Assembly (NCBI GenBank): GCA_033065855.1
Contig: JAVXUO010000663.1
Coordinates: 1 to 64,000, forward strand
DNA length: 64,000 nucleotides
Source: Escallonia rubra
Taxonomy: Eukaryota; Streptophyta; Magnoliopsida; Escalloniales; Escalloniaceae
Direction of reading: 5' to 3'
Shown: positions 1 to 64,000 of the stretch, piece by piece
Layout of the letters: each line of letters begins with the position of its first letter
How positions within the stretch are numbered: the first letter of the stretch is position 1
The notes under the pieces: model-generated
What the model saw: the letters and a program-made list of their open reading frames with translations, nothing else
What the model was told of the DNA's origin: nothing
The model's database searches: none
Made by a program: the position numbers and the translations under genes

Positions 1-47
1 CCGTCGCCCTGACGTCATCTCCGTTACCCCCGTTGCCGGATGACATC

Positions 48-257
48 TCTGTGACCTTCGTTGCCCACGTCCGAGTGATAGCTTTGCGACTCTCGTCGCC
101 CGCGCCCGCGTGTCGCCTCCGCGACCTTCGTCGCTGACATCCGCGTGACAACTCCGTGACTCTCGTCGCTCACGCCCATGCGCCGTCTCCGCGACCTTCG
201 TCGCCTGCACCCACGTGCTGTCTCTGCGACCCCCGTCGCCGGCGCCCGCACACAGCA
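48..257. repeat. 35-bp GC-rich tandem array
   Basis: About six successive units of 35 bp, each of the form 'tccgcgaccttcgtcgc' followed by a variable half. Less regular related copies extend back to base 1. The open frames through this stretch are products of the repeat, so no gene is called. It may be an internal tandem repeat of a large retroelement or a local satellite; the sequence does not decide. Confidence 0.75.
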
Positions 258-404
258 CTCTCACACTCCGGCCCGTCCATGCGCCGCGCCGCTGATACAG
301 CCATCCCCTCTGGCTCTCTGTCACACTATGTGCCCCCCGTCACCAAGTATTGTCCCATGACGTTCGTTACCGCGCATGTGCGCCATTATCATATTACATG
401 CTTC

Positions 405-900
405 CGGGGGCTCCACTCGTCATGCTCTGGCACGAGGACCCTTCGCAGCGGGAAGAGCTCGTTACCACAAATCCATCACCGTGTTTATTCTGGGGGGCTC
501 CATTCATAGTGCTCCGACACGAGGACCCTCTGCAGCGGAATGGACTCGTTACCACAAAGTCATCGCCGCCACGAGATGGGCTCGTTACCACAAAGCCATC
601 ACCGTCTTCATACCAGAGGGCTCCGCTGGTAGTGCTCCGACACGAGGACCCTCCACAGTGGAATGGACTCGTTACCTCAAAGTCATCACCGCCACGTGAT
701 GGGCTTATTACCACGAAGCCATCGTTGTCTTCATTTTCGGGGGGCTTTACTCGTAGTGCTTTGGTACGAGGACCCTTCACAGCGGGATGAACTCATTACC
801 ACAAAGTCATCGCCTCCACGGGATGGGCTCGTTACCCCGAAGCCGTGGTCGTTTTAATGCCGGGGGGCTCCGCTTGTAGTGCTCCGGCACGAGGACCTTT
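405..900. repeat. Tandem array with units of about 80-130 bp
   Basis: Five diverged copies begin with 'ggggggctccactcg' or a close variant near 405, 486, 618, 740 and 864. Each continues with 'tagtgctccgacacgagga' and 'ctcgttaccacaaag'-like blocks. Long open frames occur on both strands, as expected of a GC-rich repeat, but none resembles a known protein. The array stops about 100 bp before the CACTA end at 1004. Confidence 0.75.
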
Positions 901-1003
901 TGCAGCGGGATATGCTCATTATTGTGAAGCTATTGTCGTCCCAGGTGACTTGCATGAGACTAAGTACTAACTACGACCATGTCCGCTCATGTTATCGGTG
1001 ATT

Positions 1004-1330
1004 CACTACAAGAAAACAGACTTTTAGCGACGGGGAAATCCGTCGCTAAAAGCCCAAAATCCGTCGCTAAAGGAATTAGCGACGGATTCACCGTCGCTAA
1101 AAATCCCTCGTATAAAAGCCCGTCACTAATAGTTTAGCGACGGAATTTTTAAATCCGTCGCTAAATATGTGATTTTTACCGACGGATTTATTTTTCATTA
1201 GCGACGGAATGTCCGTCGCTAATTATATTTTTAAAATTTTAATTTATTTTCTTTTTTGTCCAATTAGCGACGGATTAAATATTTAGCGACGGAATATTCC
1301 GTCGCTAAATACTTAAATCCGTATTACCAA
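1004..1330. repeat. CACTA left terminal and subterminal repeats
   Basis: Many direct and inverted copies of 'tttagcgacgga' and 'ccgtcgctaaa' follow the terminal CACTACAAGAAAA. In characterised CACTA elements such subterminal repeats bind the element's TNPA-type protein and bring the ends together. Here that role is inferred from the family. Confidence 0.85.
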
Positions 1331-1590
1331 AAGTCAATATTTTTTTTAAATTTTTTTTTTATTTTTCAATTACCTAAACCTGTACAGAAATACAATTCTC
1401 AACAACAACGCGCAATAAGCGAAATACAGAAAAAAAATATATAATCAATTAGAAAAAATATTTATTATAAAAGAAACTAATACATGTACAAGCCGGGAAC
1501 CGGAGATAGCCGGTTAGGAGAGGGGAGAAGAGTACAACCCGGGCGCGGGGGGGGGGGGGGAAGCTAGGAACGGGCACGGGAAGGGGCTCA

Positions 1591-3196
1591 TCAGGGGTTC
1601 CCGAGTCCCGGATCTGGATCCTGCTGATCCGGGGCCGGGGCGGCTGGTCCAGCAGTGCCCTGCTCCCTCATCATCCGGCACACCACTGTAGCAATGCGCT
1701 CGATATCCTCCTCGTGCAACTGAGGCCGAGGAGCCGGTGTCTGTGGAGGGGCAGCAGGGGGTGAGGACGCTCCTATCACGGCACGAGGAGTCGTGCTAGG
1801 CAGGCCGCGTATGCGGCCTTTCGGCCGATTCACGACCTCCGGCGTATCCAGCCATCGCTTCAACCCCCCAGTACTCGCAGCCGTACTACTGGACGCTGAT
1901 GGCTGTCCGGACTGCTGCTCGGACCCCCTTAGCTGTTCATACGAGGCCTGCAAAAATAGTGGTTTAACGATATGTTATGGCATTAATTAACGAAACAGAC
2001 ATCGAGGATAGAAAGAAACAGATTAACTTAAATAAATTGACTCACATCGATCCGCCGGGCAATATCTGAAATATAGTCGCCCGCCTGGTGCGTCTCGTCC
2101 TTGTCCTTCTTCCGCACGTGCGTCTGAGTATAGGTCAGAGCTATGACCTCATCCTCCTCTAGATCCGGGTGCTCGACCGCGTTCATATGTCGGACGATGT
2201 CGTGTGGCACCGACCCCCCCGTGTGCGTCGGATCTCTGTTCTGTCTGTTCTTAGCCCCGCTCTTACTCTTGGCGTCCCAACCTGGATCCGCAGCCCACCG
2301 ATCTATCATCTCCCCCCATACACGGTGAGATATCCAATGTGGGGGATATTTCGTCATGTCCGTCATCGGGGCACCCGCGGGCAGCGCCCTCTTCGCCCGG
2401 TCCCGTGCATCGTGGAGCCATCGGCGGTAATTCTTGCCGATGTAGGCAAAGAAAGCCTGCTGCCCCAGTCCCTGCTGCTCAGGCGTATCAAACGTGAACC
2501 CCTCCTGTAATGCATTCAATAACACAAATTAACAACATAAAACAAACTGTAATTTAACATTTACTAACGCTGAAAAAAATACTTCACCGTACCAGCCACT
2601 CCTCCCATAGGGCCTCCCTCGCAGCGGCATCCCATTCCTTCCAGTACAGGCGTGGCTCGAAGAATCGGCCCTTCACAAGAACGCCGATCTTCGTCCTCGC
2701 CATATTCTCCAGGATCCTGCCAAAGAAGTAATTAAATTAATTAATACAGTTCAAATATAAATTAACACCCAAAATTTTTAAACATAAGGCATGAGGTGAT
2801 ATTTTTAGTACTTACAGGCCCTCCTGCGTGAGCGTAACTCTCTGTTTACGCTGGGGGTCGATGCGTACCCCGCGTGTCGGACCACGGCCTCGTCGAGATC
2901 CTACAAAACACAGACATTAATACAGTTCTAAATATAAGGCTAGCGAAAATGTAGGAAACACCGTTATCAACTATACCTGAGGTAGAACCCACGGAAGATG
3001 GAGACGGCTGGGGCGACGGCGATGGCTGGGGCGACGGTGACGGCGACAGCTGGGGCTGGGCCCCCGATGGCTGTCCGCGATCACTCTGTGCCTCGTCATC
3101 AGTAGGCAATGACAAGGTGGGACTAACCGGGGAGGAAGCAGCTCGGCGTCCAGCCCGGCCACGAATAGCCCGTATCCTATCCATATCTGACTTCAT
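1591..3196 (-). CDS. CACTA second gene, Ptta/En/Spm-type plant transposase (TNPA-like)
   Basis: Five exons on the minus strand fit splice consensus and keep one frame: 3196-2977, 2900-2816, 2716-2593, 2504-2046 and 1947-1591. They encode about 410 residues from the ATG at 3184, or 414 from the ATG at 3196. The N-terminus is a basic stretch (MDRIRAIRGRAGRR) followed by a Ser/Pro-rich linker. The core spans exons 3 and 4 and holds the block typical of the plant Ptta/En/Spm transposase family (Pfam Transposase_24), with YWKEWDAAAREALWEEW and, further on, PPHWISHRVW. The C-terminus is Pro/Ala-rich with a short predicted helix (EEDIERIATVVCRMM). In this family the protein is thought to bind subterminal repeats and aid transposition; it is not the catalytic subunit. 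No stop was seen. Start codon and exon 1 boundary are the least certain parts. Confidence 0.82.
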
Positions 3197-3360
3197 ATAG
3201 ATTATATACAAAGACATTAACACGTGAAAAACAATAATCTTGGCATAAATCATCATCGGCACTATATATATATATATGAACGGATGTGCAAAAACACATC
3301 AATAAACACCAAGTTCTAAAATGTTACTACATTTTTCCCGTGATGTTACAACATTACAAG

Positions 3361-6300
3361 TCAATCATTTTCAGTTTGCGAATCATCTTCATCACTATCC
3401 TCGTCGCCCTCTTCTTCGTGGGACTCGTCGTCCTCTTCATCTTCTAATTCATCCTCTTCATCAGTAGACTCGGTCACATCATCTCCAACACTTTCAACAT
3501 CTTCCGCGTCATCATCTACGACTTCTTCTCCCACAAGAAGTGTTGTCGGAAGAGGAAGATCGTCCTCCTCGTCGTTGTTGACCTCAACAGGGAACAAGAC
3601 ACGTGGTTGGTCGGCTTGAAAGGAGTCTAGCTCACTGTCATATGTCACGGGCAATTTCTTGGACTTGATAGTTGTATACCAATGAGATTTGGGATTGGCG
3701 ACGTCCTCCGCGTAAAAGACTTGTACAGCTTGACTAGCAAACACAAAGGGCTCGTCTGATGCAAGTCTTGACTTGACATTGACATCTACAATCCCTTGAG
3801 AGCTAACACGGATTCCTCTGCTGCATGTGACATCGAACCACGTACACTTGAACATTACCAGGCGGTTTTGGGAACCCAGATATGTTAGCTCAACAATCTC
3901 ATCTAACTCTCCGTAAAAATCCATGCAATTCTCGGCATAACAGTCGCCGTTGACCAAGACTCCACTGTTTTGGGTTTGTTTTGTTCGGTCATCATCTTTT
4001 ACGTTAAACCTAAACCCGTTGATGATATAGCCTCCGTAACAGGATGTTTGTTTGTTAGGGCCTTCGGCTAGTAATTTCAAGCAGGAGGCCACTGGTCTAT
4101 CCATTGACTGAACCTATTGTAGATGACGGTAAACATTAAGGATAAATCAGTATACTAATTGGCCACAGAACTGTATATAACACATAATATAATTTCGTTA
4201 AATAATCTTACACGGATTTTGAACCACTGTACAAATTGTGATTTCCGGTGAGATTCAAGTCCAGCGGGATCAGTGATTAAAGATTCCGCATCGAACTCAC
4301 TGCAAACCAATATGCATCTAACTCGCTTAACACACACTTTCAATTATGTACAGCAATGTAAGTGAATTAAGACTTTAACTTACTCAACGAATGCCGAAAC
4401 TTCATCGCAATTTAGAAGGGCATATATTGTTGCAGCACTGTACTCTTCATCTGTTAGCCATCGAGTATACGTTCGGCCGAACGGACTACCTGACTGCTTG
4501 AATATTGACAATTGCCCTTCCAAATTTGTGCTTGCTCCGGGATCATTTCGGCCTAGTTGATTTAACCTTGTACCAACATCCGAACCGAAATATTGACTAC
4601 AAAAGTTTACAAGTTCTTCCATTACGTAAGCCTCCGCAATTGAGCCCTCAACCCGAGCCTTATTACGGACTTTTTTCTTTAAATGGAACATGAACCTAGA
4701 AGTTTAGGGAATCGAGTTAGGTGGAATATCAATGATAACAGATGTCGCATTAAGTGTAAACGAACAACTGTAACAATTTAAGGATTACCTCTCGAAGGGA
4801 TACATCCACCGATATTGCACGGGTCCACCCATCTTAGCTTCATATGCCAAGTGAACAGGCAGATGCTCCATTGAATCAAAGAACGAAGGTGGGAAGATTT
4901 TCTCCAGCTTGCAAATCGTCACCACAATGTTCTTCTCAAGCACTTCCATGTTACTCACCCGGATCGTAGAAGAGCATATATCTCGAAAGAAATGAGATAA
5001 TTCAGTCAAAGTCTCGCAAACAACCCGTGGCAACAGTCCCCGGAAGGCAATAGGAATGAATCTCTCCATGAATACGTGGCAGTCGTGACTCTTCATCCCT
5101 TGGAACTTGCATTCCGAAACATTGCAACAACGAGATATGTTGGACGCAAACCCATCCGGAAGCTTCAAATTCTTAACCCACTGACAGACCTTCTCCACTT
5201 GTTTCTTGTCTAGACAGTAAGGTGCTTTCGGAAGTATGGTCCTCCCACTGACTGTCCGAGGATGCAATTCACGGCGTACACCCAACTGTTGTAGATCCCT
5301 TCTCGCTTTAAGGTGATCTTTCGATTTGCCCTTGAAATTCATCACTGTGTTGAACACATTATCAAAAACGTTCTTCTCAATATGCATCACATCCATGTTG
5401 TTTCGGATAACGAGCGTCCTCCAGTAGGCTAACTCCCAGAAGATACAAAATTTTCTCCAGTTGTGCTCTTTCCCGAACCCTGCAATCTTCTGATCCGGCA
5501 CACCCTTACCGTGTGGTATGTCAGTATCAAGTGCCTCCAGGTGTGAGAGTACTTCTTCACCAGATGGGTAGTCCAGCGTGACAACCTCACGCTCGATTGT
5601 CCCGTCAAATTTATCCTTCTGCCTACGAAACTGATGGCCCGGTGGCAAAAGCTTACGGTGACATCCGAACCACGAGGCCTTTCCGCCGTGCTTTAACGTA
5701 TGACCGGGGTTCACGCCCATACAAGCAGGGCATGCTAGCTTCCCATGTGTGCTCCAGCCACACGTCATTCCCAATGCGGGGAAATCATGTATAGTCCACA
5801 TCAAAGCAGCCCTCATCTGAAAATTTTGTTTAAGGGATGCATCATATGTTTCGACTCCATGATTCCATAATTGTTTTAACTCATCAATCAACGGCCTTAA
5901 ATACACATCTATGTCCTTACCGGGACTCTTCGGCCCCGGAATAAGCAACGACAAGAACATATACGGCTTCTTCATGCACATGCCTGGTGGAAGGTTGTAA
6001 GGGACAATAATAACAGGCCAACAGGAGTAAGGCGTGGTAGACTGACCGAAAGGGTTGAACCCATCGGTTGCCAGACCAAGTCTAACATTCCGAACTTCCT
6101 GAGCAAAAACTGGATGCCTGCGGTCAAACTCCTTCCACGCCTCTCCATCAGCTGGGTGTGTCAGCACATCGGCATCGTTGCTGCGAGTCTCACGGTGAGC
6201 CCTCATATGTTCAGCCGTACTGGAGGAGTAGTACATTCTCTGAAGCCGTGGTGTGACCGGGAAATATCGCAATATCTTCCATGCAATGTTTTTCTTCTTC

Positions 6301-7022
6301 CCTTTGTCCGGTTTGTACCTCGAATGATCACACACTGGACATAATGACAAATCCTTATTCTCTTTCCAGAATAATACACAATCGTTATTGCACGCATCTA
6401 TCCGGTCGTAGCTCAACCCAAGTTTCCTCATCATCTTCTTCGCGTCATAGTACGACGGCGGTAGCTTTTCACTTTCGGGCAGTATTTCTTTGATGAAGGT
6501 AACAAACTCGTTAAAACCTTTCTCGCTCAGCCCGTGGTCTGATTTCAACTGTAATAACCTACTAACCGCAGACAGCCGTGTGTGTTTCGGAGCTCCATCC
6601 CACAGCGGCTCTTCCGCAGCTCTCAACAACTCATAAAACTGATGAGCCCCCTCGTTCGGCGGTTGTGGCCTGTCGTTACCCCAGTCAACATTAGCATGCC
6701 CAACATCCATAATCATATCTCGGAAATCATATCGTGCCTCCTCCCTAACTTCAGTTTGACTAGCCAGGTTGGACGACAATACTATCGTTTCCCCGTGCTG
6801 CGTCCACCTTGTGTATCCACCCATAAAACCGTACCGACGAAGATGCCATTTTACTTCAATTCTTTTTCTCCAGTGCAACAACTCACATCTACCGCACGGG
6901 CACCTTATCTTATCAAGGTCAACATGTGCAGGATGCGCATAAGCGAAGTCGAGAAATTCGTCAACGCGACACTCAAAATCTTCAGCATTCTTCCTTTTCA
7001 TCCAACTTCGATCGACTGACAT
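3361..7022 (-). CDS. CACTA transposase, TNP2-like
   Basis: Four minus-strand exons (7022-4789, 4695-4384, 4299-4212, 4113-3361) join in phase into an uninterrupted protein of about 1128 residues. Domain order matches plant TNP2. An N-terminal transposase-associated domain (residues about 1-80, MSVDRSWMKR, with the Cys-containing RCPCGRC) comes first. The Transposase_21 core follows from about residue 318 (DGFNPFG) to about 520, then the conserved block DVMHIEKN near 542. A DUF4218 region runs from about 641 (MKSHDCHVFMERFIP) into exon 2 (YPFERFM, EGSIAEAY), and a DUF4216 region lies in exon 4. The last roughly 60 residues are almost entirely Asp/Glu/Ser. TNP2 is the catalytic transposase that cuts and joins the CACTA ends in the nucleus. 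With no stop or frameshift visible, the gene looks intact. Exon 3 (88 nt) is the least secure call. Confidence 0.92.
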
Positions 7023-7159
7023 GACGACTGAATTATCGTACTGTATACCACCTTCAATAATGACCAGTGATTAAGTATTGCCGATGTAAATATCAATGCA
7101 TGAATGTTACAACACGTCTACATATTTCCCCTCCACTCTTGAACAGGTAGTGGTCCTAT

Positions 7160-7440
7160 CCCATTCAGAAAAGCACATGTTTATAAAACAGTGAATAACT
7201 CATGCTTAGTCCGATGTCTGTGGAAAATTCGGCAGCACCTCCCCGCATTTCTCCAAGTACACCACATCGATTAGGTGTTCTAACATTCATCTAACCTTGC
7301 TCAGGAAGGTTTGACGGATGTTAGAACACCAGATCTGTATGCACCCGGAGAAACACACGAGAACGTGTACCAAATATCCACGACATAGAACATAAAGCAT
7401 GAGTCAAAATACTGTTTTATAAACAATTAGCTTTTCCAAA
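7160..7440. repeat. Long imperfect inverted repeat upstream of the TNP2 gene
   Basis: Outer arms at 7168-7208 and 7397-7438 share blocks such as 'tgtttataaaacagt' against 'actgttttataaaca', and 'actcatgctt' against 'agcatgagt'. An inner pair 'ggtgttctaacat' (about 7276) and 'atgttagaacacc' (about 7318) surrounds a short loop. An RNA across this stretch could fold into a long hairpin. It lies about 140 bp upstream of the TNP2 start, so it may sit in the promoter or leader; that placement is inference. Confidence 0.65.
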
Positions 7441-7739
7441 CTGTCCAAACTGGACATCCAAAGGCTCATTACAAGGCATTACTTTGTAATGAGTACCTTT
7501 GAACGGGAACTAAGGGTTTTTATGCATGCATGTGTTCAGAAATTGATAAGATATGCAAGAATCTTTCCGAAATATCAAAACTGCAGAATGATCGTTGCAT
7601 ATGTTATCAATTCCACATTAAATAGAACTCGTTGGCAACGAGTTGAACCATCTCGTTGCCAATGGACTTCTCAAAACAACAATTAATATAAAGAAGGCAG
7701 GGTTTGTAAAGAACGAGTAATTGAACCATCTCTGGGCAA

Positions 7740-8830
7740 CATGGAGTAATTATGGGATGTACAAGGATTAATTAGGACTAGTTTCGGATGATTATAGCTG
7801 ACTAGGGTTGATTAGGACTAATTAGAGTTATGTAGTCCTAATTAGGGCTTAATTGTGCCAAGTAGTGATGATTAGTCCTAATTAGGGCTAATTAATGTTA
7901 ATGCGGGCTCGTTTCGGATAATTATAGCTAATTAGGGTTGATTATGACTAATTAGGGTTTAATTGTGCCGAGTAGTGATGATTAGTCCTAATTAGGGCTA
8001 ATTAGGCTTAATTGGGTTATGTTAGGGCTAATTAATGTTAATGAGGGATAATTTCGGATGATTATAGCTGACTAGGGTTGATTAGGACTAATTAGAGTTA
8101 TGTAGTCCTAATTAGGGTTTAATTGTGCCGAGTAGTGATGATTAGTCCTAATTAGGGCTAATTAGGCTTAATTGGGTTATGTTAGGGCTAATTAATGTTA
8201 ATGAGGGCTAGTTTCGGATAATTATAGCTAATTAGGGTTGATTATGACTAATTAGGGTTTAATTGTGCCGAGTAGTGATGATTAGTCCTAATTAGGGCTA
8301 ATTAGGCTTAATTGGGTTATGTTAGGGCTAATTAATGTTAATGAGGGCTAGTTTCGGATAATTATAGCTAATTAGGGTTGATTATGACTAATTAGGGTTT
8401 AATTGTGCCGAGTAGTGATGATTAGTCCTAATTAGGGCTAATTAGGCTTAATTGGGTTATGTTAGAGCTAATTAATGTTAGTGAGGGCTAGTTTCGAATA
8501 ATTATAGCTAATTAGGGTTGATTAGGACTAATTAGGGTTATTTAGTCCTAATTAGGGTTTTGATGGTGCCGAGTAGTGTTGATTAGTCCTAACTAGCGCT
8601 AATTAGGCGTAATTGGGTTATGTTAGTGCAAATTATGACTAATTAGGCTAACTACAATCAATATGCGCATAATTGGGTTCATTTGGGCTAATTTGAGGTA
8701 ATTACAGCTAATTTGAATTTTATCAGGTTCTTAGGGTTAATTAAAACTAATTAGGCTCGTTAGAGCTAATTAGGGTTAATTGATTTACTAAAATATTGTT
8801 AATCAGGACTAATTAGGGCTAATTATAGCC
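7740..8830. repeat. Minisatellite of about 140 bp within CACTA
   Basis: Six copies are marked by 'gtttcgga' followed by 'taattatagctaattaggg' near 7781, 7911, 8050, 8211, 8351 and 8492, giving periods of 130-160 bp. The unit itself is built from shorter 'attagggctaa' steps, so the array has two levels of repetition. No coding potential was seen. Confidence 0.85.
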
Positions 8831-8959
8831 AGCGCTGGAGCCACGATTAGATTCCAGGGGGTGCATGCTAAAAATGTCGCATTAACCTAACTAACCTAAA
8901 TTTAATGCACATTCAACAACCTCAATTCCGACACCTCATATAGGGTGTCGATATGGTGT

Positions 8960-9110
8960 CCGATACGTTTCTGACACCTCCGGACACGTGTCAGACACAT
9001 ACCGACACGTGTCTGACACATACCGACACGTGTCCGACGCCTTTGGACACGTGTCCGACGCCTCCGGACACGTGTCCGATGCCCAGCGACACGCACCTCC
9101 GGACACATCG
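8960..9110. repeat. 21-bp tandem repeat
   Basis: Successive units contain 'ccgacacgtgtc' every 21 bp, with 'gacacatac' or 'gacgcctttgga' between. The ORFs with repeated Thr/Cys/Pro/Asp on either strand are products of the repeat. Confidence 0.85.
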
Positions 9111-9179
9111 GCATACGTTAATTTGTTTTCTAAATGTCGGACACCGTCGATCAGACGTGGTGTCCGTGTCTGCGCTAAC

Positions 9180-9500
9180 TAACAGGTATCTCAATCCAAT
9201 TGGGTCCCATCCTCCGTCAACAATCTCAATTCTCAATTCTCAAATGCTCAATGCAATAAAAATTAACAAAAATCACACATTCAATCCAATTGGGTCCCAT
9301 CCTCCGTCAATAATCTCAATATCTCAAATGCTCAATGCACAATTAACAATCTAAAATCATCAATTAACAACCTAAAATCATCAATTCATAATCGCAATTA
9401 CTTCAAATGCACAGCTAATAACCTAAAATCATCGATCAATAATCACAATTATAAAACGCACAATTAACAACCTAAAATTATCAAACAAATGAGCAATGTT
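9180..9500. repeat. AT-rich short direct repeats within CACTA
   Basis: The block 'caattgggtcccatcctcc' occurs twice, near 9196 and 9286. It is followed by several copies of 'aacctaaaatcatcaatt' with small changes. No gene is visible. Confidence 0.6.
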
Positions 9501-9539
9501 CAAATTTTTTAAAAACTGTTCAAAATTCACATATCCGAT

Positions 9540-9905
9540 GCGCTTGAATTATTTCAATTTAGGGTTCGATTGTATTAGGGCATTCAATTTAGGGTTCAAT
9601 TAGTTTCATTTAGGGTTCGGTTCGATTAGGGCATTCAATTTAGGGTTCAATTACTTCAATTTAGGTACAATTAGGGGGTTCTATTGATTCAATTTAGGGT
9701 TCGGTTGATTTGAGGCATTAAATTTAGGATTCAATTAGTTCAATTTAGGGTTCAATTAGGGGGTTCTATTGATTCAATTTAGGGTTCGGTTGATTTGAGG
9801 CATTCAATTTAGGGTTCAATTAGTTCAATTTAGGGTTCGGTTGGATTAGGGGGTTCAATTAGGGTTCGGTTAGATTGGGGCAATCAATTTAGGGTTCAAT
9901 TATGA
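9540..9905. repeat. 'ttcaatttagggttc' minisatellite
   Basis: Many copies of 'ttcaatttagggttcaatt' and 'tagggttcggttgatt' variants fill this stretch. The core 'tttaggg' matches the plant telomere unit and leads directly into the perfect tract that follows, as if that tract grew from this array. Confidence 0.75.
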
Positions 9906-9908
9906 CTA

Positions 9909-9953
9909 ATTAGGGTTTAGGGTTTAGGGTTTAGGGTTTAGGGTTTAGGGTTA
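9909..9953. repeat. Interstitial telomere-type tract (TTTAGGG)n
   Basis: About six head-to-tail copies of tttaggg, the common plant telomere unit. The tract lies inside the CACTA element, about 1 kb from its right end, so it is not a chromosome end. Confidence 0.92.
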
Positions 9954-10094
9954 AGACCACATTTTCTTTAACATCTACCAATTTATCATGGGAAAATTCG
10001 TAACTTCTAACTCTTGAACACCTTCTAAGGGGCCATGAAGCTAATTTATGTGTTGGTGTTATAGTATTCCCCAAGCCTTTTTTTAAAACCAAAA

Positions 10095-10350
10095 GGTGAA
10101 CCCTCCTCCAAGAGTCGATCAACCCCGCCAAGCCAAGTATACGAGTTACGAGAATCTACAAACCATAATAGAATCTACAAGCCAAGCATACGAGTTACGA
10201 GAATCTACAAACCCTTCTCATTATATACTGCATTTACCGGGTAACATAATATCAAACCATACGATTACCAAAAAAAAAATCAAACCATACGAGTTACGAG
10301 AATCTACAAACGGTAAAGAGATGATTCTGAATATCTAAAAGCCGATCATG
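10095..10350. repeat. Short direct repeats near the CACTA right end
   Basis: The motif 'acgagttacgagaatctac' occurs three times (about 10140, 10190, 10290), with 'caaaccatacga' variants between. It is non-coding and unlike the subterminal repeats further right. Confidence 0.6.
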
Positions 10351-10389
10351 AATATCTAAACTTACAGAAACTTGGGCTGATTTGAAGAT

Positions 10390-10972
10390 GGGCGGCGCGG
10401 TTGTGGTGGCGGCGCAGCAGTGGTGGTGACGCAGTGGTGGTGGCGCAGTGGTGGTGGCGTCGCAGCAGTGGTGGTGGCGTCGCAGCAGCGGTCCTTCGGT
10501 TTTGAAGATGGGCGGCAGTGGCGGCGTCGGAGGCGGTGGCAGGATCTATTCCGTCGGGGCTAGGTTGCCGGGGATGGCGACGGAGGATAAATCGCCGGTG
10601 AGAGAGAGAGAGAGCAACGGGAGAAAGAAAAGAAGAAGGGGATCTGATCTATTTAAGGCTTTTACCGACGGAAAAAACCCGTCGGTAAAAGTCTGTCGGA
10701 AAAACCATACTTTCACCGACGGGTATTTTTACCGACGGAAGTATTCCGTTGTTAAATAGTTTTATCGACGGAATACACCCGTCGGTAAAAGTCCGTCGGC
10801 ACATCCCCACTATCACCGACGGTGATTTTTGCGGACGGAATTATTCCGTCGTTAAGTAGTTTTACCGACGGACATTACCCGACGGGTGTATTCCGTCGCT
10901 GAAAATACTTTTAGAGACGGAATTTCGTCCGTCGCTAAAAGTCCGTCGCTAATTCCCTCTTTTCTTGTAGTG
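10390..10972. repeat. CACTA right subterminal and terminal repeats
   Basis: A 'gtggtggcg' low-complexity run (10390-10500) is followed from about 10660 by many copies of 'taccgacgga' and 'ccgtcggtaaa', ending in ttttcttgtagtg at 10972. The right-side motif is mainly 'cgtcggtaaa', while the left end uses 'cgtcgctaaa'; both forms meet in the last 80 bp. Confidence 0.82.
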
Positions 10973-11760
10973 CTTGTCGGTGCCCCCAGCCCAGGACGAT
11001 GACCCACGGGTCACTCTGGGACGGGAGCAGGTCTTTAGAGGGCATCGCGCCTAGTCTGCCTGGCAGTTGGCTACAGGGGTAAACCTCACCGCTGATGTGT
11101 CCTATGCGCGTCTCTTGACGCACCTTGTGGGATTCAATAAGGGCTTGGACCGGTGGTTGGGGCAACGGGCTTAGTCTGATCATGTTACCGTGGTATGGTC
11201 AGTCTTCTCAGACATGAAGATAGATGTTGCGTGGGCAGGGTAGTGCGAATTTGGGGACCGACAGTTCGATGAAGAATCGGTATTTGCGGACCCCCTGGTG
11301 ACGTGTCACTCCCAAGGGATTACACGTGTCAGCTGATGATGCAGGTATACTTTTGCCTATAAATAGTGGACTTTGGAACTCATTTAAAGATCTCTTCTCA
11401 TTTGACATTTTCACTTTCTCTCTCTAAAAACCCATTCTCTCTGAAATTCTAGTGAGATAAATACATTTGGACTTCCGACATCGGACCCCTGACACTGCAC
11501 CCCTGACTTGGACCCTAACTTGGATTGTCGATTGCCGGCCTTGTTCGTCGTCGCCCTGCCTGCGTAGCGCTGCTAGCCCTTGCGGCCTGTCTGGGGGCCT
11601 TGCTCTCTGTCCTCACTCCGCCCTCACTGTCTCTCACTTTGCATACTTGGAAGCTGACTCGGACTACAACCTTTGTGGCACCTCCACGTAGGTACGAACC
11701 CACTTTCCTTGGCATCAAAGATGACTCTTTAAGGATACCAAAATGTATATAATTATCAAA
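10973..11760 (+). mobile_element. Possible LTR remnant
   Basis: The stretch right of the CACTA end has a TATA-like 'ctataaatagtgg' near 11358, followed by a pyrimidine-rich leader ('ttcactttctctctc') and GC-rich sequence without a credible frame. This resembles the promoter and 5' leader part of a plant LTR. No TG...CA pair, primer-binding site or target duplication was found, so family and limits are open. The CACTA element may have inserted into it. Confidence 0.3.
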
Positions 11761-12439
11761 AACCAATGAGAAATAAAAATAATAAAGCAAATTGAAGTGG
11801 GCTGATTTTCACTATAAAGACATAAAAGTTTGCGCTAATGAATAACTTTCAAAAATTTGATTTCGACCAAAAACTAGAAGGATTATGGTATTAACCTAAT
11901 ACTAAAAAGTTAAATAAGACAGTTTAATGATTTCATAATGTCCAGGATCATAAAAAACCAGTGAGCAATCTAAGAGATAGAGCAAATTGAAATTGATTGA
12001 CTTGAATTACCATAAACATAAGCTAAAAATGTTCAGATCTATTTTCCAATATTAATTAGCTGGATATCGGGGAAACTCAAAACTACAAAGTTATAGTAGG
12101 TTGTTTGAGGTTTATAAAAAGTGTAACTGAAGTTGGATGAAGAACAAAGAAGATACGGACTCTTGAAGTGGCTGTAGAAATTAGCAACAAAAAGAGTGTG
12201 GATGAAAGTCAATAATCAAAAGCTCAAAGAACTAGATAATCAAATTATCATAATGATTAAGTAATTAGGGTTCTAGAGAACCAAAGAATCCCTTCCAAAC
12301 AATAAAGCAATTGACGAATGGATCGATAATCAGATTTTATAGATGGGGTAAATGCATGAGGAAGCTCTTACCTCAAAATAGAAATTTTACTTAAATCGAC
12401 CACAACCTTATCCTTCAAACCCCAAAAGTCTTTAACTAA
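11761..12439. other. Non-coding AT-rich stretch
   Basis: No gene, RNA or repeat was recognised. It contains short scattered frames only. Confidence 0.6.
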
Positions 12440-12929
12440 GGCTCTGTTTGAAAACCATTTGGTTTTCAGTTTTTTCTCCAGTTTTGTAAACTGGAGAAAA
12501 AAAAAGCATTTGACACACAATTTTCGTTTTTTTTTTTCTTTAGTTTTGAAAACCTGTTTTTAAAACAGGGCTGTTTTTTAAAACTCCCATTTAAGAGTTT
12601 TGAGTTTTGATTTTTATTTTGAGACCACCACCACCCTCCTACCGTAGGAAGCCACCGCCCACCGCCTGTCGCAGCCCCCGCCGGTGATCACCGTCTGCCG
12701 GCCACTACCGCCGGCCACTGCCACGCCCCACCACAGCCACCACAAACCACCACTAAATAAAAAACTCAAATAAAAACTGGGTAATCAAACACCTAAAAGA
12801 AAAAACTCAAAATAAAAACTGAATAATCAAACACCCATTTGTTTTTGTAAAAAATAAAAACTAAACTGGTTTTTATTTTGTTTTTTTGGAAACTGAAAAT
12901 CAAAACTGGAAGTGATTTCAAACGCTACC
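12440..12929. mobile_element. Tourist-like MITE (PIF/Harbinger type)
   Basis: The ends GGCTCTGTTTGAAA and (inverted) GGTAGCGTTTGAAA are flanked by TAA on both sides (12437-12439 and 12930-12932), the 3-bp TWA duplication typical of PIF/Harbinger. The 490-bp body has AT-rich arms and a GC-rich centre ('gccaccgcc', 'ccggccactg'), and no coding frame. A related copy lies at 13261-13619. Confidence 0.7.
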
Positions 12930-13184
12930 TAAGTCTTTTTCTCCTTTTCTTCTCCTATGTATATCCAACAACATATCATACTTACATGTCTTCATCATTC
13001 TTGTATAATTGCTACAAAATCTTTTAATGTCTAATCTGATTACATTAGCGGCTGATAATATCAAATGCTATGTTCGTCACTAAAACTACTTTTAAACAAT
13101 TCTCTAAGGGACATCCACTATATTCGAGAGGTCACAATATCATTATACTTAGTATTTACACAACTATATAAAAAATATGGGGTG

Positions 13185-13218
13185 TCACACACACACACTC
13201 ACACACACACACACACAT
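13185..13218. repeat. (CA)n microsatellite
   Basis: Dinucleotide CA run with two interruptions. Confidence 0.95.
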
Positions 13219-13260
13219 GTTCATACTCTCGCGCACACATCCTTAAAAATATTGAACTAA

Positions 13261-13619
13261 AGGCCCTTGACATTCAACAGTACCTACCATTAGCACTAGC
13301 AAAAGCCACCTCAGGCGACCACCGCCGGCGGCTTGCTGGCAGTCGCAGGAGGTTGCCGCCGGTGATTGCCGACAGCCACCTCCGGCGGCCACCAGCCACC
13401 ACCACCGTCGACTACTGCTACGCCCACCACCGCCACAACAAACCACTACAAAAAAAACTCAAAATACAAACTGGGTTATCAAACACTCAAAAAAGAAAAA
13501 CTCAAAATAAAATTGGGTTATCAAACACCCACTTGATTTTGTAAAAAAAAAATTAAGCTGCTCTTTAATTTTTTCAATTGAAAAACAGAAAACCAAATTT
13601 TTTTTTTGTCAAAAGAGCC
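13261..13619. mobile_element. Second Tourist-like MITE, related to the one at 12440
   Basis: The right end (inverted GGCTCTTTTGACA) is followed by taa at 13620, and the left end AGGCCCTTGACA is preceded by taa at 13258. The GC-rich centre and the 'caaactgggttatcaaaca' right arm resemble the neighbour at 12440-12929. The left end is diverged, so that border is less certain. Confidence 0.55.
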
Positions 13620-13859
13620 TAATTGGTAACACCAATTTTTTTCCCTGAACTTAGTAACATGCATACAACTAGTCGCAAAAAATTGCAAGGCATACACATT
13701 GTATCCGCCGCAACTAAAATTGTAGACATCAGAGGCTTATCCTGATTTATGTGCAACTATATACGACTGTATCTTGTGCAAGAATTTACTATACAAGTAC
13801 ATCATTAGACAAAATGTGATGCCAAGAGAGTCGCCCATTTTAAAATTTCAAGAACAATA

Positions 13860-14269
13860 CTCCTTTTGGTCCCAAAAATAACGTCCTCCTTTTAATTTTA
13901 CATGTTCACGAATGATTGTCCACATTGAAAAGTCAATCGTGTTTTCTCTTCCGATGTATACCTTTATCATTAAACACCGATTACCACCAACTATACGAGA
14001 ATATTGAATCATACAACGTTAATAGGGAACTAGAGGCTACTACTTGAATTGTAAGAAGATATAATAAAGATTAATGAATATTAAGTATAGTTAGCGATTT
14101 TTTGTTAACACATTCAGGGATAATTCTTTACGATACTTTCTAACGTCATTAAGAATTAAGAATATATTTAAAACTATTACTTATCGTCACGCATGAGGTT
14201 TAACCAAAAAATTTCTTAAATGAAAGTTGCTAATTCAAATATTTAACAATTTTTTGTGGACCGAAGGGG
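13860..14269. mobile_element. Stowaway-like MITE (Tc1/mariner type)
   Basis: The inverted ends 'ctccttttggtcccaaaaa' and (as complement) 'ccccttcggtccacaaaaa' are each flanked by TA, the mariner-type duplication. The body is 410 bp and AT-rich without a frame. It ends 170 bp before the TTC5-like start codon and may supply part of that promoter. Confidence 0.7.
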
Positions 14270-14439
14270 TACTTGGGCAATGTACCGGGCTCAGACACCA
14301 AGAGCCTGTTCATCCAGAAGGTAAAATGGGCTCAACCGGCAGGCTGAGTGCCCTCTTCCAGCATCACTCTCAGTAGTCGAGCGCTTCCATGTCTTCCCCC
14401 CTCTTCTCTTTGCCTGTCTCTCCTTGAGTAGTCAGTGAA

Positions 14440-17400
14440 ATGAACACCCAAACGCGGAGCAGCAACGATGAGGCCGCAGCAGATTCGATGGCCGCGGCCG
14501 CAAAAGCGGCCGATGATCTGTACAACACAATCGATACTTTCTTCCCTCAGAATCCAGACGACAAAATCTCCAGATTGCACAGGGAGTCTCAAATCGCTCT
14601 CAGGCTCCTCGATTCAGTTCCTCTAGGTACGTTCTCAATCTCCCGCAATCTTATAAGCACATATGCGTGTACATTTGCAGTCGTATGAGGTCTGTTTGGT
14701 TTGCGATTAAGTGCATTGTACAACAGAAATCCAAATTGTACTCTCTCGGTTACATGTATTGTTTATGATGGTACATTTTGTGGTTTCCCAATTTAATGCG
14801 TATGTTTTCTTGGTGCTAAGGATGACAACTTTCTAAGAAATAAAAACCTTAAAGCATAGCTTCGTTGTGCGTGGATATCTTTATCGTATAAAGCTTGTTC
14901 TAGGGCCTAAAATCTCTTCGAGATTCTCAAGTTTATGCTTCAAAGAGCTCTTTGTGTGTTCAGTGCATTCTAAGATAGAAGCTCATCACGAACTAGGGCC
15001 CATGTAGGTATAGCTCGATTTGTACCCTTATTTAACTGAAGCAATTCCGTCCAAAAATCATTATTTTTGATTTTCAAAATTCAAAATGCATGTGACGAGA
15101 ATGGAAAGGAAAAACATATAATGGTGGGTGATATTATTCTACCTTTTGCCTCCTTTTTTCCGAAGCTTCTTCAACATGGGACTCTCCTACATGCCTACTT
15201 TTCTGCAGCTATGCCTGCTCATGCCTCTGCTTTGTGCAACTAAGGTTTTGATCTTATTTACAAAGATCATGGGCAGGAGCAGGAGTGGCTGCGATTGCGA
15301 GGTCCCAGAGCATCACTACTATAGTGGTGTAGTGGGTTTTGGAGTGGGATTGGGTTGGAAGCAATTCCGGCAGGATGGGGGAGAGCGTCACCAGAATTGG
15401 AGAATCCTGAAGCTAAGGTTTGGATTAGTGATTTGAGCTTTTTGAAGGAAGCAACTTCTTTAGGATTATCTATGTTTTGTGTGCTTTAACTAAGAATCAC
15501 CAAAAGGCCGAAATGTAGTCTCATGGCAGTCAAAGTATAGATACTGCTTTATCCATTTTTTAAAAAGCTAAGAACAATCTGTTTTGGTAGGAGTAAGCCT
15601 AGTTCATATTCAGGGTGAAAAGTAAAATATGTCCTCCATTGGCTGTGGGAAATTTGAAACCTGACCAACCTTTTTGGCCAGTTATGCAAATTCAGATCTG
15701 GCAGGTTAACAGTTAAAGCCTACCTTGTATATATCCTAAGTTGAAATTGCTCTGACATTTACCCGAGGATGAAGCACTATGTTTTTTTAATAATTCACCT
15801 CCCTCCCTCCTTCTCTCTCCATCTCATTCTTTCTCTCTCTCTGTGAAACACTATTGTAGCCTAGATGTATCTACATCTATGGAGTCTGTACACTTCTATC
15901 TTTCTGATGTTATGAATGCTTATATATCCTCTCTACCAAAGTTGATGGTGTAAAATTGTATTTCTTAAGAAGCAATCACAGGGTATGTGGCTTCACTGTT
16001 TGGTGTCATGTTGTCTGTTCTCGAATGATGGGCAAACATTTAGCCACTAAGATCAACATTTAGTTCTGCTTGTTTATACGTTGTTCACTGATTTTTTGCG
16101 CATATGCGAAGTGTTGGGTTGTAATTGCTATGATTTTGAAGGAGATATTATGCTTTCTTTTGCAGAACAAAGGAAACTACCAATGCAACGTGCAACACAT
16201 GAATTTTTGACAGGAAAGGTGCTGGATGCGCTTCCCGATTATAGAAAAGAAGCAGAAGATCACCTCTCAAAAGCTGTGAGCAGGAAGATATTTCCATAGT
16301 AGTCTTGAATACGCCAGGGTGCTTGTGTTAGAGGTTTAGTTTTGAAATTGGCTATTCCATTGTCCAGGTTAAGTTGAACCCGTCTCTTGCAGATGCTTGG
16401 CTGTGTCTAGGGAACTGCATTTGGAAGAAGGGAGATCTACATTCAGCCAAGAATTGCTTTACCCTTGCTCTAAACAAGGTTATTTCTGACATTGTTTGTG
16501 GTCTATTTGTCATTGGACTTGTATTAATAATCACATTCATCTTTGTTTTCTTTCCATGGTTCCTGCTCATTTTTGTGTCTCATGCAGGGTCCAAACAAAA
16601 AGATACTTTGTCAATTATCAATGCTTGAAAGAAGTATGGCTCAAGGCAAGAATTTGGGTTGTTTCTTTTGATATTTATGTATCTTTCTTTCCCTGTCTTT
16701 GTTATAAAGAACATAGAGGGCAAATGCAGAAAGATATCTCCCTCAATTGAAACCATCTATTAAACAATTAAAAGTGAAGGAGCTGCTCCCATGGTCTTAG
16801 GTTTTCTCTTACAACCTAAATGCTTTAGCATGGGGTTTTTAACTGAGATATATGATTTGTGTTATTTTGCTTACAAACACACATGCAGACAGTTATATGT
16901 ACCCTTAATTTATGCATGTTCGTTCAGGTGCTGATAATCAAGCAGACATTGTCGAGGAAAGCGTCAAACATGCAAAGGAAGCTATTGCTCTTGATGTCAA
17001 GGATGGGAATTCTTGGTGTAAGGCTCCATATTAAATATAGATTAGCAGAAATTGCATTCAAAGTCATTTGGGTCCAAAGATGTGCATATGTCAAATGTTG
17101 TCTGATTTTGTCTATTATCAGACCGACCCTCTTACTTTTGATGCCCTGCTTTATGCTTTGCATGTAAACATAGTAATGGCAACTACATATATATTGGACA
17201 GAAAGATAAGCAAACTGGTATAAAGAGACATGTATATTTATATACACGTCGATGTACAAAGAGAACAGGCCCACAAATTAATGTTTATCCTGTTCATTCG
17301 TTTTTGTGTTGAAGTCCCATGAAAGTGTTGTTTATTCGTTCTGCTACTTCTTGAGTTTACTAGAGGGTCAATCAGGATTATATCCGACTTTTATACTTCC

Positions 17401-20400
17401 ATCTTACTGGCAGACAACCTAGGGAATGCATGGCACACATGTTTTTTTGCGACTGGAGCTTGGGATCACAGCAAACTGTTACAATCTTTAAAAGCTTACC
17501 AAAATGCTGTATGTATGAACACAAACAAGTTGCTTCTGTGAATCCAATATCTGTTCTAACATGGAGCGTGCTCTAATATTTTCTGATACATATCAGGAGA
17601 AAGATGAGAGAATGAAGTCCAGTCCAGACCTATACTTCAACTGTGCTGCCGTAAGTTCTGTCGCTATTTTATATAAGCAGGAATTTATTTATAGAATGGG
17701 TTGATTCTCACTGTTTTTTTTCTTTAACAAGTTTCTAGATCATGTGATTGTGTGACGTTTCTTTACTGTCATGCCAAAATTATTGATTTTCCCGGAAGAT
17801 GCATGTGCAATGTTTCTTCTTAAATTTCAGTCAATCAAATTACATAATCAAAGTACCTGCCAAGGTATTATTCACATTTTAGGCTGATAATATCTTGTGC
17901 CAAACATGAAAAGAGAAATAAGGCAAACCAAGAAGACATGGCTTGGGAAAATGGGTCTGTATCAGACAGCCAGTTCATTATTGACCTATGTGTATAGTTA
18001 CGTGGTGAGGAAGCTCTTTGTAGTACTATAGGATCCGCCTTATTACTTGGATGGAGGAGTAAGGTTGAAGACGCTTTCATAGGATAATGCACTGCTGCTT
18101 CTATACGGCCTTGACTTCGAGAGACAAGCCAAGGAGTAATTCTAAGAAGGAAGAACCCCAGCCTATTCTCAAATGCGGTCCAATACAGCCGCTTTTCCAC
18201 TTTTTCCATCGGAATAATTCTTCGGGAAACAGTAGATCAAATAATATTTTCTCTGCCTCTAGTACCCCACAGAAGGCAGTGAAATCATTGGTATAAATGT
18301 ACCAGAAACCTCTGATCCTACCTCCCCCTCATGTAATATATATCCTTATTCACACCTTGGTACCAAGTTGTCAAATTGATGCTTGGAATGCACCAATACC
18401 ATGGTTTTATTTTCTCAAATTTCATGTTGATGCATGTCCCCAGTCGCATGTTTTTAGGGCTTCATTTGCTGGTCAAATATATGGACTAGAAGACTTGTTG
18501 CTGCTTATGAGCCAAATAAATACTGAACTTCACATCAAATTATTTGAATTGAGTAAGAGCACTCACATTGCAATGAATTATAGAAGTCTAGAATGACTAA
18601 TAATGTACTCCCTCCATCCTTTAAATGAGACATTGTTTTCTTTTTGGTACATCCACAGCTGTGAGATGTATTTGTAAGGACAAGCATACAAATGCCATGA
18701 TGTTCGATATTTACCCTTAGTTATCTTAAGATCTTTTCTTCCTTCTTGTTTGAAGGCAATTAAGCGTAAATATGGAACATCATGGCATTCATATGAGACA
18801 ACAAAGATATGAACCGCAAAAAAATGTTACTAAGGAACTGGAAGTGAAATTGTCCTCAATTTGTATCAAAAAGTAGAAAACCTCTCATTTGAAGAGTTGG
18901 ATAGCTGTTTTACGATCCCAATATAGGAAAAACACCCAATCAGTTTCTTCTGCTAAGGTATGCGGAGAAATAAATCTGTAAAGCCAATGTGTTAAATCAT
19001 TTAGGTATTTGGCCAAACAAGTGTAGTACACATATCCACTGGTGTACCTGCATTTAGGAGCAGAGGAAGGGGTCCATGTAGAATCTTGCAATGTAAAACA
19101 CCACATCCGTAGTTGATTGGTGATGCTAAATCTTTTAAATCCACACACATAATTGGCAGTCTCTTTATGACTGATTTGTTACTAAAAGAGATTTGATCTA
19201 TAGTAGGTCATATATATAAGCAGAATTTGGAGGATACAGTTTCTTTCTACCTTAGATGAATGGTTTTGTAATTAGAATATTAATAGTGAGCATGCAAAAG
19301 AAGAAAAAAGGCAAACAAACAAAAAAATCTCATACCACATGAAAAAACACGCCAAAAAAGACAGTAGGTGCTACACAAACTCCACAAGGTAAATTTTTTT
19401 GATTATCTCAGCCTTTTGGCTTTAGGAAGATTCTTGAACTTCTTTTGCTTCTTTTTCCTTTGTATCTAAGAATGCATGAGTCAAGAAGACAATGTATTGC
19501 CAAGTGGTAACAAAGTGATGTCACTTAGAGCGTAAAATTTGGGATTGACTATTACTGCCTCCATCACTACAGAGGATAAGTTTTTGACTAATCTAACTGC
19601 AATAGCTGTTTAATTACATAAACATTGGACAAATTTGTATATTTCTAATAATCAGTGTAAGTCAAGAATTTCTCGGATGGGTAGGTCCTTGAGGCTTTAT
19701 ATTTTTGCTACTACAAAGAGTTAAACAATGATCACGGTTGCCGCACTAAATTGTTCTAATAGTGTTCCTAAAGTCAGTGGTGCTTGTCGGCTGCAGATCT
19801 TTGTTATGCCTGACAGTGCCAAGCTATCCATCAGGATTCGGATTCGCCATCGTCCACAACCAGAAGCTGCCGAAGCTCAAGGATGAACAACGGCTATGAG
19901 GAGGGAAATGGATTATTCAAGACGTTGTCGTATGGTTATTAGTTGCCAAGTCAGCTTTAGTTGCTGAGTTGGAAGCTTAGTGTTAAATAAAGGATGATGT
20001 GTCATATGGCCATTAGTCCAGGTGTTAAATGTCAGCTGATTTAAACTAGCTAGTTAGGCACGGCCACGTGTTCCCGCCTGGGCACCGCCTTCGTTTGGAA
20101 TCTGTTAGTTTGTTAGAAGCTTTATAACAGAGAAGAGAGAGAGAAGGAAGGTATTATGTGAAAAATGATGATATGAAATTTCTCTTCTTCCTTCCCAGAT
20201 TCTTCTCCTTCGCAATTCTCAATTATTTTCCTGAATTAACTGTAGTGACTTCCATATTCACTACAATCTTTAGTGTCGAAAAGTGTTTTTCAATAACGAA
20301 AGCCAATGTTTTTGGCTGCAGAAACACTTGATTGAAATTCCATAGTACAACTGTAAGTATATATCTTATAGACTGCAAGATTGTATGACCAAAAATCATA

Positions 20401-23400
20401 AATCTATGCCTCGTCAAAGCTAGAGAAAAAAGAGAAGGGCAAGGGTTCTTGTGTTGTAGCGAAGAATAGGGTGAGCGGGAATGTAGAGCTTGGAGCTAAA
20501 AGTTACGAAGAATTTGGGTTGGAACATATTTAGAGACTGAATTTGAGCTACCTTATCCATTTCGGTAGTAATGGTAAGTTCTTTGGTACTATAGTAATGC
20601 AGGATACTTACATCAATCCTTTGTAAAAGAATCTCAACATCAAGCCAGTAGTGCGTTTGTCAGTTGAAATAAACACATTGATGAGAATTTGGATAAATGA
20701 TAATCAAAAGCCTTGCATAGAGAAATATGACTACTACATATTCTTGGGGGTTTGGGGGAGTGTGGATGATTTTCAACATCTAATTGAAGTTTTTCTAGAA
20801 GAGATCCATAACCTGGCAGTGAAGAATATCTTCTACTAGATACTGTAATCCTGTGTTAAGCAGGCAATGATACACGCTTCTTTAGCTGTAGTGAACCAGT
20901 GGGGTTGAGATCTCTTACTATTCTGGTATCTTTGATGTCTTTCATTCTTCTTGAATCTTTTTTTATCGTATCAGTCTCTAGCAAAAAATTGCTCACATGT
21001 CTGCCCTTCACTGAGTCACTTGACTTAGTGTTCTGGAAGATGATGACTTAGTGTTCCTTCACTGAGTCACTTGACTTAGTGTTCCAGAAGACCTATAAGC
21101 AAAAATTGCTTATATGTCTGCCTTTCACTTAGTGTTCCGGAAGATGATGTCTGCCCTAGTTGGCATCTCCGGCCACTTTTCAAGTGCATTTTTAGCCTTT
21201 CTTTTGCCTCCTTTCAGTTTTCACTTTTTGTCCCTTTTTTGTTCATACATCTGAATTACAAATCATTCATTAAGTTATGAGTTTATAACTGCGCGTAGAT
21301 GAACTGTAGCTGAGTTGGATATACTCAGGTAAATAAATATCTAGAGAACTATGAGAGGGCTCTGAGTGGATTTGAAGCTGCTGCACTGAAGGATCCTGGT
21401 CTCAATGCAACCGTGGAGGTTCAAAAGATGGTCAACCTTCTTGACAAAATAGATAATATGTTGAGGGTAAGCTAGATCTGTTTATTCTGCGAGTATTTTG
21501 TTCTGTGAAGCAAGTTTATTTAGTTTTTTTGCTGGTTTCTTATCTTGTATTGCTTTTATGGTTTTCTGGGTATTCTCCACTTTATGGACTATGGATTGGT
21601 GAGACACAAAGGTAGATGAATATACAGTTGTCAACAATCTTTCTGTTTATTTGTCTATAAGTAGTGGGTGGCACAATAATTATGAGACCGTCATAGTATC
21701 CAGTAGTATGACCTGCAGAAATTACATCTTGGCACCAAAATGAATTATTGTCCAACTACCTAATGGTTAGCAGAAGTTACTCTGGGTGCAAAAATTGAGC
21801 AACGCAAACAAATTGGGGTGCCAAATGCAGTGGAGAGATTTGTGCCAATACCTCCCTGAGCCAAAGCACTTGATATGCTATCACTTGCTCCAGTGGCTAG
21901 GTTGCTAGGAAATAGACCCCAAAAAAGTATACATCAGGCTTTCATGATGATGACATGAAAATGGGTGCTATTTCAAACACCTCTGGACTGGGGTTCATTT
22001 ATTGATGATTGTGTGCAAGAAAACACATTTGTGTGTTGGACACATGTAAGCATGAAACAGTAATGGATGCGGACTTGCAGTTAGGCATGGAGTATAATTG
22101 TTTAGAGCTTTTTCAGAGTTATGCATTTAAATACTATTTGTGCATGTCCTTAAATGCAGAGATATATCAAGTAATATATCAGTACGGCTGCGCATATCTT
22201 ACTATCTATGAGCTTTATATAGTAAAATTTTTGATACGTGAATAAATAATATAATGCGATGCTGTGGTGTAATCTGAACCAAAATAAGCAAACTAGAGAT
22301 GCGAGAAGCGCCTCCTTCTAGCTATGACGCCTGGGATTTCCATGGCTTCGGTGGTAGTGTTCCCTTCTACCTCTCGTCCGACCTCACTCTCTCTGTCCTC
22401 TCCTTGGCCACTACGTTGGATTGCTGCCTTAGATCTAACCCTTATTCTCCTCTTTGATGCTTCTTACCTGAGTTTTGGTGTACCATTTAGGTGACAGTGG
22501 TTTGATGGGTCAACCTCTTACGACAGTGGTTAGTCGGGGTGTGGTTGTGCTGAGTAAAGACGAGGTTGTTGTAGGAAGATGCGATTTCAACATCTGTTGG
22601 AATGCCTCTAATTTTGTTAGATTTAGCTATGCTTTTCCATGTACATGACTGAGGATGGTTTCCTTGAGAGGGACTGCTTTAACCAAAAAGGTTTAATTAT
22701 GATATCAGGAGAAACAAAAATCGTGAACAAAAGAACTAGCTATCTAAGGAACTTCAGACTTTCGTGAACCAGCTTGATGTCGTACCTGATAAGTTCATGA
22801 CATAGATTAATAACTAGGATTAATAGCGGATCAGCCTGTCTCTAATTTTCCAATTTCAATGCTATTTCCCTTTCAAGCAACATGGATCTCTGAGATCTGC
22901 CTAGAATGTCATTGCCTGAGGTTAGCTTGCATCCATTAGAAATGGTTTTGACCTTTTGTTAGATGTTACATGCTCTGATAGTATCTCGTTTTCCAGGGAC
23001 AGGTTAAGCCTAAACGACTTGCTTCTTTGGCATCTTCTTTACCTGCCATTGATTGTAAGCTACCTGATTTGTTCCATGTTTGATACTTGATGCTAGATTG
23101 TACCTTAGCGGTGAATTTGTTATCCACCATTCCATAAGTTGTGCTTTTTCTTGCAAGTCAACTCTTCATACAGAAGAGCTACAATAGACCGTTTGTTGGA
23201 AGGTCTAAATAAAAAAGTTGCAGTTGCCGGAAAAGTGCTATTTTTCATCAAGCATGAGAATGTTACTCCCTTGTAAGCTCTCCTCCCTCTTAGATTTTTA
23301 CTTTGTCTCATTGTTAAATGATTTACAGTAAATCAATTTGTTACAAGTTTGATTTTACTTGCTACTTTTTTTTTCTTGTTTAGAGTTGTCATTTAGACCA

Positions 23401-25206
23401 CCCCCCGGTTTTCACCCTCTATTTTTGTAGGAAGAGAAGAGGTGGTCATATTATTTGCAGGGGTTGGTGGTGGGGTGGGTGGGGGGAATGAAATGGTTTA
23501 CCTATGTTTTCACCACTTATGATATATGCATTTCTATTAGTTCTTGAAAGGAACTTAATATAAACGCTTCAATTGCTTTGCAGATACTATCTAACGTGTG
23601 ATTCAAATCAGATATGCTTTGTTCTCTCAGTATATGGGATCCGGAGTGATGCTGTAAGTTGGTTTCTTGACTTTGACCCCCGCGTTTTTATTTATCAACC
23701 CCCCACCCCACCCGGACACAACACTGGGGGAGAAAGAGAAAGAAGGGCCTTTTAGTTAATATAATGCTTGCGGTTTTATATCCCTATGTGAATTCAATGA
23801 GATTTGTCTTTTGAAATGAGTTGGCCACTATCATCTTACATATGAAATGTGGTCGAATCAAGGCCGGGCCCTCAGTCGGCTGGCTGCAGGAAGCTAACTT
23901 CTCTTCATGTGGTCTCCACCAGATACCATATTCCTTCTATGGTACCGAAGAGCCCAATCAAATTTTCTGGCTGGCTTTATTCTGAACAGAAAACTTTCAC
24001 CATAGGGTGGTCGTAGGGATGGCACTGTTTGGAATCAAGCTTGGGAGAGGGGACTGGAAAGAAGTCTATCCGATGCTTTGATTTACTGGAAGATTGTTCT
24101 CGTGAACTGTCAGCGGGCTTTGTTAATCTCATGCGAGAAAGTGACTCTTTAGAAAAAGGGATCCGCCTTGCGGTGAAAGAAGAAGCCAGCCATTCCGGTG
24201 GATTTTGGGGTATAGAATGGATATCAACCAAGTGGCTGCCGGTGGCCTTAACTCCTTTTCTTTTAGCGAGCGACGATGTCCTTGTGGTGCACCATTATAC
24301 TTATATCCTGAAAAGCGCTAGCTGTTTAGCTATTCTTCTACCTAAATAAGTACACCCAGACGTTGATTAGAAAAAAAAAAGAAAAAAGTACACCCAGATG
24401 TTATTCACTCCCTTTATGTGCTGCACAGAGAATTTCTTGAGGGACTGTTAGATCTTATGTCGTAGACTTAATGGAGCTAGTGCGATGCAAGGAATAGAAA
24501 GGGGGGGGGGGTGGGGTGGGGGTGTGGGTGTGGGTGGCACAGGGAAAATAAAACGAGTGCATTTACCTGACAAGATTTGCTACTCCAACACTACGATTGC
24601 CAATCATTTGTGCTATTACAGTATTACCTGACAAGATCCTTTTCCAAAATCATCATTGACATTCCTTGTTTCCTCCACTTTGTGAACCTAACTAAGAAGT
24701 GGCCTATCGAAAGGCAGGTCGACAACAAGGGTTACCCCCACCATGGGCAAGAAAATGGTGGTAGTACTTGCTGGGAGGTAGATGAAAGGCCACTTGTTCT
24801 CTCCCTCCCTTTTGATGTGCCACATTGTTCATTAATTGAGCAGCTACTATTTCTTCTAAGTATTTTTGCTCTCCGAGTAGTATAACAAATTTTATGATAT
24901 GCTTCTCCTTGCAGATTAAGGAAGGAGATCAGGTCACACTATTGGAACCCTATTACCATAACATTGATTTTTCTTGGAAGGAAAAAGTATGCTCTTACTT
25001 ATTGCTAGTAATTTTGCTATTATTAGGCTTAGCCAGGTGTATTACCTCTATTACAAGTTTTTGTTTTTATTTGCATGTATAACATCCAGTTTTACCAGTT
25101 CAAATCAATCCGTGTGGATTTCATAGAACAACTGCTCGTGAATGGAAAATCTGTGTCTCCACACCACGCAGTTCGAGCATCAATTTATGCACAACATAAA
25201 CCATGA
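14440..25206 (+). CDS. TTC5: TTC5-like protein (TPR repeats and C-terminal OB fold)
   Basis: Thirteen exons join in one frame: 14440-14626, 16166-16275, 16368-16478, 16588-16645, 16928-17017, 17414-17508, 17597-17650, 21329-21466, 22997-23054, 23158-23272, 23584-23653, 24915-24986, 25090-25206. They give 424 residues (animal TTC5 is about 440). Residues about 63-280 form the TPR part, with repeat signatures such as ADAWLCLGNCIWKKGD and GNSWYNLGNAW. Residues about 300-424 match the TTC5 OB-fold domain (AVAGKVLFFIKHENVTP, FKSIRVDFIEQLLVNGK). The first 25 residues are Ala-rich and probably disordered. No signal peptide is seen, so the protein is likely nuclear or cytosolic. Animal TTC5 acts with p300 in stress transcription and reads nascent tubulin to trigger tubulin mRNA decay; the plant role is unknown to me. 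The exon 4 donor is either GC (16646) or a GT 12 nt downstream. Intron 7 is 3.7 kb and element-rich. Confidence 0.9.
18000..18300. other. Possible organelle-derived segment in TTC5-like intron 7
   Basis: Base composition and wording here (for example 'ggatccgccttattac' and 'agaaccccagcctattctc') differ from the AT-rich intron around it and resemble plant mitochondrial spacer DNA. No organellar gene was recognised and the limits are guesses. This is an impression, not an alignment. Confidence 0.25.
18607..18905. mobile_element. Stowaway-like MITE in TTC5-like intron 7
   Basis: It begins 'ctccctccatcctttaaat', the usual Stowaway terminus, and ends with a diverged inverse ('ctctcatttgaagagttgg'). 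The ends are old and the target duplication is not clear. It has no coding capacity. Confidence 0.5.
19780..20250 (+). mobile_element. LTR-like fragment in TTC5-like intron 7
   Basis: This GC-richer stretch contains 'tgttaaataaaggatgatg', then 'ctttataacagagaagagag' and a pyrimidine-rich tail, a layout common in the promoter and leader part of plant LTRs. No partner LTR, primer-binding site or target duplication was found. Treat it as a weak call for an old fragment. Confidence 0.3.
20997..21160. repeat. Local direct repeats in TTC5-like intron 7
   Basis: 'cttagtgttc' followed by a 'ggaagatgatg' or 'agaagac' variant occurs four times, and 'ttcactgagtcacttgac' twice, giving a small tandem duplication about 300 bp before exon 8. 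Confidence 0.6.
23860..24350. other. Possible organelle-derived segment in TTC5-like intron 11
   Basis: An intron stretch of moderate GC content with open frames on both strands (106 codons at 24029-24349 on +, 84 codons at 24231-23977 on -). Phrases such as 'gggatccgccttgcgg' look like plant mitochondrial DNA. The frames match no family I recognise. A nuclear insertion of organellar DNA is the favoured but unproven explanation. Confidence 0.3.
24495..24540. repeat. G-rich simple repeat
   Basis: Run of ggggggggg followed by gtggg/gtgtggg units in TTC5-like intron 11. Confidence 0.9.
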
Positions 25207-26367
25207 AGTAGAAACCGCCTTCCAACATCGTCTTGAGTGGAATTCGTGTATGTATGTTGCTGTCGCTTTCATTTGGATGACTGTTGTGTAGATAGAGTAG
25301 GGTTAAATTACAAGAAAGCTGAATATAAATCAAATGTTACCAATGGATGGAGCTGAATATAAATCAAGTGTCACCAATGGACCGAAATAGTATGCTTCAT
25401 ACTTGAGGGCAATTTTTGTAATGTACTTCACTAGGTACTTGTAAACGCATGGATCTCGATATACTACTTATTCACATAACCGAATTATGTCCTAATGCTG
25501 TGTATAATTTCCTGCCACGACTTCAATTTAATTGCGGCAACGAATGTTTGAAGAGTTTTTTCATAGTGCGCCAGTTGATTTTTTGTCAATTGCTTTCTCC
25601 TCGAATTCTAGAGAAGAAATTCCAGGGGAAATGTTTTACCTTTTCTAACCAAGCATATGCTGAGCTAGAAAGTTGGATATGTTTAACCCCTAAAACTTGG
25701 CCCTGCATCTCTCGGGTGAGAAAAATATTCCTTTCTTTTCCTTCAGTTCATTAGAGGCCACTTGGATTTGTTGTACCCAAGTTGGGGTCTCTTGATACCT
25801 CGGCAAAAATTTTCAAGATCCACAAGAAAATACTTAATTAGAACAGTCGCAAATTGTTACTACCAGTTTGCTTTATTGGGCAAATAAGTAGTAATAGGCT
25901 GGGTTGTGACCTATAAAAGCATGTTACTGTTATCACTGTTGGAATCAATCTCTCACTCCGCAAGGCGGAGGCTGGTGTTGCCAATCAACATGCCATCCTG
26001 GTAGCCAAAATGGGACTGCCAGCCTCAAACAATCTCTCGTCCCAAGTGGGTAATTTTGTCCATGTTTCTCTTGGTTGCCACTGCTTTTTACACCTGCTTT
26101 GTCGAAGGAAGATCAACTTTTGGACGGTTATTGTTTGAAAACAAAAGCCAACAAAGAGATTGGATCCAATTGAAATGAGGGGTGGATGCACTCAGTCTGG
26201 ACCAACGAAGAGGTTGGTTTGCATTTTTATCACTACAAAGCTACTCTGCCGCTAGTTGAGGTTCATACAAGACTCTAGAGGTGGAATGTCATTGGGAAGT
26301 TCTTTGATTCTTTGAAAGCATAGCCGAGGAGCAGCAGAGAGAGGGAATGCCTTGGGAGACTTTCGCA
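25207..26367. other. Intergenic stretch after the TTC5-like gene
   Basis: Contains the likely 3' untranslated region of the TTC5-like gene and a short direct repeat ('gctgaatataaatcaa', about 25317 and 25350). No further gene or element was recognised. Confidence 0.6.
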
Positions 26368-27295
26368 ATGAAGGGGGGGGAGATGGCGCCTCCAATAGCT
26401 ACATCAAAATTTCCAAGTTCCAGGCTTCTCTATTCTTGTTTTTGTTCTCCGGCCTCCATATGCTTTCTTTCTAGGCTTTGATCTACGGTCTGCATATGCT
26501 TTGTTTCCATGGAACCCCCAAAATTATACGATCACGTTACATTGCGAAGTGTTGCTGCCTTTTCATGGACACAGCGACAACAAGACACGTCTCTTTGAAA
26601 GGAACATAAATTGCGCTAGCTACTACATTTCTCTATGTAACAGATGACAGGAAGAGACATCTCACGCTGCAAAAGTCTTGTTAAGCAATAGCATCCAAGA
26701 GAATGCTGATATACAAAACTATCCGCAAGTCTTCACAATAGCTGATCTTGGATGTTCAGTCGGTCACAACACTTCTGAATTTATCAAAACCATAGCAGAC
26801 GCACCCCAGTTCAAATATTCCTGAATTCCACGTCGTCTTTGACGATCAAGTCAACAGCACGCTATTTAAGCCACTTTCTTCGGATGGGCAGCACATGGCG
26901 CGCAGCTGGAGTCCCCGGGACTATCTACACGCAGGCTATTCATGAAGACAACGATGAACTTCGTGAACTCATCTCTTGCTCTTCACTGCCTAACGATAGT
27001 TTCTGAATGTTTCATCTAGTCCCTAGGTTCATGGTACTGTTAAATTTGGAAACATCTAATGCGTTTATAGGTGACAACCCGTTATGGACTTTGTAACTGG
27101 GTTGTTCTAACCCGGTAAGTTTCCATCCTATCTGCTTTGGTTTCATATTAGTTTTCACTTTTCAGTGCCATATTTCCAATTCCGAGGAAGTAGCAAAGGG
27201 GTCCTCAGCATGGAACAAAGGGAGGGTTACTTATGAACTAAGCTCTTGCCAAGTTGTGAACGCTTAGGTGACATGGAATGAACGCTTTTTTTACT
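26368..27295 (+). pseudogene. SABATH carboxyl methyltransferase pseudogene
   Basis: Starts at an ATG followed by a GGDG-like block and the 'NSYIKISKFQ' reading of the SABATH N-terminus, but a run of eight G puts these out of frame. Near 26738 comes 'ACA ATA GCT GAT CTT GGA TGT TCA GTC GG' (IADLGCSVG), the SAM-binding motif. It is followed by an EFHVVFDDQV-like reading and then a shifted copy of the GVPGSFYGR region. About 180 bp of unrelated sequence interrupts it near 27000-27170, after which homology to the middle of the gene at 44305 resumes and stops near 27295. The 3' exon is missing. Frameshifts, a stop in the substrate region and the truncation make it a clear pseudogene. Confidence 0.85.
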
Positions 27296-29175
27296 TGGTG
27301 AAAGGTCAGCTGAGTAGGCCACCGGTGGCTTGAAGACGATAGTGGTGCCTTTGTTCATTTTTATTAGTGCTCGGCTGCACTCACAGATATGGTCAACTAA
27401 AGGTCAAGGATTAATGGACATTTTGTTAATTTTCCTCATACGTAGTAGATGAAATATGGCTCTCATTACGGTAGATGAGCTCAAAAAAGCTAACAAATAA
27501 ATTTGATTTATTTAAGCTAATCCCAATGCCAATGTAATGTGCAGTTTAAAATGTAGGTGGTACAAATGTACCAAGGCAAAAACTTTCTTTTAACCAAAGC
27601 TATGCCAACTCTGGTAATACGGCTAACCTTTTAAAGGGAAGGTTATTTTCTAAAAAGATGTATATCTCCCCTTTGGTATATAGTTTATGCATGTCATGAT
27701 TATTATACTTCTCTTGTCTCCTATAAAACGGCACATTTAAAAATGCCAACCTTTTAAGCGAAAAAAAAAAATTTTGAAAAAAATAAAAGAAAAGAAAAGG
27801 AAAAATACCCTCTTATTCCGAATCCAATTTTGGTAAGCAAAGTGCTTTTCGAGCTAGTTTGTGTATGGTGCCGAAGATGATTAATAGTACAACATTTATG
27901 CATTTTATAGTTGGGCTTGCAATCATTATTAGTTTTAGGTCGATTTTAACTAGACTTGCCACGTGTCCAAGTATGACTAGTTTACCTTCCCCCATGTTAA
28001 GCTCTTGATTTGATCTGATCTTGTCACTCTGTCAAGATTGGATAAGGCCTCATTTTACCTTATTGCCTAAGTTTTCATCCGGTCTTTGCCACGTTTTTTT
28101 TACATCTATTCCCTTATGACACGTTGTATGGTCAAATTTCCATGCCTTGTGCTAGCGAGGCATGTGATCTTCCTTTGTTTAGAACAGGCCATGTGTCAAT
28201 CGGCTTCAACTTGATTTGACAGTTTGATAACATTCACCAACCCGTCTTAGGACGATTCTGGCTTGAGTACATGGAGAATATACACATATTTTTTTGTAAC
28301 TATTTACGCACCCCTCGTAACTAGAACTATGTATAACAACATATATAGTTTCAGCTTTTGGCGACCAATAATTTTGAAACGCACACGAGGGAGTCCCATT
28401 TGTACGGCTATTTCAGCTTTTTACCTTTTCTTTTAATCAACTCTAAGAACTTCAATCATAAGAAATAACAAAAGAAGACTAGACAACTGAACATCAAAGC
28501 TAAAACCTATTGATCAACAATACATCCTCTCCCACCTACCGTTACTCATGTTATGACTGGTGATAAGTACTATACTTTTATGGCAGATGATTTATTCTTG
28601 AGTTGAAATTGTTATATTTGTTAGAATGCTTTTGACATTTGAAAAAAAGTTACTACAATTACTTGGCTACGATACAAACTTTTGCCTCATTTTCCAAATG
28701 TAAGAATCACTAATGTACAACAATCCTTGATCAACCACGTGATTGCGGTTTACCACATGACTGGTCTATGTGTAATTTGTAGTATTTCAATTATTCTTTA
28801 TGGTTTACCACTTGATCATGATTTAACTCTTTTTGGAGCACACGCGATGCCTCTGCAAGTTTAATTGGCATTAGACATTTTATGTTGCGTGCCCGGGTTT
28901 TAAAGCAGAGAAATGGTTACAGGTTGATGACGAAGAAAAAAAAAAAAGTCAGTTTCCAACTTCGTTTGATTGATTGAAATTATATTTTCTATGTTGCTGT
29001 CTTTTTCTCTGATTTCCTCTCCTTTTACCACGTGTTAATCTTTTAAAAAAGGAAGTTATGTGACACAAAAATGCTTATTAATTAACCAAGTCCTTTTGAT
29101 ATGAATTTTTCAGCAACCAAGCATTAATTGTTTTTTCCATCTCATTGGTGACACTTTTCGTAGTACTCCGTGGCC
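27296..29175. other. Intergenic, no gene seen
   Basis: AT-rich sequence with scattered short frames only. No element termini, tRNA or protein similarity was recognised. Confidence 0.6.
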
Positions 29176-29180
29176 AGTGT

Positions 29181-31417
29181 TGTGAGGCCCCGATCTTAAT
29201 TAGCTTCTAATAATTTTATTAAGATTAAACATAGTTAATTTTGATTGAAATGATATGATCGTGTTATATTATTTGTCTACATAAAATGAATATTGAAATT
29301 AATTGTGGGCCCAAAATATAATTATGTAAAACCTTGGGGGTTAAAAAGTAATTGTGCAAAACCTTGGGGGGCCAATATGCAAATATGAAAAGTTGGTATT
29401 AGTGGCATGCCATGTGTTGCCTTAGGATTAATTGTTGGTGTTGAGTAATCAAAGGAATAAGTGGATAAATTAGAAACAAGATGAACATGTGAAAGACTCT
29501 CTTAACCATTCGGGCATGAAGGAAGATTAAAAACAAAGAGAGAAAGGGAGGAGGAAGGAAAAGAAAAGGGAGAAAGAAGAAGAAAGGAAAGAAAAGAGAG
29601 AAAGGGAGGAGGAAAAGAAGAGAAGAAAGAACAAGGAGAGCATCAAAGTTTCTTGAATTCACTGGAGTTTGATTTGCTTGGAGGTAGGTTATCTTGTGTT
29701 TTTTTTTCTTAAGTTTCAGAACATGCATGAGAAGTATTATGATGGTAGTAAAACACTTACATATATTTTCTTGAAAAGATTCAAGGAGAAGGGTGTTCAT
29801 GTATGCTGAAATCTACAAAAACAGTCATGGAATTAGGGTTATTTTTGGTGCTTAGAAATGTATACTTTTAGTTAATATATGGACCTGATTATTTTATATG
29901 TTATACTACTACATGTTTAGGGTATACATACCAAATTTCAGGTTATTTCAAGTACTATTACTATGGTTTAAAATTCGTGGCTTGAAACCTGTTCTGTGAA
30001 ACTGTACAGTCATGGAATTAGAGTACTTTTGATGCTTGTAAATATATACTTTTAGTTAAGATATGGACTTGGTTATTTTATATGCTACACTAGTACATGT
30101 ATAGAGTATACATACCAAATTTCAGATTATTTCAAGTATTAATGCTATGGTTTAAAATTCGTGGCTTGGAACCTATCTTGTGAAACTGTTGATAGGCAGA
30201 TTTTGAAGTTTTCTCTTTTAAAGGGCTTAATATGATCTTAAAACAATATTTTTGTGTCAAGTAAAATACTGGGATGTATCTCTTTAAGTATAGTTTTCAT
30301 AAATATATAGTTTGACTGTAGAATCCTTGTAATTAAATTGTTATGATTTTCGGAGTACGGACTACTTCTGCTGCCATTTGAAATACTGGGCAGATTAGGT
30401 TACATGTTTGGCATGTATTGTTGATAATATGGTAAATATGACTCGACAGGGGATTAAACCTCTTTTGAGGTACTTGATGACATTCATGTTGACGTATGTA
30501 CATGATTATGCATATCACGTGAAGGAGGAGGAGGAAAGTGAGTTGAGGGTGTTATTTGCCGGGGTTGGAAGCTATCCCCCAGGGTTCTCGTTCTCGTTCA
30601 TGTCTTGATAGTGCGCACTAGCTATGCGTACTAATTCTCAAAAGGAATTATTGGCGTGCCTGTGATGACGTTGGACTCCGCTACTCAGTTGGTTGCGATA
30701 CGAAAAGTCTCTTGCACTCAGGGAAGGTTGGCTCGTGCATGAGGGGCATATTTGCATATTGATATTCTTGTACTTGGCATATATTTGTCTTCAACTTTTT
30801 GTACTGTTTGGTTATTCTTGGTGAGATCAAGTTAATATTTAGGTCTTGCTTGTCATTCTCGTGTATGTTCTACAAAATTTCAAATCTTGCTCGATATGTT
30901 ATTCTCGTTTCTTTTGAAGGCAAGTGTGAGCAGATGCTTGCATGTGTTACTCGATATGTTAAATTATTCTTAAGTACGTAGGTATCATCTGTTCAAGTGA
31001 CTTGCATGTTCATACTAACTATACATAATATGATCAAGTCATGTTTGGACTTAAAAGCACCGGATACCCTACTGAGCCATTAGGCTGACTCATTCCCGAT
31101 ACTTTTTTTTTCTAGGTTCGGAGTCGGAGTATTTGCCAAGGGACGAAGAGGATTACCTCGGGGAGACTCAAGAGTATTACGCTGGGTGAGCAACATTTTA
31201 GTTCTTCTTCTTTTATTTTGGAGTGTAGTACTTGTATAGAAGAGAGGTAGTCTGTAATATAATGTTATGTTCAGTCTTTCCACTTAGGGACGACTGTAAT
31301 GTTTAAGCTTACTTCCGTTGTTTATCTTTTGAGGTTGTAATAAAGCTCTGTTTATCTTTTGAGGTATATGTGTTAACCAGCTTGTTTAGCGTTGCGCCCC
31401 TTCCGGGGGGCGTGACA
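29181..31417. mobile_element. Solo LTR, about 2.2 kb
   Basis: It begins tgtgaggcccc and ends ggggcgtgaca, a near-perfect inverted TG...CA pair, with the 5-bp duplication agtgt on both sides (29176-29180 and 31418-31422). No internal region or second copy lies next to it, so it is best read as a solo LTR left by recombination between two LTRs. The superfamily is unresolved; the length and end sequence suggest Ty3/gypsy. It contains a GA-rich run (about 29530-29640) and an internal tandem duplication (29822-30191). Confidence 0.85.
29822..30191. repeat. 185-bp tandem duplication inside the solo LTR
   Basis: Two copies start 'cagtcatggaattag' at 29822 and 30007 and run side by side through 'ggtttaaaattcgtggctt'. 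Moderate divergence between them suggests the duplication is older than the insertion, or that both have decayed since. Confidence 0.8.
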
Positions 31418-31422
31418 AGTGT

Positions 31423-31587
31423 AGTTGGTAGTTGGCAGGTGTACAAACGGAAGTGTCAAAAAGAAGTACAATTCAAGTCGGATAATGGTGGTCCAAGGTC
31501 CGTCCAAGTCCTACGCCAAGTTTCGATGCCGAAGTCCTACATTAAGGTCCAATGTCAAGATCTAAACTCGCATTGATCAGCCAAACA

Positions 31588-31624
<37 letters not shown>

Positions 31625-33464
31625 GTGATTCTCTATCTATGAGATTTTAGAGCTGAGTGAGAAAGGGATTTGTAAATGTTGCGAGTATATAGAAATGAGT
31701 TACAACGTCCTTCTCTACCATATGTCGGTGCACAGTGTAGCAATCACTTGCCTTGTCGCACATATGCTTTGCTCCATTCGTTAGAAAGTCTGGCTCACGC
31801 AACACGATTTTGTGGAGTAACGCCTCAATCCACTAACCGGTCTAACCTCGTTAAGTCTCACAAAGGTGTCAAGAGAGGCAAGGGAACCTAGCGGTGGTGG
31901 GGAAGCCCATGAATGACTTGCCAAACGGACTAGGGTCGATGCCTTCCTCATAATGCTCTTATCTCTTTGCGACGTGGTGGTCATTTTTCTTGGTGTCTCA
32001 AATTGGTGTGCCACCGGTGTTTGAAATTGGCATGTCGACTTGGTGTTCTGAATTGTACGTGTTCTCAGCTCCGCTTTCCGGAATGAGTTGTACTCCTGGC
32101 AGAGCACTTGAATGAACTCACCGCTGGTGTTACGAGTGTTACAATGACTAGTCCAAAATCTCGTACCAAGCACGGGACGGTTTATTAACAGTAATTTATT
32201 TTCGTAATTTTAAAATGTATAACAAAATATATTGAACAATTTTATAATTTTATGATTATTTCATCAAATATAGTTACTTTAATTTTTGGCTTGAACTTTC
32301 TCGTAATAAAATAAATTAGCCCTTCTGGTGATATATCAATAAGTAATATCCTTGTGCATATTTGCTAATTCTGATTTGGTAATTATATAGATGAACAAAA
32401 ATTAAAAGTTTATTTAATACACAAAAAAGTAAATTCTACAGATAAAAATATGCGTAGAACATAGTGAGATCTATTTGCTATTGTGTAAGACATTTTTATT
32501 ATTTTCTAAGTATCTTTTAAAAATAATCTGTACCTTTGAGTGAGTTGCCAATAACGTTAATTACATATTAGTTTAATTTTGATACAGAAAATTTTGGTCA
32601 ATATATTTATTTATAGTATGTGATTTATAAAAGTTAATCTACACCACTAATTAAGTAAGGATGATGTGACATTTTTAGAAGTAAATATAATCCACCAACA
32701 AAGTATACAGAGAATATAGTAATCAGTGCATGATGTAATTATATAAAGTTTAAAAAGTTTAACAAACATGACTATATATGATAAACCTCGTAGTAAGTAA
32801 ATTGTTGAACAAAATTTAACCGACATTTCACAAATTATACAATAAGCATGATTATTAAGTAAGAATTATCTTCAGATATCATAAGACTTTCAATATAAGT
32901 TTTAGTATACATTTATCACAACATAACTAATATCTTTTTATATTTTATATGCAATTCTATACAGAATTATAAAAATTAACAAAAACTCATAAATGGTTTA
33001 TTGCTACTACAGAATTTAGAATACTTAAGAGTTTAATTACTCAAAATAAAATACCATAGAAAAAATTGGTTCAAAACTTTTCCAACATAAAATTAGTTGA
33101 ATTTAAGAAATGCTTACATAACTATGGTTTTAAATTTACTCTATTTTTTTAAAAATATCTCATATTAGATATGCATATTATGGTATTTCTACATTTAACC
33201 AATGCGACTAAATACGATACCGCAAAACCTTAGAGTAAGGAAATTATTTACCAAAATCTTTAACCAACATATTTATCAAGTTAGATTCATATTTGAATTT
33301 ACAGAAAAACTTAAATATGAATTTGAAATAATACCTCATTTTTCTCATTAAATCTCTTAAGTAATTTTTGTTTTACAGGTTAATATTTCATGTTAAAGAG
33401 CTTTTATGATATATAGTATTCAAATAAAATCATAATAGGTTACTCTATTGGTTAGAAAATATTA
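31423..33464. other. Intergenic AT-rich stretch
   Basis: 31423-32180 is of average composition with a 130-codon minus-strand frame (32173-31781) of no recognisable family. 32180-33464 is very AT-rich and shows no gene. Confidence 0.55.
31592..31622. repeat. (CT)n microsatellite
   Basis: Dinucleotide run of about 14 units. Confidence 0.95.
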
Positions 33465-34867
33465 GGGTCAAATACACGTAGGTACCCTGAAACTAGTACA
33501 AAGTCTCAATTGAGGGTCCCGAAGTTTAATTTTTATACATAAGGGTCTGCAACTACAAATTTGCAATAAGTAAGTACATCCGTCTAAATTCCTAACAATC
33601 TAGCCCTTTCCGTTATGGGTAAAATTGTCCGGACAGGTTTAAATTGTTTTTTTTTCCTTCTATTTTTTAACTTTTCTCTTATCTTCTTCTTCAAAATTTC
33701 ACTCATCTCCTCCTACCCAGTTCGGCACTTATCCAAGCCCCACCAACGATCTAACATACACACAGAAGCCAAATCACCTAAATCAGCATCAACACAGTCA
33801 AACACCACCATACCGTCTCATCTCATCAGATCACCATCACTGCCGGCGCCATCTCCTCACATCACCACCGGTGCCAATACCACAACCACCGTGGTGCACT
33901 AACATATTCGCCATCAATAATCAGCGCAACATCATCGCCGGGGACCACAAGTTGGCCGGAGCTCCATCACCTGACCCACTGGCCAGACCCATCGCTAAGG
34001 CCCACCAGATCAGCGGTATCTCATCGGCCAGACCCATCGCCAAGGCCCACCAGATCGGCAGAAACAGAGGGAAAGAAAACTATTACACAGGCAGAAAACA
34101 AATCCCAATCTTGCTAGAGATAATGACAAACCCAGTTATTCTCTCCTTCGGCCACACCTTTGACCGCTCGTCAATCTAGCAGTGGCTGGACTCCGGCTAC
34201 CGGACATTGCAATCTCCTTGTCAGACCCCCCCTTCATTAATCCCAAACCACGCCTTGCGCAGCCTAATCTCCAATTATGCTGCCGCTTCGTTACCAAAGC
34301 CCCAATTGAAAACAAACCCAAAAACCCTAGTTGCCACAGTAACTTCCCGATCATCATCAGTTGAATAAAAAATAGGGTCACTAGCTCAACTGGGTCAGGT
34401 CGCGAATCGGGATTTAGGGCTCCGTCGGCGGCTGATAGGTGGCAGGCGATGGCGTGGAAAGCTTAGGGTTTGAAGATCTCTTGAGCCGGTGAAGTTGGTG
34501 ATGTCGGTGTTGCCAGAGAAGTCAAGCGACGTTGTTGGCGCCTGCGGGTGGAGTCGGTGGTGTTGGGCTCGTGGAAGAGGTGATGAAGATGCGTCAGGGG
34601 AGGGATAGAAAAATTGAAGAAGAAAAGAATAGATGATTTAAAGAAGAAGAAGAGAATAAAATTAAAGAAGAAGAGAATAAAAGAAAATTTTAAACCTGTC
34701 CGGACAATTTTACCCCTGACGGAAATGGCTAGATCGTTAGGAATTTGGACGGATGTACTTACGTATTACAAATTTGTAGTTGCAGACCCTTATGTGTAAA
34801 AATTAAACTTTGAGACCCTCAATTGAGACTTTGTGGTAGTTTCAGGGTACCTACGTGTATTTGACCC
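33465..34867. mobile_element. Non-autonomous MULE, family 1 copy A
   Basis: Long inverted ends (33465-33641 and about 34690-34867, some 177 bp) start gggtcaaatacacgtaggta and end in its inverse. Both sides carry the perfect 9-bp duplication aaaatatta (33456-33464 and 34868-34876), the Mutator-like size. The 1.05-kb interior is GC-rich, codes no transposase, and differs from copy B, which suits a Pack-MULE carrying host DNA, though no donor gene was recognised. Confidence 0.9.
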
Positions 34868-36179
34868 AAAATATTAAATGTTTTAAATTGATTTTCGAAT
34901 TACATAAGACTTATTATTTAAATGTTTACTGTATTTGCCAATTTAATTAATTACAAAATTAAGGATCCCGTTCAAAACAATGTTAGGAGATCTTTAGCAA
35001 CATTAATATGTTTAACATTAGTTTTTATAACTCTTATTATATGAGAAACACAATGCAATGGGGTGTCATGAGCTCTCATTTCATTTCTCGCCTCAGTTAT
35101 TAGATATTATAACTCGGGATCCTTAGTCAAGCTCGAGTAAGTTAATAAAATATTTTTAAAAACTACAAAAAGTGTAGCAATGCATACTACATTTCAAGAA
35201 ACAAAAAGAGATTAACATCTTATGAAAAATAATTCTACTTTTGCTAAAACTATAGTTGTTGGTAAGAAATTTTTAATACTTTATTTGTAACAGCTTCAAG
35301 TAACTTGTCAAGACTATATTACTATTAAGAGTTCTTTACTTTGGAATCGTAAATGCCACCACTTCATTCTTATCTTCTTCATGAATCATTGTTTCAAGAA
35401 ATCACCAACTTATTAAGATACCAACATGATATCCAGTAAAATATTTTTTCGTCTCATTCACATTTAAAATTAAAATTTTGATTAGATGGTCATGCAATTA
35501 TTGTGGAATATTTGCATTGGTATATATATTTGCTTTAGTTCTTCTGAACTGTAAGTTTAAAGAATAATGAGTAGATTATGTTACAGTACCGTCGCTAGAT
35601 TTTTGTATTCTTTAAACTTTTGTTTTACATCGTCAAGCAATACTATAACATGCACAATCTACTCATTGTTCTTTCAACTTGTAGTTCAAATGAACTAAAC
35701 AATATGCAAATATTACGCAAGAATTGCATGACAATCTAATCAAGGTTTTATTAGTCAAAACCAAAGCCTAATACGTAAATATATGTCTGTAGCATAGAGT
35801 TTAAACGTTGTACAATTGATTTTCTAGATTAATAAGGTTTACAGATATCGCGACAATTATACACGAATTTTTCAACAATAAATCGTAGTAAAGAGTTCGA
35901 TTTGTTTTCTGAATCCTTATGTATGAGATATAACCAGTTTGGTGGTCGTGATGTCTTATTTAAAAATGTTGACTTATAATTTGTTTATTAAATCTATATA
36001 TCACATTATTCATTTTTAACAATGAGTATTTTATGTATATTACGTATATATCTATATTTTATGAATAATGATAGTACATTTAACACAATTAGAACATCGT
36101 TTTTTTCCCCTTCTAAATCTAATATGTTATTTTCGTTCTCTCGATATATGAATTTTTATATTCACATTAAAGAGTCATT

Positions 36180-36432
36180 TTAAGAATACAATAATCAAAA
36201 TTGAGTCATAATATGTTAGTGTATTGATTAGGTTGAGTTTTAAAATGTTTAAAATTAACTTTTACATTATACAACCCTCATTATTCTTGTAAAAGTAATC
36301 AAAATTTAAAAATAAGGTACCAATCAAAATTCAAATTAATTGTTAGATTACTTTTTTCTAAGTCTCGTAAGTTGTTTCATCTTAATTATAACATTAATTT
36401 TTTCTTCTGATTTGAAAGTATTATTTCCGTTT

Positions 36433-36468
<36 letters not shown>

Positions 36469-37060
36469 GAGTGGTTTTAAAAATACAATAGTTAATATTA
36501 AGTCCTAATAAGTAGTTAGTATAACGATTATGTTGAATTTTAGGATGATTAGAATTAGTTTTTGAGTTACGTAGGGCTTACAGAAAACCTTCATTACTCC
36601 TCCAAAATTAATCGGATATAAAGACAAGGATCCAATCAAATTTTAAATCAGTTATTATATCACGTTTTTATTCTAAATCTCATAAGTTATTTTTTGGGCA
36701 TATGAATTTTAATTTTCATATTAGAAAACACTTTTAAGGACATAGTTGTCAAAATGAAGTCTTAATATATTATGTTAATTAGGTAGAGTTTTAGAATGAT
36801 TAAAATTAATTTTTTCTTCTAAATCTAAAGTATTATTTTTATTTTTTATATATGAGTTTTTATATTCATATTAGAGAGTAGTTCTGAAGATACAATAGTC
36901 AATATTAAGTCCTAATAAGTTAGTATAAGGTTGAGTTTTAGAATGATTAGAATTAGTTTTTGAATTTTAAGGACCTAATTTTCAAAAAGAAGTCTTAATA
37001 GATTAGCATATTGATTAGGTAGAATTTTAGAATGATTAGAATTAGTTTTTAAAATAAATA
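36180..37060. repeat. Diverged direct repeats in AT-rich DNA
   Basis: Variants of 'gttgagttttagaatgatt' followed by 'agaattagttttt' recur near 36230, 36525, 36785, 36932 and 37018. They are often preceded by 'aagtcctaataagttag'. Spacing is irregular (86-300 bp), so this looks like an eroded array. Confidence 0.6.
36435..36464. repeat. (AT)n microsatellite
   Basis: Run of about 15 AT units. Confidence 0.95.
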
Positions 37061-38239
37061 AGACTTACTAATATAGAGGTTAATTAATATTAAAATAAGG
37101 ATATGATGACGTGTCGTATAAAGAAGCAATGATGTGTCGCGTAAAGAAGTTATCAATGCCTTTTTCGCTTCGCTTATTATATATTATATAGATGCTAGGC
37201 ATCCTAAAGAATGTCACAAGTGCCAAAGATCTGAACTGCACGTCATGGACGATGTAGTGTTCAAGAAACAAGGTCCCCTACACCATGGTCGGCTTCAGAG
37301 TGCAAAGGACGGGGGCATGGAAGCAGCGCACTAAAGTAGCACAATGCCAATAAGGGTTGGTTCAACGGTCCCCAGGATCCCAATTTAGGTTTCCCACCTG
37401 GGTTCAAATCCTGCCCGCCGCACTTGTTGGTGGTAAACTTACGTCCTCGCCCTGCATGTGCTCCACACACGGGTCCTTGTGCGCTTCTACCCCGACATAG
37501 GTTTGGGAATCGGGGGCTCAGATGTATGTGGCGGCCTTGTAGGTCCCCGAGGCACAATATGTTACAAAATCGCTCTAGATAAATATGTACAGATAACGAT
37601 AACCAAACAAGAGAACACAAGAAAACTGAGAGAACTCAAATCCACTTTGCACAAGTCAGATTTACAACACTCCCTCACGTGTATCTCTCAATTGTTTTCC
37701 TACTCAAAGAAGGACACTTCTTTCTTGACCTTAAACACAATACAAGACACATTACTTATACTTAAAGATAAGTAGTGATCTTCTCTTTATAACCAATGTG
37801 GGACAAGATGTCTTTATATACTAAGGGCCAAGTTGCAACCTTCTTTGAATAACCAATGTGGGACATAAATACAAGGCCTATATCAACAATATAAACCTAG
37901 AAGCTCTGATACCACTTGTTACGAAATCGCTCTAGATAAATATGTACAGAACACGATAATCAAACAAGAGAACACAAGAAAACTGAGAGAACTCAAATCC
38001 ACTTGTGCAAAGTAGATTTGAGTTCTCTCAGTTTTCTTGTGTTCTCTTGTTTGGTTATTGTGTTCAATACATATTTATCTAGAGTGATTTCGTAACAAGT
38101 GGTATCAAGAGCGTTCCAGGTTTATTTTTGGGCAAAATTGAAATCGATTTTAGAAGATAAATATGTAGAACAACACGACCATGAAACATGCCTGTGACAA
38201 TTCGATGGGAAGAAAAAATTTGGCATATGACAGAGCACG

Positions 38240-40385
38240 ATGAAGGAATTGAGCGGTGCGATAGGGGATGCCAAAGCACACATGAGGAGCGAGCTCGAGG
38301 CACTTGGAGAGCACTTGCAGCAGACTGTCGCAAGTCAGGTGGAGCTAATATTCAATAGATTAGATGACTTGGAGGTAGACAGTCGATTAGCTGTGCTAGA
38401 ACGAAAAGTCGATGTGTTCGCGAAGGAGCTAGATGACTTGATCGAGGAGAGGATCGCCCATTTCACCAAGCGGGAGGTGCAACAGCGCAAGGACCTCAAG
38501 GGACAAGTCACGGAGCTCCAAGAAGAACTAGCTGCTTGTAAGAAGAAGTTCACAAAAGCTATGAGGCAGGGGTGTATCGCGGTGTAGTGCCAAGGCAAAA
38601 GAAAAATGTCAGAGCCGAGATCGTACGATGGAACGAGAGAGGCGAGGCAGGTGGATAACTTTTTTTGGTACTTGGAGCGGTACTTTGAAGCCCTCGACAT
38701 CGATGACGAGGAAAAGAAGGTGTAGCGGACTGTCGCAAGTCAGTTAGAGCTAATCTTTAATAGATTAGATGACTTGGAGGTAGACAGTCGATTAACTGTG
38801 CTGGAACAAAAAGTTGATGTGTTCGCAGAGGAGCTAGATGAGTTGATCGAGGAGAGGGTCGCCCATTTCACCAAGTGGGAGGTCCAACGGCACAAGGATC
38901 TCAAGGGACAAGTCACGGAGCTCCAAAAAGAACTAGCTGCTTGTAAGAAGGAGCTTACAAGAGGTATAAGGCATGGGTGTATCGCGGTGCAGCCAAGGCA
39001 AAAGTAAATGCCAGATCCGAGATCGTACGATGGAGCAAGAGAGGCGAGGCAGGTGGATAACTTCTTTTGGCAATTGGAGTGGTACTTTGAAACCCTTGAC
39101 ACCGACGACGACGAGGAAAAGGTGCATACATCGGTCATGTACCTTACGGATACAACTGCCTCATGGTGGAGGCGTCGCTATACGGATGGGTGCGACGTCA
39201 AAATGTGGGAGAAGTTCAAGTGAGAACTACAAAGGCAATTCTATCCACATAGCGTTGATGATAAACCTTCAACGACTGAGGCAGAAGGGAGCATCCACGA
39301 GTATGTGAAAGAGTACTTGGCTTTGATGTTCAAAATACTGGAGATGTCTGAGAGGCAGTGACTATGCTTCTTCATTGACGGGTTGCAGCAGTGGGTTGCC
39401 ACAACAGAGTTACGGCGAAGGGAACCTCACGACTTGGCTTTCGCCATGGTGATTGTCGAGAGGTTGGAAGACTTCAAGCAAGGTGAGAGGTCGAGATCTC
39501 CAAGGTACGAGCGTACCAAAAATGAGAGAGACGGTAGGTTGAAGAGTGGCTTACCCAATGCAACCGATTATGAGCGGAGTGAAGACAAGGTACGTCACCG
39601 CCATCATAAGGAGAAGAAGAAGCACGAGGGAAGTCGCAAGCAGGGTGACTCTTGTGACCATAAGGCTCATGTGGGGCCTAGAGGAGGATGCTTCTACTGT
39701 ACAGGTCCGCATTACCAGAAGGGATTACCCACACAAGGCCAAGATGATTGCGTTCCTCGAGAAGCACAAAGGCAGTAAATGGAACTTTTCCAACAACGAT
39801 GAGGAGGCACACATGGGGGCATTGCAGATGGTCAATGTGTACGTGCAAAAGTTGAAGGAAGAAATTGCCAAGAAGAAGAAGAGCAAGAAGAAACGAGGCT
39901 TGTTCTACGCAACGGTGGATGTTACCGGGAAGACTCAAGAAGCGCTTATGGATACCGGGGCCACCCACAACTTCATGAGTCTGAGGGTTACCGAGTGGCT
40001 TGGGCTAAAACCAACTAAGGACGGGAGTTGGTTCACGGCCGTGAATGCCGATGAACGACCGACGAAGGGAGTAGTCAAGAACGTTTATTTGAGGATCGAC
40101 AGATGGACAGGGAAAGCCAACTTCAACATCATCGACATGGATGAGCTTAGGGTGGTGCTTGGAATGGACTTCATGGAGAATTCGAGAACTACGCTCAATC
40201 CATATTGCGGGGTGATGATGATGGCGGGTAAAGAAGGCCAACCTGAGTGGATGATCCCGTTGATGTCCAAGGATGGGGCTGACGCACGTAAGGGGATTAC
40301 TGTGTTACAGCTGGACAAGGGATCGACGTTATGCTACGGTGAGCGAAAGATGAGGCCAATGACAGCGCAACTGATATGCTCATGA
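38240..40385 (+). pseudogene. Gypsy-type gag and protease region (fossil)
   Basis: Includes a Gln/Glu/Lys-rich predicted coiled coil that occurs twice in tandem, roughly 395 bp apart. A Ty3/gypsy-type gag segment follows (motif SWWRRRY), then a degenerate zinc knuckle and an aspartic protease with the active-site motif DTGATHNF and a downstream LGMDF. Polymerase domains are absent. The region is broken. Confidence 0.75.
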
Positions 40386-40734
40386 AGACAGTCGCGACAG
40401 TTAAGTTCAAGCATTGCTTGAGCTTGATTCATCTTTTTTTTTGCTGAGTTCAAGGTGGAGTGCATCCCTACCTTTAAAGAGGATGCAAGGTGGAGTACAT
40501 GAAGAAGGTACTGAAGGCATATTACACTTTCCTTATAGAGTGGTTTGTTAATACAAGCCAAGGTGGAGATTGTTGATATATGTCTTGTATTTATGTTCCA
40601 CATTGGTTATTCAAAGAAGGTTGCAACTTGGCCCTTAGTATATAAAGACATCTTGTCCCACATTGGTTATAAAGTGAAGATCACTGCTTATCTCTAAGTA
40701 TAAGTAATGTGTCTTGTATTGTGTTTCAGGTCAA

Positions 40735-41005
40735 GAAAGAAGAGTCCTTCTTTGAGTAGGCAAAAGGTCATGAAGAGAGAAGAGTCTTTCTTTGAGTAGG
40801 AAAACAAGAAAGAAGAGTCCTTCTCTGAGTAAGTAAACAAGAGAGAAGAGTCCTTCTTTGAGTAGGCAAATGTAAGAGAGGAGAGTCTTTCTTTGAGTAG
40901 GAAAGAAAGAAAGAAGAGTCCTTCTCTGAGTAGGCAAGCAAGAGAGGAGAGTCTTTCTTTGAGTAGGAAAGTAAGAGAGAAGAGTCATTCTTTGAGTAGG
41001 AGGGA
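40735..41005. repeat. Minisatellite inside the 3' LTR of the gypsy-type element
   Basis: About nine units of roughly 28-32 bp built on 'agaagagtccttctttgagt'. The matching part of the LTR at 37560-37888 has a single unit, which explains most of the length difference (546 against 329 bp). Confidence 0.85.
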
Positions 41006-41200
41006 GTATTGTAAATCTGACTTGTGCAAAGTAGATTTGAGTTCTCTCAGTTTTCTTGTGTTCTCTTGTTTGGTTATTGTGTTCAATACATATTTATCTA
41101 GAGTGATTTCGTAACACAATACTCCATGCCGGTTGGATTAGAGTCTTACGGTTCAGCTTTTTGAGTACAAAAAAAAAAAAAAAACTAAAGTAGCACAATG

Positions 41201-41904
41201 AATGAAGCGAGGAAAAAGGGCATGGAAGAAGACCATGGCCATGACAATGCCTGTATCGACTACCCACATTGGCCCATCCATGGTCGCAACCTCATCCTTT
41301 TCGGGCCTTGGTCGTTTTCTGCATTTTTTGGCCTTCGCGCTCGCGGTGGGTGGCATGTTTCAATTAACCTTGTTGACTATGCTGACACTTTGAACGTTGA
41401 ACTTAGTGATGTGTCAAGTAATTAGTGGGTCCTAAACATAGCCACGTCTACGTTACCAAAATGGGCTAACAACATGCTGCAAATGTGTTTCAAATTTGAT
41501 TATTTAAATATGGAAACAAAATAAAGTTTATTTTTCATAATATACAATGGTTTTATTCTTTGAACATTTTTTTTAAATGAATTTAAAGATTCATCAACTT
41601 AGGTTCATATATTCTCCTTGGATAAGATTTACCTATATTTAAGTTTATTATTCTTTAAAAATTCATGTTGAATTGGTATGATTTAAAGGATTTAATAAGG
41701 TTCAAAGAACATATACTTCTTTACTACTATTTAAAAAGGTAGAGGGTTGAAAGTTCATAACAAGAAGAGACACCATCTTCGCTTAAGAGAAAAAAAAAAA
41801 AATACTTGAACTAAAAAGTTTGTTTCAAACTTATGCTTTGATCGAACGGAGGTAGCTACACAATTTATTGAAGAAAAGTAGAACGTTTTTTGATGAACAA
41901 TGAA
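41201..41904. other. Intergenic, one weak open frame
   Basis: A 75-codon frame at 41198-41425 begins in the SINE target duplication and matches nothing I recognise. The rest is AT-rich and non-coding. Confidence 0.4.
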
Positions 41905-43379
41905 GGGTCAAATACACGTAGGTACCCTAAAACTACCACAAAGTCTCAATTGAGGGTCCCAAAGTTTAATTTTTACACATAAGGGCCTGTAACTCCAAAT
42001 TTGCAACAAGTAAGGGCATCCGTCTAAATTCCTAACGGTTCGGCCCTTTCCGTCAGGGGCATTTTTGGGAACTCATATTTAATTTTTTATTATAAAATCC
42101 CTTGATTTTTAAAACCCTACACGGGCAGGCCCATGCCTGCACAACCATGGCAAAACCCCCGGAGTCACTGGCGTCACAAGTGCCGCCGCAGGAGGTCTGA
42201 AGTCAACTGTCGTCACAAGTTTCTACAGTGCCCGGAGTCGGTCGCGCCGCCACAACCGGCAGCATCGCACAACCATCATCAAGGTCGAAACCTCTACAGA
42301 ATTGCCGCCACCGCGTGTGACAGATTCAACTGTCGTCGCAATCAAAGAAGGAAAAAGTTTCGTAAGTGGTGGTGTCGACATCCAGACAACAGCAGTGCCG
42401 CCATTATTTTGGCCATGTTTGAAACCACGACATGATTGCCACCGATCTATCACAGAAGACCCACGGTCGGTGGTCGTTGTACCGCTGCCCCTACGGCCTA
42501 CTGTCACAGAAATCAGAAAAGAAGACACGACACCACCGTAACCGCTTACGCCAACCCACACAACCACCGTCAGCGCTGGCACCGTACAACCCTCGCTGTT
42601 CAAAGTTCGCAACACCGTAACCAACGGCGACGGCGCCATCTTGCCGCCGAAGCAATAATCGCAACACCGCAACCATGAACCGTTGGCCATCGCCGTGAAG
42701 GGGCCGAAGCAGATACAACATCTCAAAAAAAAAGAGAGATAGAGAATTGAAGATGCAACAGCGCCACCATCGGACTCGCGCCGTCACCACTGTGACCAGC
42801 GATAACGTCGCCGTTGTCCACCACAACTGAGGGAGCAGGCAATCAACGGTGGGCCATCAAATCCGGTCTACCTGCATAGCGCCGGCTAGGTCTGTGTGCG
42901 GCTCCACCGCATGATCCGATTGATGCCTCTTCCATCCGTAGCCGGATAGGCGATCTCCTCTCCGGCCAGATCGGGGCACTAGCCGATGTCATCACCACCG
43001 AGACGGGCAGTGCCCTCGCCGCCGTGCCAATAAGGCCACCAGCTGTCCCCGATCTACTTCCAAAGGCCATGGATTGGGGTTTTGGTGGTTGAATTGAAAT
43101 CAGTTGTCTCCATATTTGGTATGAGTGAAACAATGCCAATTTTAGGGTTCCAAATATTAATAGATTAGGGTTCTAAAAATCAAGGGATTTTACAATAAAA
43201 ATTAAATATGAGTTTCTAAAAATGCCCTTGACGGAAAGGGCTAAACCGTTAGGAATTTAAACGGATGCCCTTACTTGTTGCAAATTTGGAGTTACAGGCC
43301 CTTATGTGTAAAAATTAAACTTTGGAACCCTCAATTGAGACTTTGTAGTAGTTTCAGGGTACCTACGTGTATTTGACCC
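41905..43379. mobile_element. Non-autonomous MULE, family 1 copy B
   Basis: The ends match copy A at 33465 (gggtcaaatacacgtaggta and its inverse), with inverted arms of about 215 bp (41905-42118 and 43163-43379). The perfect 9-bp duplication aacaatgaa lies on both sides (41896-41904 and 43380-43388). The interior (about 42120-43160) is GC-rich with open frames on both strands, lacks transposase, and shows no visible similarity to copy A's interior. This favours separately captured host fragments. Confidence 0.9.
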
Positions 43380-43388
43380 AACAATGAA

Positions 43389-44304
43389 TTTGAGCTTGGT
43401 TGAATCCCGTAGATAGAGCTACCAAAGTAGTCTTCCGTTCGCACATGAGAGAGGCTTCAACTATCTTCAAAAAGTATTTACGTGCCTCTAAGCCTTGATT
43501 CCTTCAATATTTTAATACGGATATTATTGTTTATTACTTCTAAATTTTACGTGCTGCACAACATAGTTTTACCAAAAAAGTATCTCCACTGATTCTGTAG
43601 TTTTTTTTTACACTTTATATGGCCCGTCGGTATGGGAATTCAAATTTGGGATCTTAGTTATATTCCTCAAGACTCTTTGCCACTCCACCACCCCTTGAGG
43701 TTACTGATTCTGTAGTTATCATTAAGAAATTACAAATATTGCATGCTACTAAAATTTTTAGAACCGTCGCTGACAACCGTGGGATGAAGTTGCTCTAATC
43801 AAGTTGAGGTCACGAGACATTAGCTGTTTGGCCTATCAATAAGACATCATCTTAGCTTAGGGATTGTCAAGAAAGCCTTTCCAAAGCATATGTTTTGACG
43901 ACCACCCCCCAACCCCTCTCCCCACACGCTCATACAAAAATTATAAAGGCAACAAGCTCATTTTGTGTTGGCCACTTGGGGGCTTAGTTCGATAAATTGC
44001 TGCTTGCTACAGCGTCAAGTAATGGAATTATCCCATCTGTTCAGCGTCTGGACGCAACTTAGACAGATAAACTATTAGAGCATCAAATGGCATGTAGTTC
44101 ATATATATATATGCACTATAGTTTTTGAGTTAATAATCCCCCTCCCCAAGCCAAAAAGAAAAGGTTCATCCTAAGCTGCCAATATGTGTATGGCATTACG
44201 TGCTTGTCTCTCTCACGAGAAAGTCCGTTTAAGGTCTTCAAAGTTCAATCAAAGAGCGCTTAAGGAAAATTGTTTGGGAAATAAAAGTAGAAGAGAAAGG
44301 AGGA
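43389..44304. promoter_or_regulatory. Upstream region of the SABATH gene
   Basis: No gene. It must hold the promoter of the gene at 44305. A (TA)n run lies at about 44102-44112, but no TATA box or transcription start can be assigned with confidence. Confidence 0.35.
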
Positions 44305-46380
44305 ATGGAGGAGGCTATTGCAATGAATGGTGGAGATGGCCCCAACAGCTACACCCAAAATTCCAAGTTTCAGGTCTCTCTTTCTTTTTCTCCTCGACTG
44401 CTTATACTTTCCCAGAATTCCTTTAACTATCTGATCGTCTTTTTTGAATTCAAGGACTCTATTTGCTGATCTTTCTGTCCAAATACATATACTAGTACGA
44501 CATCTAGGAGCATGATCTGTTGAATGCATCAAACATAAGCGAAAACTAGAATCCAAGCCTTGTTGTGCTTACTAATAGTCACCGAAAAGTTCAGTAGCGA
44601 CAAAATGCCAACTTTTCAACGTCAACCTGTGCAAAAGTACATGAATGTGTTAATGAGATGTTCTGTAATAATGACTAATATTCTTATACAGAATACCTTT
44701 CTCTGCCACTGCCTACCAAGAAGATTTCTAGATACCATTCCCGTATGAACCACACTCATTCAGGTTCATGTATGAAAGTCCTAATCATATGTAATTTGAT
44801 CACAGGAACAAGGATCAGACCGGGCAAAGGCCCTCTTAAGCAATAGCATTCAAGAATTTCTAGACATTCAAGAAAGTTTACAAGTGTTTTCCATAGCTGA
44901 TCTCGGATGTTCAGTTGGTCCTAACACATTTTCATGTGTCCAAACCATAACAAAAGCAGTGCGGCTCAAATACAAAGCTCATAGCCCCAAATTGGAAGTA
45001 CCCGAGTTCCATGTATTCTTTAACGACAATGTCACAAACGACTTCAACACACTATTTAAGGCTCTTCCTGTTGACAGGCATTACATGGCAGCCGGAGTCC
45101 CAGGCTCTTTCTATGGTAGACTTTTCCCTAAGGCTTCGATGAACTTCATACACTCTTCTTACTCTCTTCATTGGCTGACAAAAGTTCCTGAGGAAGTTCT
45201 AGAAGAGGCGTCACCTGCATGCAATAAAGGGAGAATTACTTATGTGCTAAGTTCTTGTGAAGTTGTGAAGGCTTTTACGTCTCAATTTCTGAGTGACATG
45301 GAGGCTTTTTTTAGTGCAAGGTCACTTGAGATGGAAAGATGTGGATTGATGGCACTTCTGATTCCGTGCCGGCCAGAAGGAACCCTACCTTCGGATTCCA
45401 TTTTTTGCCAGTTCTTTGAATGTCTGTCAGGTGCACTAAAAGATCTGGTTAAAGAGGTAAGTTAAGAAGTATCGTGGTCTAATCTCGGTTATAATTTTCT
45501 TCATTTAAGTACTCTCTTAACATTTCAACTATCTAATGAGCGTTGAGGGCGTGAATATTGCATGTCTTTGAGCGTTGAGGGCATAAATATTTGCTCACTC
45601 CACAATAATGATGATAATCACTAGCTGGTTTGACTACACGATAATGTATGATTAGCAAAGCGAAGAGCCTTGGGAATGCAGCTGCGTTAAAACTTGGTAG
45701 GGAGAGCTTTGCCGCCCATGTGGTCCTGCCCGGCTCAAACCCGGATTAGTTGGCTCCCAATGTGGTGTCCGGAAACCGGGTGGTCTAACCAAAAAAAAAA
45801 TGTATGATTAGCGAACCAAATTGGCAAGTTTGATTAAATAAATCACAATTCATTATACTGAAAAGTATTATTTTATGTCCTCTCATAAGGTTTAGTTATG
45901 CAAAATTGTACCACATATGTCAACTGTTTTTGGTTGTGGCTAGGTTATTATAGGATAATTAACTTAGTTTTTTTTAGTTTTTTTCCTGAATTTTCTCGTT
46001 CGGAACTATGTTTGATTCTGGAATTGCAGGGTCTGGTAACTAAAGCACTCGTGGACTCGTTCAATCTGCCCATCTACATCCCAGATGCCTCTGAACTGAA
46101 AAAGGCGATCACAAGCAATAAGCATCTGGAGCTCCTAAAGATGGAAGAAGTTTATTTTCCACCAATGCTTACTAGTCCTGAAGAGGTTCTAGCTTGCAGT
46201 CGGCACGTAAGAGCAGCCATGGAAGGCATCTTGTGCAATCACTTTGGATCTCAAATCATGGATCAACTCTTTGAGAAGTACTCAGAGAAGCTTGAAGAAT
46301 TCTCCAAGATGCCTCACTTTATTCGCGTTAAAAACTTGGAAAATTTGTTTGTACTGGTCAAGCGAAATAGCCTTGCCTGA
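44305..46380 (+). CDS. SABATH-family carboxyl methyltransferase
   Basis: Three exons, 44305-44373, 44806-45456 and 46030-46380, all joined at phase 0, encode 356 residues, the usual family length. The enzyme would move a methyl group from S-adenosylmethionine to the carboxyl of a small acid in the cytosol. Visible features: MNGGDGPNSYTQNSKFQ at residues 7-23, whose last Gln matches the carboxyl-binding Gln of salicylate methyltransferase; the SAM-binding DLGCSVGPNT at 55-64; the NDFNTLF block at 101-107; GVPGSFYGRLFP at 120-131; and SYSLHW with the substrate-contacting Trp at 146. The 'FNDxxxNDFNTLFK' form resembles the farnesoic/loganic acid methyltransferase-like branch more than true salicylate methyltransferases; the substrate cannot be read from sequence. 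The first intron after SKFQ is the typical family position. No defects seen. A decayed paralogue lies at 26368-27295. Confidence 0.92.
45657..45798 (+). mobile_element. Short SINE in SABATH intron 2
   Basis: A 142-bp insertion ending in a poly-A run, flanked by the 14-bp duplication aatgtatgattagc (45643-45656 and 45799-45812). It has an A-box-like 'tggtagggagag' and a B-box-like 'ggctcaaaccc', so it is tRNA-derived and probably of the Au-SINE type. It differs from the SINE at 37347. Confidence 0.8.
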
Positions 46381-46488
46381 GTCAAGTGCAGTCAAAGGAT
46401 TATTCCTTTTACATTACCTAACATTGTGGAAGTTTCGTTGTACAAATTTCCATTACTTGCTGTTAGTTTTCATCTTAAAGGTAAAAAG

Positions 46489-48985
46489 TGTTGGCAGTTA
46501 ATCTTGATTCACATAGTTATGACAATTGATGAGGAAGAATGAAGACATGAATAAATGAGGAGTAGCTGAAAAGTGAAAGGTTAGAGGAGTTACTCATAAC
46601 CTATGAGTGATTAATTAGGGAGATGAAAAGTGAAAGGTTTGGAAGTTGCCTTTAGGAGTTAAATGAGTCTTTAAATGTCTTAGTATAAAAATGTGTGTGA
46701 CCTAGTTATTTAAAAAAAAGAGAGAAGTAAGTGAAGTGAAAGAGAGAGTATTGTAAGTGTGGAAAGAGTGAGTGAGTTTTATGAAATAGAAGTGTTGATT
46801 GAGTAGTGAAAAATATCCAAGAGTGTTTTCTCCTCTCCATTTCCTCCTCATCTGCTATAATACTCAAAAGTATTTCCGCTGCAAATATATCTCCCTTATA
46901 TTGTGCCCACCACGCAACAAAGTGGTATTAGAGCGGAGGTTCTTATGGCGGCAACAAGTGGAGCATTTCCCTTTCCAAAGCTCGTGAAAGACAACTATGA
47001 AAGGTGGAGCATCCAAATGAAAACCTTTCTTGGTGGCCAAGATGTTTGGGAGGCCGTAGAAGAAGAATATGTGGAACCGGAAAACTTGGCCGGTGCTAGC
47101 CAAGCCGTGAAGAAGGCTGCCAAAGAAGCCCGAGTGAAAGATCAAAAGGCTCTTTCACTCATCCAACTTGGCGTCGATGACAATATTTTTGAGAAGATTG
47201 CACAGGCCACCACTGCGAAGAGAGCATGTGATACGTTGGAAAATGTTTTTAAAGGCATCGATAAGGTGAAAAAGGTGCCACTCCAAAGCCTTCGAGGTGA
47301 ATTTGAGTCTTTACAAATGAAAGACTCCGAGACGATATTTGACTACATCTCTAGAGTTCTATCGGTTGTAAACCAACTTGAAAGAAATGGTGAAGAGATG
47401 GAAGATAGTCGGATGGTCGAGAAGATCCTTCGATCTAAATTCGACAATGTAGTTGTTGCTATTGAGGAGTCCAATGACACCGAGACTATGACGGTCGATG
47501 AGCTCTCGGGCAAATTGCAAGTCCATGAGGAAAAAATCAAAAGGAGGAACAAAGAGCCTATCAAGCAAGCTCTTCAGGCCAAGATGAATATCAACGAGAG
47601 AAAAGACGACACCAATAAGAATCAAGGTGGTCGAGGTAGAGGCCGTGGACGAGGCCGCGGACGAGGTCGTGGTGTACCAACTCAGTACAATAATAATGAA
47701 TCGGGTTCAGAATTTCATCCATCTAGAGGACGAGGACGAGGACGAGGTCGAGGAAGAGGTGGCTATTATCAACGCCAAAACAAGAAAGACGTTGAATGTT
47801 TCACATGCCATCGATATGGACACTACTCTTGGGAGTGTCGAGACGAACAAAAGGAGGAAAATTTGAAGGCCCATTATGCGGAGGAAAATAAGGTGGGTAA
47901 TGACACGGTCCTGTTGGCACACGATGGATCAAAAGAAGAAAAGGAGAATTCTTGGTATCTCGATACCGGTGCCAGCAATCACATGTGTGGCTACAAACAC
48001 ATGTTTGTCGAGATGGATGAATCGATGACGGGAAATATTACGTTTGGAGACATGTCCAAAATCCCAGTCAAAGGCAAAGGCAAAATTCTGATCAAATTGA
48101 AGAATTGAGGCCATCAGTTCATCTCAAATGTTTATTATGTTCCGGAGATGAAGGCAAACATTTTGAGCATGGGTCAATTGTTGGAGAAAGGCTACGACAT
48201 GCATATGAAAGACAAATGTCTTTATTTGAGAGATAATAGAGGGAGCTTAATCGCTCGTGTTCCAATGTCGAGCAATAGGATGTTCTTGATGAATATCCAT
48301 CATGATGCACCTAAATGTTTGAAGGCCTATTTTGATAACCAATCTTGGTTATGACATTTGAGCCTTGGACATCTAAATTTTGGAGGTCTGAAATTGCTAT
48401 CGACGAAGAATATGGTAAATGGATTGCCATCGATAGTTCAGCCAGACCAACTCTGCGAGGGTTGTCTTGTCGGGAAGCAACATCGACACAGTTTCCCAAA
48501 GGAGTCGATATCGAGAGCAAAAGCGCCATTGGAGCTGATACACACTGATGTGTGTGGTCCAATCGATCTAACATCTCTTGGTAAGAACAAATACTTTCTA
48601 CTGTTCATTGATGACTATAGTAGGAAAACATGGGTTTATTTCCTCAAGCAAAAGTCAGAGGTGTTCTCAACCTTCAAAAGGTTTAAAGCTCTTGTGGAGC
48701 AGCAGAATGGATATCAGATCAAGGCGATGAGATCTGATCGAGGTGGAGAATTCATATCTAAGGAGTTCAAGGCATTCTGTGAAGAGAATGGCATCCGTCG
48801 ACCGCTTACCATTCCATATTCACCTCAACAGAATAGAGTGGTTGAAAGAAAGAATCGGTCGATAGTGAACATGACTCGAAGCATGTTGAAGAGCAAGAAT
48901 TTGCCCAAGGAATTTTGGGCTGAAGCAGTCGATTGTACGGTCTATTTGTCGAATCGAAGTCCAACAAGAAGTGAGTTGGTGGAAG
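46489..48985 (+). mobile_element. Truncated Ty1/copia element
   Basis: The 5' LTR (46489-46919, tgttggcagtt to cgcaaca) is followed by a tRNA-Met-type primer-binding site (tggtattagagc) and a gag-pol frame from 46945. Parts in order: gag (UBN2 type), a long Arg-Gly repeat tract, a zinc knuckle (CFTCHRYGHYSWEC), an aspartic protease (WYLDTGASNHM), a pre-integrase zone and an integrase core (HTDVCGP, DDYSRKTWVY). Reverse transcriptase, RNase H and the 3' LTR are absent. It is broken, with a small number of breaks besides the truncation. It starts about 110 bp after the SABATH stop codon, on the same strand. Confidence 0.88.
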
Positions 48986-49750
48986 CAGTCGATAGCGGCA
49001 CGAGCTTGCTCCAGAGATATTATTTCATAACCATTTGGGAAATCCCAGTTCAATTTTGCCCTCAGCTTCTTCTCTAAAGCCAACACCCTTTCTCGGATAT
49101 CGTACCACAACCAGTTGGTATACTCCTCAGAACAATATTGGAGCAGTCAAGTCAATACACTCGACGAATGTGTCACCCTCAATGAAACGATAAATATAGG
49201 GAGGAGAACCTCAACCTTTCAGAGTAGCTTTAATAACAGAGGGGCTAATGACTTTATTCATGGCAGCAAAGGTATTGTAAAAATCGAGACCATTTGTTTA
49301 TCCCCAAACTGTCTCAATATCCTCCATGCAAAGTAGAACGTGGAATAAAGATATCCTAAAAGACAGACACAATAGTGTCGAGAAGTCTGCAGAAGCGAAC
49401 CATGAATTCCCCATCAGGAGCGATACCATTGGATATCCTTGGACTCTCGCACACAGAAGAAGCGAGTCCATTCATCAATACATGAACGGCCTTCAAAGAG
49501 CAGAGGCCGAGAACGGAAAGCACTGGGGCTATACCCTTCTACGGTGGGTTTGGCTATCAGGCACAAGTGGTCTAGCAGTCACATATACAAAATCAAGGTG
49601 TTACTTGCAAAAGGAACACTAGGATCCTTATGCATACCATTCCAGCCGATGGTCTTTTGATTCAGCTCTTCGCTCATGAAGACTAAGGTCAAGCCTAAAG
49701 CAACGTATTGGTGGAACGTTCGCGTCCATAATCATAAAGGGTTCGGGCTT
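48986..49750 (-). other. Unidentified coding-like fragment
   Basis: The copia similarity stops near 48985 and is followed by GC-richer sequence with open frames, mostly on the minus strand. One reading (49110-48820) begins near 'LWYDIRERVLALEKKLR', and another, upstream on that strand, has 'FYFAWRILRQFGDKQ'. The style recalls plant mobile-domain proteins but the resemblance is too weak to name. It could be a pseudogene or a captured piece. Confidence 0.25.
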
Positions 49751-51523
49751 TCAAACGTTTAAATGATCATATATGTTTTTCCAATAATTCATACGTGATA
49801 TATATGGAACGTATATATGCTATGATTACTCCGGCCGTTTATGCTACAGATCTGGAACACCTTAATGTGTAGTTTAAATATGTAAGAATAAAGTTTGAAG
49901 CCATCACTCAATATGATCAACTAAAATCAACACGCTTACTTTTTTTGCGCATAGGGCAAGATCCTAAATATTTTACCTTTAGAACTGAAACCATGTAGCA
50001 ATCAACGGAATATTCTATAAGGATGGGAACTGGGACCTAGTCCTAATAGGATTGCAACTACAGAAACCCACCTATTAAGAGCCCATAGAACTATATACAC
50101 GCCCCAACCCACCTATTAAGAGCCCATAGAACTATGAAATAAACTGTCGCATATTCAAGTAAGGTCCTACCTTATGTAACTAGTTAATGTAAGACGTTGC
50201 AATACATTGATTTTTTCGTCTACATATATGATGGAAAAGCTTTGTATGTTGCACGCCATCATAAATGGTTGTACGTGATGAGCAAAGAATGACAAATATG
50301 TTATCAATGAACGCTTTAGAGCAAAGGTATAGTCAAGACGATGCCATTTTGGACACGACACGCATACAAATCCGCCACAGATTGACTTTGCACAACCCAA
50401 TCTTCTTGACACAGTAAAAGAAGTTAGATACATGCACAAACATGAGAGGATAAAGACCAGGAGCTAGAATGCGACTCTGAGAACTTAGCCATAGCAATTA
50501 TGTAGCAATGTAGACCATCTAAAGGTGGTATATAGGAAAGGGGACCCTGTCAATTGTAGAAAGTATTAATGTGGCGTTACAATATTGATTTAATTATATT
50601 TGGAATACCCGAAGTAGTGCATTTTGGTCCATGTCCTAATTTCCAAATAAGGAGACACCAAACTAGACTCAAGCCCCCATCTTTGAAGGCCCAGAATAGA
50701 AGCCTAAAAAGTTATTGGAGACTTGGAGTTTCAAATCTCTTAATTGGAAGTGAAAATCTTTATGTTTACCTGTAATGTAGAAAATGAAAACCTTTATGTT
50801 ATCTGTGATTACGGTTGTTCTTTTGTTTGTCTTCAATTCCAAAATTAACCTTTGATTGGGAATGATTGCTTATTGTTACGATGTATATTATTTTTCATGG
50901 AGATTACAAATAAGTGAAGATACTGAAAAATGTATAGCGTGAGAGTTATTTCGTATATGTGACTCTGGTGACAACGATCATAGATTGACATGAATATAAT
51001 TACAGAGGATACTAATGTTACGACGTCCATCCCTCACCAAACTCCATTTTTCAATGCTTATGCTCCACGGGCGTGACGAAAGAAAATTTAATGGTATTTT
51101 ATTATACATTCTGATAAAGCCAGGAGAGTGACAAATTCAATTTGCATATGGAAACTGGTACCTCATTAAGTAGAAAATATGCATGTCCCTAATTTCGTGT
51201 GACAAACGGCTGTGACGTTTCTTTCGTTTTATCTTTATCTTTTTTTCCTTTTTAGCATCATTGGGCAAAGTATACAAAGGAAAGTCAAATTTTAATTTTC
51301 TACCTTTTATTTTCATACCTTCAAATGCTTGTTCACATCATGATTTAGATGGAATATTTTGTAATTAATTCATTTTAGTGGCAGATTAAGAGCTGGACAA
51401 GCATTTGAGGAGGAATGAATGATACTAACATTCCCTTGATACAATCTCGGAATACAAGGAAGATAACTTTGATGACTGTACGTTTACAATATTTGTTTTC
51501 CTGCTTTTGTTTTTCAGATTTTA
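49751..51523. other. Intergenic, no gene seen
   Basis: Ordinary AT-rich sequence. A 30-bp direct repeat lies near 50066 and 50107 ('acccacctattaagagccca'). Confidence 0.6.
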
Positions 51524-52485
51524 GGGTCTGTTTGGTATGGCTTTCAGTTTTTAGTTTTTTTTTTCTAAAAAAAAGAGAAGAGCTTTAGTTTTTTTTTTTC
51601 ACCAGTTTAAAAAACTGGTGGCTGTTTGACAGAATTTATTTTAAAAAAAAAACTGACAAAAGACCGGCGATGGCAAGGCGGGCGAGTGATCGGTGATGGC
51701 AAGGCGGGCGAGTGACCGGCGACAACGACTCCACTGGCCAACATCCTCTGCTGGCGACGACGATGAGGACACTGGACTTCACCGGTGACCTGTGACCAGT
51801 CAACAGTCAACTCCTTTCAGATTTCATTGAAGTCTGCCTGAATGCTATGTGTATTATCGGAAAGAATCCGATCTCGAGCGTCTCATATATTTTCAGTTCC
51901 CACTCCTGAGCAAGTCTGCGTGAATGCTATGTGTATTATCGGAAAGAATCCGCCATCGACGAGCTCGAGAAGCTCCGTCAGCCCCTCTCCACTGCCGTCG
52001 CCGACGAAACCCAGCTCGCCCTCGAACACCACACCCTCACCCAAAACCCACCAACCCCAGAAACCCTAGAGAAATAAGCCGATGATGACGTGATTGGGGA
52101 TCTGTTGAACCCAGCTCGCCCTCGATTGCCGACCATGTTTGATGTCAAGCCGGTGGTAGGGCTTTCGGACGGAGGGGGAGATAGAGAGAAGAAAGAGAGA
52201 TGAAAGAAGTCCATAAAAGTGGGTTTTATACCCAGCTCGAAAAATTGCATTTTTGTTGCCAGTGAGGCTCGAACGGGGGACCTCATTAATGTGCATGAAG
52301 GCTCCGCGTGAAAAGAGAAGAAGAAAAGAGCTTTGAGCTCTTTTTAAAAATGGCCAGCTCTTTTTAATCTCTTGGGCTTTTTTTAAAAAGAGAAGTCAAC
52401 CAAACATCCCACTTTTATGGGCTTTTGCAAAAAAAAAGAGAAGAGGGTCAAAAAAGAGCAAAAAAAATGCCTGTCAAACGGCCCC
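51524..52485. mobile_element. Tourist-like MITE with a coding-like insert
   Basis: Left end GGGTCTGTTTGG and right end (inverted) GGGGCCGTTTGAC, each flanked by TTA (51521-51523 and 52486-52488), the PIF/Harbinger duplication. At 962 bp it is long for a MITE. The middle is GC-rich and has a frame from about 51929 to 52077 reading ECYVYYRKESAIDELEKLR and ending in a stop. The start of that frame is duplicated 83 bp upstream ('gaatgctatgtgtattatc' at 51840 and 51923). Confidence 0.7.
52220..52310 (-). repeat. Possible tRNA-derived fragment within the MITE
   Basis: On the minus strand 'cccccgttcgagcctcac' resembles a polymerase III B box or tRNA T-arm. No A box, acceptor stem or poly-A tail could be matched, so it is listed only as a possible SINE scrap. 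Confidence 0.2.
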
Positions 52486-52488
52486 TTA

Positions 52489-52960
52489 GTATTCAGTTCC
52501 GAAATCTGATTGTGTACTTTTACCCTTTTTTTCAGTTTTTCGTATCTATTTTTTTTTCAGTTTTCTGTACGTTTACCATTTTCATTTCCATTTTCAGCAA
52601 CTTTTTTAGATCCATTCCTGTAGGTTTAGCATTTTCTATACTATTTGTACCCATATCTTTCCATTTTAATCCTACTTTAACCTAACAAATTATTTTTATA
52701 CCCTCCATTTATCTTCCCAACAACCACTCCATACCCACCTTTTACTTCTCTTAATAAAGCCATCACTCTACCTTAACGTCGGGCCCACCCCAGCCCAAGC
52801 CCTTCACGTCTTCCCCTGTTTTGCTTGTCTCATACTTCCCCTCCCCCTTCCCCTTCCTTTCTTCCCCGGCCCACATTTGTGTGTGACATCCCCTTCCCCT
52901 TCCCCTTCATGACTTCCTCTTCCCCTTCCCCTTCGCTATACGCGGACTTCCCCTTCCCTT
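52489..52960. other. Pyrimidine-rich low-complexity stretch
   Basis: Includes T-rich frames (52425-52685) and 'ccccttcccctt' runs around 52840-52955. No gene. Confidence 0.6.
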
Positions 52961-53215
52961 TACTTTTACGAATATAAGTAAAGAAAGGAAAAAAAATAGA
53001 AAAAAATCAAGTTTAACGAGCATTGTCTAACATAGAAAAAATCCAAGTTTATATATTGTTTACTTTTATGTATATAAGTAAAGAAAGGAAAAAAAATAGA
53101 AAAAATCCAAGTTTAACGAGCATTGTCAAGCATAGAAAAAAATCGAGTTTAAAATATTGTTTACTTTTACGTATATAAGTAAAGAAAGGAAAAAAATAGA
53201 AAAAATAATTTTAGT
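52961..53215. repeat. 100-bp tandem repeat
   Basis: Three starts of 'tacttttacgtatataagt' (52961, 53061, 53162), each followed by 'aaagaaaggaaaaaa' and 'caagtttaacgagcattgt'. It lies just downstream of the Harbinger transposase remnant on that gene's strand and may belong to the same element. Confidence 0.8.
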
Positions 53216-53469
53216 AAGTTTATCACCGCGTTGATAAACACCTTACAACGTACAGATAATTAAATAATTTACCGAAGTAGCGCGACACACAAGGCGATGA
53301 ATAAAAAATGAAGACAAAAATTGTTAAAAAGAAAGAAAAAAATTCAAGTTTAACGAGCATTGTCATAGTACATATAAAAATCCATAATAAAACATACATT
53401 ACCCAAATTAAAATCATAAAACATACTAGTCAACACATTGACAATCAATAACTAGTTGTAACCTAACAA

Positions 53470-54879
53470 TCACCTACGGCGGCGGCGATCAGTAGCAGCA
53501 ACATGATCCCTCCATATATGATCAGCCAACTCATCGCTGAAGTTGGCCATGCGGTTACTCGCTGCCTGCGAGAAGTCGAGACTTGCAAAAATAGTTGCAT
53601 CATCCCCAGGTACTCGAATTCCTTCTGCCATGTAATCATTAAAGAGAGGGTCGTCTGGCATATTTAGGCGAATGAAGTTGTGCAAAACAAAACAAGTGTT
53701 GACGATACTGTTTTGCCTGATGAGGTTGTAGTTCGACATTAACCTTAAAATTGGAAAATTGGCCTTCAGAACTCCAAAGCATCATTCAATAACATTACGC
53801 AAAGATGGGTGTCTGTAGTTAAACATTTCCCTAGGTCCTCTCGGTGCATTCATTGGTCCTTCAAAGTCGTGAAGGTGGTAGCGCTCACCACGATATGGGG
53901 CTAAATAATCATCCACCTTACTGTATCCACTATCGACCACGTAATACTTATATGCGAACCAAAATTCGTGTATCGTCTTCCATAATTTTTTTTTTCTAAT
54001 TTGGACTCTAACTAATGAGAATATGGTCATAATGCGGTAACTCATTTACTTACTCGGAGGGGGGCAAGGTAATTTAACATCTGCTGATGTGATGACTTCG
54101 ACATGAACTCTTGAATCATTCGCACTTCCCTCCCATCCCACATGGACAAATGTGAACATCATGTTGAAGTTACACGCGGCCATCACGTTTTGGGATATAT
54201 TCCCTTTCCTTGAACGACATGCATTCATCTTCGACTTAGGTACAACGGCAGCCACAATTATGCCGTCAATCACACCAATGCAATCCTGTAGAAACACAGT
54301 GCATTTAAATCACGTTAGTCAGCGGCCCAACATTAATCTGAATTACGAACAACATAGCCTTAACTGAAGCTAGTACCTTGAAGTATGGGTAATACTTTGA
54401 ACTATTTTGTATGTCTGTAGCCTGCGGTTTTATGATTAACAAAACAAGGTAACCCAAAGCCCGAGCAACACGTTTAATGGTTCAGCGTATGGTATCAAGT
54501 GAGCGTTGAAACTGCTCACACAATTGCCGCATTCGTTCTGTGTGACTAACGCAATTCAAGAAAATACCCGCCGCCTCTTCAATACCGACGTGAGTGTGTG
54601 CCATCACTAAGCCATCCATTATCCCTAAGAGTCGTTGCCAACATTCTAAACGCATCCAGATACATGCTCATTACATTATACATTCTAGACGGATGACCAT
54701 TCAATAATTCTTGCACATGAGCACTCCCAGTAAGTATAGACGTATACATAGGCCTTGGGACCCTATCTAATGCTGCACATGTCCATTCTATTTCCTCTAA
54801 CATGTAAACATCATGAAGATCATCACGATGATGACGTGTCACCATTAGGCCATGTAGCATTGGCTTGCGAAGATGACAT
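53470..54879 (-). pseudogene. PIF/Harbinger (HARBI1-like) DDE transposase, decayed
   Basis: Minus-strand segments read in family order. First comes an N-terminal helical part (SAHVQELLNGHP, 54860-54579), then an ERMRQLCEQFQRSLDTIR stretch in another frame (about 54560-54460). A splice-like acceptor before 54294 is followed by the DDE core: DCIGVIDG with the first Asp at 54267, GWEGSANDSRV with the second at 54117, and RHPSLRNVIE with the Glu at 53787. The C-terminus ends with CFVLHNFIR. The triad is present. The gene is nonetheless dead: a frameshift near 54590, a stop near 54465 and a TGA right after the catalytic Glu block (53784-53782). Confidence 0.87.
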
Positions 54880-55179
54880 TGCAGTATAATAATTATGCAA
54901 ATGATAACTTCAATAACCTTTTACTAAATGAATAAAATATTTGTCAAGCAGTGGTTTACACATACAGGCACACTAACATAAGATAGAACATTGCATAAAT
55001 TTCGAACAGTCAACGTTAATATAAGATAAAAAACATAATCAACCACAATCATTCCAAAATTGCCACTGATACACAACAATGGACTTGCCCATCACAAATG
55101 TTGAGATAATAAATATAGCAGAAACTCACACATAGCATGAATTTTGGAAAACACAGTTCATCATAACCAAACACAGATC

Positions 55180-56217
55180 CTAGGGAACCAAAGATGCCAA
55201 CCACTGCAAACAACAAAAGTCGGGGCAATCGAGGAACGTGATGCAGAGATCCTTCTCTCTAAAACAGCGCATTATAGCCACGTATTGCTCACTAGGAACG
55301 TACGGAAGTTCATTGAGTTCCTTCATGCACCTGCTAATGTTGTACACATAATCAACGTTGTGCTTTTGTTGGAATCTTGAGTTAACCTCAAGCTGATATT
55401 TCTATGCTTTAGCCTTGGAGCACTCCGTCCTCGCATCTAGTGCAATGTCCATTTTCATGGACTTTGACTCCTTGCTAAAACGCACGTTGACGGGGGTACC
55501 CCCTTACCTATGTTTCATCCCGACATACGTAACATGAATATCATCATCATCAAGGTCAATAGCAACGCCCCTTCCTACTAGAAGCTCTGACATACTCATG
55601 CTCGTTCTCCTTCTCCTCAGCACTAGTCAAAGGTCGTTGCATTGATGAACATGTCAGTTTACCGGTTGCCGTGGACTCCGAGTAAATTAGGGCCAGATTA
55701 TCGTAATTTGCACACCCCATCCTACAGAACTACCTAGCTCTTTTGTTCACCTACATAAAATTCACGTAAAATTTAGTGCGTTATACGTACATATGCAAAG
55801 CATTGCAACCTAAATTAAGGTCAATATAATGTATAGTTAAGATGAGTGTGGTACCCTTATGCAGTTATTTCAAACGTCGTCTGAATCAGTGCACGTCTTG
55901 GTTGCGTGGTCCCATCCGAACCCAATGTGATTCCGTAACTTGGTAAACTCACGATACCTACTACGCAACCTATATTACTTTGACGTTAGCTGTGACCGTT
56001 TGTACCTTATGCCGATCCCCGCAAACATGTCATTCTCAAGCTACTCCCATTGTTTATCCTTAAAGGTGGAAGACTGATGGGGACGTTTTTGTTTCAGCTC
56101 TACCATTAAATTGACAAATAACGTCTCTACATGTGGAGGCCACAAAGCTTCATCAAGTCTCTCGTCATTGGAACCTCCCCCTTGAAAAATAGAAATGTCC
56201 CCAAACGAATCAGACAT
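55180..56217 (-). pseudogene. PIF/Harbinger Myb/SANT-like accessory gene, decayed
   Basis: Starts MSDSFGDISIFQGGG at 56217 and runs into a Myb/SANT-like DNA-binding block (KDKQWE, then GIGIRYKRSQL, YRLRSRYREFTKL and the typical GFGWD-like end). The C-terminal part (SRCMKELNELPYVPSEQY, then FREKDLCITFL) fits the family tail. In PIF/Harbinger elements this protein binds the ends and brings in the transposase. At least two in-frame stops fall within the Myb block, with a frameshift at GFG/WD and more stops further on. It lies upstream of the transposase gene on the same strand, the usual arrangement. Confidence 0.8.
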
Positions 56218-56586
56218 CTACAATTATGCACATAAAACATATTAAAACCTCCCATTTATGCGGTTTCATGTCATGTAGCTACTTTGCATGTGCAATAGTT
56301 AATGATAACATCACATTGTATTTAATTTCTCGAATTGAATGAGTGTGTATCGTCTTCAATAAAGAAAAAGGGTATTCAAACGTGCATGTCTAATCTAAAT
56401 ACGTAAGATACTCAATATACAATACACAATGATTAATAAAGATACTCAATATTTATGCAGCGTACACGTCTCATTAACAATCTTCACAATAAGTGTTCAA
56501 AGCACATTGAAACATATAAGAGTACAGTACACGACTCGTTAAGTACAAATGACAGCTAAAAGGATGCGGGTTCACTTCTCGAGCCA

Positions 56587-56914
56587 CTATTGGCCCTCAA
56601 CTATGCCATCAGAGGCATTGGGGGGAAAGGGTGCTAGAGACTCATCGTGCAATTGTGTTCCGCTTGGTCCACCAAAACCTTGAGAATGAATTGCTAGGTC
56701 GGCCATAGGTGGTGCTGCCGGAGGAGGTGGTTCAGGAGGTTCAATACGTCTTTCCCAACGAGATTTGTAAAGGACATAAGCATCACTGACTTCACTACGT
56801 CTACAATATTTTTTAAAAACAGTTGGGAAATCCAGACACTTGCAGTTCACATTCTTTCCATGTGTCGTAAATGCCGGACCTTCGATCGACAAATACAACA
56901 TACCAACGATGCAT
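56587..56914 (-). pseudogene. Fragment like the RNase H1 hybrid-binding domain
   Basis: A short frame from the ATG at 56914 reads MHRWYVVFVDRRSGIYDTW and continues about 14 residues to a stop. The pattern WYVVFVGRxxGIYxTWxEC is that of the RNase H1 N-terminal RNA:DNA hybrid-binding domain (Pfam PF01693). A second, overlapping 104-codon frame (56901-56587) carries on in a different phase with a Pro-rich middle (EPPEPPPPAAPP). It sits about 370 bp upstream of the Harbinger Myb-like gene on the same strand, so it may have been carried by that element. Only the fragment is visible. Confidence 0.55.
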
Positions 56915-57439
56915 TGTTATCCCTAACATAAAAAAGGACATATACAACATGAGATTTATTAGCATTTATTGTTATGATTAAACCTTAATAAACATCGGTA
57001 CATTAGAGTGTTGTACAGTACCTAACAAAAGAGAAATGCCATGCCCTGTAATATTAAGTTTTTTGAAACGTAACCAAGCCAATCAACAAGTAATAAATCA
57101 GTGACAAGAGCAACACCAATTTTAATGTGGAAAACCCTCTCGCATAAAGGGAAAAACCACGAGGCAAACAAATCTACCAATCTCAACAACATAATAGTAC
57201 AAATTGTCTTCTTAACCTTTTTGCCCTAAGCTTAAGGCAACCAAATGCTAGAGATATATATAACTAACTTTCTTTCCAACTAAAGTGGAGAAATCACCAT
57301 AAGAAACGCACAAAGCAAGCAACTCCATTTTTCCCTAGCAACCACCTCTTTTATGTGCCAATGTCACAATAGCGCACAAGGAAATCACTGCTCTCTGGCC
57401 ACTAATAAGCTGCTGTTTTCTCACTGTTTTTGTCACAAA
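56915..57439. other. Spacer before the LINE
   Basis: AT-rich. It contains 'gtggaaaaccctctcgc' and 'gggaaaaaccacgag', a phrase often seen in plant retroelement DNA, but no element could be delimited. Confidence 0.4.
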
Positions 57440-57617
57440 AATAGTGGCAAACTCAGAAAAAAAACTCACTGTTGAAGCTCCCTTTCTCTTCACTGTTTAT
57501 CAGCCCAAACAGTGGCAAGTCTCACTCAATTTTTCTATCTTTCGACGCTGCGAGAGAGAAAAAAATAACCATTGCGAGAGAGATGGGTTTTCGGCGACAA
57601 GAAGGCTGCCGGGCAAC

Positions 57618-59086
57618 ATGTCGACAACTTCCAGGGGATCATTACGGCTGAGAGGCGCAGTTAAAGATGTGTATGCTGAAGAATTTGTTGGAAAGGAATG
57701 GAATCAAACGCATACGAGCAACACATTAGGGTTATACTTCCCGAAAAAGTATACAAAACAAATACCTATTGGATCTAAAAAATTCAAGGATGTCAATGAT
57801 CTCAGGCCAGAACAAAATGAAGCAACACGCACGGAGTCCAAAGATGATGGAGGCATTAAAGAGAAGATTGAGAACTTACAAGGGCAGATTAATGCATTAC
57901 GACAGGAAAATGGGGAATTAAAGGAAAAATTAAAGACAACGAATGCCCAGACAAAGATTGGATTTCAATCTTCTCGAATGGATAATGCATTGAATAAGGA
58001 AGAAGATAACCAAGTGGAGACGCGTGTATTGCACGTTGATGGATCTGGTCAACATGAAGAACTAAAAAGGCAGATGATAGATCCAACGGCTGAAAGCAAC
58101 TACAAAGATTTTGAAAAAAATAGTGCGGGTATCTTGGAGGAATTTCCATCGCTACCCTCAGGGGGGAAACTGATGCAAGAACAGGGGATCTTGAATTCAG
58201 AACGAAAGGATTATACGAAGAGATCATCTTATGCAGCGGTAACGAAACCTAATAAGGATTATGTGAAGGAAAACTGTCTGGAATTCATTAAACCACAAGA
58301 AATTGATGGGATTTAAGGCATATAATATACGGAGGAAGATGTGGAGGAAGGAATCAAGAACTGGGAAAATTCGGTCATCGTCTATGTTCTGGGAGCAAAA
58401 CCCCCAATGCATGTGAGCAAGGATTCATGGAAAGGAAGTGGAAACAATTCGGGGCATTTCCTTGCAGTTTACTTAAACCAGGTATGTTTTTTTATCAGAT
58501 CCAATGATATTAGTGTTAAGGAAAAAATTCTGGGAATGGGGCCTTGGTTTTTTTATAACAAACCAGTCATTGTTAAACCTTGGACTGAATCTATGTCTAT
58601 TGAAAGGGAAGGGGTGACTGTGGTGCCAGTGTGGATTAAATTGCCAAATTTACCTCTGCAATTTTGGTCACCTAAGATGAGTCGAATCTCCAGTGCTATA
58701 GGCAAACCATTGTATATGGATCAAATGACTGCAAAGCAAGAAAGATTGGGCTATGTAGAGTCTGTGTTGAAATTGAGATAGATCAAAAGCTACCTGAGTT
58801 GGTTCCATTGAAAGGACCAGGAGAAAAGGTAGTAAATAAAAAAATTGAATATGAATGGATCCCAACCAAATGCTCTCATTGTCAGATATATGGTCATCAG
58901 TTGGAAAATTGTTACAAAAAGATACAACCCAAGCAGGTTTGGAGGCCTAAAGCTAATGCAAGCAACATGGCAAATGATGAAAATGTAGGGGTGCTGGCTA
59001 AGGCTAATGTAGATGGGAAAAACAAGAGTGTATACATGATAGAAACAAAAAACAATTTTCCCGACTTGAAGAGGATGACAATATGA
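57618..59086 (+). pseudogene. LINE ORF1 (DUF4283 and CCHC zinc knuckle)
   Basis: Starts at the ATG at 57618 (MSTTSRGSLRLRG), with an upstream in-frame ATG at 57444 also possible. It runs through a Lys/Glu-rich coiled-coil-like part (EKIENLQGQINALRQENGEL) to two in-frame TAA stops at 58314 and 58323. The same frame continues to 58781 with a DUF4283-type RNA-binding region (ILGMGPWFFYNKPVIVKPW). A frameshift near 58760 leads to the last part, which holds the knuckle CSHCQIYGHQLENC near 58870-58914. ORF1 proteins of this type coat LINE RNA. Defects: two stops and one frameshift. Confidence 0.82.
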
Positions 59087-59236
59087 AGAGTAATGCTGAC
59101 CCTGTGATACAGCAAAGTAGGTTGGAGATTGAAAAGGGAACCCCTGTTGATAAAATAGATGAGGATTTATGGGTATCTGCATCCAAGAATCAAATGGGAA
59201 GGAACAAAATTAGTAAAGGAAAACATAAAAAGGACC

Positions 59237-62200
59237 ATGATAGCAGTTGCTAGTTGGAATGTAAGGGGTCTTAATGAGCCTCTGAGACAAAGGGCTATAA
59301 AGAAAGTGTTGAAAACTGAAAAAGTACAATTGGTGGGATTGTTAGAAACAATAGTAAGAGAAGATAACATCAAGCAAATCCAGGATAAGTGGACAAATGG
59401 ATGGAATTTTGAATACAATGTAAATAGTAAGGGTGTAACAAATGGATGGAATATATAATGTAAATAGGGATAAATAGAAGGGATACATAAGAATTTAATC
59501 AGTGTCTTTATGAGAGCCATCTTGAAGATTTGCCAACTAGAGGTCTTCATTTAACTTGGTGTAACAACAGGGATGAGGACCTAATCATGTGCAAAATGGA
59601 TAGGGCAATCAAGAAATTCTCAGGGCTGCTGTAACTGAACATGAGGTAAAAGAGGCTCTATTTGCCCTTAAGGCCAATAAAGCACCAGGTCCAGATGGGT
59701 ACACTACTGAATTCTTTCAGAACAATTGGAGTGTTGTTGGAAAACTAGTGACTGCAGCTGTCCTAGATATGCTTAACAAAAGTAAGGGGCTAAAATTTTT
59801 CAACAATACTGTGTTGACATTGATGCCAAAGACAGACTGCCCCAACACAATGAATGACTTTAGGCCTATAGCTTGCTGCAATGTGGTATATAAATGTGTG
59901 TCAAAGATTTTATGTGCCAGAATTAAACAAGTTTTACATGATCTGATTTGTTTAAATCAATCAGCTTTTGTCCCCAACAGGCAGCTTTTGTCCCCAACAA
60001 GCAAATTGTGGATAATATCCTGCTTATGCAGGAGTTAGTGAAAAATTATTATAAAGAAGGGGGTTAATTTTACGCTACACCCTGTACTTAGGGGTCAGTT
60101 GCACTCAGCACCCCAGGGTTTTAAAATTGGCACCTAACACCAAACAATTCAAAAATCTTGACTTCCATCACCAAATGACGGTCAAAATATATGTTGACCA
60201 AATGACTGTTAGTTTTTTAGGGGCAAAAAGGTCTTATCAACCAACCAAAACTCCATGTCACCACAGTCAGCTTTACATGTCCCAATTGGCACTCCACGTC
60301 ATTTCCCTCCTCACGCACACCAACACATATACAGACTCAGACCGTAGCTGTCATTAGAGGGAAGAAGAACTCAAGTTGAACGAGCAAAACACGAAGGCCC
60401 AGAACGCGACAGCAGCCCTGGCCTCCGACGCCTACAACGGCATTTTCCTCTCCTACGCCATCTGTCGCCAGATCCATGGACCACTGGCCATCAACTGAGT
60501 AACCAGTACTGGGTCTCTCTTCTTCTCTTCACCGGTCAACCACCTCGACACTGCCTTGCCGCTACCAGATCGACGATCCATGATCTGCCGCCACTCAATT
60601 TTCGGGTCTCTCTGCCGGTGCTGAAAGTCCATGCCTGTAAGAAAAAAAGTCTTCATCCGGTGATTAATCGATGATGGCGACCGCGATGGGTCAACGACCG
60701 GCACATGATGATGGCAGCGAAGGCCAATGGGGCTCTTTGGGGGCTGACCTTGGTTAGCATGCTAGCTCGTGGTCTTCGGCAACAAATTTAGTGATCAAAT
60801 GAGTTGATTGCTACTACAGGATTTGCAGCGGAGTGGTGAGGATCTACAAATCTAGGTCGGCACTTAGTGGGCCAATTTGTAGTGGGTGGTAGTGGTGGGA
60901 AGAGGGTAGATGGTGGTTGGTTATGCTAGGGGGTGAAGGGGGAGGGCAGAGATTGGTGGTGGTTTATGGATGTAACAAGTGGTGATGGGATGCAGTGGTT
61001 GGCTATGGTGATAAACTGGGAAAATGGGTTAATCAGTGAACGTGAGAGTGGGGTGAAGTGGCGGGGCGGGGGAAGAGAGTTATGGCTGTTGAGGGAAAAT
61101 GATGAAGTGGTGTGTATAGTTGCTGACTAGGATGGCAGGTGGATTCCACAGGTGAACAGACCATTTTGCCCTCAAAAAATTAACGGACATATGGTCAAAT
61201 GTCATTTTGACCGTCATTTGGTGTTGGGTGCCAATTTTAAAACCCTAGGGTGCTGGGTGCAACTGACTCCTAAGTACATGGTGTAGCGTAAAATTAACCC
61301 TAAAGAAGGAAGATCTCCAAGATGTGTGCTCAAAATTGATCTGCAAAAAGCTTATGATTCTGTGGGTTGGGATTTCCTCAAGAATGTCATGGTAACTATG
61401 AGATTCCCAACAGTCTTTATTGACTGGGTCATGCAATGTGTATGTACTGCTAGATTTTCAATAAGTCTAAATGGAAGTGTGGATGGGTTCTTTGCAAGTG
61501 CTAAGTGATTAAGACAAGGAGATCCAATCTCTCATTATCTTTTTCTCTTGGTTATGGAAGCCTTTTCGGACATACTGAGAAGTTATGCACAACAACCAGG
61601 ATTTCTATATCATCCCAAATGCCAAGCTTTGCAGATACATCACTTGTGCTTTGCTGATGATCTATTTTTGATGGCCAAAGCAGATAGTGGAACATTGATT
61701 TTGATCAAACAGGCCTTGGATGAGTTTGAGCTCTTATCAGGTCTCACTCCAAATTTGAGTAAGAGTTCCATTTTCCTAGTACGTGTAGATGGAACAATTG
61801 CAACAAACTTAGCAAGAACAGTGGGCATGACAGTTGGTAAGTTTCCAGTTACATATTTGGGGGTGCCTCTTATCTCAACTAAATTGAGTTATAAGGATTG
61901 CTACTTGCTTGTAGAAAGAATTACCAAAAGAATATCTAGTTCGACTACAAATGTACTGTCATATGCAGAAAGGCTGCAGCTGGCCATATCTGTATTATGT
62001 AGTATGCAAATTTATTGGTGTTCTATCTTCATCTTGACAAAAAGAATAATAAAGCAAATTGAACAGAAAATCAGAGCATTTATATGGCATGGCAAAGATA
62101 TGAAGTGCACTGGGGCTAAGGTTGCATGTAAAGATGTGTGCTTACGCAAAATGGAAGGTGGGTTGGGATTGAAAAGCCTTGAGGACTGGAACAAGGTAGC

Positions 62201-63122
62201 TGTGTGTAAACACCTATGGGATTTAGCTCATAAGAAGGATTCCCTGTGGGTAAAGTGGTGCCATACCTATATAATCAAGGGGAAGCATCTATGGACATTT
62301 AAGCCACCAGTGGTTTTATCATGGACATGGTGCAAATTGCTCAAGATTAGAACACAGTGCAGTCAATTTAATCAATATACAGTTGGTGATGGAAAGACTA
62401 CTTGGCTATGGAAGGATAGATGGATTAATGAGCATACTTTGGTTGAACAGTTTGGTCAAACGGCTGTATATGACTCAGGACTCCAGGAGAATGCAATGGT
62501 GTGTGAAATCATACAAGGAGGAATGTGGAGACCACTACTGAATAGATCACATGAGCTAAGAACCATAAACTCTATGTTGATAAACCTTCAACAGCCAGAT
62601 CTAGAAGTCTATGATCAATGTAGATGGAGACTGAATAAAAATGGACAGTTTACCATAAAATCAGCTTGGGATGCATTCAGAAGGCATGGTGTTTGTGATG
62701 CATTATGAAAATTCATATGGTTCACAGGTAATATCCCTAGATGTGCAATAATGCTATGGATATTAAGCAAAGGAGGACTCAGAACCAAAGCAAAATTGAA
62801 AGCATGGGGTGTCCTACAAGATAACCAATGTGTAATGTGTCTGGGAAATGTGGAAACTGAGGATCATTTATTCACTCAATGCCCATTTGCAACTGATATT
62901 TGGCACATTGTGTTTGAGAGAATGCAGATACAAGCCCCATTACAATCTTGGGAACAATTTAGTTCCTTTGTAGAACAGAAGTTCAAAGGGAAAAGCTTTA
63001 AAAGCAAACTGGGGAGACTAATGGTGGCTGCTACTGTCTATGGTATTTGGCAGGAGAGGAAAAGAAAACAAACAAGTATTCATGGATGTATGTTTGTTAT
63101 TCAGCAATGGATTAAGTTATAG
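59237..63122 (+). pseudogene. LINE ORF2 (endonuclease, reverse transcriptase, zf-RVT)
   Basis: Opens with an AP-endonuclease start (AVASWNVRGLNEPLRQ). Most of the endonuclease is deleted; only its tail (LHLTWCNNRDED, near 59550) remains. The polymerase begins near 59640 (APGPDGYTTEFF, then NDFRPIACCNVVYK, then NQSAFVPNRQ) and is cut by the MULE at 60061. It resumes after 61300 with LKIDLQKAYDSVGWDFL, LRQGDPIS and the catalytic FADD at 61650-61661. The zf-RVT region follows (CVMCLGNVETEDHLFTQCPF). From 61301 to 63122 one frame holds apart from TGA stops at 61506 and 62706. There is also a small duplication, VPNRQ-type 'tttgtccccaacaggcagc' repeated near 59980. It is not functional. Confidence 0.88.
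60061..61300. mobile_element. Non-autonomous MULE, family 2, inside the LINE
   Basis: Inverted ends gggttaattttacgctacac and its complement, about 150-175 bp long, enclose a 0.9-kb interior. The perfect 9-bp duplication taaagaagg lies at 60052-60060 and 61301-61309, within the LINE polymerase frame, so the MULE is younger than the LINE. The ends differ from family 1. A frame at 60361-60498 on + reads NATAALASDAYNGIFLSYAI and ends in a stop, codon-like in composition and possibly captured host DNA. No transposase. Confidence 0.9.
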
Positions 63123-63310
63123 TTGGCCAAGAGTTCCAGCAACAACAAGAAACAAGAACCTGTGCAGTGTATGAGACTTAGATATAGATAAGATGTTGGA
63201 GTATTAGTTGTATATGTGAGGAATATGTAAATATAGAGGGATAAGTCAAGATAATGATTGACAAACAGAGATGTAATTGTTCATAATGCAATACAAAGGA
63301 CATTTTAACC

Positions 63311-64000
63311 AAAATTGTTTTTCGATCTTTCTCTTCACAAAAATGCTTCAGCAATCTCTCACTATTTTTCTGAAAAACAGTGTTGTGATTGGTAACCAAT
63401 CACAACCTAAATATGCATTATATCCATGTGTTGTGATTGGTGGAAACCAAAAGGTCTCTTAAAGGTAGTTTCTTTACTTAAAGGTAGGTTTGCAATAAAT
63501 AGGGAAGCACCTATCACCACGTGCTGGTGACCAAAAATTTCATATGTATCCTCAAGTGTAGGTAGATGTATTAATCTCTGGCCACTAGATAGGCATGATG
63601 ACCAAAAGATTCAGAAATCTTCACAATGCAAAGTCATTCAGTTCATGTGATGAAGTAAACACCAGCAACTTCCTTTTCACCACTAATTTGTTTGGAGTTG
63701 GAGTGCTTAGAGAACCTTCCTAATGGTGTTTCACTTCTTGAGAACTGAGAAGCTTTTGAACTTCTTGTCCACATACTTTGGTGTGGAGTTCTGAAGTTTC
63801 AACATGATGTGTTGATTCCATTTTCTGTAGAACTAATTCGAGGTTTAAACACCCGTTGATTATCATTTGCTTTTGTTTTTAAGTTTATCTAGCAACATGA
63901 TAGAGGAGGCGAAATTGAAATTTTAGTCATCGTAGCTTGAAATCAACTTCCAATGACAACAATTACTGAATCTGCTGACCATAATTTATTCATCCATTCC
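63311..64000. other. Intergenic end of the window
   Basis: No gene recognised. It holds the 25-bp palindrome at 63382-63406 and a third partial copy of its arm at about 63429. Confidence 0.6.
63382..63406. repeat. Perfect 12-bp inverted repeat
   Basis: Arms gttgtgattggt and accaatcacaac around a single A. It could be a cruciform or a dimeric protein site; both arms contain CCAAT on one strand. Confidence 0.8.

Follow-up and report, generated by a model that had tools for sequence, protein, structure and literature searches.

The window, i.e., the whole 64,000-nt stretch of Escallonia rubra DNA that was analyzed (contig JAVXUO010000663.1), carries an LTR retrotransposon composite at positions 37560-41116. 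Sequence reading and repeat analysis divide it into an antisense half A and a sense half B, joined head to head near position 38001. On both sides the outer terminus is the U5 (3') end of an LTR, with the same CA terminus. The outer inverted arms (37560-37676 and 41000-41116) are 92% complementary, and the central palindrome is formed by 98-nt arms (37907-38004 and 38010-38107, 94% complementary) separated by a 5-nt spacer. Two stretches resembling primer-binding sites (PBS), which we take to be of the TGGTATCAGAGC type, point outward from the center. The original prediction had described the mirrored LTR terminus, the partial LTRs meeting in a palindrome near 38001, and the two primer-binding regions facing away from it, and all three are seen here. 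The features of the locus are as follows.

37360..37559, + strand: 5' part of a SINE, ending in the target duplication (39 other places at 92-94% identity)
37555..37559: left copy of the target-site duplication CAATA (sequence, flank joining)
37560..37888, - strand: LTR_A, complete LTR of 329 bp, its U5 end being the outer terminus (repeat analysis)
37889..37916, - strand: remnant of half A, with 14 nt of leader (37889-37902), primer-binding region, and 2-nt spacer (sequence)
37907..38107: central palindrome (repeat analysis)
37917..38004, - strand: inner R-U5 end of half A, 88 nt (repeat analysis, arm comparison)
38001..38004: ACTT microhomology where the polarity switches (joint measurement)
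38001..38097, + strand: inner R-U5 end of half B, 97 nt, matching the LTR_B end without a difference (repeat analysis)
38098..38115, + strand: spacer and primer-binding region of half B, presumably of the initiator-Met tRNA type (sequence; motif from general knowledge)
38240..40385, + strand: internal region of half B, with gag-like frames and a retroviral aspartyl protease frame (frame list, domain search)
40560..40570, + strand: polypurine tract and spacer preceding LTR_B (sequence; motif from general knowledge)
40571..41116, + strand: LTR_B, complete LTR of 546 bp with 33-bp tandem repeats, its U5 end being the outer terminus (repeat analysis; LTR_B queries began at 40573)
41117..41121: right copy of the target-site duplication CAATA (sequence, flank joining)
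41117..41185, + strand: 3' part of the SINE and A-rich tail (sequence, flank joining)

The two complete LTRs (329 and 546 bp) are 95% identical over 194 nt and 83% identical over 178 nt. At least seven copies of the 33-bp repeat lie in LTR_B (40711-41010) and about one in LTR_A; across the family, LTR length tracks the number of these repeats. Nearly all of the internal region of half A is gone, and its 14 nt of leader abut the LTR start. The trinucleotide ATT, found by eye on both sides of this deletion joint, allows a plain template jump, and an integrase-made (autointegration) origin may also be considered, the LTR start at the joint being exact.

Twenty-three open frames of at least 50 aa overlap positions 38000-40600, and four of them were searched for domains. 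One frame of half B matches aspartyl protease (gag-asp_proteas, 5.9e-10; RVP_2, 1.3e-8), and another gives a weak Ty3 capsid match below the cut-off (0.017); reverse transcriptase (RT) or integrase had no match in the four frames searched. An internal tandem duplication of about 405 bp (38316-38992; 272 nt at 90%) is also present in the relatives L005, L014, L016, and L017. The longer relative L052 has related LTRs, the first 108 nt of int1 (leader), and the last 213 nt of int3 (3' end), and the search of four of its six frames of at least 100 aa returned RVT_2 (4.5e-22), SH3_retrovirus, and Pol_BBD, which we take to be a Copia-type pol; the family thus has, in this longer member, what is presumably the coding content of Ty1/Copia-type elements. 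Half B appears to be a non-autonomous passenger of a Copia-type element. TR-GAG and LARD-type elements are non-autonomous plant LTR elements, and half B resembles them in its gag-like content and in the result of the RT and integrase search, but differs in having a protease and in belonging to a family with an RT-bearing copy. In the non-autonomous copies, the gag-like and protease region (RVP_2, weak Ty3 capsid) lies between a leader and a 3' end common with the RVT_2-bearing L052, and may be a gag-protease cargo of Gypsy type carried in a Copia shell.

Insertion into a SINE

The left flank was used for a SINE search that gave 568 first-look candidates; the best 40, including the window, were scored, leaving 39 others. 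In all 29 fetched SINE copies (29 of the 39 scored others), the joined flanks align without a break, and the separate matches of the two flanks share exactly 5 bp, which corroborates the earlier claim that CAATA flanks the whole structure and that the interrupted SINE is continuous across it. As read from the sequence, neither host DNA at the center of the composite nor any trace of a second duplication is found. A 5-bp duplication, TG...CA termini, a PBS, and a polypurine tract (the latter two motifs recognized from general knowledge) are those of an LTR retrotransposon insertion, but both outer ends are U5 instead of one U3 and one U5, and the LTRs are inverted instead of direct. Nested or neighboring insertions would have a duplication for each element, and none of this kind is seen. 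Each outer U5 end terminates at the CA of GTAACA, two bases before the PBS begins, which is what trimming by integrase should give; the ends of L051, L052, and the other composites are alike, one composite having GTAATA.

The presence of CAATA on both sides of the composite, together with the uninterrupted SINE, is strong evidence against both a pair of independent insertions and an artefact of assembly, and favors one unit that was inserted after the inverted form arose. Two independent insertions followed by a later deletion should have lost SINE sequence or left a second duplication; separate insertions with their own duplications, the reading that the original prediction had set against itself, are thus not supported.

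Direct-LTR and polarity-switched relatives

Relatives were sought through LTR and U5-PBS sequence, a biased route, so that locus counts are lower bounds and the clustering of joints in LTR and U5-PBS is not evidence by itself. The original prediction had called for a search of the genome for further mirrored copies and for a normal direct-LTR relative; direct-LTR relatives were found, and no second copy of the mirrored joint appeared in exact-match searches or among the best-scored candidates. An exact pattern of inverted GAACTCAAATC arms 4-34 nt apart matched the window site only, and a 251-bp query spanning the center matched across it at no other place among the 40 scored of 872 candidates. 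The 33-nt deletion joint of half A occurs nowhere else at up to 3 mismatches, and no match was obtained for diverging PBS at the inner spacing of 190-250 with exact anchors. Direct-LTR relatives lie at C2128:356019-358752 (duplication GATGT) and C3180:171434-176223 (TTAAT/TTACT, 4 of 5), with C1631, C328, and C866 as further cases by LTR arrangement. One U3 and one U5 outer end with direct LTRs are found in L051, L052, C1631, C328, and C866. At C1799 (L064:531-1200) the LTR end and its flank are tandemly duplicated on the same strand, and this locus was ruled out as a second case of paired U5 ends.

Polarity flips were found at five other family loci, which represent four zigzag structures and all have one U3 and one U5 outer end; their five-base duplications are exact in four cases and match at 4 of 5 positions in one. 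The LTR_B search, with 40 places scored, gave inverted neighbors at C311, C1736, and C2128. Two exact-anchor pattern searches, each with a control of 0, extended the set by C574, C1094, and C314: one looked for diverging PBS (three loci including the window) and the other for U5 ends lying tail to tail (three loci). C314 was ruled out as an independent insertion, since it is a second contig of the C311 locus, with 99.85% identity over 2699 bp that include the right flank; the two contigs (L065/L068 and L079/L081) part about 17 nt past the tail-to-tail joint, perhaps owing to an allele, a later rearrangement, or an assembly fault. The structures, mapped from matches of more than 60 nt (more than 30 nt in one mapping), are listed below.

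C311, 88213-95159: sense/antisense/sense, duplication CATTC
C1736, 427303-431043: zigzag common with C574, duplication CATAG
C574, 68974-71479: zigzag common with C1736, duplication ATATT
C2128 (C2128b), 466651-470514: inverted segment consisting of a 3' LTR and the internal-region end, duplication TAAGC/TAAGG, 4 of 5
C1094, 128486-131203 (130301-130749 unread): short inverted U5-PBS piece, duplication GCAAC

The zigzags of C1736 and C574 run from LTR, PBS, and leader into an inverted leader-PBS-U5-R, and then into R-U5-PBS and the internal region. Their joints are alike apart from single bases, their first joint occurs at just these two places at up to 3 mismatches, and the single pair of flanks compared has no similarity. 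Since one zigzag thus occupies two sites with different duplications, this polarity-switched element was apparently copied again. A palindrome, with a length of about 243 nt in L063, makes up its leader region, in spite of which the element seems to have replicated.

The original prediction also held that the inverted form predates integration and was inserted as one unit. The matching duplication, the continuity of the SINE in 29/29 copies, the common CA termini, the direct-LTR relatives, and the other polarity-switched members, each with its own duplication, all favor this account.

Parents, joints, and origin of the mirrored form

The R-U5 ends of the composite carry variants that bear on its parentage. 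The inner and outer ends of half B are identical (97/97 nt, and likewise over the 88-nt stretch), whereas those of half A differ at 4 of 88 sites, with three of the four differences private to one arm. Ends of A and B are separated by 6 to 8 differences over 88 nt, the inner arms differing at 6. A G present at both ends of half A is absent from all 27 other distinct 88-nt copies compared, a single private base being the two-parent evidence for this half, and both ends of half B have states found in 1, 2, and 3 of the 27. The copies compared were the 27 of 32 distinct sequences with the full 88 nt, a non-random sample from 50 fetched copies. Shared private variants within each half point to different parents, and hence most likely each half derives from its own parent and the palindrome joins two molecules. 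A self-foldback (hairpin) cDNA would have had identical arms at birth and is ruled out, since the arms bear different shared variants.

The halves meet via the 4-nt ACTT, which lies within the quasi-palindrome ACTTTGCACAAGT of the LTR. Six switches had their joint homology measured: 4 nt in the window, 3 at the second joint of C574, 0 and 7 at the first and second joints of C311, 13 at the second joint of C2128b, and 1 at the first joint of C1094. The second C311 value depends on the donor, being -5 with the LTR of its own locus and 7 only with the window LTR; the first C574 joint gave -2 (one base by eye), and the second joint of C1094 and the first of C2128b lie outside the six. Random opposite-strand joins in the joint zone reach at least 4 nt in 2.3% and at least 7 nt in 0.09% of cases.

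All seven inner U5-PBS arms at head-to-head joints (two each in the window, C1736/C574, and C311, and one in C1094) end within about 134 nt of the LTR end and are without U3, and none comes near the TATA box, which lies at position 69 of the 329-bp LTR. The head-to-head arms, containing R-U5 only, look as if they were copies of RNA 5' ends and early minus-strand DNA. Inner LTRs with U3 occur at the other kind of joint (first joint of C311, C2128b), where a 3' LTR end meets an inverted piece; U3 is present in the inverted piece of C2128b and the middle segment of C311, and some switches thus lie outside R-U5. The window joint is 97 nt from the LTR end, and the TATA box suggests a longer R-U5. 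An RNA 5' end exactly at ACTT, where C1736 leaves the minus strand, was considered and dropped, since the minus arm of C311 runs beyond this point and the TATA box is far upstream; the switch point is therefore not simply the RNA 5' end.

We consider it probable that the composite is a head-to-head dimer, generated by a strand-polarity switch in the reverse transcription of two co-packaged RNAs and then integrated by its two U5 ends. Two RNAs of a Copia-type LTR retrotransposon family would be reverse transcribed together, and both minus-strand cDNAs would extend beyond the primer-binding site and copy R-U5 at an RNA 5' end. One minus strand, at its growing 3' end, would then pair with the other through the self-complementary ACTT/AAGT, and synthesis would go on in the opposite polarity. 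This would yield a linear, double-stranded dimer, joined head to head and bearing a tRNA-primed U5 end on each side, and integrase would trim both ends to CA and insert it into the SINE with a normal 5-bp duplication. The placing of the switch within reverse transcription and the order of the steps are inferred. Weighing against this account is the uneven age signal of the ends (A 4/88, B 0/97).

The main rival, rather unlikely but possible at the window joint, is that two cDNAs were united by end joining. Integrase would have attached two separate complete cDNAs by their U5 ends to a single target, or two broken cDNAs would have been ligated first, and the inner ends would have been united by microhomology-mediated end joining with U3 trimmed from both. 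The 4-nt microhomology, the outer termini with their duplication, and the two parents fit this account equally, but both arms would need independent trimming to the same R-U5 place (within 5 nt). Moreover, two switches are required in the zigzag relatives, whose head-to-head arms have the same R-U5 limit; one polarity-switching polymerase explains all of these structures. We therefore favor a reverse transcriptase that moved to the opposite-sense strand at short inverted homologies as the presumptive agent of fusion.

A series of separate events is very improbable. An older antisense element at CAATA would have received B as a second insertion, followed by two deletions, one ending exactly at the LTR terminus. 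The age signal of the ends is uneven in the sense expected (A 4/88, B 0/97), and AACA, which terminates both LTR ends on the relevant strand, may have served as a 4-bp deletion site; however, three events with exact boundaries are required, the second duplication must have vanished without trace, and five relatives have polarity switches inside one duplication each. Least credible is a mirrored end made by a chimeric or fold-back read, for although the center is palindromic and contigs C311 and C314 agree over most of their structure and diverge past the tail-to-tail joint, a fold-back would mirror the flank too, while the flanks here are two halves of one SINE joined by the 5-bp duplication, and the arms appear to have two parents.

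If the polarity switch occurred during reverse transcription, then in our reading an odd number of switches yields two U5 ends, as in the window with its single switch, and an even number restores the U3 and U5 ends. Since the complete LTRs of the composite both face outwards and the inner copies are devoid of U3, transcripts from these LTRs would not span it, and it should be a replicative dead end.

Known systems and implications

Autointegration products of retroelements include inversion circles. Like the composite, autointegration products contain joins made inside retroelement DNA before integration, as far as the accessible text of the source goes (PMC2644782). In autointegration a processed LTR end attacks, and neither side of the window center is an LTR end. 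Template-switching complexes of LTR retrotransposons consist of two elements fused before integration, with a duplication and a common LTR, and are not inverted (Sabot and Schulman, 2007; PMC1950507). The composite resembles them in uniting two parent elements before integration within one 5-bp duplication. It does not have their third LTR common to the two elements, single orientation, and highly similar outer LTRs; its polarity is reversed, its inner LTRs are without U3, its outer ends are both U5, and its outer LTRs differ in length and sequence. Among HIV-1 proviruses, internal inversions form a defect class (n = 1 alone and n = 1 with deletion) in which, according to the accessible text, the inverted segments lie inside the integrated element, as in the zigzag relatives; that portion of the account does not describe the outer ends (PMC9278108). 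A further candidate precedent was set aside, its accessible part being about head-to-head DNA transposons (PMC12312487). Among the titles and abstract openings listed, with few subscription papers covered, no report of a mirrored U5/U5 insertion or its mechanism was recognized. The composite is a new form of template-switch complexes.

In vitro work leads one to expect integration via a pair of identical LTR ends, but it is hard to observe in nature; here the chromosome preserves both the product and its duplication. The family offers a natural series of strand switches with joints readable at single-base resolution, and in one case the switched form itself seems to have increased in copy number. 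Mirrored insertions would escape LTR annotation based on direct LTRs. On balance, we lean towards polarity switching as a recurrent route of evolution in this family, in which even numbers of switches would give zigzags able to replicate again (C574, C1736), odd numbers would give mirrored dimers integrating via two U5 ends, and the integrase acting on the family would accept a U5/U5 pair in nature.
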